From positions 124,001 through 188,000 of the forward strand of contig NZ_BCNX01000006.1 in the NCBI RefSeq assembly GCF_001571405.1: a stretch of DNA of 64,000 nucleotides, in the 5' to 3' direction. The number at the start of each line of letters is the position of its first letter. The stretch's first letter is position 1. The stretch is from Methanoculleus thermophilus (lineage in GTDB: Archaea; Halobacteriota; Methanomicrobia; Methanomicrobiales; Methanoculleaceae). A program made the translations under genes and the position numbers. Below the pieces are notes generated by a model. It made no database searches and was not told the origin of the DNA. It saw only the letters and a program-made list of their open reading frames with translations. Positions 1 through 64,000 of the stretch are shown one piece after another.

Positions 1-106
1 GCGAAATATCTTCGACATTGACCTGGTTATCGGCGAGGTAGGTGCAGACCTTCGCGATGATCCCGATGGCGTCCTTTCCGACGACAGTAATGATAGTCTT
101 ACTCAT
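1..106 (-). CDS. ACT-domain protein, 3' end cut off by window edge
   Basis: Only the first 35 residues lie in the window. They begin with a beta strand of the form KTIITVVGKDAIGIIAKV and continue ADNQVNVEDIS. This is the opening beta-alpha-beta of an ACT domain, in the short stand-alone form (UPF0237 group) of about 90 residues that is common in methanogens. ACT domains bind small ligands such as amino acids; the ligand here is unknown. The ATG at 104-106 is the only sensible start. The gene diverges from the UbiA-family gene, and the 230-base gap between them holds a strong hairpin at 174-226. Confidence 0.75.
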   Translation of the reverse strand, partial: MSKTIITVVGKDAIGIIAKVCTYLADNQVNVEDIS

Positions 107-173
107 GCTCTTGCCCTGTTATGGTATTGGCTCTCCCCAGGGATTAATCCAGTTCTAACAATATGGAAGGAAC

Positions 174-226
174 TGGTCGGCCCTCCCTGAAACTGAGGAG
201 GTATGGTTACTCCTTTGGGCCGACCA
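174..226. other. two-level hairpin in the divergent intergenic region
   Basis: A perfect 10-base inverted repeat, TGGTCGGCCC at 174-183 and GGGCCGACCA at 217-226, encloses a second 5-base stem, AGGAG at 196-200 with CTCCT at 210-214. The left internal loop has 12 bases (184-195), the right has two, and the apical loop has nine. It lies 112 bases before the UbiA-family start and 67 bases upstream of the ACT-protein start on the other strand. No run of T follows on either strand, so it is not a simple terminator. It could be an RNA leader structure or a large operator; no known riboswitch class was recognised. Confidence 0.5.
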
Positions 227-337
227 CTCCTCGCATCCGAGATCATCACCTGACCGCCTGGGATTGCAGTTGCCATTTTGGGCCCCCCGATCCCCGGAGA
301 ATAGTCCAAATACGTTTGCAGCGGATCAGTATCTCGT

Positions 338-1207
338 ATGGTATCCGGCATCGGAATAAAGGCGCGGGCATTTGCCGAACTGATACGGCTTGACCTGGCC
401 TTTGGTGCCGGTTTCTTCCTCGTGGCCGGACTGGTCCTTGCCCTTGGAATGATGCCCCCGCCGGAGATGGCCCTTGCCGGTTTTATCATGCTCTTTTGCA
501 TTTCAGGGGCAGCAAATATCTCAAACGATTATTTCGACCGGGAAGTCGACCGGATCAATCGGCGAGACCGCCCTCTTCCCTCGGGGAGGGTGACCACACA
601 CGAACTCTGGGGCCTGTTCTCTATCTCCACCCTCTTTGGGCTTGTTGCCACTGCATTCTTCGGTCTTTCAGTGCTGGCTCTTGTCATTCTCCTCTGGTTT
701 GTTTCGCTACTCTACAATGTCAAAATAAAGGATTACGGCCTCGCAGGCAACCTTGTCGTCGCATTCTGCGTCGGCATGACCATCGTTACCGGGGGGATAA
801 CGGTAGGGGCGGTGAGCGGCCCCGTGCTGCTCTTTGGGGTCCTGGCATTCATCTTCGACCTCGGCGAGGAGATCGCGTCCGATGCCATGGATCTTGAAGG
901 AGATAGCCTGCAAGCCTCGCAGAGCCTTGCGAAGACAAGGGGCAGGAAGTTCGCGCTCCGGACCGCAGGCATCCTTTTTGCAACGTTCTTTCTGCTGACC
1001 CTGGTTCCTTTCTTCACCGGCTGGTTCGGGTACGGGTACCTGCTCCTTGCCGTCATCCTGGATCTCTGGATGATCCGGTGCACCGTCCGTCTTCTCACGG
1101 ACCGTTCAATCGAAGAGGGCCGTATGCAGGTCCGGCGGCTCTATCTCTCGTGGGGAGCCTTCGTGATTGCGCTGGTTATTTACCGGATCCTTATAGGGCC
1201 CTCCTGA
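338..1207 (+). CDS. UbiA-family prenyltransferase (digeranylgeranylglyceryl phosphate synthase-like)
   Basis: A 289-residue polytopic membrane protein with both Asp-rich motifs of the UbiA superfamily. The first, NDYFDREVD, is at residues 63-71 and is followed by RPLPSG. The second, at about 182-189, contains D182, D185 and D189. Such enzymes move a prenyl group from its diphosphate to an acceptor using Mg2+ held by these Asp residues. In archaea a close relative adds the second geranylgeranyl chain to make ether lipid, and that is the most likely role, but methanogens carry several UbiA paralogues and the acceptor cannot be read from sequence. The ATG at 338 fits the first membrane helix. 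The gene stands alone. Confidence 0.85.
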   Translation: MVSGIGIKARAFAELIRLDLAFGAGFFLVAGLVLALGMMPPPEMALAGFIMLFCISGAANISNDYFDREVDRINRRDRPLPSGRVTTHELWGLFSISTLFGLVATAFFGLSVLALVILLWFVSLLYNVKIKDYGLAGNLVVAFCVGMTIVTGGITVGAVSGPVLLFGVLAFIFDLGEEIASDAMDLEGDSLQASQSLAKTRGRKFALRTAGILFATFFLLTLVPFFTGWFGYGYLLLAVILDLWMIRCTVRLLTDRSIEEGRMQVRRLYLSWGAFVIALVIYRILIGPS

Positions 1208-1243
1208 GAGCCTCCGGAACTGACAGCAACCCGGGCTGCAAAC

Positions 1244-1556
1244 TTAGCCGAACGCGGGCTCCTGCTCTTTGAGTTGACCAGCTCGTCTGCGGCGAACGCG
1301 TGTGCGGCCGTGCCGGGGCCGAACGCCGCTGGTGTCCCTCCCCCTAAACGCATCTCGTTTTGCTGCCGATGACGGCGAGAGCCGGTTGTGTGATGCGCTC
1401 TGCCTCAGCCTCGCCAAACCTCCATTCCAGCAGTGCCTGCACTTCCAGCTCGAACGAGGTCCCGGCATCGATAATCGCCTGTTCGAACATTCCAGGCGCC
1501 ACCCTGTCGAGCAGAGGGCGATACCCGGCTCCAAAGCGTGCGAACGTATCCGGCAT
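1244..1556 (-). pseudogene. decayed alpha/beta-hydrolase fragment
   Basis: Between the UbiA gene and the next plus-strand gene, the minus strand reads from 1556 as an open segment of 70 codons. Its pieces include PLLDRVAPGMFEQAI, a central block with EVQALLEWRFGE, and ITQPALAVIG. From memory these resemble the cap and post-cap region of alpha/beta hydrolases (PGA-x2-QAV, then ELPAL-x-WSFG, then ITQPVLAVLG). The frame stops at 1344, and neither the catalytic serine nor the final histidine region is present, although open sequence continues in another minus frame to 1244. This looks like a remnant of a longer gene cut at both ends. The match was judged by eye. Confidence 0.5.
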
Positions 1557-1612
1557 CCTCTATGTTTGGGTCAGAGGACTGGATTTATGCAACACGGCAC
1601 CGCCTCAGATAG

Positions 1613-1622
1613 GCATAAATAT
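1613..1622 (+). promoter_or_regulatory. TATA box of the secreted-protein gene
   Basis: GCATAAATAT sits 43 to 52 bases before the GTG start of the next gene. A start of transcription about 25 bases downstream would leave a short leader holding the AAAGGAGG ribosome site at 1648-1655. Confidence 0.5.
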
Positions 1623-1664
1623 CCGGCGTGTTATGGGCACGCTCTCAAAGGAGGGGATCACGCT

Positions 1665-2336
1665 GTGAGGAAAAGAGTTATTTTGAGAGGGTTTGTCTGC
1701 GTTTGTCTTGCCCTGCTGGCTGTTACATCCGGTGTGGCGGCGCAGCAGACACAACCTTCTGTAATGAATAATACTACCGCCCCATTGGTCTATTCCCAGG
1801 AGGAGTTCGAACTCAGGACAGCCATGGACAAGCTATGGACCGAGCATGTTGTCTGGACACGTATGTACATCATATCATCGCTTGAGGACGCTCCGGATAC
1901 CAATGCCACCGCAGCACGGCTCCTCTCGAATCAGGAGGATATTGGCGATGCCATCAAGCCCTTTTACGGAGAGGAGGCCGGGGATAACCTGACCGCATTG
2001 CTAAAGGAGCATATCCTGATTGCGGTTGATATCATTGAGGCTGTGAAGGCGGAGAACACATCACAGGTGGAAGCCGATTCGGCGCGGTGGAACCAGAATG
2101 CAGATGAGATCGCTGTATTCCTTGCTGATCTGAATCCATACTTCGAAGAATCGGCCATAAGGGAAGCGCTATACATGCACCTGGCGATGACGAACGATGA
2201 AGTCGTTGCACGCGTAAATGGAAACTACACCGCTGATATCGAAGCCTACGATGAGATCTACGATCAAATTCTCGATCTCTCGGATACGCTATCAGATGGG
2301 ATTGTGCAGCAGTTCCCGGAGCGATTCGGGAAATAA
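1665..2336 (+). CDS. secreted protein of unknown function
   Basis: A 223-residue protein starting at GTG 1665. That start has a strong AAAGGAGG site nine bases upstream and opens a clean signal peptide: basic RKR, then a hydrophobic run ending near AAQQ. Longer in-frame readings begin inside the hydrolase remnant and have no signal. The mature part is acidic and largely helical, with N-x-T/S sequons, and shows no catalytic motif. Residues spaced as EHVVWTRMYI, EEAGDNLTALLKEHI and MHLAMTNDEV resemble helical-bundle proteins seen elsewhere in genomes as secreted hypothetical proteins. The function is not known. The start is well supported; the name is not. Confidence 0.75.
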   Translation: MRKRVILRGFVCVCLALLAVTSGVAAQQTQPSVMNNTTAPLVYSQEEFELRTAMDKLWTEHVVWTRMYIISSLEDAPDTNATAARLLSNQEDIGDAIKPFYGEEAGDNLTALLKEHILIAVDIIEAVKAENTSQVEADSARWNQNADEIAVFLADLNPYFEESAIREALYMHLAMTNDEVVARVNGNYTADIEAYDEIYDQILDLSDTLSDGIVQQFPERFGK

Positions 2337-2572
2337 TTTTTTGGTGTGCCGGCCGCCTCTGGAATTTGCTCTGGCGGCCCGGCACCCGTCTCCGGGAGCG
2401 CCTCCCTATCGTTGTGAATTTCAGGACGAACACTTACGACAGCAACGGGAACCCGAGAGCGGCCATCGAGCGGTTCAGCGATGATATCTACATTTTTTAC
2501 AAAAGAGGCATTTTTGACAGGATTTTTCGCCGCATCCAGCTGATGAATTCTAAAAATAGTTAAACTGATGGA

Positions 2573-2923
2573 TCATTCCATTGCAACGAAGGCAGATTTG
2601 CCAACCTTGGCATAGACCCCGCAGACCGGGCAGATATAATCATCCGGCAAATCCTGGAACGCAGTGCCGGGTGCGATGCCGTTCTTGGGTTCTCCCCGTT
2701 CGGGATCGTATATGTAACCGCAGACGACGCACAGATACCTCCCTGACCTCGCAGCAAGGGCTTCAAAGGCGGTCTTTCCGGCTCCACATACCGGGCAGGC
2801 ATAGTCAGCAGGAAGGTCCGTAAACGCAGTCCCTGGTACGATACTCTGGTGCGGTTCTCCCCGCTCGGGGTCATAGATGTACCCGCACACAACACATTTA
2901 TACGGCTGAGCCTTTTTTCCCAT
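2573..2923 (-). CDS. tandem two-domain rubredoxin
   Basis: A 116-residue protein with two complete rubredoxin domains in a row. Each has the [15 protein letters not shown] segment (CxxCG) followed by YACPVCG or YICPVCG (CPxCG), so it should bind two iron atoms, each by four Cys. Rubredoxins are small cytoplasmic one-electron carriers; in methanogens they serve oxygen- and peroxide-reducing enzymes. Most are about 55 residues with one domain, so this is a duplication. The start at 2923 follows GGAGAGGGCT; a longer reading to 2965 adds 14 residues without rubredoxin character. No redox partner lies nearby. Confidence 0.9.
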
Positions 2924-3255
2924 AGCCCTCTCCTCTGTATCGCTCTGGATACAACGACTTCGCATATGGCAAAGGTTATGATAAAGCTATGTATAGGCAG
3001 AGAAGAACAGCGCCGGGCACTAGCCACTGCCGACCCCGCCCGATACCTCACTTCGTTCAACCTCGCCCGGGAAGGCGATCACCCTCTTCGGGCCGACGGT
3101 TCAGGTGCGCCTGAATCCTGTCCGGCCAGCGCACCCTCGCATCGCTAAGGCTCCGTCAGGAACCCGGTGGCCGGACGGACGAGCAGTTCATGACGTCTTT
3201 TCGATCAGGGGTTTCCTGTTGCGCCCAGGTATTTCGAGCTGCCTGCCTCTGGTGT
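2924..3255. other. intergenic region rich in short inverted repeats
   Basis: No gene is supported in these 332 bases. The part from about 3040 to 3180 holds several small dyads, for example TCGCC-x6-GGCGA, CAGGTGCGCCTG, and CCGT with ACGG around 3145-3180. Their density is higher than in neighbouring gaps. The stretch could form a structured transcript or be an old repeat unit. The rubredoxin promoter must lie at its left end. Confidence 0.3.
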
Positions 3256-3477
3256 TCAGGCCCGCCTCGCGCTTACGGCAACGAGGATGGTCCCGACAAC
3301 GAAAACAATCGCTCCGGAAGCTGCCCAGGACGGGGATGGGCCGACGATCTCCTCGCAGTTTGCGATGCAGAGGATCGGACGGATCCGGAGGATTCCTGTG
3401 CCCTGCAGGAACCACAGCAGGCCGAGAAAAGCCATAAATGCGCCGATAATTGTCCCTGCAATCTGTCTTGCACTCAT
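3256..3477 (-). CDS. small two-helix membrane protein
   Basis: A protein of about 73 residues with two hydrophobic segments. The first reads GAFMAFLGLLWFLQGTGIL, and the second lies near the C terminus in ASGAIVFVVGTILVAVSARR. The GLLWFLQGTGIL stretch and the WAxxGAIVxVVG stretch are typical of a widespread family of tiny membrane proteins with no assigned function. The start is uncertain: ATG 3477 (MSARQIAG) is used, but ATG 3498 is in frame and equally lacks a clear ribosome site. The gene stands alone between the rubredoxin gene and the divergent kinase gene. Confidence 0.6.
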   Translation of the reverse strand: MSARQIAGTIIGAFMAFLGLLWFLQGTGILRIRPILCIANCEEIVGPSPSWAASGAIVFVVGTILVAVSARRA

Positions 3478-3664
3478 GCTCGATCGAGCGCCGTTCATCG
3501 ATATTCGATAAAATACCTTCTCCCTTGCAGGGTTGTGATACAGCCCGACGCACATTCTGGGCTATGGGTGCGGTAGGCATGTCGGACGGCTGCACAATTT
3601 GTCAAACAACCTTCATCTCTCCTGAAATCCCACAAGGATATCAATAAAGGGTCCCGGGAGCAGC

Positions 3665-4165
3665 ATGGATCATCGGAAGAACATCGTCCTCATCGGGATG
3701 CCCGGTGCGGGGAAGAGCACCGTGGGCGTCGTCCTTGCAAAAACCATCGGCATGCAGTTCATCGATACGGATATCCTGATCCAGGAGCGGACCGGGAGGA
3801 AACTCCAGGAGATCCTCGATCAGGACGGGCCGGATGCATTCAAGCGGATCGAGGAGGAGACGATTCTCTCCCTCCACCCTCGCCGTGCGGTGATCGCGAC
3901 CGGCGGGAGCGTGGTCTGCAGCGAGGCTGCGATGGCGCACTTAAAATCGATAGGGGTGGTCGTGTACCTCAAGATCGGATACGACGAGATGGTAAAACGG
4001 CTCAGGAACATCACAACACGGGGGATCCTGCTCCTTCCGGGCCAGAGCCTCCGCGAGATGTACGAAGAGCGTGTCCCGCTCTATGAGAGGTATGCCGACC
4101 TCACCGCCCCGTGTTCGGGCCGGGATCTTGAGTCCGTTCTTGAAAGCGTGCTCGAGGCGCTGTGA
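3665..4165 (+). CDS. shikimate kinase-like P-loop kinase (bacterial AroK type)
   Basis: A 166-residue P-loop kinase. GMPGAGKST at residues 11-19 is the Walker A loop, FIDTD (D34, D36) matches the shikimate-binding strand, and ATGGSVV near 78-84 stands where AroK has its GGG loop, but with Ser at the third position. Length and order fit AroK/AroL, which phosphorylates shikimate at the 3-hydroxyl. Many archaea use an unrelated GHMP-type shikimate kinase, so this may be the real enzyme or a relative with another substrate. No other aromatic pathway gene is close. Ten bases after its stop a longer reading of the next gene opens. Confidence 0.75.
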   Translation: MDHRKNIVLIGMPGAGKSTVGVVLAKTIGMQFIDTDILIQERTGRKLQEILDQDGPDAFKRIEEETILSLHPRRAVIATGGSVVCSEAAMAHLKSIGVVVYLKIGYDEMVKRLRNITTRGILLLPGQSLREMYEERVPLYERYADLTAPCSGRDLESVLESVLEAL

Positions 4166-4285
4166 GATCCGGGGATGCCGGATACCCCCTTCGAGCCCGG
4201 GCTTAGTGCCGTGGTCGAAGGTTACAGAACCCACGCGGCGCTACCGTACGAGATATCCGGCGAGATATCGCAGGTAACAACGATC

Positions 4286-4840
4286 ATGCATATCGAGTAT
4301 CCCGAGATCGGCGTCTGCGGGCTCTCCTGCCGGCTCTGCCCCATGTACAACACTGAAGCGGAGAGCAGGTGTTTCGGGTGCAAGAGTCCGACCAGGATGG
4401 CCGTCGGCTGCCCGTTCATCAGATGCGCCGTGAAGAGGAGGGGGATCGAGTTCTGCTGGGAGTGCGACGAGAGCGAGACGTGCGAGAAGTGGAAAAACCA
4501 CAGGGAAGCCGGTAAAGTACGCGACTCTTTCAAGTGCTACCAGACGCTCGAGGCGGATATCTCGTTCATCTCCCGGCACGGGGTATCCGAATTCCAGAAG
4601 ATTCAGGAGCGGCGGGGGTTGTTGCTTGAGGAGATGCTGAACAACTTCAACGAAGGCCGCTCGAAGAGTTACTACTGCATCGCTGCAACCGTTCTGGAAC
4701 CTGGAGAACTTGAGGAAGCGCTCTCCCGGGCAAAAGAAGAGTCCGGGGGGCTTGATATCAGGGCGAGGTCGAAGGTTCTTCACCGGATCCTCGACGAGAT
4801 CGCTTCGAGGCGAGGCTATCTATTGAAATTGAGGAAGTAA
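4286..4840 (+). CDS. DUF3795-like Cys-rich protein
   Basis: A 184-residue protein. Near its N terminus it has CGLSCRLCP, then CFGCK, a CPFIRC segment and a CWECDESETC segment: many Cys in pairs, as in the DUF3795 family of methanogens and anaerobes, where they probably bind zinc or an Fe-S cluster. The C-terminal half is charged and helical with a SYYCIAA segment. The function is unknown. The ORF is open from 4175, but ATG 4286 (MHIEYPEIG) is preferred because family members begin just before CGLSC. It follows the kinase gene on the same strand with a gap of 120 bases. Confidence 0.7.
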   Translation: MHIEYPEIGVCGLSCRLCPMYNTEAESRCFGCKSPTRMAVGCPFIRCAVKRRGIEFCWECDESETCEKWKNHREAGKVRDSFKCYQTLEADISFISRHGVSEFQKIQERRGLLLEEMLNNFNEGRSKSYYCIAATVLEPGELEEALSRAKEESGGLDIRARSKVLHRILDEIASRRGYLLKLRK

Positions 4841-5038
4841 GTGAGGTTACTGGATTTCTGTTCGGCGGGCTGCTAGAGGCTCTTGTGGGGTGCATCGGCT
4901 ACAGGCTCTTGGATTGGTAAACCTAGTGCGAAAAATAGATGGATTTCTTTGCTTTCCTTCGTCTTTTGTACAGCAGAGCCATCCCGGCAGGAGAGATCCT
5001 CTTTCGGCCGGTGTCCTGACCTCGGCCATTCGGGGGGA

Positions 5039-5677
5039 TTACGATCCCACCTCGGCAACCAGGAACCTCCCTTCCTCGTCCTCGACGAAGCGCACCGTGA
5101 CCATATCACCTTCGTGCACGCCGAAGTCCGAGTAGGGTTCGTTCAGGAGTATCCCCTGGAATGATGTCCCGTCGTCCGACTGCTCTTCCAGGCGGACCCA
5201 GACCCCTTCGGGGAGTAACTCCCGATCTTTTGAGACAAGGATCACCGATACATCGTCGAAGTACATCGGAGCCCTGAACCGATCGAGGTCCGCTCTGTTT
5301 CGGACCGCACGAAGCCGCTCCGGTTCGTGGTAGATGAGCCATCGCTGTTCTTCGAGCAGCGAGAGGCTGTTTGCTTCGTCGTTTGAGAGGAGGGTGTACG
5401 TACCTACCTCCTCGGAGGGGAGTATGAGCCCCTCGCCGTGGTTCTCGAAGTTTGCGATGATCTCGGGCGGCCTTCCGGGCTCGGTTCGGCAGAGGGAGTG
5501 GATGCGGAAGGTGATCCCCTCTTCGTGGTCGACGTAGAAGAAGCCGATGCACTTTGTGGCATCCGGGTGCATCAGCCCCTTTTCGGAGAGGATGCGGGAG
5601 ATGCCGGGACCGATCTCTGCGATTGCCCACCTGTTGATGATCTCGCGATCGGAGTAGGGTGTCGTTCTGTTATTCAT
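5039..5677 (-). CDS. uncharacterised protein, possible DUF2314-like C terminus
   Basis: A soluble acidic protein of 212 residues, not recognised with confidence. Start ATG 5677 (MNNRTTPYSD) is chosen over in-frame positions back to 5815 because the upstream 46 residues are of poor composition. The C-terminal part ends with FGVHEGDMVTVRFVEDEE, a pattern of a buried aliphatic strand after GD that recalls DUF2314 domains; this is only a resemblance. The middle holds a segment with DVSVILVSKDRELLPEGVWV. No signal peptide or membrane helix is seen. It stands alone with nearly 200 bases on each side. Confidence 0.6.
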   Translation of the reverse strand: MNNRTTPYSDREIINRWAIAEIGPGISRILSEKGLMHPDATKCIGFFYVDHEEGITFRIHSLCRTEPGRPPEIIANFENHGEGLILPSEEVGTYTLLSNDEANSLSLLEEQRWLIYHEPERLRAVRNRADLDRFRAPMYFDDVSVILVSKDRELLPEGVWVRLEEQSDDGTSFQGILLNEPYSDFGVHEGDMVTVRFVEDEEGRFLVAEVGS

Positions 5678-5877
5678 ACGCGGTACAAAGTTCTCATCTC
5701 CACATGAAAGGAGTTTTGAAATGGTTATGGAAACTTCTTGATTTGTCGAGAGTGTTAATCGAGATGGCGTGATGCGGGCTTCCGCTCGGCGTCGGAATCC
5801 CTTCAATCGCTTCAACCCGAATGAGCACCGCCATGTCGTTGAGGGGCCTGGCCCTGCGCGAGGGTATGCCCTGGGGT

Positions 5878-6708
5878 CTAAGCCGCTTCCCGGGCATACC
5901 TGAATCGTGTCAGCGTCTTATATCCCCATAAGTACACCACGATCACGGTCGCGATGGCGATGAGCCCGTAGCCGATAGCCCCGTCGTAGAGTTCGAAGGC
6001 CGAACGGCTGCCCGGGAATATGCTCCTTCCCGTATTGGTCACGGCATGAAAGAGTATGGCTGCAAAGACGCTTTTTCCGGCGTTGTTATAGATCCAGACC
6101 GTCAGAATTCGGAACGTAACGCCGAGCACTATCACTCCCCAGATATACAACCCCGGGGTGTAGCCGATTGAGACCGCCGACGGGATGTGCCACACGGCAT
6201 GGATAAATCCAATGATGAGGCTGGCTGTCAGTGCGGTGTACCGGGCCTGCATGGGATCGGTGACGTACCCCGTATAGCCGAGTTCTTCACCTGCAGCGGC
6301 AAGGAAGAACGCAATAAAGAGGAGAGGTGTAGTAAGGGGCGGGCTCCAGGCCGTCGGGACCGGCAGCCCGAAGAGGCGCATTATCCCGTAGGTCAGCACG
6401 TAGATGAACGGCATCAGGAAGAGGATGGGAATATACCAGACTTTCTTTGTGATCCTCCTGTAGTCGAAGGCTCTTTTCAAGAGGCTCTTTACCCCCGAGA
6501 GCCTCTCCTCCCGGTAGACAAGGATGGATGCCGCTATTGCCGGGGTGAACGTAGCGACAATATCCGTCACGGGAAGGTTATCCACGGGGAGTTTTACCGG
6601 GTAGATGGCATTGAGAACCCAGAGCGGAATGGATAGAGCGTAGACCAGCACGAAGAAGAGGAATGGCGACCGTTTTGAAGTGCTGTTATCTGGGGCCTGG
6701 GGTCTCAT
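5878..6708 (-). CDS. CPBP-family intramembrane metalloprotease
   Basis: A 276-residue protein with about eight hydrophobic segments. The three CPBP (Abi/CaaX protease) motifs are present: EE at 141-142 in EELGYTGY, HAVWH at 170-174, and HAVTN at 221-225. Members cleave peptide bonds within the membrane, or act in bacteriocin immunity or prenyl-protein processing. One feature departs from the usual pattern: motif 1 is normally EExxxR, and here the arginine is threonine (EELGYT). The catalytic Glu and His residues are kept, so activity is likely but not certain. A TATA box, TTTTTATACATT, lies at about 6730-6741. The gene is followed by no partner. Confidence 0.85.
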   Translation of the reverse strand: MRPQAPDNSTSKRSPFLFFVLVYALSIPLWVLNAIYPVKLPVDNLPVTDIVATFTPAIAASILVYREERLSGVKSLLKRAFDYRRITKKVWYIPILFLMPFIYVLTYGIMRLFGLPVPTAWSPPLTTPLLFIAFFLAAAGEELGYTGYVTDPMQARYTALTASLIIGFIHAVWHIPSAVSIGYTPGLYIWGVIVLGVTFRILTVWIYNNAGKSVFAAILFHAVTNTGRSIFPGSRSAFELYDGAIGYGLIAIATVIVVYLWGYKTLTRFRYAREAA

Positions 6709-6806
6709 AGGGGGACGGGACCAGCCTAATGTATAAAAACGTTACTCTTACTTTTGATCTTTGATGCCGTGCTGTCCGGGCTTAATTCGAGAAGAAGGAG
6801 AAATCA

Positions 6807-6880
6807 TGGGCTCGTCGAGATTCGAACTCGAGACCTCCGCCGTGTGAAGGCGACGTCATAGCCAACTAGACCACGAGCCC
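6807..6880 (-). tRNA. tRNA-Val (anticodon CAC)
   Basis: The minus strand folds as a full cloverleaf. Acceptor stem GGGCTCG pairs with CGAGCCC and discriminator A is at 6807. The anticodon stem CGCC/GGCG holds loop TTCACAC with anticodon CAC, and the T arm is TCGAG-TTCGAAT-CTCGA. CCA is not encoded. It follows tRNA-Gly by two bases, so both are cut from one transcript. Confidence 0.95.
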
Positions 6881-6882
6881 CA

Positions 6883-6953
6883 TGCATCGACCGGGAATTG
6901 AACCCGGGCTATTGGCTTGGAAGGCCAATGTCATACCACTAGACCATCGATGC
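6883..6953 (-). tRNA. tRNA-Gly (anticodon TCC)
   Basis: The minus strand gives acceptor stem GCATCGA with TCGATGC and discriminator A at 6883. The anticodon stem TTGGC/GCCAA has loop CTTCCAA, anticodon TCC, and the T arm is CCGGG-TTCAATT-CCCGG. The length of 71 bases is normal for tRNA-Gly. CCA is not encoded. Confidence 0.95.
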
Positions 6954-6987
6954 ACTGCACGTTGTGCCTACATAGATTGACTGTACT

Positions 6988-7001
6988 GAATAATAAATAT
7001 T
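6988..7001 (-). promoter_or_regulatory. TATA box of the tRNA-Gly/tRNA-Val transcript
   Basis: AATATTTATTATTC on the minus strand lies about 35-48 bases upstream of the tRNA-Gly 5' end. This is the usual place for the box A element of an archaeal tRNA operon with a short leader. Confidence 0.5.
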
Positions 7002-7024
7002 GGGTGGGAGAACCCGGGGTGGGT

Positions 7025-7906
7025 TCAGTATCCCCGCTGCTGTGTCATCAGCTCCTCGAGGGCGGCCACCCGCTTCTCAAGCGAGGGGTGCGTCGAGAAG
7101 AGCTCCATCAGGGTGTTGCCTGAGAGGGCCGGAATGATGAAGAAGGCGTTTGCGCCCTCAACTTCCTGTTTCTTCTCGGCGGGGACGTAGTCCATCCGCC
7201 CGCTGATCTTTTGAAGCGCTGATATCAGCGCCCGGGGATTGTTCGTCAGGGTAGCGCTGCCCCGGTCCGCGGCGAACTCCCGGTAGCGGGAGAGCGCCCG
7301 GGTGAGGAGCGTGCTTACCAGCCAGACGATGATCGAGACGACGTAGACCAGGATCAGCGCGCCCATGTTGTTATCGCGGTTGTTGAAGAGCCCGATGAAG
7401 ATCCAGTTGCGCATGATCAGGAAGGCGAGCATCGAGATGAAACTCGCCATCGTCAGAGTCAGCATATCCCGGTTCTTCACGTGGGCAATCTCGTGGGCGA
7501 GCACTGCCTCCAGTTCCTCGCGATTGAGCGTCCGCATGATCGAGTCGGTGACCGCCACGACGGCGTGGCTCGGACTGCGTCCGGTCGCGAACGCGTTCGG
7601 CACCGGAGAGGCCATGATCCCGACTTTTGGCTTCGGGAGACCGGCTCTCGTGGCGAGGCTCTCAACCATCCGGTGCAGCTCCGGGTACTCGTCTTCCTCT
7701 ATGATCCGGGTGTTGGTGCTCCAGAGCACCAGTTTGTCGGAGAAGAAGTACTGCCCGAATGCCATTAAGGCAGCCACGAGCAGGAGGAACCCGAAGGAGA
7801 ACCCAAGGGCTGAAAGGACGCCCAGAAAGATCAGGTAGACTATGAGGAGCAGAAACGATGTAAGGAACATCCTCATCGTGAGACCTAAGTCGCGCGTCCA
7901 CTGCAT
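7025..7906 (-). CDS. htpX: HtpX-family membrane zinc protease
   Basis: A 293-residue M48 peptidase. Two N-terminal hydrophobic segments (about 11-33 and 36-52) precede the catalytic domain. The zinc motif HEIAH is at 138-142, and the third ligand Glu is E210 in RYREFAADR. NAFATG at about 104-109 is the conserved substrate-cleft strand. HtpX cleaves misfolded membrane proteins from the cytoplasmic side and is part of membrane quality control. Length and motif order match the family. An ACAATATATCCC box upstream of the start gives a likely promoter. It sits beside the tRNA pair but is not functionally linked to it. Confidence 0.95.
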   Translation of the reverse strand: MQWTRDLGLTMRMFLTSFLLLIVYLIFLGVLSALGFSFGFLLLVAALMAFGQYFFSDKLVLWSTNTRIIEEDEYPELHRMVESLATRAGLPKPKVGIMASPVPNAFATGRSPSHAVVAVTDSIMRTLNREELEAVLAHEIAHVKNRDMLTLTMASFISMLAFLIMRNWIFIGLFNNRDNNMGALILVYVVSIIVWLVSTLLTRALSRYREFAADRGSATLTNNPRALISALQKISGRMDYVPAEKKQEVEGANAFFIIPALSGNTLMELFSTHPSLEKRVAALEELMTQQRGY

Positions 7907-8044
7907 GATGGGATATATTGTACCGGTGATGACTTAAGGTATGCGCCGATTTTCCGGGGATCCGTACCAGTACTGATATTGAGTACAACCGGCACCCAAC
8001 TCCGCTGTTCTTATGGAGCAGAGATGATATAGATCCACAGTACG

Positions 8045-8809
8045 ATGACGTTAAACGAAGTGACCATCAGCAGGGCCATCCTTGAGGAGTCCCACCGGGC
8101 GCTCATCGAGCATCTCGAGATGGACGTCGCCGTCGTCGGGGGCGGCCCCTCGGGGCTTGCCTGCGCCGCGCTCCTCGGTGAAAAGGGCCTCTCGTGTGCA
8201 CTCATCGAGAAGAAGCTCAGTATCGGCGGTGGAATGTGGGGCGGCGGGATGATGTTCCCCCGGATCGTCGTCCAGGAGGAGGCCCGCCGGCTTCTGGACC
8301 GGTTCGGCATCGCCTACAAAGAGTTCGAGCCGGGCTACTACGTCGCAAAATCGGTAGAAGCGGTCGCGAAGCTCACCGCGGCGGCTTGCGACGCCGGTGT
8401 CGAGTTCTTCAACCTCACCACCGTCGAAGACGTCATGATCAGGGGTGACGGCAGGGTCGGCGGCCTCGTCATCAACTGGACGCCGGTCGATATGGCCGGG
8501 CTGCATGTCGACCCGCTCACCGTGGCCTGCACCTGCACCGTCGATGCGAGCGGTCACGACGCCGTGGTCGCCCGTATGATCGAGCGGAAAGGCGGCAGAC
8601 TCCAGGTGAAGGGCGAGAGTTTCATGTGGGCCGAGCGTGCCGAGTCAAGGATCCTCGATCACACAAAAGAGGTATTCCCCGGCCTCTTCGTCGCCGGGAT
8701 GGCGGCCAACGCCGTTGCCGGAGAGTGCCGCATGGGGCCGATCTTCGGCGGGATGCTTCTATCCGGAGAGCGGGCCGCAGAACTTGTTGCAGAGAGTCTG
8801 GAGCGGTAG
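8045..8809 (+). CDS. thi4: archaeal thiazole synthase (ribulose-1,5-bisphosphate or ADP-thiazole synthase, sulfide-dependent Thi4)
   Basis: A 254-residue Rossmann-fold protein. VGGGPSGL (31-38) binds the dinucleotide, and GGGMWGGGMMF (61-71), DASGHD and the C-terminal GMAANAV and GPIFGGM segments are Thi4 signatures. Thi4 makes the adenylated thiazole half of thiamine from NAD and glycine. Fungal and plant enzymes give up the sulfur of a Cys in a CMDP motif and act once. Here that position is His154 in GLHVDP, as in the methanococcal enzymes, which use free sulfide and turn over repeatedly with iron. So a catalytic, sulfide-using enzyme is inferred. The start ATG 8045 follows a TATA-like GATATAGATC only about 15 bases away. 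Confidence 0.93.
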   Translation: MTLNEVTISRAILEESHRALIEHLEMDVAVVGGGPSGLACAALLGEKGLSCALIEKKLSIGGGMWGGGMMFPRIVVQEEARRLLDRFGIAYKEFEPGYYVAKSVEAVAKLTAAACDAGVEFFNLTTVEDVMIRGDGRVGGLVINWTPVDMAGLHVDPLTVACTCTVDASGHDAVVARMIERKGGRLQVKGESFMWAERAESRILDHTKEVFPGLFVAGMAANAVAGECRMGPIFGGMLLSGERAAELVAESLER

Positions 8810-8854
8810 TCTGCTTCCAAACTCTTTTTACCGCCCTGACAGTACCAAATAGGT

Positions 8855-9505
8855 ATGGAAGAGATTGATCCAGAGACCCTGGCCGACGTCGCATATGGGA
8901 TCTTTGAGGTCTACCTCAACCGCGAGCTCCATGCCCGGGGTCCGTACCTCTTTGAGCTCGTCGAGCAAAGAATCGATTTTAAATCAGATCTTATCGAGAT
9001 CTTCGAAAAGTTCAGCGAGGATTATCCACCTCTTGCCGATGCACTCCGATCCCAATCCGGCGGGATCGATGCCATCTATGCCTCGCTCCGGGATGGGGAA
9101 GGGACCCTCCCCTCTAAGACGGTCCGGATGTACTGGATCGTCCAGGATGCCCCGGAACCCGGCGAGCGAGGCCTCGATGACGAGCAGGTGGGAAAGTGGC
9201 TCATCTTTGTGCCCCCAAGCGAGGCTGATGAGGCGTGGCGGAAGGTCCGGGACGGGACGGTGAGGGGAGAACTCGGGATATCGGCAAAGGTCAGCACTGC
9301 CAAGCCCAATCCAGACTCACGCGACGAGCGGACGGTCATCTATGTCTACACAAAAGACTGGGCCGACGCTGCGGACGTGATGCGGGTCCGCGAGAGGCTC
9401 CGCGACCTCGGATTTATTGAGCGGATCGGCTACAAGCGAAACATCGAGACATACAAGGGCGAGTACAGCAAAGAGGGCAGAAAAGTCACCTATTATACCG
9501 CTTGA
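8855..9505 (+). CDS. DUF1917 / Bles03-like protein
   Basis: A soluble protein of 216 residues. The central segment VGKWLIFVPPSEADEAW, then GELGISAKVST, and later VIYVYTKDWAD with RVRERLRDLGF, match the Bles03/DUF1917 family, which is shared by archaea and eukaryotes and sometimes annotated as a putative phosphothreonine-lyase-domain protein. The fold resembles eIF4E-like proteins in published structures of the family, as far as recalled; no biochemical role is established. The N-terminal 70 residues are helical. It follows thi4 by 45 bases on the same strand but is unlikely to be part of thiamine synthesis. Confidence 0.65.
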   Translation: MEEIDPETLADVAYGIFEVYLNRELHARGPYLFELVEQRIDFKSDLIEIFEKFSEDYPPLADALRSQSGGIDAIYASLRDGEGTLPSKTVRMYWIVQDAPEPGERGLDDEQVGKWLIFVPPSEADEAWRKVRDGTVRGELGISAKVSTAKPNPDSRDERTVIYVYTKDWADAADVMRVRERLRDLGFIERIGYKRNIETYKGEYSKEGRKVTYYTA

Positions 9506-9599
9506 AGGGCGGCAGACTGCCCTGCACCTTGTAATTCTCGACAAAAAGAATATACCGGACCCCTGTCCCGCCGTGACCCGGGATCCGCCGTTAGTTACG

Positions 9600-9746
9600 T
9601 TACGCCTTCCGTTCCTTGGACTTGGGCCGGAGTTCATCCGAGCCGCACTTGCGGCACCGGGTCGCACGGATTGCGTTCCGGGCGTTGCATTTCATGCAGA
9701 CCTGTACGTTGAGCAGACGTGCTTCAGCTTCGGGAAATCTCGCCAT
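9600..9746 (-). CDS. rpl40e: 50S ribosomal protein L40e
   Basis: A 48-residue protein starting [14 protein letters not shown]. It contains one zinc finger, CMKC-x10-CRKC, followed by a basic tail with RPKSKERKA. This is archaeal L40e, a zinc-ribbon protein of the large subunit. The eukaryotic version is made as a ubiquitin fusion; this one is free. It follows rdgB by 59 bases and closes the minus-strand information-processing string. A GGTG lies upstream of the ATG at 9744-9746. Confidence 0.93.
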
Positions 9747-9805
9747 GTTGAAAACACCACTTATCAGATAGGTACTATTCGTTCTTGGTCCTATTAACAG
9801 TTCTG

Positions 9806-10354
9806 TCAGGATGCGCGCTCCTCTCTGATCCAGGTGCGGAACGCCTCGAGGGCCCGTGCCCTGTGGGAGATCCGGTTCTTCTCGGAGAGCGGCATCTCGG
9901 CGAGCGTCCGACCGGCGCAGGCAAAGATCGGATCGTAGCCAAACCCCTTTTCTCCCCGGGGCTCCACGATCGCCCCGTGGAGGACCCCCTGGAATGTCCG
10001 GATGCCGTCCTCATCGGCGAACGCGATCACCGTCTCGAAGTGGGCGCTCCGGTCGGCCACACCCTCCATGAGGCGTAAGATCCCCTCGTTGCCGATGGTA
10101 TCCTGGACGTAGGCGGCGCACGGGCCCGGGAACCCGCCAAGGGCGTCGATGAAAAACCCGGTATCGTCGACGATCAGCGGGCGGGAGAGTGCGCGGTAGG
10201 CGAACTCCGCCTTGCCGCGTGCAATCTCGGCGATCTCGGTGTGGCGGAACTCCGGGCATTCCAGGGGGACGTGCTCGACCTCCAGGATCCCGGCAAAGTA
10301 CGCGGCCACCTCACGGGCCTTGTTCGGGTTACTCGTCACCACCGCAAGTTTCAC
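9806..10354 (-). CDS. rdgB: XTP/dITP pyrophosphatase (HAM1/RdgB family)
   Basis: A 182-residue protein with the family opening [12 protein letters not shown], the central [16 protein letters not shown] and the C-terminal GFGYDPIF and SHRARAL blocks. The enzyme breaks non-canonical purine triphosphates (XTP, ITP and dITP) into monophosphates, keeping them out of DNA and RNA. Its ATG overlaps the last four bases of kae1-bud32 (ATGA), so the two are cotranscribed. This gene order is common in archaeal genomes. Nothing is unusual in the sequence. Confidence 0.95.
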
Positions 10355-11925
10355 AGGTATCGCCCCCGCAGTTCCACTTCATGTTCACGGGCGATGACCT
10401 CGTCCGCCCCCTCAAAAGTCTCCGCATACCCCTCGATAAAGGCCTGCTTCAACTCCTCGAAGTTCTCGGTGGTGCTCTCGAGCGTCTCGAAGAAGACGTG
10501 GATATCGACGCCCCGGTCCTCGATCTCAGCGGATGTGGATGCAAGCCCGAAGTCGATTAAGACGCATTGGCCGTTGCGAACGATCATATTGCTCGTCGTC
10601 AGGTCCCCGTGCACGATCCCCGCTCCATGGAGCCTCCCGACGGCCTCCCCGGCAAGCCGGATCGTCTCGGGCGTGGCAACGTACTTCAGCAGATCGCCCT
10701 CGACCCGCTCCATGACGATGGTATCTGCGGTGATGTCGTGGATCACCGGGGTGGGGACACCCGCCCGCCGTGCTGCTGCGATCAGCCGGGCTTCGGCCCG
10801 GGTCCGTTCGGTGATCAGCCGCTTATCAAGCGCCGGGCTGCGGTAGCGCTTGCTCACCCTGCGCTTGACCACGTCCTCCTCCCGGATCTCGACGACCGCC
10901 TCCGCACCCCGGGCGGTGCCGCCCTCATGCGGCCCGGTGGCGAAGATCTCGCCGGGCTCGTCCTCGCGCCAGGTGACCTCCACCTCATCCGACCGGAAAC
11001 CCGGCCGGATCTGCGACTTCTCGAGGGGGAGGGTCACGCCGTGCTCCAGCATGACCTTGCCCGTGTAGGCGATCATTGCCCCGTTATCGCCAAGGAACGT
11101 CCGCTCCGGGACGGCGAACGCCGCTCCCCGCTCCTCGCACATGACCTGCAGCATCTCCTGCAGTCGCCTGTTCGCGCCGACCCCCCCGACGAGCAGCACC
11201 TCGTCCTTCCCCGCATGGGCGAGCGCCCGTTCGGTCACCTCGACGCACATAGCAAATGCGGTCTCCTGGAGGCTGAAGCAGACATCCTCAAGCGCCGCCG
11301 AACTCTCCTGGGCGGCACTGACGAGCCCCGAGAAGGCGAGGTCCATCCCCTTCACGGTATACGGGAGTTCGATATAACTTCCCTTCTGGGCGAGTTTCTC
11401 GATGATCGGGCCGCCCGGGTGCGGGAGGTCGTGGCTCCGGGCGAACTTGTCAAGCGCGTTCCCTAGCCCGATATCCAGCGTCTCTCCGAATATCCGGTAG
11501 CGGCCGTTCAAGTAGCCGAGTACCTGCGTATTCGCCCCGCTCGCGTAGAGAACGATCGGATCGCGAAACCCGGTCGCCCACCTCCCGATCTCGACGTGCG
11601 CGACGCAGTGGTTGACGCCGACGAGCGGAACGCCAAGGGCTATCGAGAGAGCCCGTGCCGCGGTCGCCACCGTCCGGAGGGAGGGGCCGAGACCCGGCCC
11701 CTGGGAGAAGGCGACGGCCTTGATCCGCTCCGGCTCCGTGAGCACCCGGGAGACGACCTCCTTCATCACCGAAGCGTGGTGCTGCGCCGCCTCCCGCGGA
11801 TGAATCCCTCCTTTCGGCGGGACATAGGGTGAAGAATGGAGGGCAACCAGATCGTCGCCGAAGAGGGCGGCACTGAGGTTCCACGCCGTCCCTTCAAGTC
11901 CCAGCACCAGCCCATCATGAGACAT
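10351..11925 (-). CDS. kae1-bud32: Kae1-Bud32 fusion: tRNA threonylcarbamoyladenosine synthase subunit with its kinase
   Basis: A 524-residue fusion of two KEOPS subunits. Residues 1 to about 325 are Kae1, an ASKHA-fold protein. It has LGLEGTAWN, HHASVM, NHCVAHVEIG with its metal-binding His pair, the glycine loop VGGVGANRRL and GDNGAMIA. From about 340 follows Bud32, a small atypical kinase/ATPase with HGDLTTSNM and IDFGLAS. The complex adds threonylcarbamoyl to A37 of ANN-decoding tRNAs. Such fusions occur in several methanogens and haloarchaea. It ends in a 4-base overlap with rdgB and follows S27ae by 97 bases. That gap holds ATACATATAC, which may be an internal promoter. Confidence 0.96.
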   Translation of the reverse strand: MSHDGLVLGLEGTAWNLSAALFGDDLVALHSSPYVPPKGGIHPREAAQHHASVMKEVVSRVLTEPERIKAVAFSQGPGLGPSLRTVATAARALSIALGVPLVGVNHCVAHVEIGRWATGFRDPIVLYASGANTQVLGYLNGRYRIFGETLDIGLGNALDKFARSHDLPHPGGPIIEKLAQKGSYIELPYTVKGMDLAFSGLVSAAQESSAALEDVCFSLQETAFAMCVEVTERALAHAGKDEVLLVGGVGANRRLQEMLQVMCEERGAAFAVPERTFLGDNGAMIAYTGKVMLEHGVTLPLEKSQIRPGFRSDEVEVTWREDEPGEIFATGPHEGGTARGAEAVVEIREEDVVKRRVSKRYRSPALDKRLITERTRAEARLIAAARRAGVPTPVIHDITADTIVMERVEGDLLKYVATPETIRLAGEAVGRLHGAGIVHGDLTTSNMIVRNGQCVLIDFGLASTSAEIEDRGVDIHVFFETLESTTENFEELKQAFIEGYAETFEGADEVIAREHEVELRGRYL

Positions 11926-12022
11926 AAAACAGGTATCGCTCCATCATGAAAAAGATCGGTCGCGGCCGGTGCCTGCAAGGCAGAGTGCGGCCTGATCCGT
12001 ATATGTATCCGGGTGTGAGGAC

Positions 12023-12178
12023 CTACTTTCGGAACTCAGTGTAGCCGCACTTGCCGCAGGCTACCCGATCCTTGTGCTCGGCCATCAGGAAGCCGGGACC
12101 ACAGCGTGGGCAGTGCCGCTTCTGCAGAACCGCCGCATCACCCTTGATCTCGTAACACTCGTATCTCTTGACTGCCAT
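12023..12178 (-). CDS. rps27ae: 30S ribosomal protein S27ae
   Basis: A 51-residue protein starting MAVKRYECYEI, with a four-Cys zinc ribbon: CPRCG followed by CGKCGYTEF near the end. Archaeal S27ae is a free protein, whereas eukaryotes fuse it to ubiquitin. The stop of S24e lies only three bases upstream of its ATG, so they are cotranscribed. Confidence 0.95.
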   Translation of the reverse strand: MAVKRYECYEIKGDAAVLQKRHCPRCGPGFLMAEHKDRVACGKCGYTEFRK

Positions 12179-12181
12179 GGC

Positions 12182-12475
12182 TTACGCCTCGCTCTCTGCT
12201 TTCGGTTCGCCGCGCTTAAGCAGGTAATCCCGCTCGGTCGAGTTCCTGCTCTCCTCGTCGTCGTAGATCCGGGCACGGCCGGTAAGTTCCATCTTCCCGA
12301 ACCGGGTTCGGTCGAGGTCCAGCACGACGAGGTTCTCGCTCATATTCAGCATCGCAGCGAGCTTCTCCTGAATACTCTTCCGCGAGGGTGTCGGGCCGTC
12401 AAACGTGAGAGTAAATGTAAGCTCCCTCCGGTTTAACAACTCGTTCCTCACATCACGGGTAATTTCGAAGTCCAT
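12182..12475 (-). CDS. rps24e: 30S ribosomal protein S24e
   Basis: A 97-residue protein starting MDFEITRDVRNELLNRRE, the usual opening of archaeal S24e, with TPSRKSIQEKLA and the C-terminal ERDYLLKRGEPK. A longer reading to 12562 would run through the TATA box and is rejected. TAGGGATATCG lies just before the ATG. It heads the S24e-S27ae-Kae1 part of the string. Confidence 0.95.
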   Translation of the reverse strand: MDFEITRDVRNELLNRRELTFTLTFDGPTPSRKSIQEKLAAMLNMSENLVVLDLDRTRFGKMELTGRARIYDDEESRNSTERDYLLKRGEPKAESEA

Positions 12476-12502
12476 CGATATCCCTAAAATGTTGTTAGGA
12501 GA

Positions 12503-12512
12503 TTTATTTATA
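12503..12512 (-). promoter_or_regulatory. TATA box ahead of rps24e
   Basis: On the minus strand TATAAATAAA is preceded by CCCAAGGG, a good BRE-like stretch. Transcription about 26 bases downstream would begin near 12482, giving a leader of only about seven bases before the S24e start. It splits the long gene string into two transcription units. Confidence 0.65.
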
Positions 12513-12554
12513 CCCTTGGGGATGGGGCACCGGGACAGGCGAGACCCGCTCCCC

Positions 12555-13049
12555 TCACTCACGCACGAAACAGTTCAGCATGGACGCGGCTTCCTCTTTT
12601 GCCGACTCGTCAACAAGCCGGAGGACGACCCCCTCCCCCGGCTGGCCGTAGAGGATGGCGGCCCCGACCGGCGCGGCGATGATGAGCGGAATGACCGCAA
12701 GATCCTCCTCGCCGTCGACAAAGATCACTGCTGGAGGGTTCCCGACCGCCTCCTCGATCGCCTCCACGAGTTCGTCGGTGATCGTGCCGGCCGGGTTCTT
12801 TGCCGCGAGTCTTCTCGTCTGCAGCAGGGGTGACTGGGTGCAGGGCGATCGCATGGTATAGCCGTCGATGATCGCGATATCCGGGACGATGCCTGCACCA
12901 AGGAGGTTGTGCGTCACCACATCCCCGACCGCGTAGACCGCCCGGCCCCGGAGCTCTGGGAGGTGTTCGCCGATATTCCGGGCGAGGGTGCCGAACGGTT
13001 TCTTGAAGAGACCGCGGTGTTCTTCGGGGAGCCGGAGGAGCCGGAGCAT
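12555..13049 (-). CDS. GTP-dependent dephospho-CoA kinase (DUF359 family)
   Basis: A 164-residue protein with the DUF359 marks [33 protein letters not shown] and [14 protein letters not shown]. The family was shown in Thermococcus to phosphorylate dephospho-CoA with GTP, the last step of CoA synthesis in many archaea, and is unrelated to bacterial CoaE. ATG 13049 overlaps the spt4 stop as TGATG, which fixes the start; the open frame further upstream to 13385 only mirrors other genes. It lies in the conserved neighbourhood of RpoE', Spt4 and S24e. Confidence 0.92.
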
Positions 13050-13252
13050 CAGCGGACCTTCAGTGCGTATCGGCCGGGCATGGTGATGTTCATCTTCTTT
13101 GCGATCTCCGAATGCTCGGGATCGATGATCACGACGTAGCCCGCCCAATCCTCGCTCAGGTTGGCCGTGCCGCAGATCACGCAGGATTCGCCCTCGACGA
13201 CGCGGTGACACTCGCGGCAGACCTTGATCACCTTCTTGTTTCGCACGGCCAT
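13049..13252 (-). CDS. spt4: transcription elongation factor Spt4 (RpoE'')
   Basis: A 67-residue zinc protein. [17 protein letters not shown] gives the CxxC pair and the second CxxC, followed by [14 protein letters not shown] and SEIAKKM, the typical Spt4 core. It joins Spt5 to keep RNA polymerase processive. The gene sits between rpoE1, with a one-base overlap, and the dephospho-CoA kinase gene, whose start overlaps its stop. Confidence 0.96.
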
Positions 13253-13821
13253 TAGGCTGCTCCTTTCCCTTTCTCTTGCTCAAGTTCCTCTTCGAGCCAG
13301 GTCGTGGTCCCGAGGCCCGACTGCCGCATGGTAAGACCAATCTTGCTCTCCCGGGGCTCGCGTTCGTTGAGCGATAGAGCAACAATCCGCGCCCGGACGC
13401 CGTCGCCGACAGCGATAAACCGCTTCGAATCCTGGCAGATCAGCCTGCTGTTCTTCTCGTCGTAGTTGATATATTCATCCGATATCTGGCTTACGTGAAG
13501 CATGGCATCGATGGGCCCGAGGCTGACGAACGCACCGAAACTCGTCGTCTCGACCACGACGCCTTCGATCACTTCCTGGAGCGCGAGACGGAGCACCACC
13601 GCTTCGAACCTGACATCGTAGTAGACGGCCCCGTCCCCGGGGATCAACTCCCCCTCACCGATATCGAGAATCTTCGTGACTGCGATGAAGATCCCGATCT
13701 CCTTTGATATGCTGCCTTCCAGTTGTTCCTGCAGTACGTTGAGGACGACCTTCCCAAGGTCTTCCCCGAGCCGGTGGGGCGGAACCCGCACCTTATCCTC
13801 CAGTGTCATTTTATAGTACAT
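13252..13821 (-). CDS. rpoE1: DNA-directed RNA polymerase subunit E' (Rpo7)
   Basis: A 189-residue protein with an N-terminal RNP-like domain ([23 protein letters not shown]) and a C-terminal S1 domain ([27 protein letters not shown]). It forms the stalk of archaeal RNA polymerase together with Rpo4 and takes part in promoter opening and RNA binding. It starts three bases after the stop of the PIN gene. The length is normal. Confidence 0.96.
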
Positions 13822-13824
13822 AAT

Positions 13825-14205
13825 CTATCCTCTTATCAGCTCCAGCGTTCTCTCTCTTCGCATCGAGATGACGTCTATTCCCTCGCGAAGGAGAGCATTT
13901 CGGAGTTCTCGGTCGTTCGTCACCACAACGCATCCTTCCCTGCGAGCATACTCGATAACCCGGTCGTCCACATGGTCCGCGCTGCTTCCGCTTGGCAGGA
14001 CGGTCGAGCGCCGGGCCATCGCGAGACCCACACGGGCGGCAGCCGCATCGCGGCCGTGACCCCGGGCAAGTCCCGAGAGCTCGCCAACCACTTCTTCAAG
14101 GACGATCGGCTCATAATCCCCGAGAAGGGCCAGAAGTTCTCCATAGAGGTCAATCCCGAACTGGGCTGGCATCAAGAGGGCGTTTGTGTCGAGAAGAACC
14201 CTCAC
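13825..14205 (-). CDS. PIN-domain ribonuclease-like protein (Fcf1/Utp24-like)
   Basis: A protein of 126 residues. [13 protein letters not shown] opens with the first PIN acidic residue. EEVVGEL supplies the second, [11 protein letters not shown] the third, and [13 protein letters not shown] the last. The archaeal PIN protein next to aIF2-gamma is generally linked to rRNA processing; toxin-type VapC is the alternative, but there is no antitoxin gene beside it. The start is GTG at 14203-14205, overlapping the aIF2-gamma stop as GTGA. The longer ATG reading from 14238 adds 11 residues read inside aIF2-gamma and is less likely. Confidence 0.85.
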
Positions 14206-15437
14206 TCGACCAGAACACCCATCCCGATCAGCCGCCATCGTCCGCCGACCTGTCTGCTGATAGCAATCCGTGCGCCGACTTCAGCGCAGACCGCACGCTT
14301 CAGCATGACCTCGACCAGATTCTTCTTGGTGTTCGTGATCACGCCGACGGTGACCGCGGTCCCGACAGAGAGCATCAGCGGCTCTTTATGCTTCAACGGT
14401 TCGATGAGCAGTTCGCTGTCCGCACCGACCACCCGATCCATGAGCGTGACCTCGAAGGTCATCCGCTCCCAGATCGGCGGCAGTTTCCCTACAAGCCCCG
14501 CTACCTGTCCGGCGAGAGCGTCACTCTTTGTCAGTGCCGGATCAAGTTTCGTACCAACACCAAGGAGGCCGCCGGGCGCTGCCTCGGTCACCTTGGTCTT
14601 ACCGGCGTGGATGGATGTGATCTTTGTCTCGATAGGCTCCCACTTTGTCCGGTTCTCGATCTGAACCTGCCGGCCGGGTCTGATCTCGATATCGTCGCCC
14701 TCGTGCAGAACTCCCCTAATAAGCGAGCCTCCGATGACGCCGCCCTTAATCTCCCGCCAGCTGCAGCCGGGTTTGTTGATATCAAACGACCGTGCGATGA
14801 GCATCAGCGGGTTAACCTCCGGATCGCGTTCCGGTTCCGGGATAACCTCGTTGAGTGCCTGGATCAGGGCACCGATATTGATTCCTTTCTGTGCAGAGAC
14901 GGGGATGATGGGTGCGTCCTCGGCAATGGTGCCCTTGATGAACCGCTTTATCTGCTTATAGTGCTCAAGCGCCTCGGCCTGGGTGACCACGTCGATCTTG
15001 TTCTGGACGATGACGATCTTCTTGATACCGATCAGCTCAAGCGCCATCAGATGTTCTTTGGTCTGGGGCTGCGGGCAGGCCTCGTTGGCGGCAATGACAA
15101 GCATCGCGCCGTCCATCAGGGCCGAACCCGAGAGCATCGTCGCCATCAGCGTCTCGTGACCCGGGGCATCGACGAATGAGACCGTCCGGAACGGAACCGC
15201 CTTCTTCCCGCAGATAGGGCATTCCGGTTTTGTAGTATAGGCCTCAGCCCCTTCGCACTCTTCGCATTTGTAAAAAGTTGTATCTGCGTAGCCAAGCCGG
15301 ATGGAGATGCCGCGCTTGATCTCCTCACTGTGTCTGTCCGTCCAGGTGCCGGTTAGCGCGCTGACCAGGGTGGTCTTGCCGTGATCGACATGACCTACAA
15401 GCCCAATATTGACACTAGGGATGAATACATCGCGCAA
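14202..15437 (-). CDS. eif2g: translation initiation factor aIF2 gamma subunit
   Basis: A 411-residue GTPase. GHVDHGKT is at 15-22, followed by a zinc knuckle (CEEC, then CPICG), DAPGH, and NKID. It binds initiator Met-tRNA with GTP and brings it to the small subunit. The start chosen is TTG at 15435-15437. It gives [12 protein letters not shown], the normal family opening, and has AAGGAGGT 11 bases upstream. A longer reading from another TTG at 15461 would place the ribosome site inside the gene. A TATA-like TTATGTATAAG lies near 15478-15488. It heads the minus-strand string. Confidence 0.96.
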
Positions 15438-15562
15438 AAGTTTTCGAACCTCCTTATCCAATATATAGTGACACTACTTATACATAATCGGTGGTGTGTA
15501 CCGCTCCCGCTTCTATCTTCATGGCGCAGGCGGTGTTCTCCCGTTAATCATTATTCATGTGA

Positions 15563-15575
15563 CATACGAAGTATG
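15563..15575. promoter_or_regulatory. CATAC-GAA-GTATG palindrome, candidate NikR operator
   Basis: A perfect 5-base inverted repeat with a 3-base spacer lies 64 bases upstream of nikR. The half-site GTATG also occurs in the E. coli NikR site GTATGA-N16-TCATAC, though the spacing differs here. Autoregulation of nikR through this site is a guess from position and half-site. Confidence 0.35.
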
Positions 15576-15639
15576 AAGAACACCTCTATTCTTAGCGAAA
15601 ATTTATCCCCTAGCAGCGAGATATGGAACTGATTGTAGT

Positions 15640-16062
15640 ATGTCAGGTGATACCGAACTTTCACGTATCGGGATCTCTCTACCCAAGAATCTTCTTGATA
15701 AATTCGACGAGATCCTGAGTCTCCGAGGATACTCCTCACGTTCCGAGGGAATACGGGATTCGATACGCAATTATATCACACACTACCAGTGGATCTCCGA
15801 TGTAAAAGGAGAACGCCAGGGCGTCATCACCATGGTGTATGACCACGACCAGCGTGGGCTGCTCCAGACGCTCACCGAGATTCAGCATCAATACGCTCAG
15901 ATCATTCAGGCATCCCTTCACTCACACGTGACTCACAACAAGTGCCTTGAGGTGATCCTCATCCGGGGAGACGGTGCTGTGCTGAAGGATGTTACCGAGC
16001 GGCTGATGGCGCAGAAAGGGGTTGAGTCGGTGAAACTCACCACAATACCGATAGACAGTTAA
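15640..16062 (+). CDS. nikR: nickel-responsive regulator NikR
   Basis: A 140-residue protein with an N-terminal ribbon-helix-helix DNA-binding domain (ISLPKNLLDKFDEIL, SSRSEGIRDSIRNYI) and a C-terminal ACT-like nickel domain. The four nickel ligands of E. coli NikR (His76, His87, His89, Cys95) are all matched with the same spacing: H83, H94, H96 and C102. NikR represses nickel uptake when the metal is plentiful. Methanogens need much nickel for hydrogenase and cofactor F430. The gene diverges from aIF2-gamma and ends by overlapping the convergent DUF2098 gene by four bases. Confidence 0.95.
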   Translation: MSGDTELSRIGISLPKNLLDKFDEILSLRGYSSRSEGIRDSIRNYITHYQWISDVKGERQGVITMVYDHDQRGLLQTLTEIQHQYAQIIQASLHSHVTHNKCLEVILIRGDGAVLKDVTERLMAQKGVESVKLTTIPIDS

Positions 16063-16349
16063 CCGCCGCCCTCACAACTCTGGTCGATCCCCCTCTCCCA
16101 TACCTCTTCGAGCTGCTTCTGGATCTCCTTATGCTCTTTGAGGTAATCCTCAAGGGAGCGCTCCGTCCTCTCCGCGTTTACGGCCGTGCGCTCGGTGCTG
16201 ACGAGTTCGTCCACCCGGTAGTAGAGTCCGGTGCTCTCGAGTTCGGCGTACCTCCGGCCATCGATCTCCTCGATCCGCACGACCTTCCCGGTCGTGCCGG
16301 TGCGGGGGTATCGGACGACTGCGCCCACTGCTATGTCATCCGTGCTCAT
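16059..16349 (-). CDS. DUF2098 protein (methanogen family)
   Basis: A 96-residue protein. It has an SH3-like start, VGAVVRYPRTGTTGKVVRIEE, and the segment RYAELESTGLYYRVDEL, then a long charged helix with EDYLKEHKEIQKQLEEV. This matches DUF2098, a family found almost only in methanogens; its role is not known. It converges with nikR (4-base overlap) and diverges from the YcaO gene over 55 bases. Shared control with YcaO is possible given the repeated AGGTAT half-sites in that gap. Confidence 0.8.
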   Translation of the reverse strand: MSTDDIAVGAVVRYPRTGTTGKVVRIEEIDGRRYAELESTGLYYRVDELVSTERTAVNAERTERSLEDYLKEHKEIQKQLEEVWERGIDQSCEGGG

Positions 16350-16360
16350 ACAGGGAGAGT

Positions 16361-16400
16361 ATACCTGCCATGCTATTAAGGTATCACCTCCTAGGTATCA
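16361..16400. promoter_or_regulatory. three AGGTAT half-sites in the divergent DUF2098/YcaO promoter
   Basis: AGGTATCA occurs at 16379-16386 and again at 16393-16400, 14 bases apart, and its reverse complement core ATACCT lies at 16361-16366. The 14-base step and the opposed third copy in a 55-base divergent gap look like an operator. No regulator can be assigned. Confidence 0.4.
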
Positions 16401-16404
16401 TGAG

Positions 16405-17580
16405 ATGGCAATCACGATTCACCCCGTAGAGAAACTGTACTTTGACGGAACCCACCGATCCCGGCCTCCCGAGGAGACCCGGGCGATCATCGAGCCGCTG
16501 ATGGGAGAGATTGGTGTCGCCGAGATCATCGATCTTACTTCTCTCGACCGTCTCGGAATCCCCGTCTTTGCGGCGACTCGGCCGAAAGCCGCTCGGGGTG
16601 CTCTTCGCGTCCTCATCGGAAAGGGGAAAGAGCCCGTCCAGGCCCGGGTCTCGGCGATGATGGGGGCAATCGAGCGCTACTCCGCCGAGTACCGGGGTGA
16701 CCGGATGGAGTATGCAACCTACGAAGAGATCGGTCCGGGGCGAGCGGTGCACCCCGAAGACCTGATCCTCCCACGAGGACTTGAGCAGGGAGAGATGCTC
16801 CACTGGACGCCGGGATGGGATATCCTGAACGATGAGGAGGTCTATCTCCCGAGCAACGCAGTCTTCCATCCCTACGACTCGCTCGGGATGACGATGCCGC
16901 TCTTTCGAAGCGACTCTAACGGGCTTGCGTCCGGCAACGTCATGGAAGAGGCGATCCTGCATGCCCTCTTTGAGGTGATCGAACGGGACGCGCTCAGCAT
17001 CGCCAGTGCGGAGCGCGACCTTGGATATCGCCTCACCATCGAGAAGGACTGCGCCGCCCGCAAGATCCTCGACCGGTTCGAAGAGAACGGGATCGAGATC
17101 CACCTCTGGCTGATCGAGGGGAGGACCGGCATCCCCACGGTCGCGGCCGCCGCAGACGATACCGTCACAAAAGACCCGGCGATGCTTGTTGTCGGGTCTG
17201 GGACGCACCTCTCGCCGGAGATCGCGGCCCTCCAGGCCCTGACCGAGGTCGCCCAGAGCCGGGGAAGTTATCTGCAGGGCGGTCGAAACGACCCCAGGCG
17301 GGAGGAGGTCATCAGGAAGGCAGGCTACGAGCGGTTAAAAAGGATCAACCGGATCTGGTTTGCCGACGCGGATTCCGTCGATATCACCAACGTTCCCGAC
17401 AGAAGCACCGATCGATTCGACCTCGATATCCAGAAGGTGCTCAAAGAGGTCGAGCCTCATACGGACCGGGTCTGCGTCTGCGATCTTTCAAGGACCCCGG
17501 TTCCGGTGGTGCGGGTCGTCCTCCCCGGGTTTGAGGTCTCGTATATGGATCCCGACCGGAAGCGCTCGGAACAGGGTTGA
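16405..17580 (+). CDS. ycaO: YcaO-family protein, McrA-glycine thioamidation type
   Basis: A 391-residue YcaO enzyme. MMGAIERYSAEY, GLASGN, EEAILHALFEVIERDA and TEVAQSRG are the ATP- and Mg-binding motifs of the family. YcaO proteins use ATP to activate a peptide backbone amide. In methanogens the enzyme, usually with TfuA, turns a glycine of the methyl-coenzyme M reductase alpha subunit into thioglycine. That is the likely task here. No tfuA gene is adjacent, so the partner must lie elsewhere. ATG 16405 (MAITIHPVEKL) is preferred to the open frame from 16231, which mirrors the DUF2098 gene. Confidence 0.88.
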   Translation: MAITIHPVEKLYFDGTHRSRPPEETRAIIEPLMGEIGVAEIIDLTSLDRLGIPVFAATRPKAARGALRVLIGKGKEPVQARVSAMMGAIERYSAEYRGDRMEYATYEEIGPGRAVHPEDLILPRGLEQGEMLHWTPGWDILNDEEVYLPSNAVFHPYDSLGMTMPLFRSDSNGLASGNVMEEAILHALFEVIERDALSIASAERDLGYRLTIEKDCAARKILDRFEENGIEIHLWLIEGRTGIPTVAAAADDTVTKDPAMLVVGSGTHLSPEIAALQALTEVAQSRGSYLQGGRNDPRREEVIRKAGYERLKRINRIWFADADSVDITNVPDRSTDRFDLDIQKVLKEVEPHTDRVCVCDLSRTPVPVVRVVLPGFEVSYMDPDRKRSEQG

Positions 17581-17639
17581 GGCACGTTAGAGCCGCAAAG
17601 GGGCAACCGCGATTATATTGCCGGCTCAACGGGCCTCTC

Positions 17640-18608
17640 TCAACAGAACCAGACTTTCTTTAGGATCTCGGCAACCCTTTGGGTATGCCGGCGCAGGGGC
17701 CTTTCTGCAGGGGTATGCCGCTCCCCCCGCAGGGCACGGAATATTGCAGCAATCGCCTCCCCGAGCGACGGCCCGTAACCCCCCTCGAGGGTCAGCGCGA
17801 GGGGTAGGTCCGTGCCGTCGTTCAGCATCCCGGTAAGCACGCCGTAGTCTTCGGGCACCAGGTTCATCCGCCCGTGTTCGTCGTCGGCGAGGGCGTCCTG
17901 CCCGGCCGAGACGATCAGGACATCAGGGCGGAACCGGACGATCGCCGGGATGAAGACTTCATCGAAGATGTAGCGGTAATCGGTGATGGTGGACCCTGCC
18001 GCAAGCGGGGCGTTGAGGGTGTAGCCCCGGCCGGCGCCGGTCCCGATCTCGTCGATCCAACCGGTCTTTGGGAAACTGTTCTCCTCGTGCACGGAGCAGT
18101 AGAGCACCCGGTCGCTCCCGTAAAAGGCCTTCTGGGTGCCGTTGCCGTGGTGCAGGTCCCAGTCGAGGATCGCCACCCGATCAACCGAAAGGAGCGCTTT
18201 CGCGGCCGCGACGGCGGCGTTATTGAAGATACAGAACCCCATCGCCCGATCGGGTTCGGCATGGTGCCCCGGCGGGCGGACCATGGCGAAGCAGTGCTCG
18301 CCATCAAGTGCTCGCTCCACTGCGGCAAACGTCGATCCGGCAGCATATGATGCTGCTTCGAACGAGTGACAGGTGACGTAGGTGTTCGGGTCTAAAAAAC
18401 AGGTTCCCCGGGCGACCTCCTGCACCCAACGGATGTACTGGGGGCGATGGACCCGTGCCAGGTCTTCCTCGGTTGCCCGGACCGGGGGACGCCACCGTAC
18501 ATTCTCAGGGATCCCGGAGAGGGCCGCCCGGAGCCGGGAGCCCGACTCCGGGTGGGTCTCCATGTCGTGCCGGGTAAATATGTCACCGTAGATGACCGAC
18601 GAGCGCAT
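17640..18608 (-). CDS. histone deacetylase-family zinc hydrolase
   Basis: A 322-residue arginase/deacetylase-fold protein. The charge-relay His pair is H115-H116 in PPGHHAEPD, and the zinc ligands are D151 and H153 in DWDLHHGNGT and D238 in SAGQDALADDE. The family removes acetyl groups from lysine side chains or polyamines; prokaryotic members also serve acetoin use. Which substrate applies is not visible. ATG 18608 lies just after the aglB stop, five bases away, so it is the last gene of that unit. Its place after the oligosaccharyltransferase is odd but may be chance. Confidence 0.9.
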   Translation of the reverse strand: MRSSVIYGDIFTRHDMETHPESGSRLRAALSGIPENVRWRPPVRATEEDLARVHRPQYIRWVQEVARGTCFLDPNTYVTCHSFEAASYAAGSTFAAVERALDGEHCFAMVRPPGHHAEPDRAMGFCIFNNAAVAAAKALLSVDRVAILDWDLHHGNGTQKAFYGSDRVLYCSVHEENSFPKTGWIDEIGTGAGRGYTLNAPLAAGSTITDYRYIFDEVFIPAIVRFRPDVLIVSAGQDALADDEHGRMNLVPEDYGVLTGMLNDGTDLPLALTLEGGYGPSLGEAIAAIFRALRGERHTPAERPLRRHTQRVAEILKKVWFC

Positions 18609-18613
18609 CCTCG

Positions 18614-21253
18614 TTAGTTGATGGTGCGCCCCTGCTGGATATCCTCTTCGGTGACATCGAACGTCTGGCCGGTGCCCACGATCCGGTAAGGCCCGGTCGT
18701 CTTCACCTCGCCCGACCACCCGGACGTCGCGTACGGGACGACGAACGTGCCGTTTATGCTCTCCTGGCGGTAGGTGAACTCCCGGCCGGTGTTGGTGACG
18801 ACCGGCACCTCAATGATTCCTTCGCCCTTGATCGTGGCTCCGGGGACATACTCGAAGATCTTGACCGCCTTGAGATCGGGTCCGTCCTCCCCGGCGTTGC
18901 CAAAGATGTTCTGAGGGCTCTCGTGGACGAGCCGGTAGTGTCGGAGCGCCGGGACGCGTTCGAGCGGCTGGAGGATCGAGTTGCCCTGGAACTGATAGTA
19001 CATGTTCAGCAGCGTCGCGCCTGCGCCCGCCGGTGCGTTCTTGTTGTACTCCTCCACCGCGGCTGCACCGGCGGTTGCATTCATCTGCTCCGTGCGGATG
19101 ATGACGGGATACGAGGTGTTTGCCGTGGCCGGTTCGAGGTACTCGGCATAGATCACCGGCGCCGTCGGGTCGGTCATGGACCCGTCGAAGTTATGGAGCC
19201 GGACGGCCATCGTCAGGTAGTAACTCTGGTTGTTGAACGGCACCGCCTGGTAACTCGTCGAGCCCGCGCTCACCGGGAGGAGGTAGTGCGGCTGGAACCG
19301 CTCCTGAGCCACGTCGGGGTCGGCCCAGGTCGCCGGGGCATGGAACTTTGCGGTGACGAGGTCGATATCGGTGATGACGTAGCGGGTGCCGATGTTGTCG
19401 AGGATCTGGTTTGCGGCCTCTTCGGAGGTCGAGACAAGGTAGGCTGCCGAGCCGTTCGGCCCGGAGACACCGTGCTGGAAGGGGTTGTTGTTCGGAATCC
19501 GTTTCGAGATGAAGGTGATCCAGTGGCCGTAGTCCCACCAGGACATGACGCCGTAAGACTCCTCCGGGTAGGTGAAGGTCTCGGGATTGACAATAGCATA
19601 GTAGTCGACACCGGGATCAGGGGTGTTTGAACCCATCCATTCGAGAGCCTCCATCCATTGAGAGTTCATGCCGCCGTACTTCGCGCTGGTGGCAAGCGCT
19701 ATGTTCCCCTGAAGGGATGCCCCTGCAAAGAAGAGCGTGACGATGGCGACCAGGGCGAAAGCGCCGACCTTGAGGTAATCCGGCTGATTCTTCGAAGGAG
19801 CCTTTGCTTTCCGTGATTCCGCGGTTCTTTCACCCTTCTTCCCCTTCCGCGCCGGCTCTTCCTGCTTCTCGGGGGCATTTGGGGCGGCGGAAGCACTGCT
19901 CCCTGTACCAATGAGGCGGGTGACATCTTTCCACCCCATATTCAGGACGGCACCCGCAAAGACCGCCGCGAGCAGGGCAATGTTTGAAGCGAGGTAGTAC
20001 TCATAGCGCACGTGTGCGGCGGTTGAGGCAAGGATGATCCCTGACCAGATCAGGACAAAGATGTGGGCCGGGTTTGCTCTCTCGCGGCACTGCCAGATCA
20101 GGACTGCAGCTCCGCCGGCGGCGAGCACCAAGCCCCAGTGGAACGTCATCCACGCGGCAGCAAACGACCAGGGCATGGCTTCCTGGACGGTCGTGGTCGT
20201 GGCACTCGCGGTGAAGAAGTAGATAAGGTTCCAGATCAGGAGGTTGTAGATATCCGGGAGAGCGACATAGAGGACTGCGACGGTGATTGCCGCCACAGCC
20301 AGGAGTGCGCCCGGGTAATAGTACTTCGGCCGCCCCTGGAGGTAAACCGAGAGCCCATACAGCGCAAGCGTCCCTGCGATGAGGCCGGCATACGCGATGA
20401 CGTGCCCGACGGTGTAGAAGATCAGGCTGATCCCGGGGTGCGGGAAGCCGGTGGCTGCGACCCCGACGATCGCTACAGCGAAGGTGACGGTGTTCACGAG
20501 GGCGAGGTACTCGCTCGACCTGCCCTGGAGGAAGTCCAGAATGAACTGGACCAGGGTGAACGCAGCCACGATGAGCGCAAAGAGGATCATCGTCGGCATG
20601 TTGTAGAACCCGAGAAGGTAGGCGATGCCGGCGAGCGCTGACGTTATCACCGGGATCTTCAGGGTATCGAGATTCTTTGGGGAGAGCGGGCTACTGCGTG
20701 CAGTCTGCAGCGCCACGATGTAGGCGAGAGCAAAGAGCGCCGAGAAGAGGGTCTCTGCGATGTGGTGGTCTACAAACCCAAAGAGGGAGCGATAGGCGTA
20801 GTTTCCGCTGATGACGGCAATCAGGCCTGCTGCAATGAGGCCTGTCTTCCAGTCGGCGATCTTTTTCGCGAGCAGGTAGGTGACGGGCACCATCGCCACG
20901 GCCATCAGCGGCGGGACCCAGCAGGCCACCACCATGATCTCAGGCCGCGTCGACGCCCCGACAAGAATGCAGAGCGCCGCTATGATCTCGGCAAAGAGCG
21001 GTCCCCAGTGGATAGCATCGCCGGTCGGGTAGAGCGTCATGTGGTCGAACCAGGCGTAGTTGGGGAAGTTGGCGACGGTCTGCTCAACCTGGCGGAGACT
21101 GTACCAGGGATCGTTACCCAGGAGATTGACACCTTCAGCGGTCACCAGACCTTCTGAAGGGATGCCCCGCGTCCAGAGCGTGAGCAGGGCAAACAGGACG
21201 ATGCAACCAATGATGATGTATGGTCGATATTTATTCAGATCCACGTGAACCAT
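18614..21253 (-). CDS. aglB: oligosaccharyltransferase AglB (STT3 family)
   Basis: An 879-residue protein with an N-terminal block of about 12 or 13 membrane helices and a C-terminal outer domain. NDPWYSLRQ near residue 47 carries the first acidic residue of the active site, and the family motif WWDYG is near residue 570. A basic, Lys-rich cytoplasmic loop lies just before the last helix. AglB transfers a lipid-linked glycan onto Asn of N-x-S/T sites outside the cell, here presumably on S-layer and other exported proteins. The ATG at 21253 follows AAGGAGGGTCCG, and a TATA-like GGTTATAACGG lies upstream near 21290. Confidence 0.95.
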   Translation of the reverse strand: MVHVDLNKYRPYIIIGCIVLFALLTLWTRGIPSEGLVTAEGVNLLGNDPWYSLRQVEQTVANFPNYAWFDHMTLYPTGDAIHWGPLFAEIIAALCILVGASTRPEIMVVACWVPPLMAVAMVPVTYLLAKKIADWKTGLIAAGLIAVISGNYAYRSLFGFVDHHIAETLFSALFALAYIVALQTARSSPLSPKNLDTLKIPVITSALAGIAYLLGFYNMPTMILFALIVAAFTLVQFILDFLQGRSSEYLALVNTVTFAVAIVGVAATGFPHPGISLIFYTVGHVIAYAGLIAGTLALYGLSVYLQGRPKYYYPGALLAVAAITVAVLYVALPDIYNLLIWNLIYFFTASATTTTVQEAMPWSFAAAWMTFHWGLVLAAGGAAVLIWQCRERANPAHIFVLIWSGIILASTAAHVRYEYYLASNIALLAAVFAGAVLNMGWKDVTRLIGTGSSASAAPNAPEKQEEPARKGKKGERTAESRKAKAPSKNQPDYLKVGAFALVAIVTLFFAGASLQGNIALATSAKYGGMNSQWMEALEWMGSNTPDPGVDYYAIVNPETFTYPEESYGVMSWWDYGHWITFISKRIPNNNPFQHGVSGPNGSAAYLVSTSEEAANQILDNIGTRYVITDIDLVTAKFHAPATWADPDVAQERFQPHYLLPVSAGSTSYQAVPFNNQSYYLTMAVRLHNFDGSMTDPTAPVIYAEYLEPATANTSYPVIIRTEQMNATAGAAAVEEYNKNAPAGAGATLLNMYYQFQGNSILQPLERVPALRHYRLVHESPQNIFGNAGEDGPDLKAVKIFEYVPGATIKGEGIIEVPVVTNTGREFTYRQESINGTFVVPYATSGWSGEVKTTGPYRIVGTGQTFDVTEEDIQQGRTIN

Positions 21254-21322
21254 CGGACCCTCCTTATTACAGACCTGTTTTCTTTCGAACCGTTATAACC
21301 TTGGTGTATTTCGTGGACCTGG

Positions 21323-21362
21323 AAAAAAAGCGCTCGTCTGCGCGATCCCGGCGACGCAGACG
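21323..21362 (-). terminator. hairpin terminator after the glycosyltransferase gene
   Basis: On the minus strand CGTCTGCG (21355-21362) pairs with CGCAGACG (21335-21342) around a 12-base loop. A run of seven T (21323-21329) follows after a short AGCGC. This looks like an intrinsic terminator for the membrane glycosyltransferase transcript, separating it from aglB. Confidence 0.75.
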
Positions 21363-21394
21363 AACAGCCTGCTCTCTCGTATTGGGTAGATCGG

Positions 21395-22516
21395 TTACAC
21401 TCTTCGTATCTTCTTTGAGGTACTCTCCCAGACCCTCGTATCGGTCCCGAGGTTGAGCAGCCCCCTCACGAGGTACACCTGGTTCATGGCAAAGGAGACT
21501 GCGGTGTTGCTGCTCCAGAGGTAGCCGGCGAGGACGGCGAGAACGAGGACCCCGAGGGCGAGGAGGGGTGAGGTAAGAGCGAGTCCTGCTACAAAGAGCA
21601 CGCTGCCGAGAAGGAAGAGAGGCGGTGTGATGAGGTACATGTAGATCCGCAGCGGGTAGAAGAAGCGCGAGAACGGGCGCCGCTGCCTTAAGAGGTCGAG
21701 GTTTGCAATCGTCGCCTCGATCAGCTGTGTTGCCCGCCGGATCTTCTGCCGGTACTGCCTTCGAATCTCCTCGGGCACGTCCTCGTAGACCAGGGCGGTG
21801 GGTTCGTAGACTGCTCTAAACCCGCGTCGGATTGCTTCAAATGCCGTGTTTGCATCGTCCGCTCCCTGTCTGTCATCGATCCGGGTCACGAGATCGCGCT
21901 TGAAAGCGACGAGCGCACCGTTGAAAGCATAGGTGGAGTCAACGGCACTCTCCCAGGTGCACATCCGCCCGTAGTAGTTGCGGTAGGCGCTCTCCATCTG
22001 TGCCGGATGCGATCCTTCTTCCGGAAGGGGGTGGAGGTCCCCGCAGACCGCAACGATGCGCTCGTCGCTCAAAAGCCGTGCGATGAGGCGCTCAAGCGCA
22101 TGACGCTCAAAGAAGACGTCCGCGTCCGTAGTAACGACGATCGGATACTGCGCCGCCTCGATTGCTCTATTGTACGACCGGGTCGTGCCCAGGCGCTCGG
22201 TATTTGCAATGATCCGGTAGGTGATGCCGGCCCGCTCGAAGGCCTCTCTGACAAGCGCTTTTGTGTTGTCGGAGGAGCAGTCGTCTACAAAGATGACCTC
22301 ATACCGGTCTGATGGGTATGAGGATTCAAGGATGTTCTTGACCCGCTCCTGGATAACGGCCTCTTCATTGTAGGCTGATATGACGATGCTTATTTTAGGA
22401 TACTCCGTGAGTGCCGGCGGCTCGTCAAGTTTCTTTCCGATATTGATTCCCGCGAGGAATATGACATAGGGAACGATCGCGGCCGCAATAAGCCCCGGGC
22501 CTATCCAGAGAAGCAT
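21395..22516 (-). CDS. membrane-bound family 2 glycosyltransferase
   Basis: A 373-residue protein. One N-terminal helix is followed by a GT-A catalytic domain: SIVISAYNEEAVI, VDDCSSDNT, and the metal-binding TTDADVFF. GADDAN and the basic RRQYRQKIRRATQ stretch follow, then three or four C-terminal helices. It should move a sugar from a nucleotide donor onto a lipid carrier or a growing glycan at the membrane. Placed between the amino-sugar gene set and aglB, it probably builds the N-glycan. ACAATAAATACG at about 22535-22548 is a TATA box. Transcription would then start close to the ATG, so the mRNA may be leaderless. Confidence 0.9.
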   Translation of the reverse strand: MLLWIGPGLIAAAIVPYVIFLAGINIGKKLDEPPALTEYPKISIVISAYNEEAVIQERVKNILESSYPSDRYEVIFVDDCSSDNTKALVREAFERAGITYRIIANTERLGTTRSYNRAIEAAQYPIVVTTDADVFFERHALERLIARLLSDERIVAVCGDLHPLPEEGSHPAQMESAYRNYYGRMCTWESAVDSTYAFNGALVAFKRDLVTRIDDRQGADDANTAFEAIRRGFRAVYEPTALVYEDVPEEIRRQYRQKIRRATQLIEATIANLDLLRQRRPFSRFFYPLRIYMYLITPPLFLLGSVLFVAGLALTSPLLALGVLVLAVLAGYLWSSNTAVSFAMNQVYLVRGLLNLGTDTRVWESTSKKIRRV

Positions 22517-22648
22517 AAATTTAATCGATGGGGCTCGTATTTATTGTTTAGGGATGCTGAAAGTTATCCCTCTATTTTCCCATTTCGCGTTTCAAACAGC
22601 CGCGATTGTCTCTCATCAGAGGCAATTTGCTATATGTTCTTTTCGCCA

Positions 22649-23740
22649 TCACCCCAGCCCCCTCACCGTATCACAGATAAACTCGAGGTCCTCGTCGCTT
22701 ACCGCCGGATGGACCGGCAGGCTCAAGACCGATGCTGCAAGGTCGTCCGATACCGGACAGGAGGCACGGTTGCTTGCACTCTCATAGACCGGCTGCCGGT
22801 TGATGGGGATGGGGTAGTGGACGGCGGTCCCGACCCCCGCATCGGCAAGAGCGCTCATGAGCGCGTCCCGTGAGAGTGGGTAATCGCCCGGGACCTTCAC
22901 GACATACTGGTGGTAGACGTGCCGGACGCCCGGTGCCGTGTAGGGTGTCGCAAGCCCCGTCCCCGCAAGGTGGCTGTCGAGGTACCGAGCGTTCTTGATC
23001 CGGCGTTCGTTGAACTCTTCGACCCGCCCAAGCTGCACGAGGCCGATGGCGGCGGCGATGTTCGTCATCCGGTAGTTGTAGCCGACGACCGAGTGGAGGT
23101 ACTTCTGGCTCTGGCCGTGGTTGATGAGGAGCCGGACGCGCTCCGCAAGGGTATCGTCGTCGGTCGTGACCATGCCCCCCTCGCCGGTGGTCATGTTCTT
23201 GGTGGGGTAGAACGAGAAGCAGGAGAGATCACCCAGGCTCCCGGCCCGTCTCCCATGATACTCAGCACCGTGCGCCTGGGCAGCGTCCTCGATGAGAACG
23301 AGGTCGTGGTCGTCGCAGAGCGCACGGAGTGCCCTGAGGTCGAACGGCTGTCCGAAGAGATCGACGGCGATGATCGCCCGGGTCTTTGGCCCGATGAGGC
23401 TCGAGACCGAGTCAGGATCGATATTGAACGTCCGCGGGTCAACGTCCGCAAAGAGCGGGGTCGCCCCGCACATCGAGACGCACGAGGCCGTCGCAAAGAA
23501 CGTGAACGCCGGGACGATCACCGAGTCTCCCGGGCCGATGCCCGCGGCAAGCAGGGCAGCATGGAGCGCCGCGGTTCCCGAGTTGACTCCGACCGCGTGG
23601 GAGACCCCGCAGTATTCGGCGAACCGGTCCTCAAACTCGGTAACGACGGACCCCTGGGCGAGCATCCCCGACCTCAGCACGTCGGCGACGGCCCGGGCCT
23701 CCTCTTCGCCGACGAGCGGCTGGGCGATGGGAATCTTCAT
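22649..23740 (-). CDS. DegT/DnrJ-family sugar aminotransferase (WbpE-like)
   Basis: A PLP-dependent aminotransferase of 363 residues. VNSGTAALHAALLAAG, VPAFTFFATASC, IEDAAQAHGA and the PLP lysine in FYPTKNMTTGEGG are all present, followed by NYRMTNIAAAIG. It adds an amino group to a keto-sugar nucleotide. Beside a WbpD-like acetyltransferase, the likely product is a 3-amino sugar such as 2,3-diacetamido-uronic acid for the surface glycan. ATG 23740 overlaps the acetyltransferase stop as ATGA and is preferred to GTG 23746. The oxidase and dehydrogenase that would make the keto-sugar are not in this window. Confidence 0.9.
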   Translation of the reverse strand: MKIPIAQPLVGEEEARAVADVLRSGMLAQGSVVTEFEDRFAEYCGVSHAVGVNSGTAALHAALLAAGIGPGDSVIVPAFTFFATASCVSMCGATPLFADVDPRTFNIDPDSVSSLIGPKTRAIIAVDLFGQPFDLRALRALCDDHDLVLIEDAAQAHGAEYHGRRAGSLGDLSCFSFYPTKNMTTGEGGMVTTDDDTLAERVRLLINHGQSQKYLHSVVGYNYRMTNIAAAIGLVQLGRVEEFNERRIKNARYLDSHLAGTGLATPYTAPGVRHVYHQYVVKVPGDYPLSRDALMSALADAGVGTAVHYPIPINRQPVYESASNRASCPVSDDLAASVLSLPVHPAVSDEDLEFICDTVRGLG

Positions 23741-24336
23741 CGGCACCGTCTCGCCTCGGGTGGGAGCGGGCGGAACCGTGCCGGTGCGCCCACCGCGAGC
23801 ATCTCCGGCGGGACATCTTTCGTCACCACCGCACCGGCGGCGACGAATGCTCCCCTCCCGACCGTGACACCGGGAAGGATCGTCGCGTTCGCACCGATGA
23901 CGGCGTCGTCCCCGAGCACCGGGCCACGGAGAGATTCGTGGGGACCGGGCGGGTAGCGGTCGTTTGTCAGCACAGCGTTCGGGCCTATAAAGACCCGGTC
24001 CCCGATCCGGGCACCCGTGGGGATGTAGACCAGGCTCTGGAGGCGGACGTCGTCGCCGATCGTGCAGTCTCCCTCGATAACCGCCGCCGTCCCGATTGCC
24101 ACGCGGTCGCCGATGGTCGTCTTTTCTCGGATCAGAACGTTATGGCCCGACTGGAAGTCGTCGCCGATCGTCACGTCGCAGTAGATGATGGTGCCCGACC
24201 GGAGGATAGCGTTCCTCCCGATGGTGGCACCGGGATAGTCCTTCTCGCCCATCCGGTCACGGGAGGGAAACCCGATGGTCACCGGCTCGAATATCACCGC
24301 CCCCTCGCCGAGGGTATTACGTCCGTACTCAATCAT
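23737..24336 (-). CDS. hexapeptide-repeat sugar N-acetyltransferase (WbpD-like)
   Basis: A 199-residue left-handed beta-helix protein with many I-G-x-x-x hexapeptides (for example TIGRNAIL, TIGDDVRL, RIGDRVFIG). NDRYPPGP is followed by LGDDAVIGANATILPGVTVG, GAVVTKDVPP and GAPARF, the usual ending of 3-N-acetyltransferases such as WbpD. It transfers acetyl from acetyl-CoA to the amino group made by the neighbouring aminotransferase. It overlaps both neighbours by four bases (glmS before and the aminotransferase gene after), so the three are translated from one message. Confidence 0.88.
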   Translation of the reverse strand: MIEYGRNTLGEGAVIFEPVTIGFPSRDRMGEKDYPGATIGRNAILRSGTIIYCDVTIGDDFQSGHNVLIREKTTIGDRVAIGTAAVIEGDCTIGDDVRLQSLVYIPTGARIGDRVFIGPNAVLTNDRYPPGPHESLRGPVLGDDAVIGANATILPGVTVGRGAFVAAGAVVTKDVPPEMLAVGAPARFRPLPPEARRCR

Positions 24337-26072
24337 TCGACCGTCACGCTCTTTGCCAGGTTTCTCGGTTTGTCGACATCCCGCTGCAGGGCGCAGGCCG
24401 TGTGATAGGCGAGCAGCTGGAGGACGACCGACGCGGTCAGCACCTGCACCAGCAGGTGCGTCTTCGGGATGGGGATGAAGATATCCACGATCTCGGCAAG
24501 CTCCGTATCGCCGAAGACGCCGATGGCGATGATCGGAGCTCGCCTCGCCTTCATCTCCTTGATATTCGAGGCCATCACGCCGTAGGTCGGGCAGGGAGTG
24601 CAGATGGCGACCACCGGCGTCTCTGAGGTGAGCAGGGCGAACGGCCCGTGCTTGAGTTCTCCGGCTGCATACCCTTCGGCATGGACGTAACTGATCTCCT
24701 TCATCTTTAAGGCGCCTTCCATCGAGACCGGGTAGAACGGTCCCCTGCCCACGAAGAAGATATGCTCGGCTTTTGCACAGAGGTCGACCGCCTCCTTGAT
24801 CTCCTGGAGAAGGACGTCCTCGATGGCCAGGTGCGCATGTGAGAGGACATCGTCAAACGCCCCCTCGCACCGCACGTTGATGATCTCCATCAGCGCTGCA
24901 AGTTGTGCTATGTAGGACTTGGTTGCGGCGACGCTGATCTCAGGCCCGGCCCGCATCAGGAGGGTCTGGTCGGCAATCCGGGTGACGGTGCTCCCCTGCA
25001 TATTGGTGATGGCAAGTGTCGGGCAGTTGCGGGCTTTTGCCATCTTTAGAGCGGCGATCGTGTCTGCGGTCTCTCCCGACTGCGATACCGCGATCACAAG
25101 GCCGCGGAGGGGTGGCGTGAAGTACTTGAACTCCGATCCCATCTCGACCCGTACAGGGATACTGCAGAGGGATTCTGCCAGGTACTTGAAGATCAGGGCG
25201 GTATGATACGACGTTCCGCAGGCGACGAGGGTGATCTCGTCCGCCTCCATGACCATCTTGCGCACACGCTCGCTGATCCCCGCCCGGATGGTCTCGTAGA
25301 AGGACTGGGGCTGCTCGTAGATCTCTTTGAGCATGTAGTGGGTGAACCCGCCTTTCCGGGTATCCTCGACGCACCAGCTGATCAGTTCGATCGGGCGCTC
25401 CACTCTCTCGCCGCCGTGGTAGATCTCAAGACGATCTGGTGTGATCTCGGCGATATCGCCATCCTCAAGGTAGATAACGCGCTCGGTGTATTCAAGGAGT
25501 GGCGTCATATCGGAGGCGGCAAAGACCTCGGCATCACCGATACCGAGGACGAGCGGGCTTGCCTCCCGTGCGGCGACGATCTTCTGGGAATCCTCTGCGA
25601 TCGCGAGGATTGCGTAGGATCCTATGAGTTTGGGGAGGATCGCCTTGACCGCGGCGAGGAGATCCCCGTCGTACTGCTCCTCGATGAGATGGGCGATCAC
25701 CTCGGTGTCGGTCTCCGACCGGAATGTGTGGCCGCGCTCTTCGAGCTGCCGTTTCAGTTCGCTGTAGTTCTCGATAACCCCGTTATGCACCACGGCGATC
25801 TTTTCTGCACAGTCCGTGTGCGGATGAGCGTTGACATCGCTCGGTTCACCGTGAGTGGCCCACCGGGTGTGCCCGATCCCGATGCATCCGTGCAGACCGA
25901 CAGCCCCTGCCTCACCATCGGATATCCGACCGGTCCTCTTGTAGACCTCGATCGCGCTTCCGACCGTCGCGATCCCGAACGAGTCGTAACCCCTGTATTC
26001 CAGCCTTTTGAGGCCCTGGATCAGCACAGGAGTTGCTTCCCGTCTGCCGATGTAGCCGACAATCCCGCACAC
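24333..26072 (-). CDS. glmS: glutamine-fructose-6-phosphate aminotransferase
   Basis: A 579-residue protein of two parts. The N-terminal glutamine amidotransferase begins MCGIVGYIG with the nucleophile Cys2, and has EYRGYDS and HTRWATHG. The C-terminal half has two SIS domains (ACGTSYHTAL with SQSGETADTIAAL, then FVGRGPFYPVSMEGALKMKE), ending DKPRNLAKSVTVE, the standard C terminus. It makes glucosamine-6-phosphate, the first step of UDP-GlcNAc synthesis. It abuts glmU-2 with no gap and overlaps the next gene by four bases. Confidence 0.97.
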   Translation of the reverse strand: MCGIVGYIGRREATPVLIQGLKRLEYRGYDSFGIATVGSAIEVYKRTGRISDGEAGAVGLHGCIGIGHTRWATHGEPSDVNAHPHTDCAEKIAVVHNGVIENYSELKRQLEERGHTFRSETDTEVIAHLIEEQYDGDLLAAVKAILPKLIGSYAILAIAEDSQKIVAAREASPLVLGIGDAEVFAASDMTPLLEYTERVIYLEDGDIAEITPDRLEIYHGGERVERPIELISWCVEDTRKGGFTHYMLKEIYEQPQSFYETIRAGISERVRKMVMEADEITLVACGTSYHTALIFKYLAESLCSIPVRVEMGSEFKYFTPPLRGLVIAVSQSGETADTIAALKMAKARNCPTLAITNMQGSTVTRIADQTLLMRAGPEISVAATKSYIAQLAALMEIINVRCEGAFDDVLSHAHLAIEDVLLQEIKEAVDLCAKAEHIFFVGRGPFYPVSMEGALKMKEISYVHAEGYAAGELKHGPFALLTSETPVVAICTPCPTYGVMASNIKEMKARRAPIIAIGVFGDTELAEIVDIFIPIPKTHLLVQVLTASVVLQLLAYHTACALQRDVDKPRNLAKSVTVE

Positions 26073-27224
26073 CTACATCACCCGGGTGCAATCCTCAATG
26101 ACGCCGATCACGGTCTTCCCTCTTTCGATCCTGACACCGTTACCTACAATGCAGTTTTTAAATGTTGTGAATGGTGCCGCACGGACCCCGTCGCCGAGGA
26201 CTGCGCCGAATTTCTCCTTCTGGATCCGGTCTCCGACCTCTATGAAACTCTCAGACGGGTATGTTGTGGTATGGTCGGCAAGGATGCACCCCTGGCCGAA
26301 GACCGCCGAGACGATCCTTGAGTGAGAATCGATGGTAGTATCGTTCATGATGAGCGAGTCGGCGACGTAGGTGAACGGTTCAAGTACCACCCGGTCCCCG
26401 ATGCTCGTATCGGGCATGATGACACAGTTCGGCCCGATGTTGCAGTTGCTCCCGATGGTGACGGGGCCGTATATCACCGTATTTGGACCGATCGTCGTCC
26501 CACTGCCGATACGCACCGCACCCCGGCGGGTGACGGATGCATCGACCGTCCCGCCGATCTCGGGTGAGATTCCCCTGAGCATCCGGCTGTTCAGTTTCAG
26601 GAGGTCCCAGGGATAGACGGCGTCCTGCCAGTCGTCCGCCGGGATCGCCCGTATCCGGCGGCCGGACTCGATCATGGCGGCGAGAGCGTCGGGGATCTCG
26701 TTCGTCTGAATATAGGAGAAGACGTCGGGTGTGAATGAGTAGATCCCGGTCGCTACGGTGAACGTCGGGGCTTCTTCGGGTTTCTCGATGATCTCCCGGA
26801 CGAAGCCGTTTCGGATCACCACAACCCCGAAGTTCGAGGGGTTCGGGTGCTCGGCGACGAGCATGGCGTTCTTCTCCTTCTTTATCCGGGCGATCGATTC
26901 GGCATTGATGTAGTTGTCGCCGGGCAGAAGAAGGAAGTCCTCGGTGATCTCGGACTCAGCCGCCAGGAGGGCATCTGCGGTTCCGAGCTGGCGTTCCTGC
27001 ACGACGACCTGGACCGGTGCGTCGAGCCGATTCAGATGTCTGATGACGTCTTCTTTACGGTAGCCGACCACCACGATGATGTCGCGGATCCCGTTCTCAA
27101 GGAGGGCGTTGATGACGTACTCGATGATCGGCCGGTTCGCGACCGGGAGCATGGCTTTGGGCTTGCTCCGGGTGAGCGGCCGCAGCCTGCTCCCCTCTCC
27201 CGCTGCTAAGATGACTGCCTGCAT
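26073..27224 (-). CDS. bifunctional sugar-1-phosphate nucleotidylyltransferase/acetyltransferase, second copy
   Basis: A 383-residue protein. The nucleotidyltransferase signature is LAAGEGSRLRPLTRSKPKAM, followed by LPGDNYIN. From about residue 240 a left-handed beta-helix follows (AVRIGSGTTIGPNTVIYG, TIGSNCNIGPNCVIM), ending in GKTVIGVI. The layout equals archaeal GlmU, which acetylates glucosamine-1-phosphate and joins it to UTP. It is clearly a paralogue of the upstream gene, and the two tails differ. One may act on a different sugar or nucleotide. ATG 27224 is used; the 47 residues before it in the open frame read through the end of the upstream gene. Confidence 0.9.
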   Translation of the reverse strand: MQAVILAAGEGSRLRPLTRSKPKAMLPVANRPIIEYVINALLENGIRDIIVVVGYRKEDVIRHLNRLDAPVQVVVQERQLGTADALLAAESEITEDFLLLPGDNYINAESIARIKKEKNAMLVAEHPNPSNFGVVVIRNGFVREIIEKPEEAPTFTVATGIYSFTPDVFSYIQTNEIPDALAAMIESGRRIRAIPADDWQDAVYPWDLLKLNSRMLRGISPEIGGTVDASVTRRGAVRIGSGTTIGPNTVIYGPVTIGSNCNIGPNCVIMPDTSIGDRVVLEPFTYVADSLIMNDTTIDSHSRIVSAVFGQGCILADHTTTYPSESFIEVGDRIQKEKFGAVLGDGVRAAPFTTFKNCIVGNGVRIERGKTVIGVIEDCTRVM

Positions 27225-27228
27225 CGCA

Positions 27229-28428
27229 TCACCTGATGACCGATCCTTCCTCGATGCACCCTTCCACCAGAGAGTGGGGCGCGATTCTCGCGTTGCTGCC
27301 GACGAGGCTCCCGACGTTGATCGAGCAGTTGATCCCGAAGAGGACGTTGTCGCCGATGATGGCACCGAACTTTCGCCTGCCGGTCGTCCTCCCGCAGACT
27401 TTCACGGTTGCGTTGTCGTGGCGGAGGTTCGCGATCTTGGTTCCGGCGCCGAAGTTGCAGTTGCTCCCGATGACGCTGTCGCCGATGTAGTTGAAGTGGG
27501 GGATCTTCGTCCCCGGCATGATGATGGAGTTCTTGATCTCGGTCGCGTGCCCGATATGGCAGCCGTCGCCGATGGCGGTCGAGCCCCGGATGTAGGCATG
27601 CGGGCCGATGATACAGTTCTCGCCGATGACGCAGGATCCCTCGATATAGGTTCCGGCCCGGATAATGGTTCCTTTCCCGATACTGACCGTCTCGGGGATT
27701 GTGCATCCGTCCTCGATGATGCCGTGCTGCTCGTGGTGCATTGAGGCAATGAGCGCCTCGTTTGCATCAAGGAGATCCCAGGGCTGCCCGACATCGAGCC
27801 AGTAGTTCAGCGGGTGTGCGGTGAGCGTTCCTTCCCGGATATACACCTCGAGAGCATCGGTCAGCTCGAACTCGCCCCGCCCGGATATCTTGATCTCCGA
27901 GAGGAGGTCGAAGATATCCGGCTCGAAGAGGTAGGCGCCCGCGTTGACCAGGTTGCTCTTTGGTTCTTCGGACTTCTCTTCAAGGCCCGTGATGCGGTCT
28001 CCCTCTATGGTCACCACACCGTAATCCTTGGGGTGGTCGGTCTGGTGGATTCCGACGCACGGTGCCTTCTCATTGCAGAGTTCCCTGATGTCATCGCTCT
28101 GGAGGACCATATCTCCGTTCAAGAGAAGGAATTTGCCGTTGACCAGTCCTGCGGTCGACCGGAGCGCATCTGCGGTCCCGAGCTGGTGGCGCTGGGTGAC
28201 GTAGGTGATCTTCACCCCGAGAGCGCTCCCGTCCCCGAAGTGGTTTCGGATCTCGCGCTCATAGTATCCGACGACGAATATGAACTCAGTGATCCCGGCG
28301 TCGCGTGCCGCAAGAACCAGGTGCTCCATCATCGGGCGGTTGGCGATAGGGAGCATCACCTTCGGACGCTGTGCGGTAAGGGGTCGCATCCGTTTCCCTT
28401 CTCCTGCTGCAAGTACAACACACTGCAT
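27229..28428 (-). CDS. glmU: bifunctional GlmU-type nucleotidylyltransferase/acetyltransferase, first copy
   Basis: A 399-residue protein starting VVLAAGEGKRMRPLTAQRPKVM, with LLLNGDMVL and the strand YWLDVGQPWDLLDANEAL. A beta-helix tail has CIIGPHAYIRG and NFGAGTKIANLRHDNATV, which resembles the acetyltransferase site of archaeal GlmU proteins (MJ1101 and ST0452 type). It should turn glucosamine-1-phosphate into UDP-GlcNAc. It lies between glmM and the second copy with gaps of four bases on each side. Confidence 0.93.
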   Translation of the reverse strand: MQCVVLAAGEGKRMRPLTAQRPKVMLPIANRPMMEHLVLAARDAGITEFIFVVGYYEREIRNHFGDGSALGVKITYVTQRHQLGTADALRSTAGLVNGKFLLLNGDMVLQSDDIRELCNEKAPCVGIHQTDHPKDYGVVTIEGDRITGLEEKSEEPKSNLVNAGAYLFEPDIFDLLSEIKISGRGEFELTDALEVYIREGTLTAHPLNYWLDVGQPWDLLDANEALIASMHHEQHGIIEDGCTIPETVSIGKGTIIRAGTYIEGSCVIGENCIIGPHAYIRGSTAIGDGCHIGHATEIKNSIIMPGTKIPHFNYIGDSVIGSNCNFGAGTKIANLRHDNATVKVCGRTTGRRKFGAIIGDNVLFGINCSINVGSLVGSNARIAPHSLVEGCIEEGSVIR

Positions 28429-28432
28429 ATAC

Positions 28433-29689
28433 TCACTCCAGACTGCGTTTTGCCCGCTCTAACGCGGCGTGTCCCGCATCAAGCATCTCTTTTGCTTTGG
28501 CCGGTGTCTTTCCTTCGGCGGTTATTCTGATCTTCGGTTCGGTCCCGCTTGCACGGATCAGGTACCAGCCCTCCTCGTCCTCAAACCGGACTCCGTGGGT
28601 CGGCTCGTCCGCCCCGAGCGCCGTCATGATCTCTCGGGGAGCATCGATGCGGTAGGACTCCCGGAGGAGCGTATACCGGGGCATCTTATCAAGTTCCTCG
28701 GCGATCGACCACTCTGATGCGATCTCGCAGAGCAGGGCTGCGGCGTAGACCCCGTCCGGACAGTAGGAATACTCCGGGAAGATCCAGCTTCCCGATGCCT
28801 CACCGCCGAAGTCGCCCCAGGCGAGGAGTTCTTCGGAGACGAAACTGTCGCCGACCGGCGTGCGGCGGACCTCCGCAACCTCCTCGATCGCCATCGAGGC
28901 ATCGACGGTGGTGACCACGCGCTTCCGGTCGAGATACTTCGCAAAGAGCATGAGGAGCTGGTCTCCCTCGATGTAGCGGCCGCGTTCATCGAACGCCATC
29001 ATCCGGTCGGCGTCGCCGTCGTGGATCACGGCACATGTGGCCTCCCGCTTTCGGACGATCTCGGGTATGTAAGGTAAGTTTGCTGCAAGCGGCTCGGATG
29101 GACGGGCGAACCGTCCTGCGACGTTGCAGTTCAAGCCGATGACTTTAACTCCCATGCTGGCGAGGAGATCGGGGGTGATGACGCTCCCTGCACCGTTGCC
29201 GCAGTCGAGGACGGCCGTGATGGGGCGACATAGACTGACCCTATCAAGGATTGCCTCCCGGTGCGCATCCACCGCATCGATAGGAGAGGTATGCCCCTGC
29301 TCATCCCATCCTGCCCAGTGCGATCCTTTGAGTGCATCCTCGATCTCCGCCTGCTGCCGGAGGGTGAAGGACGATCCGTCTGGGTTGAGCAGTTTCAGAC
29401 CGTTGTAGGACTCGGGGTTATGAGACGCGGTGATCATGCACCCTGCATCCACCCGCCCCGTTGCGTGAGCGACCGTCGGTGTGGGTGCGATGCCGCAGGA
29501 ATAGACGGTTGCACCGGCCGAGAGCATCCCGGCAACGGCGGCATGTTCCAGCAGTTCGCTGGTCGTGCGGGTGTCCCTGCCAATGACGACTTCGGATGCG
29601 TTGTCTGCGATGGCTGCTCCTACCCGGAGCGCGAGGCTCACGAGTTCAGGGCCGAATTCTTGCCGGATCCCGGAAGAACCAAAAAGCAT
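28433..29689 (-). CDS. glmM: phosphoglucosamine mutase
   Basis: A 418-residue phosphohexomutase. The phosphoserine loop is TASHNPESYNG, the metal-binding loop is DGDADRMM, the sugar-binding loop is GGEASGSWIF, and the phosphate-binding segment RASGTEPKIRI is near the C terminus. It moves phosphate from position 6 to 1 of glucosamine. As the first gene of the set, it leads to glmU and glmS. AAGGAAGG and a TATA-like GGATTATAC lie close upstream of the ATG at 29689. Confidence 0.95.
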   Translation of the reverse strand: MLFGSSGIRQEFGPELVSLALRVGAAIADNASEVVIGRDTRTTSELLEHAAVAGMLSAGATVYSCGIAPTPTVAHATGRVDAGCMITASHNPESYNGLKLLNPDGSSFTLRQQAEIEDALKGSHWAGWDEQGHTSPIDAVDAHREAILDRVSLCRPITAVLDCGNGAGSVITPDLLASMGVKVIGLNCNVAGRFARPSEPLAANLPYIPEIVRKREATCAVIHDGDADRMMAFDERGRYIEGDQLLMLFAKYLDRKRVVTTVDASMAIEEVAEVRRTPVGDSFVSEELLAWGDFGGEASGSWIFPEYSYCPDGVYAAALLCEIASEWSIAEELDKMPRYTLLRESYRIDAPREIMTALGADEPTHGVRFEDEEGWYLIRASGTEPKIRITAEGKTPAKAKEMLDAGHAALERAKRSLE

Positions 29690-29713
29690 ACTGTGTATAA
29701 TCCTTCCTTTCCT

Positions 29714-29722
29714 AAAAAAAGG
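29714..29722 (-). terminator. T-run terminator of the SmsCB run
   Basis: CCTTTTTTTAGG on the minus strand starts within about ten bases after the stop of the Cys-rich gene at 29726. A run of seven T without a hairpin is enough for archaeal termination, and the glmM gene starts just beyond. Confidence 0.5.
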
Positions 29723-29725
29723 TAT

Positions 29726-30331
29726 TCATCTCCCGTAGGGGCACCAGTGCTCGAGTTTCAGGAGCCCGCTGACCCCGGCGGTCGATGGGCCAAGAAAGAT
29801 CATCTGCTTCTTCCCCCGGTACTCGTCGATGGCGGCGACATCCTCATCTCTCGTCATCCCGTCTCCGGCGACCAGGAAGAGGTCCGCCGCTTCCGGCGAT
29901 CCGACCACCTGGTCTTTGAGTGCTCTCTCAAGCACCGGCATCGGGCCGACGAGGTAGACCTTCTTTCCGGCGATCTTCTGCGAGAGTTCTGCAAGGCAGG
30001 GGGCGTAGCAATCGGGGGTGCAGGGATGGAGTTTCCGTGTTAGATTGAGAAACGATGAGACGGTGTTCGTGATCACGCCTGCCGCCGCTCTCTGCTTCTG
30101 AGTTGCAAGCGGCGCACCGAACATAAAGGAGATCCGGGTCTTGGCCCGGATCGGCTCGCTTGTGATGAACTGCCCGCTCTGCCCACCAAAGTTGCCCTCC
30201 ATACAGACCCCTTTCGGGTACTGACAGACGTCAGCGCCGTAATTTACATCGAGCGTCACAACGCCGTCCTCTAGCCCGCTGCCGGCAAGAATCTTCTCAA
30301 GTCTTTCGATTGCTTCATGCCAAAAACTCAT
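29726..30331 (-). CDS. uncharacterised Cys-rich protein at the end of the SmsCB run
   Basis: A 201-residue protein not tied to a named family. It has a C-x6-C pair (C36, C43) and a C-x3-C-x3-C triplet (C104, C108, C112), plus C197, as in proteins that hold an Fe-S cluster or metal. The segment VYLVGPMPVLERAL, then VAGDGMTRDED and IFLGPSTAGVSGL, reads like a Rossmann-type half and faintly resembles DUF364 metal-chelation proteins. ATG 30331 has GGAGG five bases upstream and overlaps the cyclase stop as ATGA. That linkage makes it the fifth gene of a run headed by an Fe-S assembly pair. Confidence 0.75.
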   Translation of the reverse strand: MSFWHEAIERLEKILAGSGLEDGVVTLDVNYGADVCQYPKGVCMEGNFGGQSGQFITSEPIRAKTRISFMFGAPLATQKQRAAAGVITNTVSSFLNLTRKLHPCTPDCYAPCLAELSQKIAGKKVYLVGPMPVLERALKDQVVGSPEAADLFLVAGDGMTRDEDVAAIDEYRGKKQMIFLGPSTAGVSGLLKLEHWCPYGR

Positions 30332-30942
30332 ACTTCCTCCAGACTGTCCCACAGGACCACCCGCACTGGCGACCCGTCGGCACCTTTGAGCCGTAGTGGC
30401 ATTGCCGCCATGAAATATTCTCCCTCGGGAACGCAAGAGAGATCGAGCAGTTCGAGGATGGCCATCCCGCTCCCGAGCAGACGGCGGTGGACCGAACCGT
30501 CGCCGCCATACTCCTCGATCGACGGCGTATCGATACCAAGACATGTGATCCCGGCATCGACGATGAGGTCTGCCGCTTCCCGCGAGAGTGCCGGATACCC
30601 GGGATCGAACTCCCGCCTCCCGGAGAAGGCGGTCCGGAGAAGGAGCCTTTTCGCGCCGTCGATGCGGCCGGCGAGGTTTGCAGGACCGATGACCTCTCCC
30701 GCGTCCCTGCAGTCGAGGACCCGTGCACGCCCCATAAGTATTCCGGGCGGAATCTCATCGACCGTCATCCCTCCTTCCAGATAGTGGGAGGGGGCGTCGA
30801 TGTGCGTTCCCGTGTGGCTCCCGATGACCATCTCGGTCACCCGGTACTGCCCGTTGTCGATCTTGGTGAATCGGGGCGGGATATCCCCGGGGTATATGAC
30901 GATCTCCTCGGAGAGATCCAGGGTAACATCGTAGACCGTCAC
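30328..30942 (-). CDS. cyclase-family metal hydrolase (kynurenine formamidase-like)
   Basis: A 204-residue protein. The metal motif HTGTHIDAPSH (H43, H47, D49, H53) is the signature of the cyclase family PF04199, which includes kynurenine formamidase and isatin hydrolase. LGIDTPSIE follows in the second half. The family opens amide or lactam rings using zinc or manganese. No tryptophan breakdown genes are seen, so the substrate is unknown. It overlaps both neighbours by four bases, pcm before and the Cys-rich gene after. Confidence 0.88.
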   Translation of the reverse strand: MTVYDVTLDLSEEIVIYPGDIPPRFTKIDNGQYRVTEMVIGSHTGTHIDAPSHYLEGGMTVDEIPPGILMGRARVLDCRDAGEVIGPANLAGRIDGAKRLLLRTAFSGRREFDPGYPALSREAADLIVDAGITCLGIDTPSIEEYGGDGSVHRRLLGSGMAILELLDLSCVPEGEYFMAAMPLRLKGADGSPVRVVLWDSLEEV

Positions 30943-31601
30943 AGAGATCCTTCACCCCGCCACCCGAACTGCCCGATCAGCGGTACGAAGCAGACGCCCC
31001 CGAGTGAGATCTCCTCGATCCTGCCTTCGCGTTTGACGAGTTTGACGAGGTCCTGACAGTCCCGCGGTCCGACGGGAGAGATCAGGCGCCCGCCCTCGGC
31101 AAGTTGCTCGATCAGGGGTTTTGGGATCGAGGGCGTTGCTGCCGTGATGATGATGGCATCATACGGTGCTCCCGGCGGATAACCCTGTGAACCGTCGCCG
31201 ACGATCACCGTAACCCCGGAAACGCGAGCGCGTGCAAGGTTCTCTCTGGCCTGGTCGGCAAGGTTTGAGAGGCGCTCGACTGATATGACGCTTCCGGCGA
31301 TCTCGGCGAGGAGTGCGGCCTGGTAGCCGCTGCCGGTCCCGATCTCGAGCACCCGATCCCCGGGCGCCAGTTCGAGTTGCTCGGTCATGAGGGCGACGAT
31401 GTAGGGCTGAGAGATTGTCTGCCCCTCCCCGATGGGGAGCGGCCGGTCCTCGTAGGCAGAGCGCTCAAAGCCTTTCGGCACAAAAAGGTGACGCGGGATC
31501 TTTCTCATCGCGGCGAGTACCCGCGGATCCCTGATTCCCCGACCCCGGATCTGGTATTCCACCATCTCTTCGCGCTCACGCGCGTACGGGTCGGCCTCCA
31601 T
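30939..31601 (-). CDS. pcm: protein-L-isoaspartate O-methyltransferase
   Basis: A 220-residue SAM-dependent methyltransferase with YEDRPLPIGEGQTISQPY, the family loop, and VLEIGTGSGYQAALLAEI, motif I. It methylates isoaspartyl residues that form in ageing proteins, starting their repair. ATG 31601 (MEADPYAREREEM) follows GGGAGAAG and is preferred to the in-frame ATG at 31652, which lies inside smsB. The gap from the smsB stop is 16 bases, so it shares that message. Confidence 0.94.
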   Translation of the reverse strand: MEADPYAREREEMVEYQIRGRGIRDPRVLAAMRKIPRHLFVPKGFERSAYEDRPLPIGEGQTISQPYIVALMTEQLELAPGDRVLEIGTGSGYQAALLAEIAGSVISVERLSNLADQARENLARARVSGVTVIVGDGSQGYPPGAPYDAIIITAATPSIPKPLIEQLAEGGRLISPVGPRDCQDLVKLVKREGRIEEISLGGVCFVPLIGQFGWRGEGSL

Positions 31602-31617
31602 CACATCTTCTCCCGAA

Positions 31618-32739
31618 TCAGAAGCCTGATTCTGCTTTATCGATCGCGGCATCGATCTGGGCCTGCAGGACTGCAGGCAGACCGCTGATCTTTACATCCA
31701 AAAACCCGCGTATAATGGTTGCGGTGGCCTCCTCTTCCGAGAGACCACGGGCCATGAGGTACTCGATCTCGTGGCGGGCGATCTTACCGACCGCGGCCTC
31801 GTGGGAGAGTTCCGTGCCGGTCAGCGTCCCCTCAATCTCGGGGATGGCGTGGATGACACCATCCTTTAAGATCAGGCCCTTGCACTCGATGTGGCCCCGG
31901 GTGTTGTCCTTCTCGCCGAGGACATGGCCCCGGGAGATGACCTTGCCGCCGGTGGTGATGGCACGGGTGACGAGTTCGGCGCTTGTATGCTCGGCGGCGA
32001 GGATGGCCCGGGAACCGAGGTCGAGGGTTGAGCCGGGCGTCGCGACGACGATGCTTGAGAACCGGGCTACGGCGTTCTTCCCGATAAGGCGCGCTGTCGG
32101 GTACATGTTGATCCGGTGGACCGGCTGCATGCAGACGTAGTTTGAGAGGAACGTACCATTCTCCTCGATGATAGTGGCGCTCCGGGGGAAGACGCTGATC
32201 CCCGGGTTCCAGTTGTGGATCATCGTGGACGTGACTTTGGCGCCTTTGCCGACGTAGATCTCGGTCACCCCGATATGAGCGCCGTGCTTCTTCTGCCAGG
32301 AACTCGCACAGCCGGAGATGATGTGGATCTCGGAGCCTTCCTGTGCGATGAATATGTTGTGCACATGCTGCGCCGGCTCTTCTCGTAGAAAGAGGCAGGC
32401 CTGGAGGGGCATCTCGACCTTCGCACCAGGATGGGCGATGACGACGAGACCCTGCGGGCTCTCCTGCCTTGCCACGAATTTAGTGAACTTGTCCTTTTCC
32501 TTCGGGACGGCGTTCCAGTAGTAGTCCTTCAACCAGTCGTACTTCTCGAGGGCGGCCTTGATGGGGAGCATCTCGATCCCTTCGGCCCCGCAGGTGGTCT
32601 GGACAACGTTCTGGTCGATCTGGAAGAAACTCCCGCACCTGTTCTGCATCCCTACCTCAAGTCCGGTCAGGGCGAGGCGTTTTTTGTCTTCCTCCGAGAG
32701 ATGCTCCATGTCGGTTATATCTGTTTGCAACGCAGACAC
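31618..32739 (-). CDS. smsB: SufB/SufD-family Fe-S scaffold (SmsB)
   Basis: A 373-residue SufBD-core protein. The beta-helix runs from about residue 95, through ATIIEENGTFLSNYV, to GHIECKGLILKDG, and the tail EIEYLMARGLSEEEATATIIRGFL is the family end. Archaea often have only this one SufBD protein with one SufC, a minimal SUF (SmsCB) set that builds Fe-S clusters in sulfide-rich anoxic cells. The GTG at 32739 gives a 25-base overlap with smsC and has GGAG three bases upstream. ATG 32709 (MEHLSEEDKK) is the other possible start. Confidence 0.92.
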   Translation of the reverse strand: MSALQTDITDMEHLSEEDKKRLALTGLEVGMQNRCGSFFQIDQNVVQTTCGAEGIEMLPIKAALEKYDWLKDYYWNAVPKEKDKFTKFVARQESPQGLVVIAHPGAKVEMPLQACLFLREEPAQHVHNIFIAQEGSEIHIISGCASSWQKKHGAHIGVTEIYVGKGAKVTSTMIHNWNPGISVFPRSATIIEENGTFLSNYVCMQPVHRINMYPTARLIGKNAVARFSSIVVATPGSTLDLGSRAILAAEHTSAELVTRAITTGGKVISRGHVLGEKDNTRGHIECKGLILKDGVIHAIPEIEGTLTGTELSHEAAVGKIARHEIEYLMARGLSEEEATATIIRGFLDVKISGLPAVLQAQIDAAIDKAESGF

Positions 32740-33446
32740 TCTCCGTATCCTTTATCTTTGACTACACGCAGAATCTCGCGGGGATTCCCGTGACACCGGA
32801 TCTGGCCGTCGATTAAGACATGGCCCTGATCGGCATCGAGGTAATCGAGGATATACCCGGTGTGGGTGATGATGAGACCGCTTCGACGTCTGTTGACGAT
32901 GCGGACATCCTTCTCGAGCAAGGTTGCGATCTCTCTCCCCATCAGGTTCATATTCTCAAGGTCGACGCCGCTCTCCGGTTCGTCCAGCATGATGAAGTCG
33001 GGCTGCTGGGCCTTTAATTGCAACACTTCGCTCCTCTTTATCTCGCCGCCGGAGAACCCGACATTGATGTCCCGGTTGAGGAAATGCTCCATGTTGACCG
33101 ACTGCGCGAGTGCCTCTATTGCCTCCCCTCCGAGGGTTGATGTCGCGGCGAGCAGTTTTCCGAGTTTCAGTCCGGATATTGCAGGCGGATGCTGGAACAT
33201 CATGCCGATTCCGAGGTGAGCCCGCTCGTGAATCGGCATCCTGGTGATATCCTTCCCTTTAAAGACGATCGATCCTTCCGTGATCGTATAGCCGCCAAAC
33301 CCCATGATGGCTTTGAGCAGTGTGCTCTTTCCCGAGCCGTTTGGACCCATCAGGACATGAGTCTCCCCCTGCCCGATGTGGAGGTTGATATCGTGGAGAA
33401 CTTCGGTATCATCCACGCTCACGTGTAAATTACTGATATCCAGCAT
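32715..33446 (-). CDS. smsC: Fe-S assembly ATPase SmsC (SufC family)
   Basis: A 243-residue ABC-type ATPase. GPNGSGKST is the Walker A, MFQHPPAISG the Q loop, FSGGEIKRSE the signature, and MLDEPESGVD the Walker B, with ITHTG as the switch His. SufC drives the shape change of the SufBD scaffold during cluster assembly and is not a transporter. It is the first gene of the five-gene minus-strand run. A perfect CACCAA/TTGGTG inverted repeat lies upstream, in the promoter area. Confidence 0.94.
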   Translation of the reverse strand: MLDISNLHVSVDDTEVLHDINLHIGQGETHVLMGPNGSGKSTLLKAIMGFGGYTITEGSIVFKGKDITRMPIHERAHLGIGMMFQHPPAISGLKLGKLLAATSTLGGEAIEALAQSVNMEHFLNRDINVGFSGGEIKRSEVLQLKAQQPDFIMLDEPESGVDLENMNLMGREIATLLEKDVRIVNRRRSGLIITHTGYILDYLDADQGHVLIDGQIRCHGNPREILRVVKDKGYGECLRCKQI

Positions 33447-33499
33447 ACGGCACCCCGTTTATGTTTCTCCTTGGGGGTACATTAACACTTGCAATGCAA

Positions 33500-33520
33500 C
33501 ACCAACCCTTACGATTGGTG
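33500..33520. promoter_or_regulatory. CACCAA-N9-TTGGTG inverted repeat upstream of smsC
   Basis: A perfect 6-base dyad with a 9-base spacer lies 54 bases upstream of the smsC start. It is just upstream of GTGTTAATGTAC, a possible TATA element for that gene. Its position suits an operator for Fe-S or iron control, but no regulator can be named. Confidence 0.4.
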
Positions 33521-33622
33521 GAGGATTGGCGCCCTTTTTCGGCTTTTGCCGGGCGGACACCCGGCTGATCGACCCTGGTCCGGCCGGTAACCGCCGCCGT
33601 GTCAGACTGCGGAGCGGTCTTT
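33521..33622 (+). other. GC-rich structured segment ending in T7, possible small RNA
   Basis: No coding frame is convincing. On the plus strand GCCGGG-CGGACA-CCCGGC forms a perfect 6-base stem. Further pairings are possible (CGGTAACCG; AGAC with GTCT), and the segment ends with TCTTTTTTT at about 33614-33622. A T-run after a folded GC-rich stretch suggests the 3' end of a short transcript. No clear TATA box precedes it, so this is tentative. Confidence 0.3.
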
Positions 33623-33679
33623 TTTTGCGCTTTCCGCGTCTGAAGATGGGCCTGCATTCCCGACGGCAGCCGTGCCTCA

Positions 33680-33716
33680 TCACTTTCACCCCGCGCACGG
33701 CCTATGGTTAAATAAT
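33680..33716 (+). promoter_or_regulatory. shared upstream element (copy A) with TATA box
   Basis: TCACTTTCACCCCGC at 33680-33694 is identical to 36862-36876. After two bases ACGGCCTA follows, then the TATA box GGTTAAATAATGCC. Copy B has the same order, ACGGCTA and then AATGCC. Transcription would start near 33736, ahead of the DNA methyltransferase gene and at the start of a small ORF. Confidence 0.55.
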
Positions 33717-33736
33717 GCCCTCACCCCGTCTCATGT

Positions 33737-33892
33737 ATGGAGCGATCGACATTTTCCACATTCGCCTGCCTCGCGGAGCGGGCTGCCCGGTATCCGACCA
33801 TCATCCGGCGGAGCCAGATGCGTAAGACTGTGTTCCTCGCCGCGACCACCCTGCCGTCGCACCCTTCTTGCAAGGCGAGGGGCTATACTTAA
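33737..33892 (+). CDS. possible small leaderless ORF (51 residues)
   Basis: ATG 33737 opens 51 codons ending at TAA 33892. The product is basic and Arg/Thr-rich, with no recognised domain; a segment reads ERAARYPTIIRRSQMRK. Support comes only from position: the TATA box at about 33707-33714 predicts transcription starting at about this ATG, so the message would be leaderless. Another ATG at 33733 in a second frame gives only about 30 codons. It could equally be untranslated leader of the methyltransferase gene, which starts 40 bases after its stop. Confidence 0.25.
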   Translation: MERSTFSTFACLAERAARYPTIIRRSQMRKTVFLAATTLPSHPSCKARGYT

Positions 33893-33932
33893 CATCTCCC
33901 GGGGTATTGGCACCTTCCGGTGATCGGACCGG

Positions 33933-34838
33933 ATGCGGCGGAAAGGCATACCGAACCGGAATGAGAAAGGGAAGGTCCGGCAGGGCACGGGGAACGCCAG
34001 GCATACCGTCCAGACCCCTGAGCCTCCTGCCATCCGGCAGTTCACGAACAGCGTCATCTGCGGCGACGCGATGGCGGTGCTCCCGGCGATCCCGGACCGG
34101 AGCATCGACCTCATCATAACATCCCCGCCCTACAACTTCGGCCACCACTACGCAAACGATTCCATGAGCGACACCCGCGAGTGGAACGACTACTTCCGGA
34201 AACTCGGCGCGGTCTGGAGCGAGTGTTACCGCATACTCAAGCCAGGAGGTCGGATCGCGATCAATATCCAGCCGCTCTTCTCCGACTACGTCCCGACACA
34301 CCATGTCATCTCATCGCAACTCCTGGGTCTAGGGTTTCTCTGGAAGGCGGAGATCCTCTGGGAGAAGAACAACTACAATGCCCGGTACACCGCGTGGGGG
34401 AGCTGGAAGTCGCCGTCGATGCCCTACCTGAAGTATACCTGGGAGTTTATCGAGGTCTTTGCGAAGGAGACGCAGAAGAAGGCCGGGAAGAAAGAGATGA
34501 TCGATATCACCGGCGACGAGTTCAAGGAGTGGGTCTTTGCCCGGTGGGTCTTTCCGGCGGAGATCCGGATGCGTGACTACCAGCACCCGGCGATGTTCCC
34601 GGAGGAACTCCCGAGAAGGCTGATCAAACTCTTCTCCTACCGGGGAGACCTGGTGCTCGACCCCTTCAACGGTGCGGGGACGACGACGCTTGTTGCCAAC
34701 CGGCTCAACCGGCGCTTCATCGGGATCGATATCTCCCCGGAGTACTGCAAGACCGCCATGGCCCGACTCTTGGGGGAGGAGGCAAAGGACGGCACCCGTG
34801 CTCCTCCTCGCTACATCGTCTGGGACCGACTCTCCTGA
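33933..34838 (+). CDS. solitary DNA methyltransferase (beta class, N4-C or N6-A)
   Basis: A 301-residue amino-methyltransferase. ITSPPYNFG holds the catalytic SPPY (64-67), and LDPFNGAGTTTLVA (243-251 and on) the SAM-binding motif I. The order catalytic motif first, SAM motif last, marks the beta class. SPPY is typical of N4-cytosine enzymes but also occurs in N6-adenine ones. No restriction gene is adjacent, so it is an orphan enzyme that may serve regulation or protection. It overlaps the convergent lipoprotein gene by 28 bases. The first 35 residues are basic and low in complexity, so the true start could be later. Confidence 0.92.
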   Translation: MRRKGIPNRNEKGKVRQGTGNARHTVQTPEPPAIRQFTNSVICGDAMAVLPAIPDRSIDLIITSPPYNFGHHYANDSMSDTREWNDYFRKLGAVWSECYRILKPGGRIAINIQPLFSDYVPTHHVISSQLLGLGFLWKAEILWEKNNYNARYTAWGSWKSPSMPYLKYTWEFIEVFAKETQKKAGKKEMIDITGDEFKEWVFARWVFPAEIRMRDYQHPAMFPEELPRRLIKLFSYRGDLVLDPFNGAGTTTLVANRLNRRFIGIDISPEYCKTAMARLLGEEAKDGTRAPPRYIVWDRLS

Positions 34839-35959
34839 ACTGGATGCGCATCAGAGTTCCCTTCGAGGTATGCCCGGGCATGGAGGTATGATCCGGGCCG
34901 GTCGTGGGTGTGGGTGACAAGATGATTGTGGAGGTTGATGACAGCCTCCGACTCCTCAAGCAGGGCGTTGTACTTCTCTACCGCATCATTGTACTCGTGG
35001 GCCTTCTCGTTGTATCTCCAGACGAGGCGGTTGTACTCCTGAAACTTCCCCGACTGAGCGAGTTCTGCCAGCCGTGCGTCGAGGGACTTGAGGGTCTCTC
35101 TCTGAACCTCCAGATCGGAGAAGCACTCCACGAGTTCTGAAGAGAGGTCTTCTGCCCGGTCGCGTGAGGCGGCAAGAGCGCGCTCGATCATCTCGATCTC
35201 GCCTGACGCCGTATAGATCCTCTGACCGTCCCCGATCGGGATGACCAGCGGGTCTGTGGTGAGGATGGTCCCGTCCGCAAGTTTGTCGGGTGGAATCCCG
35301 ACGTAACTTGCGTTCGTGGTCTCGATGTAGGCGTAGCCGGTCTCGCGGTAGAGGTTCCCGTTGCTCTTTACACCGACGGCCATGTGTGCCTCGTCCTCAA
35401 AGTAGAAGAGCGCAACAGCATACCCCTCCCTGGCCAGGAGCCCGGCAAGGAGGAGGCTTTTATCGTCGCAGTCGCCCAATCCGTCGACATACGTCTCGAT
35501 CGGGAACTTCGGCTCAACGATGGAGGTATCGGTGCTGTAGGGTATGGACTGCACGAAGGCGGTGACGAGCTCGAGATACCGGTCGCCATCGAGCCCTTTG
35601 CGGTCCCGGATCTCGCGGAAGGCGGCAAGGAGGTCGGCATAGAAGGGTTCCAGGCAGGGATCGTCGATGAACGCCCGGTAGTAGATGGGGACCCACTCCT
35701 CTTTTGAGAGATTTATTGAGAGGTAGAGTTTCCGGTCGGCCTCTTTTGCGCCGGCATAGACCGCAGGGTCAGGATCTATTCCGATCCTCTCCTCTCCGTC
35801 CTCGAAAGGGAATGTGTAGACCGGCACCCGATCGAGGCTCGCCCCCTCGATCGGCGTGATTGCCGGCGGGACGATCGGGGGCTGCAGGAAGCCTCCCAGG
35901 CATCCGGCCCCGAGAACTGCGACGACGATGATGGGTATGATGAGGGCCTGTTTCCACAT
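34811..35959 (-). CDS. lipid-anchored transglutaminase-like protein
   Basis: A 382-residue exported protein. The N terminus is a lipoprotein signal with lipobox LGAGC (Cys20). The middle holds a transglutaminase/cysteine-protease-like core: GLGDCDDKS with Cys164, then EAHMAVGV with His192, and a later Asp. From about 255 to 345 lies a long charged coiled coil (repeats rich in Leu, Glu and Lys). It may cross-link or cut surface proteins, or be an inactive binding domain; Cys and His are both present. It begins five bases after the HAD gene stop, so they are probably cotranscribed. Confidence 0.85.
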   Translation of the reverse strand: MWKQALIIPIIVVAVLGAGCLGGFLQPPIVPPAITPIEGASLDRVPVYTFPFEDGEERIGIDPDPAVYAGAKEADRKLYLSINLSKEEWVPIYYRAFIDDPCLEPFYADLLAAFREIRDRKGLDGDRYLELVTAFVQSIPYSTDTSIVEPKFPIETYVDGLGDCDDKSLLLAGLLAREGYAVALFYFEDEAHMAVGVKSNGNLYRETGYAYIETTNASYVGIPPDKLADGTILTTDPLVIPIGDGQRIYTASGEIEMIERALAASRDRAEDLSSELVECFSDLEVQRETLKSLDARLAELAQSGKFQEYNRLVWRYNEKAHEYNDAVEKYNALLEESEAVINLHNHLVTHTHDRPGSYLHARAYLEGNSDAHPVQESRSQTM

Positions 35960-35964
35960 GGTAT

Positions 35965-36729
35965 TCAGAGGTATTCAGGGAGATTTGCAAGCGAGTCGAT
36001 GATAAGATCCGGCGTGATCCCCGACCGCAAGACTGCCTCTTCTCGATATTTGCCGGTCCTCGTCAGGATGCCCTGCATCCCGCAGGCCTGGGCGCCGCCG
36101 ACATCGGTGACGATATCGTCGCCGACCATCGCCGCCTCGTCCGGGCGCGCCCCGATCTCCCGGAGCGCCCGGAGGAAGAACGCCGGGGAAGGTTTTCCGA
36201 TCACCTCGGCCTTCTTTTCGGTGGCATACTCGAGCGCGACGACGAAGGGGCCCGCCGAGAGCATCAGCCCGTCCGGTCCCATCCAGTAGCGGTCTTTCTC
36301 GAGCGCGACGAGGTCCGCCCCGTTCATGAGCAGGCGAAACGCCCGGTTCATCGAGGCGTAGGTGATCCCGTCGGCCGCATCGGCGACCACGACCGCATCC
36401 GCTCCCTCCTCTACTGCCACAATCCCGGCCTCCTCAAAGTCCGTCCGGGCATCCGGGGTGGTGAGGAGGAAGCACCTGGCACGATCGCTCTCCTTGAGGT
36501 GCGCCGCGGCGGCCACCGGGGCGGTGATGATCCAGGACTCCGGGATGGCGTAACCGAGGTTCTGCAGCCGCCGGGCAACCGAACGGCGGGAGCGGCGAGT
36601 GGTGTTTGAGACGAACCGATAGGGTATGCCCCGCCGGTCAAGTTCCCGGAGCGCCTGGTCTGCTCCGTCGATGGCCCGGTCGCCGACGTAGAGGACGCCG
36701 TCGATGTCGATCAGGACTGCACTGACCAT
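35965..36729 (-). CDS. HAD-superfamily IIA phosphatase (NagD/LHPP-like)
   Basis: A 254-residue protein with all four HAD motifs: DIDGVLYVG (Asp nucleophile), VSNTTRRS (motif II), the lysine in GKPSPAFF, and GDDIVTDVGGA. The cap type is IIA, as in NagD and LHPP. Such enzymes remove phosphate from sugar or nucleotide phosphates; the substrate is unknown. A TATA box, GTATAAATATCC, lies at about 36748-36760 on the minus strand. It precedes the transglutaminase-like lipoprotein gene on the same message. Confidence 0.9.
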   Translation of the reverse strand: MVSAVLIDIDGVLYVGDRAIDGADQALRELDRRGIPYRFVSNTTRRSRRSVARRLQNLGYAIPESWIITAPVAAAAHLKESDRARCFLLTTPDARTDFEEAGIVAVEEGADAVVVADAADGITYASMNRAFRLLMNGADLVALEKDRYWMGPDGLMLSAGPFVVALEYATEKKAEVIGKPSPAFFLRALREIGARPDEAAMVGDDIVTDVGGAQACGMQGILTRTGKYREEAVLRSGITPDLIIDSLANLPEYL

Positions 36730-36861
36730 ACTGCTCTCTGTTGTCCGGATGGATATTTATACAGTGTGTGCGGGCACGACACTTCATCCGCAGTCTTACA
36801 AAAATCTCAGGGGTTTTCACGCCCCGTCCCTCTTTTGGCGTGAGATGATCCGGGGAGTCAT

Positions 36862-36894
36862 TCACTTTCACCCCGCAACGGCTACCTTGAATGC
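36862..36894 (+). promoter_or_regulatory. shared upstream element (copy B)
   Basis: TCACTTTCACCCCGC at 36862-36876 is identical to copy A. One base later ACGGCTA follows, then ACCTTGAATGCC at the place of the TATA box. A start of transcription about 25 bases on would fall just before the exonuclease ATG at 36923. GGGG at 36853-36856 can also pair with the CCCC inside the element. Confidence 0.55.
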
Positions 36895-36922
36895 CGCGAG
36901 GCTCTAACCCTCTGCCGGGAGA

Positions 36923-38002
36923 ATGGTTCACCCCTTTGATCAGGCGGGTAAGTTGTGGCGTGTCCGGATTGACCGGGCCGGGGAGTATGAGGTCGTCGAC
37001 GAGAGCGAAAAGCACCTTCCCGGCCCATGGTCGACGTTCATCCGCCGCTCCGACTACGATGATGCCCGAAGGCTTCAAAACACCCTTGTTGCCGAGTACC
37101 GGGGGCGGAGATTTGAGGATGCTTTCCGCGGCCGGGAAGTTGTCTGCTCCGCCGGGAGGTGCTGTCTCCTCGAATCTCGCAGAACCATGGACCTCGATGC
37201 CCGCGACCCGGACCGGGCGACTGAGGCAATCCTATCGGATCTCACATTGGTCCACGGCATCGGCAGGGTGACCGAGCGGCGATTGAAGAGGCGGGGTTAT
37301 CAGACGATCGCCGATCTCGTCCGGCACCCCTGCTACCGCCAGGAAGCCTCAAAGGTCCTGGAACTCGTGGCGGAGGGGAATACCCGTGACCTCATGGAGC
37401 AGATCGGGCGGCGACACCGCCGAAGCGACCCGCTCCTCCTTGAGGCCTGCCGGTTCCATGCCCCGGAGGACTTTCTCTTCCTGGATATCGAGACGCTGGG
37501 GCTCTTCTCTCGCCCGATCATCCTCATCGGTCTTGCCCGGGCCCGGGGAGGATCGATAACCATCAGCCAGTACCTGCTTAGATCAGTTGACGAGGAGGAG
37601 GCGGCGCTCACCTCCGTCCTCCCCGAACTGGAAACGGAGAGCACGGTCCTCGTCACCTTCAACGGCCGGGCGTTCGACCTCCCCTATATCCGTGAGCGGT
37701 TAGGATACTACGGCATCTTGGCTGACCTTGATATGCCGCATGTTGACGTCCTCCACTTCGCACGACGCCGCTGGGGTGAGACGCTATCTTCCTGCCGGCT
37801 CTCTGCGCTCGAGGCGGAGATCCTCGGTCTTGCCCGAGAGAATGATCTCCCGGGAGCGCTGGTGCCGGAGTTCTACGACACCTACCAGCGCACCGGAAAT
37901 CCCGGTCCGCTCATCCCGATCGTGGAGCATAACCGTCAGGATCTCGTCTCGCTTGTCCGGCTCTTTGCGCTTCTCCGGGGGGATGGCAACGACTGTGCGT
38001 GA
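36923..38002 (+). CDS. DEDD-family 3'-5' exonuclease with HhH motif (MrfB/YprB-like)
   Basis: A 359-residue protein. The C-terminal part has the DEDD exonuclease residues: D188 and E190 in FLDIETLGL, D252 in VTFNGRAFDLPYI, and H336/D340 in EHNRQD. Residues 106-135 (LVHGIGRVTERRLKRRG and on) form a helix-hairpin-helix, which often binds DNA. The N-terminal 90 residues are not recognised. The RNase-H-like core resembles the YprB/MrfB group. Its coding end overlaps the next gene, a YprA/MrfA-type helicase, by 20 bases. In Bacillus subtilis these two proteins form a mitomycin-lesion repair pathway. A similar task here is inferred. Confidence 0.88.
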   Translation: MVHPFDQAGKLWRVRIDRAGEYEVVDESEKHLPGPWSTFIRRSDYDDARRLQNTLVAEYRGRRFEDAFRGREVVCSAGRCCLLESRRTMDLDARDPDRATEAILSDLTLVHGIGRVTERRLKRRGYQTIADLVRHPCYRQEASKVLELVAEGNTRDLMEQIGRRHRRSDPLLLEACRFHAPEDFLFLDIETLGLFSRPIILIGLARARGGSITISQYLLRSVDEEEAALTSVLPELETESTVLVTFNGRAFDLPYIRERLGYYGILADLDMPHVDVLHFARRRWGETLSSCRLSALEAEILGLARENDLPGALVPEFYDTYQRTGNPGPLIPIVEHNRQDLVSLVRLFALLRGDGNDCA

Positions 38003-40232
38003 ATTCCTCGACCTGCTCGCGGCGGACCCAAACGTCGTGCATACCAGGACCACGCCGCCCCGGGCGGCCCGGTACGGAATCCTCTTCCGTCCCCTCCCGG
38101 AAGGCCTCCGTACCTACTGCGAGGGAAGAGGGATCCGGCTTTATACCCACCAGGCTGCGGCGATCGAGCATCTGCGCGCCGGAGAGAACGTCATCATCAC
38201 CACGCCGACCGCGAGCGGAAAGACGCTCGCTTTCCTCCTCCCGGTCTTCGAGCGTCTGGCGCTCGACCCCGCCGCGACCGCCCTCTTCCTCTACCCGACA
38301 AAGGCGCTCGCAAACGATCAGGTAAAGACCATCCGGGAGATAGAGGACGTTTCGGGAATACGGGTGGATGCGGCCATCTACGACGGCGATACGCCCGCCG
38401 GAAAGCGGCCGGCGATCCGGGATCGGTCCCGGATCATCCTATCAAACCCCCACGAACTCCACCAGGTCCTCGCCTGGCACATGAAGTGGAGCCGTTTTTT
38501 CCGAAACCTCCGGTTCGTGGTGGTCGACGAGGCGCATCGCTATCGCGGGGTTGCGGGATCTCATATGGCCATGCTCCTCCGCCGCCTTGCCCGCATTGCG
38601 GAGTACTACGGTGCCCGGCCGCAGTTCGTCCTCTCCTCTGCCACCCTTGCAAACCCGACCGAGTTCGCCGCCCGCCTGACCGGCGAGGAGGCGATCCTTA
38701 TCGAGGATGACGGATCGCCGGCGGGTGAAAAGACGTTCATCCTCTACAACCCCTCTGTTGGAGACGGCGGACGATCGGTCCATTCTGTGACGAAGGACCT
38801 CCTCCTCGCCTCGGTGGAGAGCGGGTGCCGGACACTCTGTTTCACCCTCACCCGGAGGCTTGCCGAAGTGATCGCGGCCCGGTCCCGGGAGGTTCCAGGG
38901 ATAAGCGCCTACCGGGCCGGCTACCTCCCGACCGTCCGGCGTGCGATCGAGGACGCCGCGAAGGACGGCAGCCTTCGCGGCGTCGTGACGACGAACGCCC
39001 TCGAACTCGGGATCGATATCGGGTCGCTTGACGGTGTCATCATATCGGGGTATCCGGGGACGATGATCTCCTTCCGGCAGCAGGCGGGACGGGCTGGACG
39101 CCGTTTGGGGGAGTCTTTTGCCGTCCTGGTCGGGTTCGAGAACCCTCTCGACCAGTATTTCATGCGCCACCCGGAGGAGTTCTTCTCCCGGCCCTGCGAG
39201 CACGCCGTCGTGGACACGGAGAACCCCTACATCCTCTCGGGCCATCTCCTCTGTGCGGCATCGGAACTCCCGGTCGACCCAAAGCGCGATGCCCGCTGGT
39301 TCGGTCCCGATATCGCGGAGATGCTTGCTGCGCTCGAGCGTGTCTGCCTGCTCCGGAAGGCTTCGCGGGGCTGGATCTATGCCGGGCGGAGACGGGCGGC
39401 GGAGATGGTCGGGCTTGATTCCGTTACCTCCGATACCTTCCGGGTGATGTATGAGGGCAGGCTGCTCGAGACGATGGATCGTGAGCAGGCCTTCCGGGAG
39501 GCTCACCCGGGTGCAATCCTCCTCCATCGCGGGGAGACCTACGTGGTGACCGAGATGGACCTTGAGCAGCGCACGATTCAGGTGGAGGAGACCGATACCG
39601 ATACCTACACCCAGCCCCTCGTCACCACCGATGTTGCGGTCGTGCAGGAACTCCGGCGCCGCGACATCGGCGGCGTGGGAGTCTCGTTTGGGGACGTTAC
39701 AGTCAGTCGGCAGGTCATCGGGTACACGGTGCGGCACTATGATCGGGTCGTGAGCCACCACCGGCTGGACCTCCCGCCGCTCTCCCTCGCGACAAAGGCC
39801 TTCTGGCTCACCATACCGGACCGGACGTTGGATACGATCACCGCTAAAGGGTTGGACGTTGCCGGTGGGCTGCACGGTGCGGAGCATGCCCTGATCGCAG
39901 TCATGCCCTACCATGTCGTCTGCGACCGCCGCGATATCGGCGGTCTTTCGACCCCTCTTCACCCTGCAACCGGTGCTCCGACGATCTTCGTCTACGACGG
40001 CTATGAGGGCGGGATCGGGCTTGCCGAGAAGGCCTCCACTCTCCTCCCCGCGATCGCCGGGATGACGCACGAACTGGTCCGCGACTGCTCGTGCACCGCA
40101 GGGTGTCCGGCATGCATCTACTCGCCACAGTGCGGGAACCAGAACCAGCCCCTCGATAAAGAGGCGGCCATTCTTATCCTCGACGACCTCGCCCGACGAC
40201 TTGCGACGGGTACTTCCACTCCGGACGCCTGA
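37983..40232 (+). CDS. DEAD/DEAH helicase with C-terminal Cys cluster (MrfA/YprA-like)
   Basis: A 749-residue superfamily 2 helicase. TTPTASGKT (73-81) is motif I, VVDEAHRYRG motif II, LSSATLAN motif III, ALELGIDIG motif V and QQAGRAGR motif VI. The C terminus carries C702, C704, C708, C711 and C717 in a DUF1998-like metal-binding domain, as in MrfA and the yeast-type Hrq1 group. Such helicases track 3'-5' on DNA and help remove bulky or cross-linked lesions. ATG 37983 lies inside the last 20 bases of the exonuclease gene. An open frame from 37728 only mirrors that gene. Confidence 0.93.
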   Translation: MATTVREFLDLLAADPNVVHTRTTPPRAARYGILFRPLPEGLRTYCEGRGIRLYTHQAAAIEHLRAGENVIITTPTASGKTLAFLLPVFERLALDPAATALFLYPTKALANDQVKTIREIEDVSGIRVDAAIYDGDTPAGKRPAIRDRSRIILSNPHELHQVLAWHMKWSRFFRNLRFVVVDEAHRYRGVAGSHMAMLLRRLARIAEYYGARPQFVLSSATLANPTEFAARLTGEEAILIEDDGSPAGEKTFILYNPSVGDGGRSVHSVTKDLLLASVESGCRTLCFTLTRRLAEVIAARSREVPGISAYRAGYLPTVRRAIEDAAKDGSLRGVVTTNALELGIDIGSLDGVIISGYPGTMISFRQQAGRAGRRLGESFAVLVGFENPLDQYFMRHPEEFFSRPCEHAVVDTENPYILSGHLLCAASELPVDPKRDARWFGPDIAEMLAALERVCLLRKASRGWIYAGRRRAAEMVGLDSVTSDTFRVMYEGRLLETMDREQAFREAHPGAILLHRGETYVVTEMDLEQRTIQVEETDTDTYTQPLVTTDVAVVQELRRRDIGGVGVSFGDVTVSRQVIGYTVRHYDRVVSHHRLDLPPLSLATKAFWLTIPDRTLDTITAKGLDVAGGLHGAEHALIAVMPYHVVCDRRDIGGLSTPLHPATGAPTIFVYDGYEGGIGLAEKASTLLPAIAGMTHELVRDCSCTAGCPACIYSPQCGNQNQPLDKEAAILILDDLARRLATGTSTPDA

Positions 40233-40286
40233 CCGATACTCTCAAGTCTCCTTGAGAACGATTACGCGATCACCGGTCTGCCTGTC

Positions 40287-40856
40287 ATGAATATTGTTCT
40301 GGTCCCTATCGGGGCGGTCGATCCGGCCGAGTTGCGGATGCTTGTGAACCCCTTACGAGCAGTCTTCTCCCGGGACGTCGTGATCGGCGAGGGGGTGCCC
40401 CTCCCAAAAGCCGCACGAAATGATCCCCGCAGTCAGCATGACGCGGAGATGGTGCTTGAGTCCCTTGCCCTCTCCGTGGAGATGGAGCGTCACGATCGGG
40501 TGCTGGGAGTCACGAACGCCGATCTCTACCTTCCCGGAATGAACTTCGTCTTCGGGATCGCAAGGGAGCGATGGGCAATAATATCCCTGCACCGGCTCAG
40601 AGAGTCGTTTTACGGTCTTCCTGATGATCCGGACCTCTTTCGCCGCCGGGCTGTTGTGGAGGCCGTGCATGAGCTGGGACACACCTTCGGGCTTGCTCAC
40701 TGCAAACGATCCCGGTGCGTCATGTTCTTCTCGAACACCGTCGCCGAGACCGATCGGAAAGGGCCGGAGTTCTGCATGAGGTGTCGTCTCCATCTTGCTT
40801 CCGAAGGGCTCGGCGGTCGGGCTCTTGCCTGGGGAGGCGGCCCGGTCGAATCGTGA
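40287..40856 (+). CDS. amzA: archaemetzincin zinc protease
   Basis: A 189-residue metzincin. HELGHTFGLAH (128-138) supplies the catalytic Glu129 and three zinc His. The family's second zinc site is formed by C139, C144, C163 and C166 in the CKRSRCVMFFSN and CMRC segments. Archaemetzincins are soluble zinc proteases found in archaea and vertebrates; their natural substrates are unknown. The start at 40287 (MNIVLVPIG) is the family form. It follows the helicase by 54 bases on the same strand. Confidence 0.95.
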   Translation: MNIVLVPIGAVDPAELRMLVNPLRAVFSRDVVIGEGVPLPKAARNDPRSQHDAEMVLESLALSVEMERHDRVLGVTNADLYLPGMNFVFGIARERWAIISLHRLRESFYGLPDDPDLFRRRAVVEAVHELGHTFGLAHCKRSRCVMFFSNTVAETDRKGPEFCMRCRLHLASEGLGGRALAWGGGPVES

Positions 40857-41244
40857 CGGCTCCACCTGTTCCCCGGGGGTGCGGCGCCCGTCGAGGGCCG
40901 GGCGAGAGAGCGGGTCCGGTTTGGAAATGACCTACACCTCCCTCTGGGAAACTGAAATAATCGTTCCATCACTCCGCGCTCTTTGCGAACGTTTGGATCG
41001 CCTCGAAAAATTATATTTTACGGTGCATAAAATTGTATATCCTCAATAAAACGTTAAATTATGGATTATATGGTTATTTAAAGGATATTCTAACGAATAA
41101 AAAATCGTAATGTTTTTAAATTCAAACTCCGACCTTAGAAATGCCCCCAATATCTTTTTATGACTCTACCGTTCTTCTGTTGCAACTCTTTTATCAATTG
41201 CACCTCGCCGGGAGCGATGATCGTTCTGCTCGCCTTCTTCCCGG
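40857..41244. other. AT-rich gap between convergent genes
   Basis: Nearly 400 bases lie between the 3' ends of amzA and the XRE regulator gene. The part 41010-41200 is strikingly AT-rich against GC-rich surroundings and holds several TATA-like runs (GGTTATTTAAAGG, TTTTTAAATTC). No ORF over 60 codons is plausible there. Convergent genes need no promoters here, so the composition is not explained. Confidence 0.4.
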
Positions 41245-41451
41245 TCACGCCAGATCCTCGTCATCGAAGGTGAAGACCTCCTCGATGGTGGAATCAAGCG
41301 CCCGGGCCACCTTGTAGGCGAGTTTTAGGGAGGGGTTGTACTTCCCTTTCTCAAGGAAGACAATCGTCTCGCGCCGGACCCCTACCTGCTGTGCCAGTTC
41401 CTCCTGGGTGAGCCCGGTCTTTGCCCGGAGTTCCCGGATCCGGGTCTTCAT
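41245..41451 (-). CDS. XRE-family HTH regulator
   Basis: A 68-residue protein that is almost all helix-turn-helix: [25 protein letters not shown] followed by [15 protein letters not shown] (the first stretch is read in two parts, 12-24 and 25-36). This short form is typical of regulators paired with a small membrane protein. ATG 41451 (MKTRIRELR) is used. The gene follows the DUF2178 gene on the same strand, and a perfect 15-base palindrome lies in their promoter, a likely site for self-repression. Confidence 0.9.
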
Positions 41452-41500
41452 CCCGCATCCCCCTTCCAGATCTGGCGCTGGCCTCCTGCCCACGTTCGCC

Positions 41501-41887
41501 TCACGCCACATCTCCCTGCCGGAAGAGGTACCACTGGAAGAGGCGGGCCGAGAGCCCCATCAACAGGATGGTTGAGAGCAGCACTCCCTCGACCGTGAGG
41601 GTGAGGACCCCGAGGTAGTTTGCCCAGAAGAGGAGTGCGAGGAAGATGAGCGTGACGAGCCACGAGTAGGAGATGCCGTACGCCCCGATCTTTTGTGTCC
41701 GCTCATCCCTCTCCAGTTCGTCCCGGAACCTCCAGTGCCGGACGGCGGCCACCGCAATGATCACCATACCGATCGTCACCAGGATCGAGGAGAGCGCCTC
41801 TGTTCCTTCTCCAAGGAACGGGAGAATGAGGCCTGCTGCCCCGATGACCGCTCCTGCGCCAATCTGCAGCGCATATCGTCGCTTCAT
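41501..41887 (-). CDS. DUF2178-like membrane protein
   Basis: A 128-residue protein with four hydrophobic segments (about 8-25, 33-49, 75-92 and 97-115). A cytoplasmic loop between the second and third reads [16 protein letters not shown]. The DERTxKIG stretch is typical of DUF2178-type proteins. They are regularly followed by a short XRE regulator, as here (50-base gap). The role is unknown; the pairing suggests membrane-linked sensing or control of the regulator. Confidence 0.8.
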
Positions 41888-41908
41888 TCGTTCACCTGTT
41901 ATGTATAT

Positions 41909-41923
41909 CTAACATAGTGTTAG
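41909..41923. promoter_or_regulatory. CTAACA-TAG-TGTTAG palindrome before the DUF2178-XRE pair
   Basis: A perfect 6-base inverted repeat with a 3-base spacer lies 22 bases before the DUF2178 start, just upstream of the TATA-like GATATACATAAC. A dimeric XRE protein bound here would overlap the promoter, so autoregulation is likely. Confidence 0.55.
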
Positions 41924-42212
41924 AAATAGATAACTAATTCGGTTCTTCCGGGATGGTCAAAGCCCCCTTCTCGTTCTGCCATCTTGTTCCCGGATCTGCT
42001 CATATCGGCTGCTGTTTTGGCAGAAAACGCGACAATAACTCCGCGGTTGGGCAAGCGCAAGGTCGTGCGGTGCTTACCGGCGGTGAAACGGCCGGGCAGA
42101 AGTGCTGTCCGTCCAGGCGGCGATGTCTATAATTATTCAGTATTTCGCCAAAAACTTAATTTTGGTTGAGAATCTTTGGGTGCTGATCAATCCCTCCAAA
42201 TTGGGTTAAACC
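41924..42212 (+). promoter_or_regulatory. upstream region of the trehalose gene, with CCAAAA-N6-TTTTGG dyad
   Basis: No gene is seen between 41924 and 42212. CCAAAA at 42148-42153 and TTTTGG at 42160-42165 form a perfect dyad about 48 bases before the ATG. TCTATAATTATTC at about 42126-42138 could be the TATA box. The dyad may be an operator for osmotic or stress control of trehalose synthesis; this is inferred from position only. Confidence 0.35.
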
Positions 42213-44471
42213 ATGAACCGATTACTGATAGTATCAAACAGACTTCCAATCAGCATCTCCCGGAAAAATGGCGATATTCACCTGCAAAGGAGCGTTGGCG
42301 GCCTTGCAACCGGTGTTGGCTCATTCTACAAATCCTACGAGAGCCTCTGGATCGGCTGGCCCGGCATCAACGTCCAGAAGAAGCAGGATGACGAGAGGGA
42401 CCGAATCGTAGATGTACTCCAGAAGGAGCAGTGCCACCCGGTCTTTCTTTCCCCCTACGATATCAAGCACTACTACGATGGGTTCTGCAACAACACCCTC
42501 TGGCCGCTCCTTCATTACTTCAACCACTTTGCCGAGTACAACCCAAAGACATGGCAGGTTTACCAGCGGGTGAACGAGAAGTTCTGCGACGCCGTGATGG
42601 AGGTAGTCCGGCCCGATGATATCATCTGGGTCCATGACTACCACCTGATGCTTCTGCCGCAGATGCTCCGCGAGCGTCTCCCTGATGCGGAGATCGGCTA
42701 CTTCCATCACATCCCCTTCCCCTCGTATGAGGTCTTTCGGCACCTGCCCTGGAGGAAGGAGATCCTCTCCGGCCTTCTTGGGGCGGACCTCATAGGCTTT
42801 CATACCTACGGTTACGTCCGCCACTTCCTCTCCAGTGTTCGGCGGCTTTTAGGCTACGAGCACTCGTTCGGAGAGGTTCGGACCGGGACCCGCGTGGTGC
42901 GGACCGATCTCTTCCCCATGGGGATCGACTACCAGCGGTTTGCCGACGCTGCAGGCAGCACCCCCGTCCAGAAGGAGATCGCCCGGATACGGCAGATGTA
43001 CGGGAAACGCAAAATAATCCTCTCGTTCGACCGCCTGGACTACACGAAAGGGATCCCCCTCCGGCTTGAGGCCTTCGACGCACTCCTCGAGAAGAAACCC
43101 GAGTATCGGGGTGCCGTCTCCCTTGTCCTCGTCGCGGTCCCGTCCCGGACGGGCGTCGATAGTTACCAGGCGCTCAAGAAACAGATCGACGAACTCGTCG
43201 GGCGCATCAACGGGAAGTACGGGACGACCGACTGGACTCCGGTCAGTTACTTCTACAACTTCCTCCCGTTTGATACACTGGTGGCGTTCTACAGCGCTGC
43301 CGATGTCGCGTTGGTGACACCGCTCCGTGACGGGATGAACCTGATGGCGAAAGAGTACGTCGCCACGAGGACCGACGGCACCGGGGTGCTCATCCTCTCC
43401 GAGATGGCGGGAGCGGCCGAGGAACTCGGTGAGGCGATCATCGTCAATCCAAACGACCAGGACGCGGTGATCGAGGCGATTGAGGCTGCACTTGCCATGC
43501 CGGAGAAGGAGCAGATCGAGCGGAACCGGACGATGCAGAAGCGGCTGATGCGCTACGACATCGAGCACTGGGTCGGCGACTTCCTCACACGCCTCGGTGA
43601 TGCCCGGGCTGTCCAGGTCGAGCGCTCCGAACAGATCATCACACCCGACATCAGGGAGGAACTGGTCGCAGATTACGCTACCGGAGAGGACCGGCTCCTC
43701 CTCCTCGACTACGACGGAACCCTGGTGCCTTTTGCCGCAAAACCACAGAAGGCGGTCCCCGACGATGCCACCCGAAAGTTACTCGAGGCCCTCTCCCGGG
43801 CTCCGGGAAACGAGGTCGTGGTAATCAGCGGCAGAGACCGGTATACCCTGGATGCCTGGTTCGGGGCGATGGATATTGGGCTCATTGCCGAGCACGGGGT
43901 CTGGATAAAAGAGCGGTCCGGAGAGTGGCGGATGTCTGAGGCGCTCTCGGATGAGTGGAAGGCGGAGATTTACCCGCTCCTTGAGCTCTACACGGACCGC
44001 ACGCCCGGCGCCTTCATCGAGGAGAAGGACTACTCCCTCGTCTGGCACTACCGGAGGACGGAGCCGCTGCTCGGTGCACAGCGGGCAAAGGATCTCAAAG
44101 ACGATCTCCTGCACCTGACCTCCAACCTGAATGTCGGCGTTATGGAAGGCAACAAGGTCATCGAGATCAAGAACAACGTCGTCAACAAAGGGAGAGCGGC
44201 GCTGAACTGGGTCACCCAGCGGGCCTGGGACTTTATCCTCGCCATCGGCGACGATCGGACCGATGAAGACCTCTTTGAGGTGCTGCCGCCCGAAGCCTAC
44301 TCGATCAAGGTCGGGCTCGCCCCGAGCAGGGCACGCTTCAACCTGGTTGAGCAGCGGGACGTGCTGCCGTTGCTCTGGAGGTGCATCGAGTGCGACAGGG
44401 ACGGCGTGACCACAAAAAAGAAGAGACAGGGGCGGGAAAAGAGCCTTATTGAGTCGGTTGCCCCAGGATGA
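42213..44471 (+). CDS. otsAB: trehalose-6-phosphate synthase/phosphatase fusion
   Basis: A 752-residue two-domain enzyme. Residues 1 to about 470 are a GT20 synthase: [39 protein letters not shown] and [10 protein letters not shown], then [16 protein letters not shown]. From about 490 a HAD-type phosphatase follows, with [12 protein letters not shown] (nucleophile near D499), [10 protein letters not shown] and [10 protein letters not shown]. The first half joins glucose from a nucleotide sugar to glucose-6-phosphate and the second removes phosphate, giving trehalose, a compatible solute. The fused form is usual in eukaryotes and less so in prokaryotes. The end overlaps the convergent sepS gene by 26 bases. 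Confidence 0.95.
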
Positions 44472-46041
44472 CGGACCTGACCGTCAAAAAGACCGGTCCA
44501 CGGAGGTCCACCTTTCTGTTGTGGTCGGTGATATACCGCATCGCGTACTCCTCGATGCGCAGGTTGATGTCCGAGGGGAGTTTTGACATCTTCACCTGGA
44601 TATGGGCCTCCTCTCCGCACCGTGTGGCCTCCTCGATCCGGGCGGCGGCGAGGTTTGCAACGGCATCGAGATACGTGATGCCGGTGGAGACGCCCTCTGC
44701 CCTGACCTTCGCCCACTTCTCGGTGTCCGGGACCCCGAGCACCGAGCCGTCGTGGACGTAGACCTCGTTTGCACAGGCAGGGCCGCAGAGTTTCGTGTTG
44801 GACTCGGGCTCCTCGACGATGACTTCGATCTCCCTTCCTGCAATCTCACCCTTCCACGCGGTAAACGCACACGGCCCGGGGGCCGTCGCGTGCTCGGCGG
44901 CCGTAGCCCGGATTGCCTCGGCCATCTGCTTTCCAAGAACGGATCTCGGCTCCTCGCGGAGGTGGATGGCGCCGGCGATATCCCGGTCCGAGACCTCCTG
45001 CGGGAAGAATTGCGGGAAGCTGAGCTGGCGGATATCGTTTGACTGGTAGACGATCATCGCTAGCCTCTCCACCCCAAGACCGAGGTTCATCACCGGCACG
45101 CCGATCCCGTACTCCGCGAGCGCCGAGGGGGAGTAGATGCCGAACGTGGCGACCTCGACCCACCCAAGGACAGGGTGGCGGGCGTAGACCTCCGTCTGGG
45201 TCCCGGGCATGTAGTACTTCGACCGCTTCTCGTCGGGCTGGAACCGGAACTCGGTAAACCCGAAGGCCGAGAGGAGGGCCTCGCTGACGGCTTTCCCCTC
45301 CTCGAGAGTGACGTCTTCGCCCGCGACGACGCAGGATGCCGAGTGGTAGGCCATCAGGCGGGTCGGCCCCTCCTCCTGCTCCCGCCTAAAACACCGGTCA
45401 ACCGAGAAGAGCCGGATGGGGAGGCGGCGCTTCTCCCAGAGGGAGGAGAGTGTGAGGAACCAGCCGCTCGTCATGTGGCTGCGGAGGGTGTTTCGCGACG
45501 ACTCAGGTGCGAGCGCCTTGAATTCGGGGAAGACGGCATCGAGGATGTGCACCACGGTTGCATCGTCCGCACCAAGGACGGTGGCGAGTTCGTGCGTCAG
45601 CTCGTCTCCGTCGATCGTTCCCTTCTTGTAGCCGTGGAGAGTCTCGCGGAGCCTCTCTTCGGTCTCGTTCGGGATTGTGCGACCAAGGATGGCCTCGATC
45701 TCCTCGACCTGCTTACGTGCAATCCCGACATTCGGACGGGGCAGCCCGCCGAGGTAGAAGACCCGGTCGAGGACGGCCATGGCTTCAGGCCCGAACTGTC
45801 GATAGATATCGGCTTCCTCGACGATGATGGGGTTCATCGCCTCGTCAAACCCCATCGAGAGGTAGGTCTCGCGGAGCCGCTGCGTGATCTCAAAGATCGG
45901 GTGGGCCGTAGCCCGGGTGTACTTCAGCCGGGGGTATCGCTCCTCAATCCCGGCCGGGGTCAGGACCGACGGCCCTTCGTGCCAGGCGTGTTCGAAGTCT
46001 TCTCTCGCTCTCTTTTTGAACTCTTCCACATCGAATCTCAT
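44446..46041 (-). CDS. sepS: O-phosphoseryl-tRNA(Cys) synthetase
   Basis: A 531-residue class II aminoacyl-tRNA synthetase. [20 protein letters not shown] is the SepRS start, followed by [24 protein letters not shown] (read in two halves), [11 protein letters not shown] (motif 2), and [12 protein letters not shown] (motif 3). SepRS loads O-phosphoserine onto tRNA-Cys, and SepCysS then turns it into Cys-tRNA. The route is found mainly in methanogens and often replaces CysRS. SepCysS is not in this window. It overlaps taw1 by four bases as the last gene of the aRF1-ArgS-Taw1 operon. Confidence 0.96.
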
Positions 46042-46931
46042 ATCTTCCGCTCCAGACAGACGACCCGGCTTGCCGGGCTCTCATCCTTGATGGTATAGTC
46101 GCAGTGCTCCGTTATTTTCTCGGCGAACGCCCGAATTTCGTGATGTTCCGGCATTCGGTCCCTCTCCAGTCGATTCCTACTGTACCCCAGATGCATATAA
46201 CCCTTTACTTCGATGAACCTGGCCCCGGAGTCCTGGTAGATCGCCGCATACCGCTCGGGGGAGAAGTCGTTGTAGCCGCGCACCACGGTGGTCCGGATGG
46301 CGGATCGCCGGCCGGCAAGCCCGGCGAGACTCTCGAGGATATGGTCCCAGTAGTCCTCTCTCGGGCGACAGAGGGAGAGGTAGGTCTCCCGGTCGGGGGC
46401 ATCGAGCGAGACGTAGGTCTGGTAGGGCCGGCACCGGGAGAGAACGTCCGGCCGGGTCCCGTTCGAGACGAGGAACGTTGTGTAGCCTTCGGCGTTGAGA
46501 CCATCGATGAGTTCCGCAAGGCGCGAGTAGCAGGTCGGCTCTCCCGAGAGGGATATCGCGACCATCGTGGGAGCGAGGGCCTCGGCAAACCGCTCCGGCG
46601 CGACGTAGGGCGAGACCTTGTAGCCCGAGAGGGCTTTCTTCTGGAGGCGGCGGAGGTTCGCGATGATCGCTTCCGGCGGGCACTCCTCATCCTCCACAAC
46701 CTCGTGCTCGAAAGACCGCCAGCAGAAGAGACAGTGCTGGTTGCACTTGAGGGTCGGGGTCATCTGGACGCAACGGTGGCTCTCGATCCCGTAGAACTGC
46801 GCCTTGTAGCACATCTCGCCGCCCTTGAGCGCCCGTTTGTTCCACATGCAGGGCTTGACGGCCGCCGAAGAGGCAGGGCTGACGAACTGGTAGCCCTGCC
46901 TCTTTAAGGCCTTACATGCTTCTGAGTGCAT
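46038..46931 (-). CDS. taw1: 4-demethylwyosine synthase (radical SAM, Taw1/TYW1)
   Basis: A 297-residue radical SAM enzyme. The SAM cluster is held by C63, C67 and C70 in CNQHCLFCW. The second Fe-S cluster by C28, C41 and C54, with the same 13-residue steps as in the Methanocaldococcus enzyme. [10 protein letters not shown] and [10 protein letters not shown] are family blocks. It builds the tricyclic base of wyosine at G37 of tRNA-Phe from N1-methylguanosine and pyruvate. The ATG overlaps the argS end by 20 bases. The conserved Cys spacing supports this start. Confidence 0.94.
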
Positions 46932-48579
46932 CGATACCGAGTATCTCTAACGACTCCTGCAGGGTGTTTCTGACTGCATCGACAAGCGTGAGACGGCTGT
47001 TGCGGGTCTCGCCTTCGCTCTTCAAGACCGGGTCGTAGTGGTAGAAGGCGTTGAAGAGGTCGGCGAGTTCGCGGGCGTAGTTGGCGAGGAGATGCGGCCG
47101 AAGTTCCTCCACGGTCTGCTCGATGACGGCCGGGAACCGGGCAAGGTGTCGGGCGAGCGCGACCTCGTGCTCGGTCTCATAGGTAAACATCGGCGTAAAC
47201 TCTCCGGCCTTCTCGAGGATGCTGCAGGCCCGGGCGTGAGCGTACTGGATGTAGGGTCCGCTCTGCCGCTCGAAGTCCAGAGCCTCCTTCCAGTCGAAGA
47301 CCGTGCTCTTCTCCGGGGAGACCTTCACGATGTCGTAGCGGATGGCGGCGATGGCGACCGACTTTGCGATCGAGCGCCGTTCCTCTTCGGAGAGTTCCGG
47401 CCGGCGGACGGTCACCTCCTCGTATGCCTTTGAGGTCACCTCCTCGATCAGTTCGTCTGCCGAGACGAATTTGCCTGCCCGGGTGCTCATGGAGCCCTCG
47501 GGGAGGGAGACGAACTCGAAGAAGACGATCTCGGGCGGCCGCTCGCCGAGCAGTTCCAGGGTGGCCTGGAGTTGGGCGCCGATCAACTTGTGATCTGCTC
47601 CGAGGACGTCGATCATCCGGTCGTAGTTGCGGGCCTTCCAGGTGTGGTAGGCGAGGTCGCGGGCGCTGTAGACCGATGTGCCGTCGCTGCGCCGGAGGAT
47701 GTACTTCTTCTCAAAGCCTCTCTCCGAGAGATCGACCCAGAGGGTCTCGTCCTCATGGGTCTGAGGCAGGCGCCGGATCCGCTCAAAGATCCGATCCACA
47801 TCCCCGATCCGGACAAAATCGCTCTCCCAGACGAACCGGTCGTGGTGGGCATTCATTGCGGCGAGGGTCGCCTTGATCCCTTCGGCACAGAGGGAGACGA
47901 CTCTGCGGAACTTCGCGACGGTCTCCGCGTCGCCCTGCTCCACCTTCTGCATGAGGTGATCGATCTCCTTGGTTATCTCCGGGTTCTTCTCGATCTCACG
48001 GTTTGCCGCGACGTAGACCCGGGCGACGTAATGGTCCTCCTTCTCGCCCTCGCTCCGGGGGATATCGAGGCGGTCAAATCCCCATGAGACGATGGCGATC
48101 TGGCGGCCCATATCGTTTAAGTAATACTGCACCTCGAGTGGATACCCGGCTTTGCGGAATGCCCGGGCAAGGGTGTCGCCGATGACCGTGTTTCGGATAT
48201 GCCCGACATGAAGGGGCCCATTCGGGTTTGCGCTCGTGTGCTCGAGTATGACCCGGACGGAGCGGCGGGAATGTTTCCCGTAGCCGGGCTCGAGCGCCTC
48301 TCTTACCGCCTCTCCGAGGAGTGACGGGCCGAACCGGAAGTTGATGTAGGGACCGGCGGCCTCAACCTGCACGTCGCCGAGTTCTGGGTCTTTGGAGAGT
48401 TTCTCCACGATATCGGCGGCGATCTTCTGGGGAGGGCGCTTCTCCTTCTTCGCAAGTTTGAACGCTATCGTCGAGGCGAGGTCGGCGTGATCCCCGCCTG
48501 TCGTGAGGAGGACATCCTCTTCACCGGTGCATGCGCGGAGCATGCGCTCAATCTGGTGGTACTTCTCCTGAAACATCAT
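46912..48579 (-). CDS. argS: arginyl-tRNA synthetase
   Basis: A 555-residue class I synthetase. The ATP site is HVGH at 124-127 in NPNGPLHVGHIRN. MSTRAGKFV stands where others have KMSKS. An N-terminal Add-1 domain and a C-terminal helical anticodon domain (FNAFYHYDPVL) complete the layout. Its start at 48579 (or the second Met at 48576) overlaps the aRF1 stop, and its end overlaps taw1 by 20 bases, so translation is coupled along the operon. Confidence 0.96.
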   Translation of the reverse strand: MMFQEKYHQIERMLRACTGEEDVLLTTGGDHADLASTIAFKLAKKEKRPPQKIAADIVEKLSKDPELGDVQVEAAGPYINFRFGPSLLGEAVREALEPGYGKHSRRSVRVILEHTSANPNGPLHVGHIRNTVIGDTLARAFRKAGYPLEVQYYLNDMGRQIAIVSWGFDRLDIPRSEGEKEDHYVARVYVAANREIEKNPEITKEIDHLMQKVEQGDAETVAKFRRVVSLCAEGIKATLAAMNAHHDRFVWESDFVRIGDVDRIFERIRRLPQTHEDETLWVDLSERGFEKKYILRRSDGTSVYSARDLAYHTWKARNYDRMIDVLGADHKLIGAQLQATLELLGERPPEIVFFEFVSLPEGSMSTRAGKFVSADELIEEVTSKAYEEVTVRRPELSEEERRSIAKSVAIAAIRYDIVKVSPEKSTVFDWKEALDFERQSGPYIQYAHARACSILEKAGEFTPMFTYETEHEVALARHLARFPAVIEQTVEELRPHLLANYARELADLFNAFYHYDPVLKSEGETRNSRLTLVDAVRNTLQESLEILGIDALRSM

Positions 48580-49850
48580 CAGTATCCGGTCCTGTAACGC
48601 AGGATTGCAGCAATCCCGCCGAATGCATTATAGAGCATCGAACCTTCTTCGAAATCATCGGAGATGATCTTGACATCTGTGCTGCTCTGGTCGGCGAGCG
48701 CGGTCAACTCGTCGATGATGTCGCTCTCCTCCGCCACATAGAGCTGCCCGCCGTCGTTTGGACAGGTGCCGAAGTCGAGATCCTTGATGTGCTTGCCGGG
48801 CTCGAGGCTGATCGTCCGCTCCTCGGTGTAGTCGCTGTTCGGACAGGCAAGTTTCACCCGTGCTCGCCGGAGCCGCTCGGAGAGGAGGAGCGTGTCGACG
48901 GCGCCGAGCTCCAGGTTCTTCCTGACGCTCTCCTCGCCGTAGGCTGCAGCCCCGTCGTCCTTGACCAGTTCCTGGAGAAACCGGTTCATCACGTTCTTCT
49001 CCTTGATGATATCAAGGCCTTTTAAGGCGTCCGAAGCGTTCTCAACAAGTTCGGCAAGCCCGGACTCGTTCGTATACGAGACGTCGAAGAGCCCGATGAT
49101 CCGCTTCTGAAGTTCGTGGTGGAGGTAGCCGCCCGCCTCGAACTCCTCTTTGGTCGGGGTCGGGCCGCCGATCAGCACGCCCTTGAACCGCTCATAGAAG
49201 TCCTTCTCGGCGAGGAAGACCTCGGTTGCGAGATCCCCGACCTTCTTGTAGAACTCGTTGATGGCGATCAGCCGCAGCCGCTGGAAACGGACGCTCGACT
49301 GCCCGCCTTTCCGCTGCTTGCCCGGAACCGTCGAGGTGACGCCGCGGACCGGCTCGATCCGGTTGCCCCTAAGAAAGCCGACGTAGGCTTCGCGCCGGTC
49401 GATGACGATGAGGCCGTAGACCTCCTTCTCACCGAGCATCTGCTGGAGGGGTTCGAGTTCGAAGGAGGAACTGCACCGGTACATGTACGTATTGAGCGGT
49501 TCGGGCGGTTCGATGATCTCGCACTGAAGGTCGGTGCGGTCGCCTCCGATGTTGATCGTGCCGCAGAAGACGGCTATGCCGTTCTCCGGCGGGCGCTTGT
49601 AGTATTTGAGACGGGAGAGGATGGAGGATATGGCACTCTGAACGTTTGTCCGGGTCTGCTTGCTTTTGATGTTTGAGCACTGCCCGAACTCGTCACGGAG
49701 CTGGGCGGTCACGTCGGATATCTGCTTGTCCGGGGGTATATAGAGTGTGATCAGCTCGGTACCGCTCCCTTCCTTCTCCGCAAGTCTCTCAAGCGTCTTT
49801 TTAAATTCATAGCGCTTTCGCGCCATATCCATCTCTTGCGTCTCTTCCAT
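48579..49850 (-). CDS. prf1: peptide chain release factor aRF1
   Basis: A 423-residue protein of the eRF1 family. NIKS (60-63) reads the stop codon and GGQ (182-184) triggers peptide release. A C-terminal domain with CPNDGGQLYV follows. One factor reads all three stop codons in archaea. The ATG at 49850 (MEETQEMDMARKR) has GGTGA five bases upstream and is preferred to GTG 49862, four codons earlier. It heads an operon for translation genes: aRF1, ArgS, Taw1 and SepRS. Confidence 0.96.
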   Translation of the reverse strand: MEETQEMDMARKRYEFKKTLERLAEKEGSGTELITLYIPPDKQISDVTAQLRDEFGQCSNIKSKQTRTNVQSAISSILSRLKYYKRPPENGIAVFCGTINIGGDRTDLQCEIIEPPEPLNTYMYRCSSSFELEPLQQMLGEKEVYGLIVIDRREAYVGFLRGNRIEPVRGVTSTVPGKQRKGGQSSVRFQRLRLIAINEFYKKVGDLATEVFLAEKDFYERFKGVLIGGPTPTKEEFEAGGYLHHELQKRIIGLFDVSYTNESGLAELVENASDALKGLDIIKEKNVMNRFLQELVKDDGAAAYGEESVRKNLELGAVDTLLLSERLRRARVKLACPNSDYTEERTISLEPGKHIKDLDFGTCPNDGGQLYVAEESDIIDELTALADQSSTDVKIISDDFEEGSMLYNAFGGIAAILRYRTGY

Positions 49851-49957
49851 GGAGTTCACCAAGCTATTTTAGTAATAGTGTTCATATCTCGAAGCTACTA
49901 TGTGTTTCTCTGGAGAAAGCATAAATATGTGCACACCCCGGTTCTCTTCATCTCCCC

Positions 49958-50455
49958 TCACTGCAGGCACCGGCAGATGAGGCAGATCGTCTTCGCATCG
50001 ACGATCCTGCCGTCGGTGATCATTTCCTGGAGATCTCCGATCGGGGTGCGGACGACCTCGATCACCTCATCATCGTCTTTCTCGTAGTCACTGCAGGGTG
50101 AGAGCCCCTCTGCGAGGTAGAGCCAGATCCGCTCGTCGGTGTAGCCGGGAGAGGGATAAATCCAGCCTTTCGGGGTGAATCTCTCCGCCTTCATCCCGGT
50201 CTCCTCGATCAGTTCCCGGTACGCGGTCTCATGCGGCTCCTCACCCTCGTTGATGGTTCCAGCCGGTGCCTCGAAGATGTAATCGTCGATGGCGAACCGA
50301 TACTGCCGGATCAGGTAGCAGGTCTCCCCCTCGACCGGGAGGATTGCGACCGCTCCGCCGGGGTGGATGATCACGCGCTCTTTCTTCTCTCCGCTTGGAA
50401 GGGTTACCTCTTTCTTCTCAACCGTGAGCCGGCTACCCCTGTAGATCTCCATCAT
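49958..50455 (-). CDS. Nudix hydrolase (ADP-ribose pyrophosphatase-like)
   Basis: A 165-residue protein. The Nudix box G-x5-E-x7-REUxEExGU is met by GTINEGEEPHETAYRELIEE followed by TG. YRFAIDDYIFEAPAG before it is typical of ADP-sugar pyrophosphatases. It would clear ADP-ribose or a related nucleotide. The start overlaps the queC stop (ATG 50455 or 50452), so it is the last gene of the queDEC message; whether it has a task in deazaguanine metabolism is unknown. Confidence 0.9.
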   Translation of the reverse strand: MMEIYRGSRLTVEKKEVTLPSGEKKERVIIHPGGAVAILPVEGETCYLIRQYRFAIDDYIFEAPAGTINEGEEPHETAYRELIEETGMKAERFTPKGWIYPSPGYTDERIWLYLAEGLSPCSDYEKDDDEVIEVVRTPIGDLQEMITDGRIVDAKTICLICRCLQ

Positions 50456-51123
50456 TACTCCTCGTATTCGATCGGGTCCTCGAGTCCGAGCTCTCTAAAC
50501 GCCTCCCTCCGATAGTGGCAGGAGGAGCAGATGCCGCATGCCCGGTCGTTGGCCTGGTAGCAGGACCAGGTATGCTCGTAGGGCACGCCGAGGCGAAGCC
50601 CCTTCTCGATGATATCCACTTTCGACATCTGGACGAAGGGCGTCATCAGTCTGATCCGCGGTTTGGCTGCCGTCCCAAGATCGATCGCCCGCTGGAACGC
50701 CTCGATGAACTCCGGCCGGCAGTCGGGGTACCCGGGGTAGTCTCCGGTCTGGACGCCGATGAAGATCGCCTCCGCGTGGCGGGCCTCCGCGAGACTGGTC
50801 GCGATGGCGAGGAGGTTCGCGTTCCGGAACGGGACGTAAGTGTTTGGGATCCCCTCTTCTTCTCCGACATACTCCTCGACCGGGATGTTCTCGTCGGTCA
50901 GGCTCGAGGCCCCAATCTTCTTGAAGTGTTCAAGGCCGATCTCGACGAACTCCACCGCACCGAGCAGGCGAGCAATCTCTTTGGCGCACTTGCGTTCTTT
51001 TACCTCTGTCCGCTGGCCGTAGGTGAAGTGGAGCGCGATGATATCGTAGCCCATATCTTTTGCAACGTAGGCGAGGGTGGATGAGTCCATCCCGCCCGAG
51101 AGAAGGCATACCGCTTTCTTCAT
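50455..51123 (-). CDS. queC: 7-cyano-7-deazaguanine (preQ0) synthase QueC
   Basis: A 222-residue ATP-dependent enzyme with the PP-loop SGGMDSST (9-16) and a C-terminal zinc site with [15 protein letters not shown]. It converts 7-carboxy-7-deazaguanine to preQ0 with ammonia and ATP, the last step before tRNA insertion by archaeal TGT. ATG 51123 ([11 protein letters not shown]) overlaps the queE stop by four bases; the open frame further upstream mirrors queE. Confidence 0.95.
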
Positions 51124-51728
51124 TTTATCCCCAGGATCTTGTGGAGTTGGACCTGGAACCTCACCGGGAGGTTCTCTTTTACAATCTGCTCTGCGATTGC
51201 GCGGCGGTCGGTCCCCTCCACCGGGGAGATGAAGACCTCGCCGCGAATCTCGCACCGGTTCATCACTGCCCGGGCGTAGAGGAGGTCGTCCTCGTCGGCC
51301 ACCACGAACTTGACGGAGTCGCGGGGGGTGATGTGGGCGAGGAGCCGAAGATCGCTTCTTGCGCCGGACGAGGGGCATTTCACATCCATGCAGATGGAGG
51401 CATAGGGTTGCATCTCGCGGAAGTCGCGGGTGCCGTTTGTCTCGATCTCGACGGAATATCCATGAAGGCTGAGTTTCTTTAAGAGTTCGAGAACCTCGTC
51501 GTGCTGCAGGAGCGGCTCCCCGCCGGTGATACAGATATGCTTCCCGTTCTGCAGCCAGACCCGGTCGAGGACCTCCCCGACGCTCATATTGCGCCCCCCT
51601 TCCTGGGCATAGGAGGTGTCGCACCAGGCACACCGGAGGTTGCACCCTGCAAGCCTGATAAACGTGCAGGGCCGCCCCTGGTTTTTCCCCTCCCCCTGGA
51701 GGCTCCGAAAGATCTCACTGACGAACAT
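51120..51728 (-). CDS. queE: 7-carboxy-7-deazaguanine synthase QueE
   Basis: A 202-residue small radical SAM enzyme. C29, C33 and C36 in [13 protein letters not shown] bind the cluster. FRSLQGEG at the start and ITGGEPLLQ are family marks. It reshapes 6-carboxytetrahydropterin into 7-carboxy-7-deazaguanine. ATG 51728 lies inside the last 14 bases of queD, and the gene ends in the queC start, so the three are translated together. Confidence 0.94.
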
Positions 51729-52131
51729 AGGTGCGCTCTGCGTAACTGGATGCCGACTCCCAGACCCGGATCTTGGCCACGCGGGCGTCAGATCCCTGCT
51801 GTGCAGCCATAGCATCGATCATCTCTGCTATCAGCCCGGCAAGGAGTTCGCTCGTTGGATCGCCGGAGGTGGTGATAACCGGGTGGAACTTCTCGATGCA
51901 TTCTGCCATCGGATCGGCCTCGTTCAGGATCACCTGGTGATCGAACCGGCCGACGACCTCCTTGATGGTGTTGTAGTCTAAGACGATCCCGGTGCGCTCG
52001 TCTGGTGTTCCCTCGATCCAGACCTCTACCCGCCACTGGTGGCCGTGCAACCGGAAGCACTTCCCCTGGTAATGGATCAGGCGATGGGTTGCCTCGAAAA
52101 AGACCTCCTTGTATATCCGGGTTGTCATCAT
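51715..52131 (-). CDS. queD: 6-carboxy-5,6,7,8-tetrahydropterin synthase QueD
   Basis: A 138-residue protein of the 6-pyruvoyltetrahydropterin synthase family. Zinc ligands are H16, H29 and H31, and the catalytic Cys is C25 in GKCFRLHGHQW. FDHQVILNE supplies the second His and a later Glu completes the site. It makes 6-carboxytetrahydropterin from 7,8-dihydroneopterin triphosphate. It is the first gene of the preQ0 set. The start may be the second Met at 52128. The promoter is so close that the message may lack a leader. Confidence 0.94.
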   Translation of the reverse strand: MMTTRIYKEVFFEATHRLIHYQGKCFRLHGHQWRVEVWIEGTPDERTGIVLDYNTIKEVVGRFDHQVILNEADPMAECIEKFHPVITTSGDPTSELLAGLIAEMIDAMAAQQGSDARVAKIRVWESASSYAERTYVRQ

Positions 52132-52148
52132 TGAAGGTTGCCTGTCAG

Positions 52149-52163
52149 GATATAATATATATC
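52149..52163 (-). promoter_or_regulatory. TATA box of the queDEC operon
   Basis: ATATATATTATATCC on the minus strand is centred about 27 bases before the queD start. Transcription would start at or next to the ATG, giving a leaderless message. Confidence 0.6.
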
Positions 52164-52215
52164 AGCTCAGGATCAAATAACTAGGGCGAAAGATCGGCGT
52201 GCAGACGGGTTTCCA

Positions 52216-52228
52216 CAATATATAAATC
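52216..52228 (+). promoter_or_regulatory. TATA box of the rps12-rps7-fusA operon
   Basis: CAATATATAAATC lies 74-86 bases before the S12 start. Transcription from about 52250 would give a 50-base leader with GAGGGTATTCG before the ATG. Confidence 0.65.
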
Positions 52229-52301
52229 CGTAACGCGCGTTGTTTTATAGCACACCAGGAGTTACTCCTATCCACAAATTCAACCTATACGAGGGTATTC
52301 G

Positions 52302-52730
52302 ATGGGAAATGGTAAATTTGCAGCCCGAAAGCTGAAGCGCGACTCAAAGAAAGACCGGTGGCATGATCCAGTCTACGCCCGGCGCCAGCTCGGACTCGAT
52401 GTAAAATCCGACCCTCTTGAGGGGGCACCGCAGGCGCGCGGGATCGTACTCGAGAAGATTGGTGTTGAGGCGAAGCAGCCGAACTCTGCAATCCGGAAGT
52501 GCGTCCGTGTGCAGTTGATCAAGAATGGTCGTCAGGTGAGCGCATTTGCCGTCGGCGACGGTGCTATCAACTTCATCGACGAGCACGACGAGGTCGTGAT
52601 CGAGGGTATCGGCGGCAGACTGGGTCGGTCGATGGGTGATATCCCCGGCGTCCGGTACGTCGTGACCAAGGTCAACAACGTCAGCTTACACGAGATGGTC
52701 ATCGGACGCAAGGAGAAGCCGCGGAGGTAA
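52302..52730 (+). CDS. rps12: 30S ribosomal protein S12
   Basis: A 142-residue protein of the archaeal/eukaryotic S23 type. [19 protein letters not shown] is the family core, and [14 protein letters not shown] is near the C terminus. It lies at the decoding site. It is the first gene of the S12-S7-aEF-2 operon, five bases before S7. Confidence 0.97.
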
Positions 52731-52735
52731 ATTGT

Positions 52736-53323
52736 ATGGAAGAAGCAGAAGCAGTGACTCAGCCGCAGCTCCTCTTTAACCGGTGGGACATGAGCGAGGT
52801 GGTGATCCAGGATCCAAGCCTTGCTCGTTACGTGAACCTGCATACGATGATCGTACCGCACTCCTGCGGCAAGCTCGCCGGCCAGCAGTTCAACAAGAGC
52901 AACATGCTGATCGTCGAGCGCCTGATCAACAAACTGATGCAGACCGAGCACAACACCGGCAAGAAGGAACTCGCCATCCGCATCGTCCGGGAGGCCTTCG
53001 AGATCATCAACAAGAAGACCAAGAAGAACCCGGTTCAGGTGCTGGTGGACGCAGTCGCCAACGCAGGCCCCCGTGAGGAGACCGTCCGGCTGAAGTACGG
53101 CGGCATCAACGTCCCGAAATCGGTCGATACCGCCCCCCAGCGGCGTGTCGACGTCGCCCTGCGGTTCATCACCGACGGTGTCCTGCAGGCGAGCCACAAG
53201 AAGAAGAAGAGCGTGAGCGAGGCGCTCGCTGAAGAACTGATTGCAGCCGCAAACGGCGATACCCGCTCATACGCCGTCTCAAAGAGAGAAGAGAGAGAGC
53301 GTATTGCAAAGGCTGCCCGTTGA
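52736..53323 (+). CDS. rps7: 30S ribosomal protein S7
   Basis: A 195-residue protein. [16 protein letters not shown] is the archaeal S7 mark, followed by [18 protein letters not shown] and the C-terminal [18 protein letters not shown]. It nucleates the head of the small subunit. The extended N terminus ([10 protein letters not shown]) is normal for archaea. It is followed by the elongation factor gene after 24 bases. Confidence 0.97.
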
Positions 53324-53347
53324 TACCCTATTATTTTTTGGTGAAGC

Positions 53348-55540
53348 ATGACCCGACGAAAGAAGATGGTTGAGCGGGTAACGGAGCTGATGGACAAGCC
53401 GGAGCGGATCCGGAACATCGGTATCGTTGCCCACATTGATCACGGAAAGACTACACTCTCAGACAACCTGCTTGCAGGAGCAGGCATGATCAGCGAGGAG
53501 CTTGCGGGTAAGCAGCTCTTCATGGATTCCGACGAGGAGGAGCAGGTGCGCGGTATCACCATCGATGCAAGCAACGTCTCGATGGTCCACGAGTACGATG
53601 GCAAGGAGTACCTGATCAACATGATCGATACCCCCGGCCACGTGGACTTCGGCGGTGACGTGACCCGTGCCATGCGTGCGGTCGACGGGGCCGTCGTCGT
53701 GGTGGACGCGGTCGAGGGCACCATGCCTCAGACGGAGACGGTGCTCCGGCAGGCTCTCAAGGAGGGTGTCCGCCCGGTCCTCTTCATCAACAAAGTCGAC
53801 CGGCTGATCAACGAACTGAAGGTGGACGAGCAGGAGATGCAGATCCGCCTCGGGAAGGTGATCGACAAGGTCAACAAGTTGATCAAGGGCATGAACGAGA
53901 AGATGTACAACGAGGGCTGGAAACTCGATGCCGCAAAGGGCACCGTTGCCTTCGGCTCCGCGCTCTACAACTGGGCCGTCTCCGTTCCCTTCATGAAGAA
54001 GAGCGGTGTCTCGTTCAAGGAAGTCTACCAGAAATGTAACGCCGGCGAAATGAAGTGGCTGGCAAAGAACAGCCCGCTGCACGCTGTCCTCCTCGATATG
54101 GTGGTCAAGCATCTCCCGAACCCCATCGAGGCCCAGGACCGGCGTATCCACATCATCTGGCACGGCGACTACAACTCCTCCGAAGGTAAGGCCATGATCA
54201 ACTGCGACCCGAACGGGCCGGTCTGCCTGATGGTCACCGATATCTCGTTTGACCCGCACGCTGGCGAGGTCGCCACAGGCCGTCTCTTCTCGGGGACGCT
54301 GCGCCGCGGCACCGAGTGTTACATCATGGGTGCGGCAAAGCGTGTAAACCGCATCGCCCAGGTCGGTATCTTCATGGGTGCCGAGCGGATCGAGGTGGAT
54401 GCGCTCCCGGCCGGCAACATCGCCGCCGTGACGGGCCTCAAGGATGCCATCGTCGGTTCGACCGTCACGACGCTCCTTGAGATGACCCCCTTCGAGTCGC
54501 TGAAGCACTACTCCGAGCCGGTCATGACCGTCGCTGTAGAGGCAAAGAACATGAAGGACCTCCCGAAACTCGTCGAGGTCCTCCGTCAGGTGGCGAAGGA
54601 AGACCCGACTGTGCAGGTCTCGATCAACGAGGAGACCGGCGAGCACCTGATCAGCGGCATGGGCGAACTCCACCTTGAGATCATCACCGGGCGCATCAAG
54701 CGTGACAAGGGTGTCGATATCATCACCTCCCCGCCGATTGTCGTCTACCGCGAGACGGTCACGGGCAGGGCCGGCCCGGTTGAAGGCAAATCGCCGAACC
54801 GCCACAACCGGTTCTATATCGAGCTCGAACCGATGGACCCCGCTATCGTGCAGCTGATTCAGGAGGGTAAGGTCTCGATGAACCAGCAGGCAATCGAGCG
54901 GCGTGACATCCTCGCTGAAGCCGGTATGGACAAGGAAGAAGCCAAGAACGTCAAGGCGATCGAGGGGACCAATATGTTCATCGATATGACGAAGGGTATC
55001 CAGTACCTCAACGAGACGATGGAACTGGTCCTCGAGGGCTGGCGTGAGGCGCTCCGCGGCGGTCCGCTTGCCGACGAACAGGTCCAGAACCTGAAGGTCC
55101 GGCTGGTGGATGTGAAACTCCACGAGGACGCCATCCACCGTGGTCCCGCTCAGGTCATCCCGGCGGTTCGGAGTGCCGTCAAGGCAGGCATGCTGATGGC
55201 CGGCGACTCACTCCTTGAGCCGACCCAGAAGATCCAGATCACGGTCCCGAGCGAGCAGATGGGCGCGGCAACCTCGCAGATCCAGGGTCGGCGCGGCCAG
55301 GTCTATGATATCCAGAGCGACGGCGATACGATGACGATCATCGGCAAGGCCCCGGTCGCCGAACTCTTCGGGTTTGCCGGGGATGTCCGATCCGCTACCG
55401 AAGGGCGTGCGATGTGGAGCACGGAGTTCGCCGGGTTCGAACTCGTTCCTGGTGGCCTGGTCGACGAAGTGGTCAAGGGTATCCGCCGGCGCAAGGGTCT
55501 GAAAGAACAGATCCCCCGGCCGGAAGACTACCTGGAGTAA
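53348..55540 (+). CDS. fusA: translation elongation factor aEF-2
   Basis: A 730-residue GTPase. [12 protein letters not shown] is the P loop, RGITIDA the switch I threonine region, DTPGHVDF motif G3 and NKVD motif G4. Domain IV near residue 600 has the segment [14 protein letters not shown], which holds the His that becomes diphthamide (H in IHRGP). It moves tRNA and mRNA through the ribosome. It is the last gene of the S12-S7 operon. The diphthamide enzymes are not in this window. Confidence 0.97.
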
Positions 55541-55627
55541 TCACCCCCGATACCCTCTATTTTTCGATCTCCGTTCTGGCGAGCGGACGCTGTGCGCTCT
55601 GCTACCTTACCCACCCAAACGGGCTGA

Positions 55628-56524
55628 TCAGTGAAGGGGAGGAATGAACGGCGTCGGGGTTATGACGAAGACCGACGGATCGCTGATATCTCCGGGTCTT
55701 GATACTACTGGAATCGTTGGCGTGACCCGGGTCAATCCACCGCTCCTCGGTGTCCCGTCGTCTGATCCGGGCGTAGGTGTTGCCTCTTCCGGTGTCTGGG
55801 TGGCTGTCGGTGTCTCGCCGGGCGGCAGGGTCGTCGTTGCGTTCGTCGGAGATGGTATCTCTGGCACCGAAGTCACTCCCGGCGCGGGCGGAGCGGGAGG
55901 CTCGGCCGGTCCCGGCGCGGACGGCGCCGCCTCATCGGGCGTCCAGGCGTAGATATCCCAGTTGCCGTTCCGGTAGTCGTTCCAGACGATCATGCTCTCC
56001 GTGACGGCGGGGCTCATCTGTGCGCTCTCGTTTGTGGTGATCCGGGTCTCCTCTCCCGTGGCGATGTCGTAGAGGTAGATGTCCCAGTTGTCGTTTCGGT
56101 CGTCCTGCCAGACGATCCAGTCCCCGGCAATGGCGGGACTGACCTCATGGCCGGACCCGTTCGTGATTCTCGTCTCCTCGCCGGTGGTAAGATCATAGAG
56201 ATAGATGTCCCGGTTGCCGCTCCGGTTGTCCTCCCAGACGATTCGGTCGCCGCTCATCATCATGCCGGCAGGGAGCGCCGTCGCGAACTGGTCGGTCTCC
56301 GGCGGCGAGAGCACACGCTCGCTTGCTTCCGTCAGGTTGTAGAGGTAGACGTCGTAGTCCCCGGTCCGGTTGTCGGACCAGAGGATGCGATCATCGAGGA
56401 CCGTTGCATAGACCTGATCGACCGTGGCGTTGGTGATCTGATGCTCGGCCGCTGTTGCGGCACCGACGAAGAGGGCAAGGACGATCAAGCTGAGTATGGG
56501 TGCACGGAGGTTGCGTCCACTCAT
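55628..56524 (-). CDS. secreted TolB/PD40-like beta-propeller protein
   Basis: A 298-residue exported protein. A signal peptide (to about ATAAE) is followed by four blades, each with IVWxDNRxGNxDIYLYDL and TGEETRIT-like ends, as in TolB/PD40 propeller repeats. The C-terminal third is rich in Pro, Thr and Ala and ends in FIPPLH without a membrane anchor. Such proteins in methanogens are thought to bind proteins or sugars at the cell surface; the target is unknown. AGGGATAAACC lies before the ATG, with a TATA-like box about 200 bases upstream. Confidence 0.88.
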   Translation of the reverse strand: MSGRNLRAPILSLIVLALFVGAATAAEHQITNATVDQVYATVLDDRILWSDNRTGDYDVYLYNLTEASERVLSPPETDQFATALPAGMMMSGDRIVWEDNRSGNRDIYLYDLTTGEETRITNGSGHEVSPAIAGDWIVWQDDRNDNWDIYLYDIATGEETRITTNESAQMSPAVTESMIVWNDYRNGNWDIYAWTPDEAAPSAPGPAEPPAPPAPGVTSVPEIPSPTNATTTLPPGETPTATQTPEEATPTPGSDDGTPRSGGLTRVTPTIPVVSRPGDISDPSVFVITPTPFIPPLH

Positions 56525-56829
56525 GGTTTATCCCTCCAGGTGGTTTCCAAAAAGGCGTTCCGTCAGGAGGTGCCTTCTTGAAATCCTGTGGTTTGGAGAA
56601 AGGATCCCGGAGAGTTCTGCTGTAACCAAACTCTAGCGCGAGAGAGCGAATCCGTTGAACATGGATGATCATGAGGGGGCAGGGCGTACGGGTGTTCCTT
56701 CCTCGGGCCGGGGAGTATGCACGGTAGTATATAATACCGACCGCGGTCGTGAGGGTCTCAATGAATGGCCCTTTGGGATGATATGTCCCATCCAAAAGAA
56801 TGTGAGGTTCTTCTGCTGGCCCAAAGACT
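56525..56829. other. gap with a distant TATA box and long leader
   Basis: No gene is supported. On the minus strand GGTATTATATACTACC at 56724-56739 is a palindromic TATA region; if used, it leaves a leader of about 190 bases before the propeller gene. Near the ATG the leader has GGAGGG. No other structure is clear. Confidence 0.35.
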
Positions 56830-57390
56830 CTACTCTCGTCGTATGGTCGCCAAGATCAGCCCCAGGATCCCGATCGCGATCACCGCGATCACTCCGGGGA
56901 GTGGTGCCTGTGTCGGGTTCGCGGTGGCCGTCTCTTGCGCCCTCTCGGTCCCGGTTGGCGTCTCCATCGCCGTGGTACTGGTCTCGACCGGTCCGGTGGG
57001 GGTTTCTGTCGGAGCGGGGACGAACGTTATGCTGCTATGCTGGATCAGGCCGTCCTGTTTGCTGAACGCGAAGTATCGCCCGTATTTGCCGTTGAGTGTG
57101 TGCGCATTGATCGTAAAGTAACCGTCTTTCGGCACGCCGATGGTCCGGATGATCTGCTTCGTGGGATTATCTTCGCGGTAGTGGCGGAGTTCCGTGATCG
57201 GGTTGAGCGTATCTGCGTTCCGGAGATTGACGAGGTCGAGGACAAGGGGTTCGCTCCCAACCTCGATGGTCTCACCTGGTTGTACCACCCGCGGGGTGGT
57301 TCCCTGTGCGGCTGCCGGGACGATGAGAGCCAGAGCAAGGACCCCGAGAAGAACAAGAGTGCACGAGGCTTTAATTCTCACATCTGTCAT
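56830..57390 (-). CDS. secreted DUF3821-like protein with C-terminal anchor
   Basis: A 186-residue exported protein. A signal peptide ends near AAAQG, then comes a beta-rich domain with VVQPGETIEVGSEPLVLDL and FTINAHTLNGKYGRY, followed by a Thr/Pro-rich linker from about 120. The end is a single membrane helix with the charged tail RRE. The layout matches DUF3821-type surface proteins of Methanomicrobiales, probably glycosylated in the linker. ATG 57390 has GGTGG five bases upstream. Its TATATATGCGT promoter core is identical to that of the COG1361-like gene near 62.9 kb. Confidence 0.78.
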   Translation of the reverse strand: MTDVRIKASCTLVLLGVLALALIVPAAAQGTTPRVVQPGETIEVGSEPLVLDLVNLRNADTLNPITELRHYREDNPTKQIIRTIGVPKDGYFTINAHTLNGKYGRYFAFSKQDGLIQHSSITFVPAPTETPTGPVETSTTAMETPTGTERAQETATANPTQAPLPGVIAVIAIGILGLILATIRRE

Positions 57391-57553
57391 AGTTCCACCC
57401 TTGTTTTCGCGATATATATGCGTATTGAAACGCCGCCGGGGCGTTTTGGATAAAGATCGGATCATTGATGCAGGGTGAGTGCATCCCGCACCGGGTGCCG
57501 GACCCCACTGAAGCGGGGGCCTTTTGCCTGCTTCTTTTAAAAAAGGAATCTGG

Positions 57554-58000
57554 TTACTCGATGGTGAAAGCCATCGAGAATGTGGTCTCGTTTCCGGTCA
57601 CGTTCTCCCAGGGCCGCATGTAGATCGCGGAGAACTCGGCAGCACCGGGCTCGGCCGCGGTGTACTCCCAGATATGAACTCCGGGAGCACCCAAGAGTTC
57701 GGTCTGGGGTGCATCGTGCGTCTCATTCACGAGCTGGAGTCCGGCGGACGAGGTGACGTTCCACTCGTACCCCGTCGACGGGTTCTCGACGAGGCTGATC
57801 GTGATCGCGCTTCCGGCCGGGAGCGTGACGGTCTCGTTGTTGTTCGTCTCGTTGAAGAAGTAACCCTCCACCGGGGTTGGGGTTGGGGTGGGGGTCGGGG
57901 TCGCCGGCTCTGCCGGCTGCGACGTGCAACCGGCGCCGAGCATGCAAAATACCAGGAATCCTGCTAGGAGGATACCAACGATGTTCTTTTTCTGAACCAT
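57554..58000 (-). CDS. chagasin-family cysteine-protease inhibitor, lipid-anchored
   Basis: A 148-residue lipoprotein. The lipobox is LGAGC (Cys25), followed by a Pro-Thr repeat linker (residues 32-43, coded by GGGGTT-type repeats). Chagasin loops are NPSTGYEW (73-80), LLGAPG near 103-107 and RPW (129-131). These loops close off papain-like proteases from outside. It should guard the cell surface against secreted Cys proteases. AACCAGATTCCTTTTTTAAAAG just after the stop gives a T-run terminator. The start at 58000 is used since the in-frame region upstream has no signal. Confidence 0.88.
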   Translation of the reverse strand: MVQKKNIVGILLAGFLVFCMLGAGCTSQPAEPATPTPTPTPTPVEGYFFNETNNNETVTLPAGSAITISLVENPSTGYEWNVTSSAGLQLVNETHDAPQTELLGAPGVHIWEYTAAEPGAAEFSAIYMRPWENVTGNETTFSMAFTIE

Positions 58001-58218
58001 GCGAAAAGGTATCCTGGAATAGGTAAATACTTTTCTTAAACCCCTGGAAATGATATTCGTTCTCCGGGCGTATGGGGATTTGATCATTCCAGAATCTGTC
58101 ATCTAGCTGAGGATTCATGCATGCCTAAATCGATTTTCGACTGATCAGATCGGCTGTCAAACCAAAATGGAATCTATAAATATTCATTGGGCATTCTGGT
58201 CGTCCAGAGGGCACCATT

Positions 58219-58818
58219 ATGAGAATGATATCTTCAGCAGTGATTCTGGGACTCTTTGCGCTGCTCGCGCTCTGCCTCATGACGACGGGCTGTACGGGTA
58301 CGTCGGATACGACCGACGAAACATCCTCCGGAACCACTCCGACGGCCACCGCCGGCGCGACCGGCGTCTCCGGGGCTGCAAAGGGAAGCGTGACCGCAGT
58401 TCCGTTTACGGCGTTGATCCCGTTCCTCCCGGATGCGCCGGCAGGATGGACCGCAGAAGATCCAGTTGGGGCATCGACGACAATAGAGGACGCCCAGTGG
58501 ACCTGGGTGTCCCGTGACTACAGCAAGGACGATGCCCGGGCGACTGTCGTAATTCAGGACTCAGCCTACTACGACGTGGGTTACTGGGAGATCTGGAACT
58601 CGCTTTTCTCGATCGAGACGACCGAAGGCTACTACAGGCGGGGCACGGTCTCCGGCCATCCATCCTGGGAGTCCTTCAGCAAACCCGACTCCTACGGAAC
58701 CTGGGTCGGCGTGAACGACCGGTTCATGGTCTACGTCAGCGTCGAAGGCGGCTCCAAGCAGGATCTCGATGCGTTCGTGAACGCCGTCAACTACGGCGGC
58801 CTTGCAAACCTGAAGTAA
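58219..58818 (+). CDS. lipoprotein of unknown function
   Basis: A 199-residue protein. The signal ends in a lipobox with TTGC (Cys25), and a Thr/Gly/Ala linker leads to a folded domain from about 60. Segments WTAEDPVGASTT, ATVVIQDSAYYD and RFMVYVSVEGG suggest a PsbP- or LpqN-like alpha/beta sandwich, as seen in other lipoproteins, but this is loose. The linker has many Thr that may be glycosylated. TCTATAAATATTC at about 58170-58182 is the TATA box, and GAGGG lies before the ATG. Confidence 0.75.
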   Translation: MRMISSAVILGLFALLALCLMTTGCTGTSDTTDETSSGTTPTATAGATGVSGAAKGSVTAVPFTALIPFLPDAPAGWTAEDPVGASTTIEDAQWTWVSRDYSKDDARATVVIQDSAYYDVGYWEIWNSLFSIETTEGYYRRGTVSGHPSWESFSKPDSYGTWVGVNDRFMVYVSVEGGSKQDLDAFVNAVNYGGLANLK

Positions 58819-58821
58819 CCC

Positions 58822-59406
58822 CTAACCCTTCTTTTTGTCCGGCACGGCGGTGACGATGTAGTGGTAAGGTCCCGAATCCGCGATCGCCGTGACCCGGATC
58901 CCTGCCTTTGCCATCAGCGACACCACATACTCCGTGTCGAACTTCTTTTCCGTCGGCGGACCGAGAGGGAGCGGCTCCTTCTTCCAGTCCAGATCAACGA
59001 TCAGGCCGCCGGGGGCTGCCATCTTCTTCGCGTTTAGAAGCACCCTGACCGGGTCAACGAAGTCGTGGAGCGCGATCCCGAAGAAGACGAAGTCGGCGCA
59101 CCCGTCGCAGAGGACGGTCTCCTCGGCAGTCCCCTCATGGAGGACGACGTTATCGAGCCCTTCGCGGAGAGCCTTCTCCTGCAGGATATCGAGCGCCTCG
59201 GCGTCGATATCGATCCCGCAGACCCGGCCGTGCGGCCCGACCATCCGCGCCGCCGGGAGGGCAAAGAATCCGTCCCCGCACCCGACGTCGATGAACGTCT
59301 TACCGGGTGCAAGCCCGAACCCCGCAAGGATAGACTCGGGGTGCTGCCATCGTCTGCGGGCGGCCTCGTCCTCCGGTGTATGCCTTCCACAACGCATACG
59401 ATGCAC
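58822..59406 (-). CDS. class I SAM-dependent methyltransferase
   Basis: A 194-residue protein of the Methyltransf_11/UbiE type. FIDVGCGDGFFALPAA is SAM motif I, CGIDIDAEAL motif II, and FGIALHDFVDP motif IV. The substrate is not visible. It lies convergent to the lipoprotein gene with three bases between stops. The start may be the fourth residue Met (59397), which is a little closer to the family start. Confidence 0.85.
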   Translation of the reverse strand: MHRMRCGRHTPEDEAARRRWQHPESILAGFGLAPGKTFIDVGCGDGFFALPAARMVGPHGRVCGIDIDAEALDILQEKALREGLDNVVLHEGTAEETVLCDGCADFVFFGIALHDFVDPVRVLLNAKKMAAPGGLIVDLDWKKEPLPLGPPTEKKFDTEYVVSLMAKAGIRVTAIADSGPYHYIVTAVPDKKKG

Positions 59407-59487
59407 CCTATAGACCGCGACGGCGTTTCCTGGAGGAGAACCTGTTTTTCTTCCTGCTAAAAAAAGGCCAGTGGGGGTGGAACCCCC

Positions 59488-59664
59488 TCATTTCATCGCT
59501 TTGCGGACTTTCTCCTGCACTTCGGGCTGTTCCGGGTTCATCTGGTGAGCGGTCTGGATGTGCCCCTCGATGCGCTTCATCAGCTCGTTCTCGTCCTCTG
59601 CCTTCTCCTCAAACTCGCACGCAAGACCGAGGTCCTTGCACCTGAATGTCTTTTGCTCCTGCAT
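59488..59664 (-). CDS. DUF1059 protein
   Basis: A 58-residue protein starting MQEQKTFRCKDLGLACEFE. FRCKDLG-x2-C then the charged region DENELMKRIEGHIQTAH give the DUF1059 pattern, a small family found in many archaea and bacteria with unknown role. GGTGAGACGT before ATG 59664 supports this start over the one three codons earlier. The gene stands alone. Confidence 0.85.
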   Translation of the reverse strand: MQEQKTFRCKDLGLACEFEEKAEDENELMKRIEGHIQTAHQMNPEQPEVQEKVRKAMK

Positions 59665-59766
59665 ACGTCTCACCCGGCGGGGTGTATAACAGGTTCAATA
59701 TAAAAATATTGCCGCTGCTTTTTCACACACAGGGTCCGGCGAGGCCCGGTTGAGAACCTGCGCGGA

Positions 59767-60447
59767 TTATCTGCACTCCGTCACACTCTCGATCAACCCG
59801 TCCCGCAGGGTGACCACCCGGCAGAAGTACTCCTTGTGCCAGTCTTCGTGCGAGACCATCACGATCGTCTGGTCCAGGTCCTCGTTTAGCCGGGCGAAGA
59901 GGTCGAGGATGCTCTTTGATGTCTGGCTGTCCAGGTTCGCGCAGGGTTCGTCGGCGAGCAGGATGCTCGGACTGTTCACGAGAGCCCGGGCGATCGCCAC
60001 CCGCTGCTGCTCTCCGCCCGAGAGTTCGCTCTGCCGGTGGTGGATTCGGTCTCCAAGCCCGACCCGCTCCAGGATCTCGGTGCTCTTTTTGAGGTACTCC
60101 TCCTTTGGATCCCCCCGGACAAGCGACGTCAGGTAGACATTCTCGAGCGCCGTGAGCTCCCCGATGAGAGCGTAGTCCTGGAAGACGTAGCCAAGCCGGT
60201 TCAGCCGAAAGAGAGTCCGACGGTGGTCGGAGAGGGAGAGAACATCGGTCCCGTCGATCGTGACCGCGCCGGTTGTGGGCCGGTCGAGGAGCCCGAGGAT
60301 ATGGAGGAGCGTTGATTTGCCGCTTCCGCTCGCCCCCATAATCCCGACAAACTCGCCCTTTGCGACCTCAAGCGAGACGCCGCCAAGAGCGCGGACCTCC
60401 ACCCTTCCCATGGTGTAGACCTTCGTGAGATCTTCTGCAACGATCAC
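59767..60447 (-). CDS. ABC transporter ATPase (LolD/MacB type)
   Basis: A 226-residue ATPase. GASGSGKST is Walker A, followed by FQDYALIGELT (Q loop), ELSGGEQQRVAIARAL (signature), LADEPCANLD (Walker B) and VSHE (switch His). It belongs to the LolD/MacB/FtsE-like group that pairs with single four-helix permeases. Here the permease gene ends four bases upstream and a surface protein gene comes first, so the three form one exporter-like set. Confidence 0.93.
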   Translation of the reverse strand: MIVAEDLTKVYTMGRVEVRALGGVSLEVAKGEFVGIMGASGSGKSTLLHILGLLDRPTTGAVTIDGTDVLSLSDHRRTLFRLNRLGYVFQDYALIGELTALENVYLTSLVRGDPKEEYLKKSTEILERVGLGDRIHHRQSELSGGEQQRVAIARALVNSPSILLADEPCANLDSQTSKSILDLFARLNEDLDQTIVMVSHEDWHKEYFCRVVTLRDGLIESVTECR

Positions 60448-60451
60448 GTCT

Positions 60452-61654
60452 TCACCCCCTGATTGCGGAGAGGATCTCCTCCCGGGCGATCTGCCAGGCG
60501 GGGATGTACCCTGCCACTATCGAGACCGCAAAGAGGCTTGCGATGCTCTGGAGGATTGATGACACTTCCACATCCGGATAGACCGGGCCGCCGGGGAAGA
60601 CGAGCGGATAGGCAGTCAGGTAGGTCGTCACGCCGGCGTTGAGCGCAATCCCCACGAGCGCTCCGACGCCGGTGATGAAGAGCACCTGGAGGACGTATGA
60701 GTTGATGATGATCTGCTGGTCGATCCCGATCGCCTTGAGAATCCCGATCTGTCGCCGCCTGTTCACGGTGTTGATGAAGATCACGATGAAGATCACCACG
60801 ATGGCGATGATCAGGCTGACGAGTGTCGAGATGGTGTTGATGATGTTGAAACTCTGGATCGCCTGGTCGACGAACCCCCCGGCCTTCTCCCTGAACGTCC
60901 AGACGTTCTCCTGGATGCCATAGGAGAGGATTTCGGTCTTGTACTCATCCTCCCTGCCGTTCTCCTCGGTCTTGACCAGGATCATGGATGCCTGATCCTG
61001 TAGCCCGAGCACATCGCTCATCTCCTGGCTGGTAACGAAGGCTGCCGTGTCGACGCCGAACGACTGTGTCTCGAAGATCCCTTTCACCCGGTAGATTCTT
61101 GTTTCCCCGTTCGGGTAGGCCACCTCCACCGAGTCGCCGACCGTGACCCCCTCGAGCGTGGGTAGACCGCCCCCTTCTTCTCCCTCTCTCCCCGCGAGGG
61201 TTGCGCCTATGACGATTGCGCCGGTATCCCCGTCCGAGAGAAACTCTCCTTCGATCATATACTCGGCGATCCTGGTCACCGACCGCTCATCCTCCGGGGT
61301 TATGCCATAGAGCGTGCTTGCGGCGTTCCGGCCCCGGTAGAAGTAGGTCACCCCGGCGGCTATTCGGGGCGATGTGCCGGTAACCCCCGGGATACGCTCG
61401 ACCTTCTTCTGTAGTTCGGTTGCATCGTTGATGTACTGGCTGCCCTCCCGGGGCTCGATGACCAGGTTTCCCAGATCGAACTCGATCGACTGTGTATCGA
61501 AGGTCTTGACGACCCCCGAGATGATGGAGGGGAGGAAGACCAGGTTCACGAAGATGAGGGCGATGATCATGATGGTGAGGATTAACGTCCCCTTGCTCCC
61601 GCGCTGGATGGCCTTCCACGCGAGGAATGCAGAGACCTTGAGGCCCTCAAACAC
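60452..61654 (-). CDS. ABC transporter permease (MacB/FtsX type)
   Basis: A 400-residue protein with one N-terminal helix (about 22-42), a long outer domain (about 60-260, with TSPRIAAGVTYFYRG), and three C-terminal helices. The family signature NRRRQIGILKAIGIDQQIII lies between helices two and three. It resembles mechanotransmission permeases that act on lipoproteins or peptides at the outer face and need not move a substrate across the membrane. Six bases separate it from the surface-protein gene before it. Confidence 0.93.
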   Translation of the reverse strand: MFEGLKVSAFLAWKAIQRGSKGTLILTIMIIALIFVNLVFLPSIISGVVKTFDTQSIEFDLGNLVIEPREGSQYINDATELQKKVERIPGVTGTSPRIAAGVTYFYRGRNAASTLYGITPEDERSVTRIAEYMIEGEFLSDGDTGAIVIGATLAGREGEEGGGLPTLEGVTVGDSVEVAYPNGETRIYRVKGIFETQSFGVDTAAFVTSQEMSDVLGLQDQASMILVKTEENGREDEYKTEILSYGIQENVWTFREKAGGFVDQAIQSFNIINTISTLVSLIIAIVVIFIVIFINTVNRRRQIGILKAIGIDQQIIINSYVLQVLFITGVGALVGIALNAGVTTYLTAYPLVFPGGPVYPDVEVSSILQSIASLFAVSIVAGYIPAWQIAREEILSAIRG

Positions 61655-61660
61655 GAAATG

Positions 61661-62923
61661 TCACCCCTCCTGCCGTCTCCGGTACCAGAGGACCGCGATC
61701 ACAACGGCGATGATGAGAACCGCTGCTGCGATGGCGATCGTGGGTATCGTATTTGATGCCGCGACGGTCAGGTTCAGGTCCTGCCGGGTGGTGTGCACTC
61801 CGTAATCATCGGTATACTGAATGGTGAGGGTATAGGGATACTCTCCCTCCTGATCGGCCTGCAGGGTGAATACCGCAGGCCCGTCGTTCCCCGGCTCTAT
61901 TGTCCCAAGAAAGGCCTCCCTGCTCCCCGGGAGTGGCAGACCGTCGATGGTTGCCCGGACCGACTCGGCGTCCGCCGTCCCGGTGTTCTCTATCCGGATC
62001 GTCAGGTCCACCGGGTCTCCGGCGGTGACCCGGGCCGGATCGGTCCTGATGGAGGCGACCCCCATCTCGGCGCGGCCGACGATGGGGACACCGATCGTCG
62101 CCACCTGCCGAAACGCCGCGAGATCGGCGCTCCGGTAATCGGTGATGACGAGAACCGGGGTGAGTCCGAGGGGCGCATTTGTATCGGTCTCAAACGAGAG
62201 ATTCAGCACCGTCTCCTCTCCGGCCCCGAGTTCCGGGATGTAGTAGTTCTCCGAGGTCCGTGGGGTGATCGCGTTAGAGGTTGTGTTGATGGCAACGGTG
62301 ATGTCGTTTGCACTCGCCTGGCCGTCGTTAATGAGCGTGAGCGTGACGTTGAAGGGAGATCCCGGGTCGACGGTTGTCGGGACGGTCCTCTCCACCCGGA
62401 GCGCCGGTTTCTTGGCAAGGGCGTAGGCCGAGTTGACATTCACCGGTATGGGGTAGCGCACATCGGCCGCATCCCGCACGCTGACCCAGATCTCCGGGAA
62501 GTAGATCCCTTCTTTTCCCGGAGCGCGTATCTGGAAGGTGAGCGGGATGGACTGGCCGGGACCGATCTCGCCGATATCCTGGAAACTCCCTGTCAGGACC
62601 TCGACGCCTTCGCCGTTTACGAGCACGCTCTCGATGTAGGCGTTCTGTGCGGTCTCTGTTGATGTATTCATGTCCAGTCGGATCTCAAGCGGCGATCCGG
62701 ATGCTGCCGGAGCAGTACTTGTGAGGACCACCGTGATCGTTCCTTCGTCTCCGGGCATCAGGACGGGAGGGGTAACGGTGTAGTTGGAGACGATCACCGA
62801 CGGTGCCTGTGCGGTTGCCGATGCCGGGATGAGCACCAGGATAAGTATGAGTACGATCGCGACGCAGCCGATCGCTTGCCTCCCCGTGCCTCCCCGGGGG
62901 TTTGCCTTGGCCTCCAGGACCAT
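61661..62923 (-). CDS. COG1361-like surface protein of the ABC set
   Basis: A 420-residue exported protein. A signal peptide ends near TATAQ. Three Ig-like (CARDB/NEW3-like) domains follow, with repeats of the form PGDEGTITVVLTST, PGSPFNVTLTLINDGQA and AGDPVDLTIRIENTGTA. A membrane helix near 392-412 and the basic RRRQEG tail end it. Such COG1361 proteins often precede a MacB-like permease and ATPase in methanogens. ATG 62923 has GGAGG six bases upstream; 25 more in-frame residues to 62998 lack a signal. TATATATGCGT at 62974-62984 is the promoter. Confidence 0.9.
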   Translation of the reverse strand: MVLEAKANPRGGTGRQAIGCVAIVLILILVLIPASATAQAPSVIVSNYTVTPPVLMPGDEGTITVVLTSTAPAASGSPLEIRLDMNTSTETAQNAYIESVLVNGEGVEVLTGSFQDIGEIGPGQSIPLTFQIRAPGKEGIYFPEIWVSVRDAADVRYPIPVNVNSAYALAKKPALRVERTVPTTVDPGSPFNVTLTLINDGQASANDITVAINTTSNAITPRTSENYYIPELGAGEETVLNLSFETDTNAPLGLTPVLVITDYRSADLAAFRQVATIGVPIVGRAEMGVASIRTDPARVTAGDPVDLTIRIENTGTADAESVRATIDGLPLPGSREAFLGTIEPGNDGPAVFTLQADQEGEYPYTLTIQYTDDYGVHTTRQDLNLTVAASNTIPTIAIAAAVLIIAVVIAVLWYRRRQEG

Positions 62924-63357
62924 CTCTCTCCTCCAGAATATGGTTCTCTGGAGCCCGAAATTTCTGATGTTTGTATATATGCGTTGTGTCTGTCTCACAC
63001 TGCCTGATCTAGACGGTGCAATCTGACCTGGATCTCCGAAAATATTTTATTTTGTATGAATTATATTATGGTCGGGGTGCGGATGGGTCAGTGCGGGACT
63101 GATTAACCAGATGAGTTGTCGCACTATACCTCCATTGATACAACTGCAACGCTCTACACCTCGCCATACGTCAACTTCCGGGCGTATCCCGAACATCGTG
63201 CTGGCCCTCCGTTCTCGTACTTCATTTCAGTTTTTTTGCATGGAGACTGTGCGGATGCACCTTCGTTTCATCGGAGATGGGGGGTGGGTGGTCTTTCGGA
63301 TGAAGGTCTCTTGATGATGAGCTGCCTTTATCACCCCCGTGGAGGTATACCCCGTCC
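62924..63357. other. intergenic region with AT-rich patch and T7 run
   Basis: The left end holds the promoter of the COG1361 gene. From 63040 to 63072 an AT-rich patch (AAATATTTTATTTTG, AATTATATTATGG) looks like a plus-strand promoter. A run of seven T follows at about 63231-63238. The frame from 63116 to 63403 is open but lacks gene-like codon use. A short transcript from 63090 to 63238 is possible. Confidence 0.3.
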
Positions 63358-63579
63358 ATGCTACGAGGTGGGGAAGAGACAGAAACGATCCAGTGGTTGG
63401 TGACGCTGACGTTTCGGGTGACGGTAAGTGGTGTCCATGCAAAGGATGACTCGGTGGCTGTGGGCCTTGAGCAACTCAAACGGGATCTCTGCAGCGGCGA
63501 AGATGTTCCGATGGAGGCAAGTGTACGAAGGGTCACAAATATCGTCGAGGAGGAGCCGATCTTCGGTGTGAAGTGGTGA
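63358..63579 (+). CDS. small hypothetical protein (73 residues)
   Basis: ATG 63358 opens 73 codons. The product has an amphipathic pattern with VTLTFRVTVSGVHAKDD, then VAVGLEQLKRDL and ASVRRVTNIVEEE, which reads like a small alpha/beta domain rather than random sequence. GGAGGT lies 12 bases upstream. No family is recognised. The minus-strand frames over the same stretch read less well. Confidence 0.45.
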   Translation: MLRGGEETETIQWLVTLTFRVTVSGVHAKDDSVAVGLEQLKRDLCSGEDVPMEASVRRVTNIVEEEPIFGVKW

Positions 63580-63671
63580 ATCCCGTCTGTTCCGAACCGG
63601 GTGCGGTCTGACGGGGGTTGCCGATCCCAAAGGATAACCCTTTTCTATCGCTGTCGCCTGATCAGCCCTCC

Positions 63672-64000
63672 ATGCATGAACTTCCCGATACAGTTGCCAT
63701 CGACGTTGTCCTTCTGCCGCCGAGACCTATTATGGATACGGCGATCGGCGTGAACCGGACTCTGCTCGCCGGCGCCCCGGACGGTGGGATACGCCTGGGC
63801 TGGGAGGACTGCCTCCCGCATATCTCAGTTGCAATGTTCCCGGCAAAGCGAGACGACCTTCGAGAGATCACGAGAACCGTGGATAAGATCTCCCGGCAGT
63901 GCTCCCCGATGAGCCTGACGATCGATGCCGTCGCAAAACGCCGCACAGGCGCCGGGAGAACCGTCTCCGTCTTTCACATCCTTCGGACGGAGATCATCCA
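63672..64000 (+). CDS. 2H-phosphoesterase (2'-5' RNA ligase-like), cut off by window edge
   Basis: The first 109 residues are visible. MHELPDTVAIDVVLLPP opens the fold, and LPHISVAMF contains the first H-x-S of the two-histidine catalytic pair. The second H-x-T/S should lie beyond the window. The family hydrolyses or joins 2'-5' and cyclic phosphates in RNA. The start is ATG 63672; an overlapping ATG at 63676 is out of frame. It stands about 90 bases after the small ORF. Confidence 0.7.
   Translation, partial: MHELPDTVAIDVVLLPPRPIMDTAIGVNRTLLAGAPDGGIRLGWEDCLPHISVAMFPAKRDDLREITRTVDKISRQCSPMSLTIDAVAKRRTGAGRTVSVFHILRTEII

Follow-up and report, generated by a model that had tools for sequence, protein, structure and literature searches.

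Two copies of a conserved archaeal promoter element as probable operators of a DNA-damage regulon with an Orc1-2-type candidate regulator

We suggest that two copies of a short promoter element in Methanoculleus thermophilus are operators of a DNA-damage (SOS-like) regulon, and that a non-initiator protein of the Orc1-2 type is its most likely regulator. We put the probability of this reading at about three in four. The element is conserved throughout the phylum, it lies in a fixed geometry in the promoters of a recurring set of genes, and in one clade it has switched in concert. Induction of the regulon by damage in Methanoculleus is very likely, and activation is probable rather than repression.

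The window, that is, the whole 64-kb stretch of DNA analysed, contains TCACTTTCACCCCGC at 33680-33694 and 36862-36876, both on the plus strand. The initial annotation had reported these two intergenic copies, and exact matching confirms their positions and strand. No further copy had been seen by eye, and none is present in the window with up to two mismatches; three matches with three mismatches are at the chance level. Exact copies are expected at 1.4e-4 per 64 kb. The window is rich in repeated 15-mers (57 versus 3-19 in Markov sequence). Hence, the duplication of TCACTTTCACCCCGC alone is unremarkable and the evidence lies in its conservation elsewhere. Copy 1 is followed by GC-ACGGC-C-TATGG-TTAAATA and copy 2 by A-ACGGC-TACC-TTGAAT (Table 1). 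Thus, ACGGC indeed trails both copies, as first described, but the AATGCC reported with it is not conserved at other sites.

Both copies had been placed before plus-strand genes acting on DNA. At copy 2 the ATG of the exonuclease-like gene is located 60 bp past the C of CACTTT. However, the first gene behind copy 1 is an unannotated ORF of 51 aa, and the methyltransferase, starting 252 bp behind the copy, comes second. Within Methanoculleus the dN/dS of the small ORF is about 0.29 in frame, while in the shifted frames non-synonymous change exceeds synonymous. Its homologues are found at the same distance from the element in at least 14 loci of four families, most of them lacking the methyltransferase behind, and the latter follows three of about 13 orthologous copy-1 promoters. 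The methyltransferase, a variable passenger that differs between strains, is probably the second gene of the copy-1 unit. In a Methanocorpusculum-like clade the element is followed first by a homologue of the 51-aa ORF and then by the orthologue of the window exonuclease gene, which brings the products of both window sites into one apparent operon there. A Pfam search with the 51-aa protein gave no match, and its structure predicted alone is mostly helical, with low confidence. We also note a family of small proteins (45-57 aa, consensus A.RA..Y..I.RR[SN]Q..K) comprising the window ORF and those of four further loci, and directly following the element in the loci examined.

Orthologues of the exonuclease stand behind the original element at two loci and behind its switched form, described below, at three. 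The domain matches of the adjacent helicase begin only at residue 103 of the longest ORF, so the gene itself probably begins near 38,000. On spacing only, the archaemetzincin gene may belong to the same transcription unit as the exonuclease and helicase.

Table 1. Features at the two element copies; positions refer to the window.
Feature	Position	Strand	Basis
Element copy 1, TCACTTTCACCCCGC-GC-ACGGC	33680..33701	+	Exact match; orthologous promoters with the same layout
TATA-like box TTAAATA, copy 1	33708..33714	+	27 bp past C of CACTTT; sequence
Unannotated 51-aa ORF (MERSTFSTFACLAERAARYPTIIRRSQMRK...)	33737..33892	+	ATG 56 bp past C of CACTTT
N6/N4 DNA methyltransferase	33933..34838	+	PF01555, E=3.6e-44
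Element copy 2, TCACTTTCACCCCGC-A-ACGGC	36862..36882	+	Exact match
RNase-H-fold exonuclease-like gene	36923..38002	+	PF13482, E=1.1e-34
MrfA/Hrq1-type DNA helicase, longest ORF	37728..40232	+	PF00270, PF09369 MZB, PF22982 WHD_HRQ1; TIGR03817
Archaemetzincin	40287..40856	+	NF033823, above cut-off

The whole genome (2.22 Mb) contains four exact copies of the 14-mer: the two of the window, one at radA and one at a gene for a 125-aa hypothetical protein. Near copies precede the genes of an XPD/Rad3-like helicase, of an accessory Orc1/Cdc6 protein and of a TIGR03916 DNA modification/repair radical SAM protein, as well as dinB, identified by sequence. The genome scan suggested at the outset finds, together with the RNase-H/MrfA pair, a set of genes with a functional pattern downstream. 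A weaker site, CACTTTCAGACCGC, is located upstream of a gene for a YdjM-family membrane protein; in E. coli, YdjM is under the control of LexA. The stricter degenerate pattern YACTTTCRCNCC yields nine sites in this genome versus one for the control; two of the nine, antisense within genes, were discarded as chance matches.

In relatives the element is abundant. CACTTTCACCCCGC occurs 125 times in 40 genomes of the family versus 0 for the reversed control, and at the level of the order 72 of the 150 genomes, from 22 of 35 genera, have TTCACTTTCACCCC; its control gives 2 matches altogether. Among 124 distinct sites the identifiable genes are radA (25), TnpB-like genes (21), Orc1-2 paralogs (14), promoters of the copy-1 type (13) and rSAM_link_UDG (9), with smaller groups, among them RPA, exonuclease and Rpn-like genes. 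Counted from the C of CACTTT, the TATA-like sequence at these sites has its mode at +26, and the start codons of orc1-2, rSAM and many TnpB genes and of the small ORF fall mostly between +51 and +60. A geometry as constant as this points to transcripts that are almost leaderless and to a protein that binds upstream of the core promoter. Of the activator or repressor proposed initially, the place upstream of the TATA box favours the activator, and the repressor less so. Beyond the order the 14-mer becomes scarcer (30 matches versus 6 for the control). The sites retrieved there, mostly in Halobacteria-like genomes, include some before genes of RPA (5), Hef (3), topoisomerase VI B (2), Lhr (2) and RadA (1). 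The core that persists at radA promoters in many families is ACTTTC.

Several further groups of genes stand behind the element. At least six TnpB lineages with less than 50% mutual identity carry it before the start. A family of 125-180 aa proteins starting with GY[IL]Q follows it directly in several families, including the 125-aa hypothetical gene of M. thermophilus (locus L004, positions 1085-1459); the one member searched has no Pfam match. Of the short proteins behind the element at four loci, one matches the Rad51 family weakly (E=0.0013), and these are possibly RecA-fold damage-response paralogs. In one family genes of Rpn/YhgA-like transposase-nucleases are found behind the element. The reading of one target as the small subunit of DNA polymerase D was rejected, as the gene encodes RPA.

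The switch is seen in the Methanocorpusculum-like clade, so called from the composition of its family. The radA promoter of several of its genomes has CATTATCGCACCGCGCGG in place of the usual element, and ATTATCGCACCGC occurs 7-13 times per genome in six genomes (loci L407-L436), with zero for the control. The switched element CATTATCGCACC precedes the same orthologues, namely radA, RPA, rSAM and the exonuclease unit, whereas the sister genome G059 keeps CACTTTCACACCGCGCGG at radA. Unless a single dedicated protein binds them, it is difficult to see how so many operators would change in concert. In G064, the single switched genome examined in this respect, the otherwise invariant tyrosine of the Orc1-2 recognition helix is replaced by isoleucine and the wing is changed from GRGRTR to GEGRKR; in G059 the tyrosine is kept. 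In a structure predicted for a Methanoculleus homologue, the changed residues map to the recognition helix and wing of an Orc1 fold. It is suggestive, though from one genome, that this change would be tied to the switched element.

We consider an Orc1-2-type protein a candidate for the regulator that reads the element, with odds slightly in its favour. Besides an Orc1-1-like initiator, Methanomicrobiales possess a conserved Orc1-2-like core protein and from zero to three accessory Orc1-2-like paralogs. Of the three Orc1-family proteins in M. thermophilus itself, two belong to a second clade and one is Orc1-1-like, scoring 294 bits to 2qby_A. A search for relatives with its own Orc1-2 returned close Methanomicrobiales only, the nearest named being Methanoculleus species. 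The element stands before most accessory genes, and the core Orc1-2 promoters show no clear copy of it. The Walker B motif of the core protein is LDDANYL (residues 141-147), with D where Orc1-2 of S. islandicus has E154.

In genomes of other orders ACTTTC is found at radA in 20 of 25 with Orc1-2 and in 1 of 16 without; with one borderline genome counted as negative it is 20/25 versus 1/17 (Fisher p=3.4e-6). One genome (G173) has the motif without Orc1-2, and G175, G185 and G199 have Orc1-2 without the motif; of the five Orc1-2-positive genomes that miss it, two are halophiles in which the motif differs by one base. The association is weakened by shared ancestry and few independent losses: a phylogenetic pairs test offers 4-6 independent pairs, on average 2.2 concordant versus 0.1 discordant, and the sign test is not significant.

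This leaves some room for the same repair regulon under another regulator, such as a winged-helix or MarR/TrmB-type protein or a TFB paralog, with Orc1-2 being a target and a co-inherited gene. The accessory Orc1-2 genes are indeed targets, the association corrected for phylogeny is not significant, and our profiling of regulators covered Orc1-2 only. However, ACTTTC matches the hexamer bound by Orc1-2 in Sulfolobus (PMC9738581), it ranks first of all 4096 hexamers in separating radA promoters by the presence of Orc1-2, and the recognition helix is changed in a genome with the switched element. We regard another regulator as the less likely reading. It is less likely still that the regulon responds to the state of replication or the cell cycle, with Orc1-2, RPA, TopoVI and RadA raised at active or stalled forks: RPA, Top6B and Orc1/Cdc6-like genes are among the targets, but so are the repair genes dinB, rSAM_link_UDG, XPD-like, MrfA and Hef, and the Halobacterium genes with the motif were found through UV-B induction. 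The Orc1-family genes and the repeated 15-mers of the window might point to an origin-recognition box or to a mere dispersed repeat, with no role in promoters and no functional pattern. This is ruled out for practical purposes: many unrelated genes have the element in one orientation and at a constant distance from TATA and start codon, and the gene set, the concerted switch before orthologous genes and the control counts, with the reversed control absent in the family, speak against it too.

We propose for the damage regulon the following scheme. A leaderless promoter would be activated by a protein that binds (T)TCACTTTCACCCCGC-n-ACGGC some 19 bp before TATA. Copy 1 would drive the 51-aa protein and, in some strains, the DNA methyltransferase; copy 2 would drive the RNase-H-type exonuclease with the MrfA/Hrq1 helicase. 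The genes of radA, dinB, RPA, XPD-like, rSAM_link_UDG and accessory Orc1-2 proteins would be under the same control, and the regulator would be, as in Sulfolobus, a non-initiator Orc1/Cdc6 protein of the Orc1-2 type. More tentatively, with about even odds, an Orc1-2-type regulator reading ACTTTC upstream of TATA could be an ancestral archaeal damage system of Halobacteriota and Sulfolobales, which in Methanomicrobiales might control a full SOS-like regulon with a new small protein and TnpB transposon genes, and whose binding specificity might have switched together with all operators in the Methanocorpusculum-like clade.

Switching-on of DNA repair in euryarchaea is poorly understood, and the UV motif of 2008 came without a regulator. 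The analysis supplies a conserved damage-associated small protein, a regulon with predicted members and a candidate regulator, and a natural operator switch that is testable by sequence swaps. If the proposal is true, the Orc1-2 response of crenarchaea and the UV motif of haloarchaea are parts of one system. It also suggests that TnpB transposons tap the damage response of the host. We consider as new the breadth of the regulon in Methanomicrobiales, the extended consensus, the conserved protein of about 51 aa, the connection to TnpB genes, the switch of operators and the link to Orc1-2. A literature search that covered few subscription papers returned no report of the consensus, regulon, small protein, TnpB connection, switch or Orc1-2 link, nor any later paper on the UV-B motif.

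The element itself is not new, since it largely matches the UV-B motif of Halobacterium. Boubriak et al. (2008) described TTTCACTTTCA before four UV-B-induced genes of Halobacterium NRC-1 and proposed it as a regulator site; similar motifs were noted at radA of other haloarchaea and of Methanospirillum hungatei, and a near match at npa, a UV-B-induced transposase gene (PMC2556686). The window copies agree with this 11-mer at 9/11 and 10/11 positions, and some relatives match it fully. Common to both are the CACTTTCA core, the place upstream of TATA and about 50 bp before the start (here +56 and +60), and the targets radA and top6B; the near match at npa parallels the TnpB sites. In Methanomicrobiales, however, the element is extended to ...CACCCCGC-n-ACGGC, the window copies are without the full upstream TTTCA repeat, the target genes are many more and a candidate regulator is proposed. 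With the targets in the genome and this link to UV-B (PMC2556686), a shared element of the DNA-damage type, the idea put forward initially, is the best reading of the two copies.

In Sulfolobus the UV response is tied to ACTTTC-type hexamers upstream of BRE/TATA (PMC5817253); the hexamer ANTTTC is literally ACTTTC in upsE. The two systems share a non-palindromic ACTTTC upstream of TATA, targets of the orc1-2 type and the theme of DNA damage. In Sulfolobales the hexamer occupies positions -44 to -39 relative to the start site and abuts BRE on its upstream side (PMC5817253). The gap between hexamer and TATA is about 19 bp here versus roughly 8 there, that is, about one helical turn further. Here a C-rich extension is conserved, Orc1-2 binding is predicted, and the targets are recombination and repair genes, whereas those of Sulfolobus include ups pili, tfb3 and cell-division genes.

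The regulon resembles the bacterial LexA SOS regulon in its logic and in the genes that it comprises: a recombinase, dinB, helicases and small induced proteins, and also a YdjM-family gene, at a weak site here. However, LexA is a repressor bound at a palindromic operator, whereas the present element is non-palindromic and lies upstream of TATA, consistent with an activator, and the gene set is archaeal.
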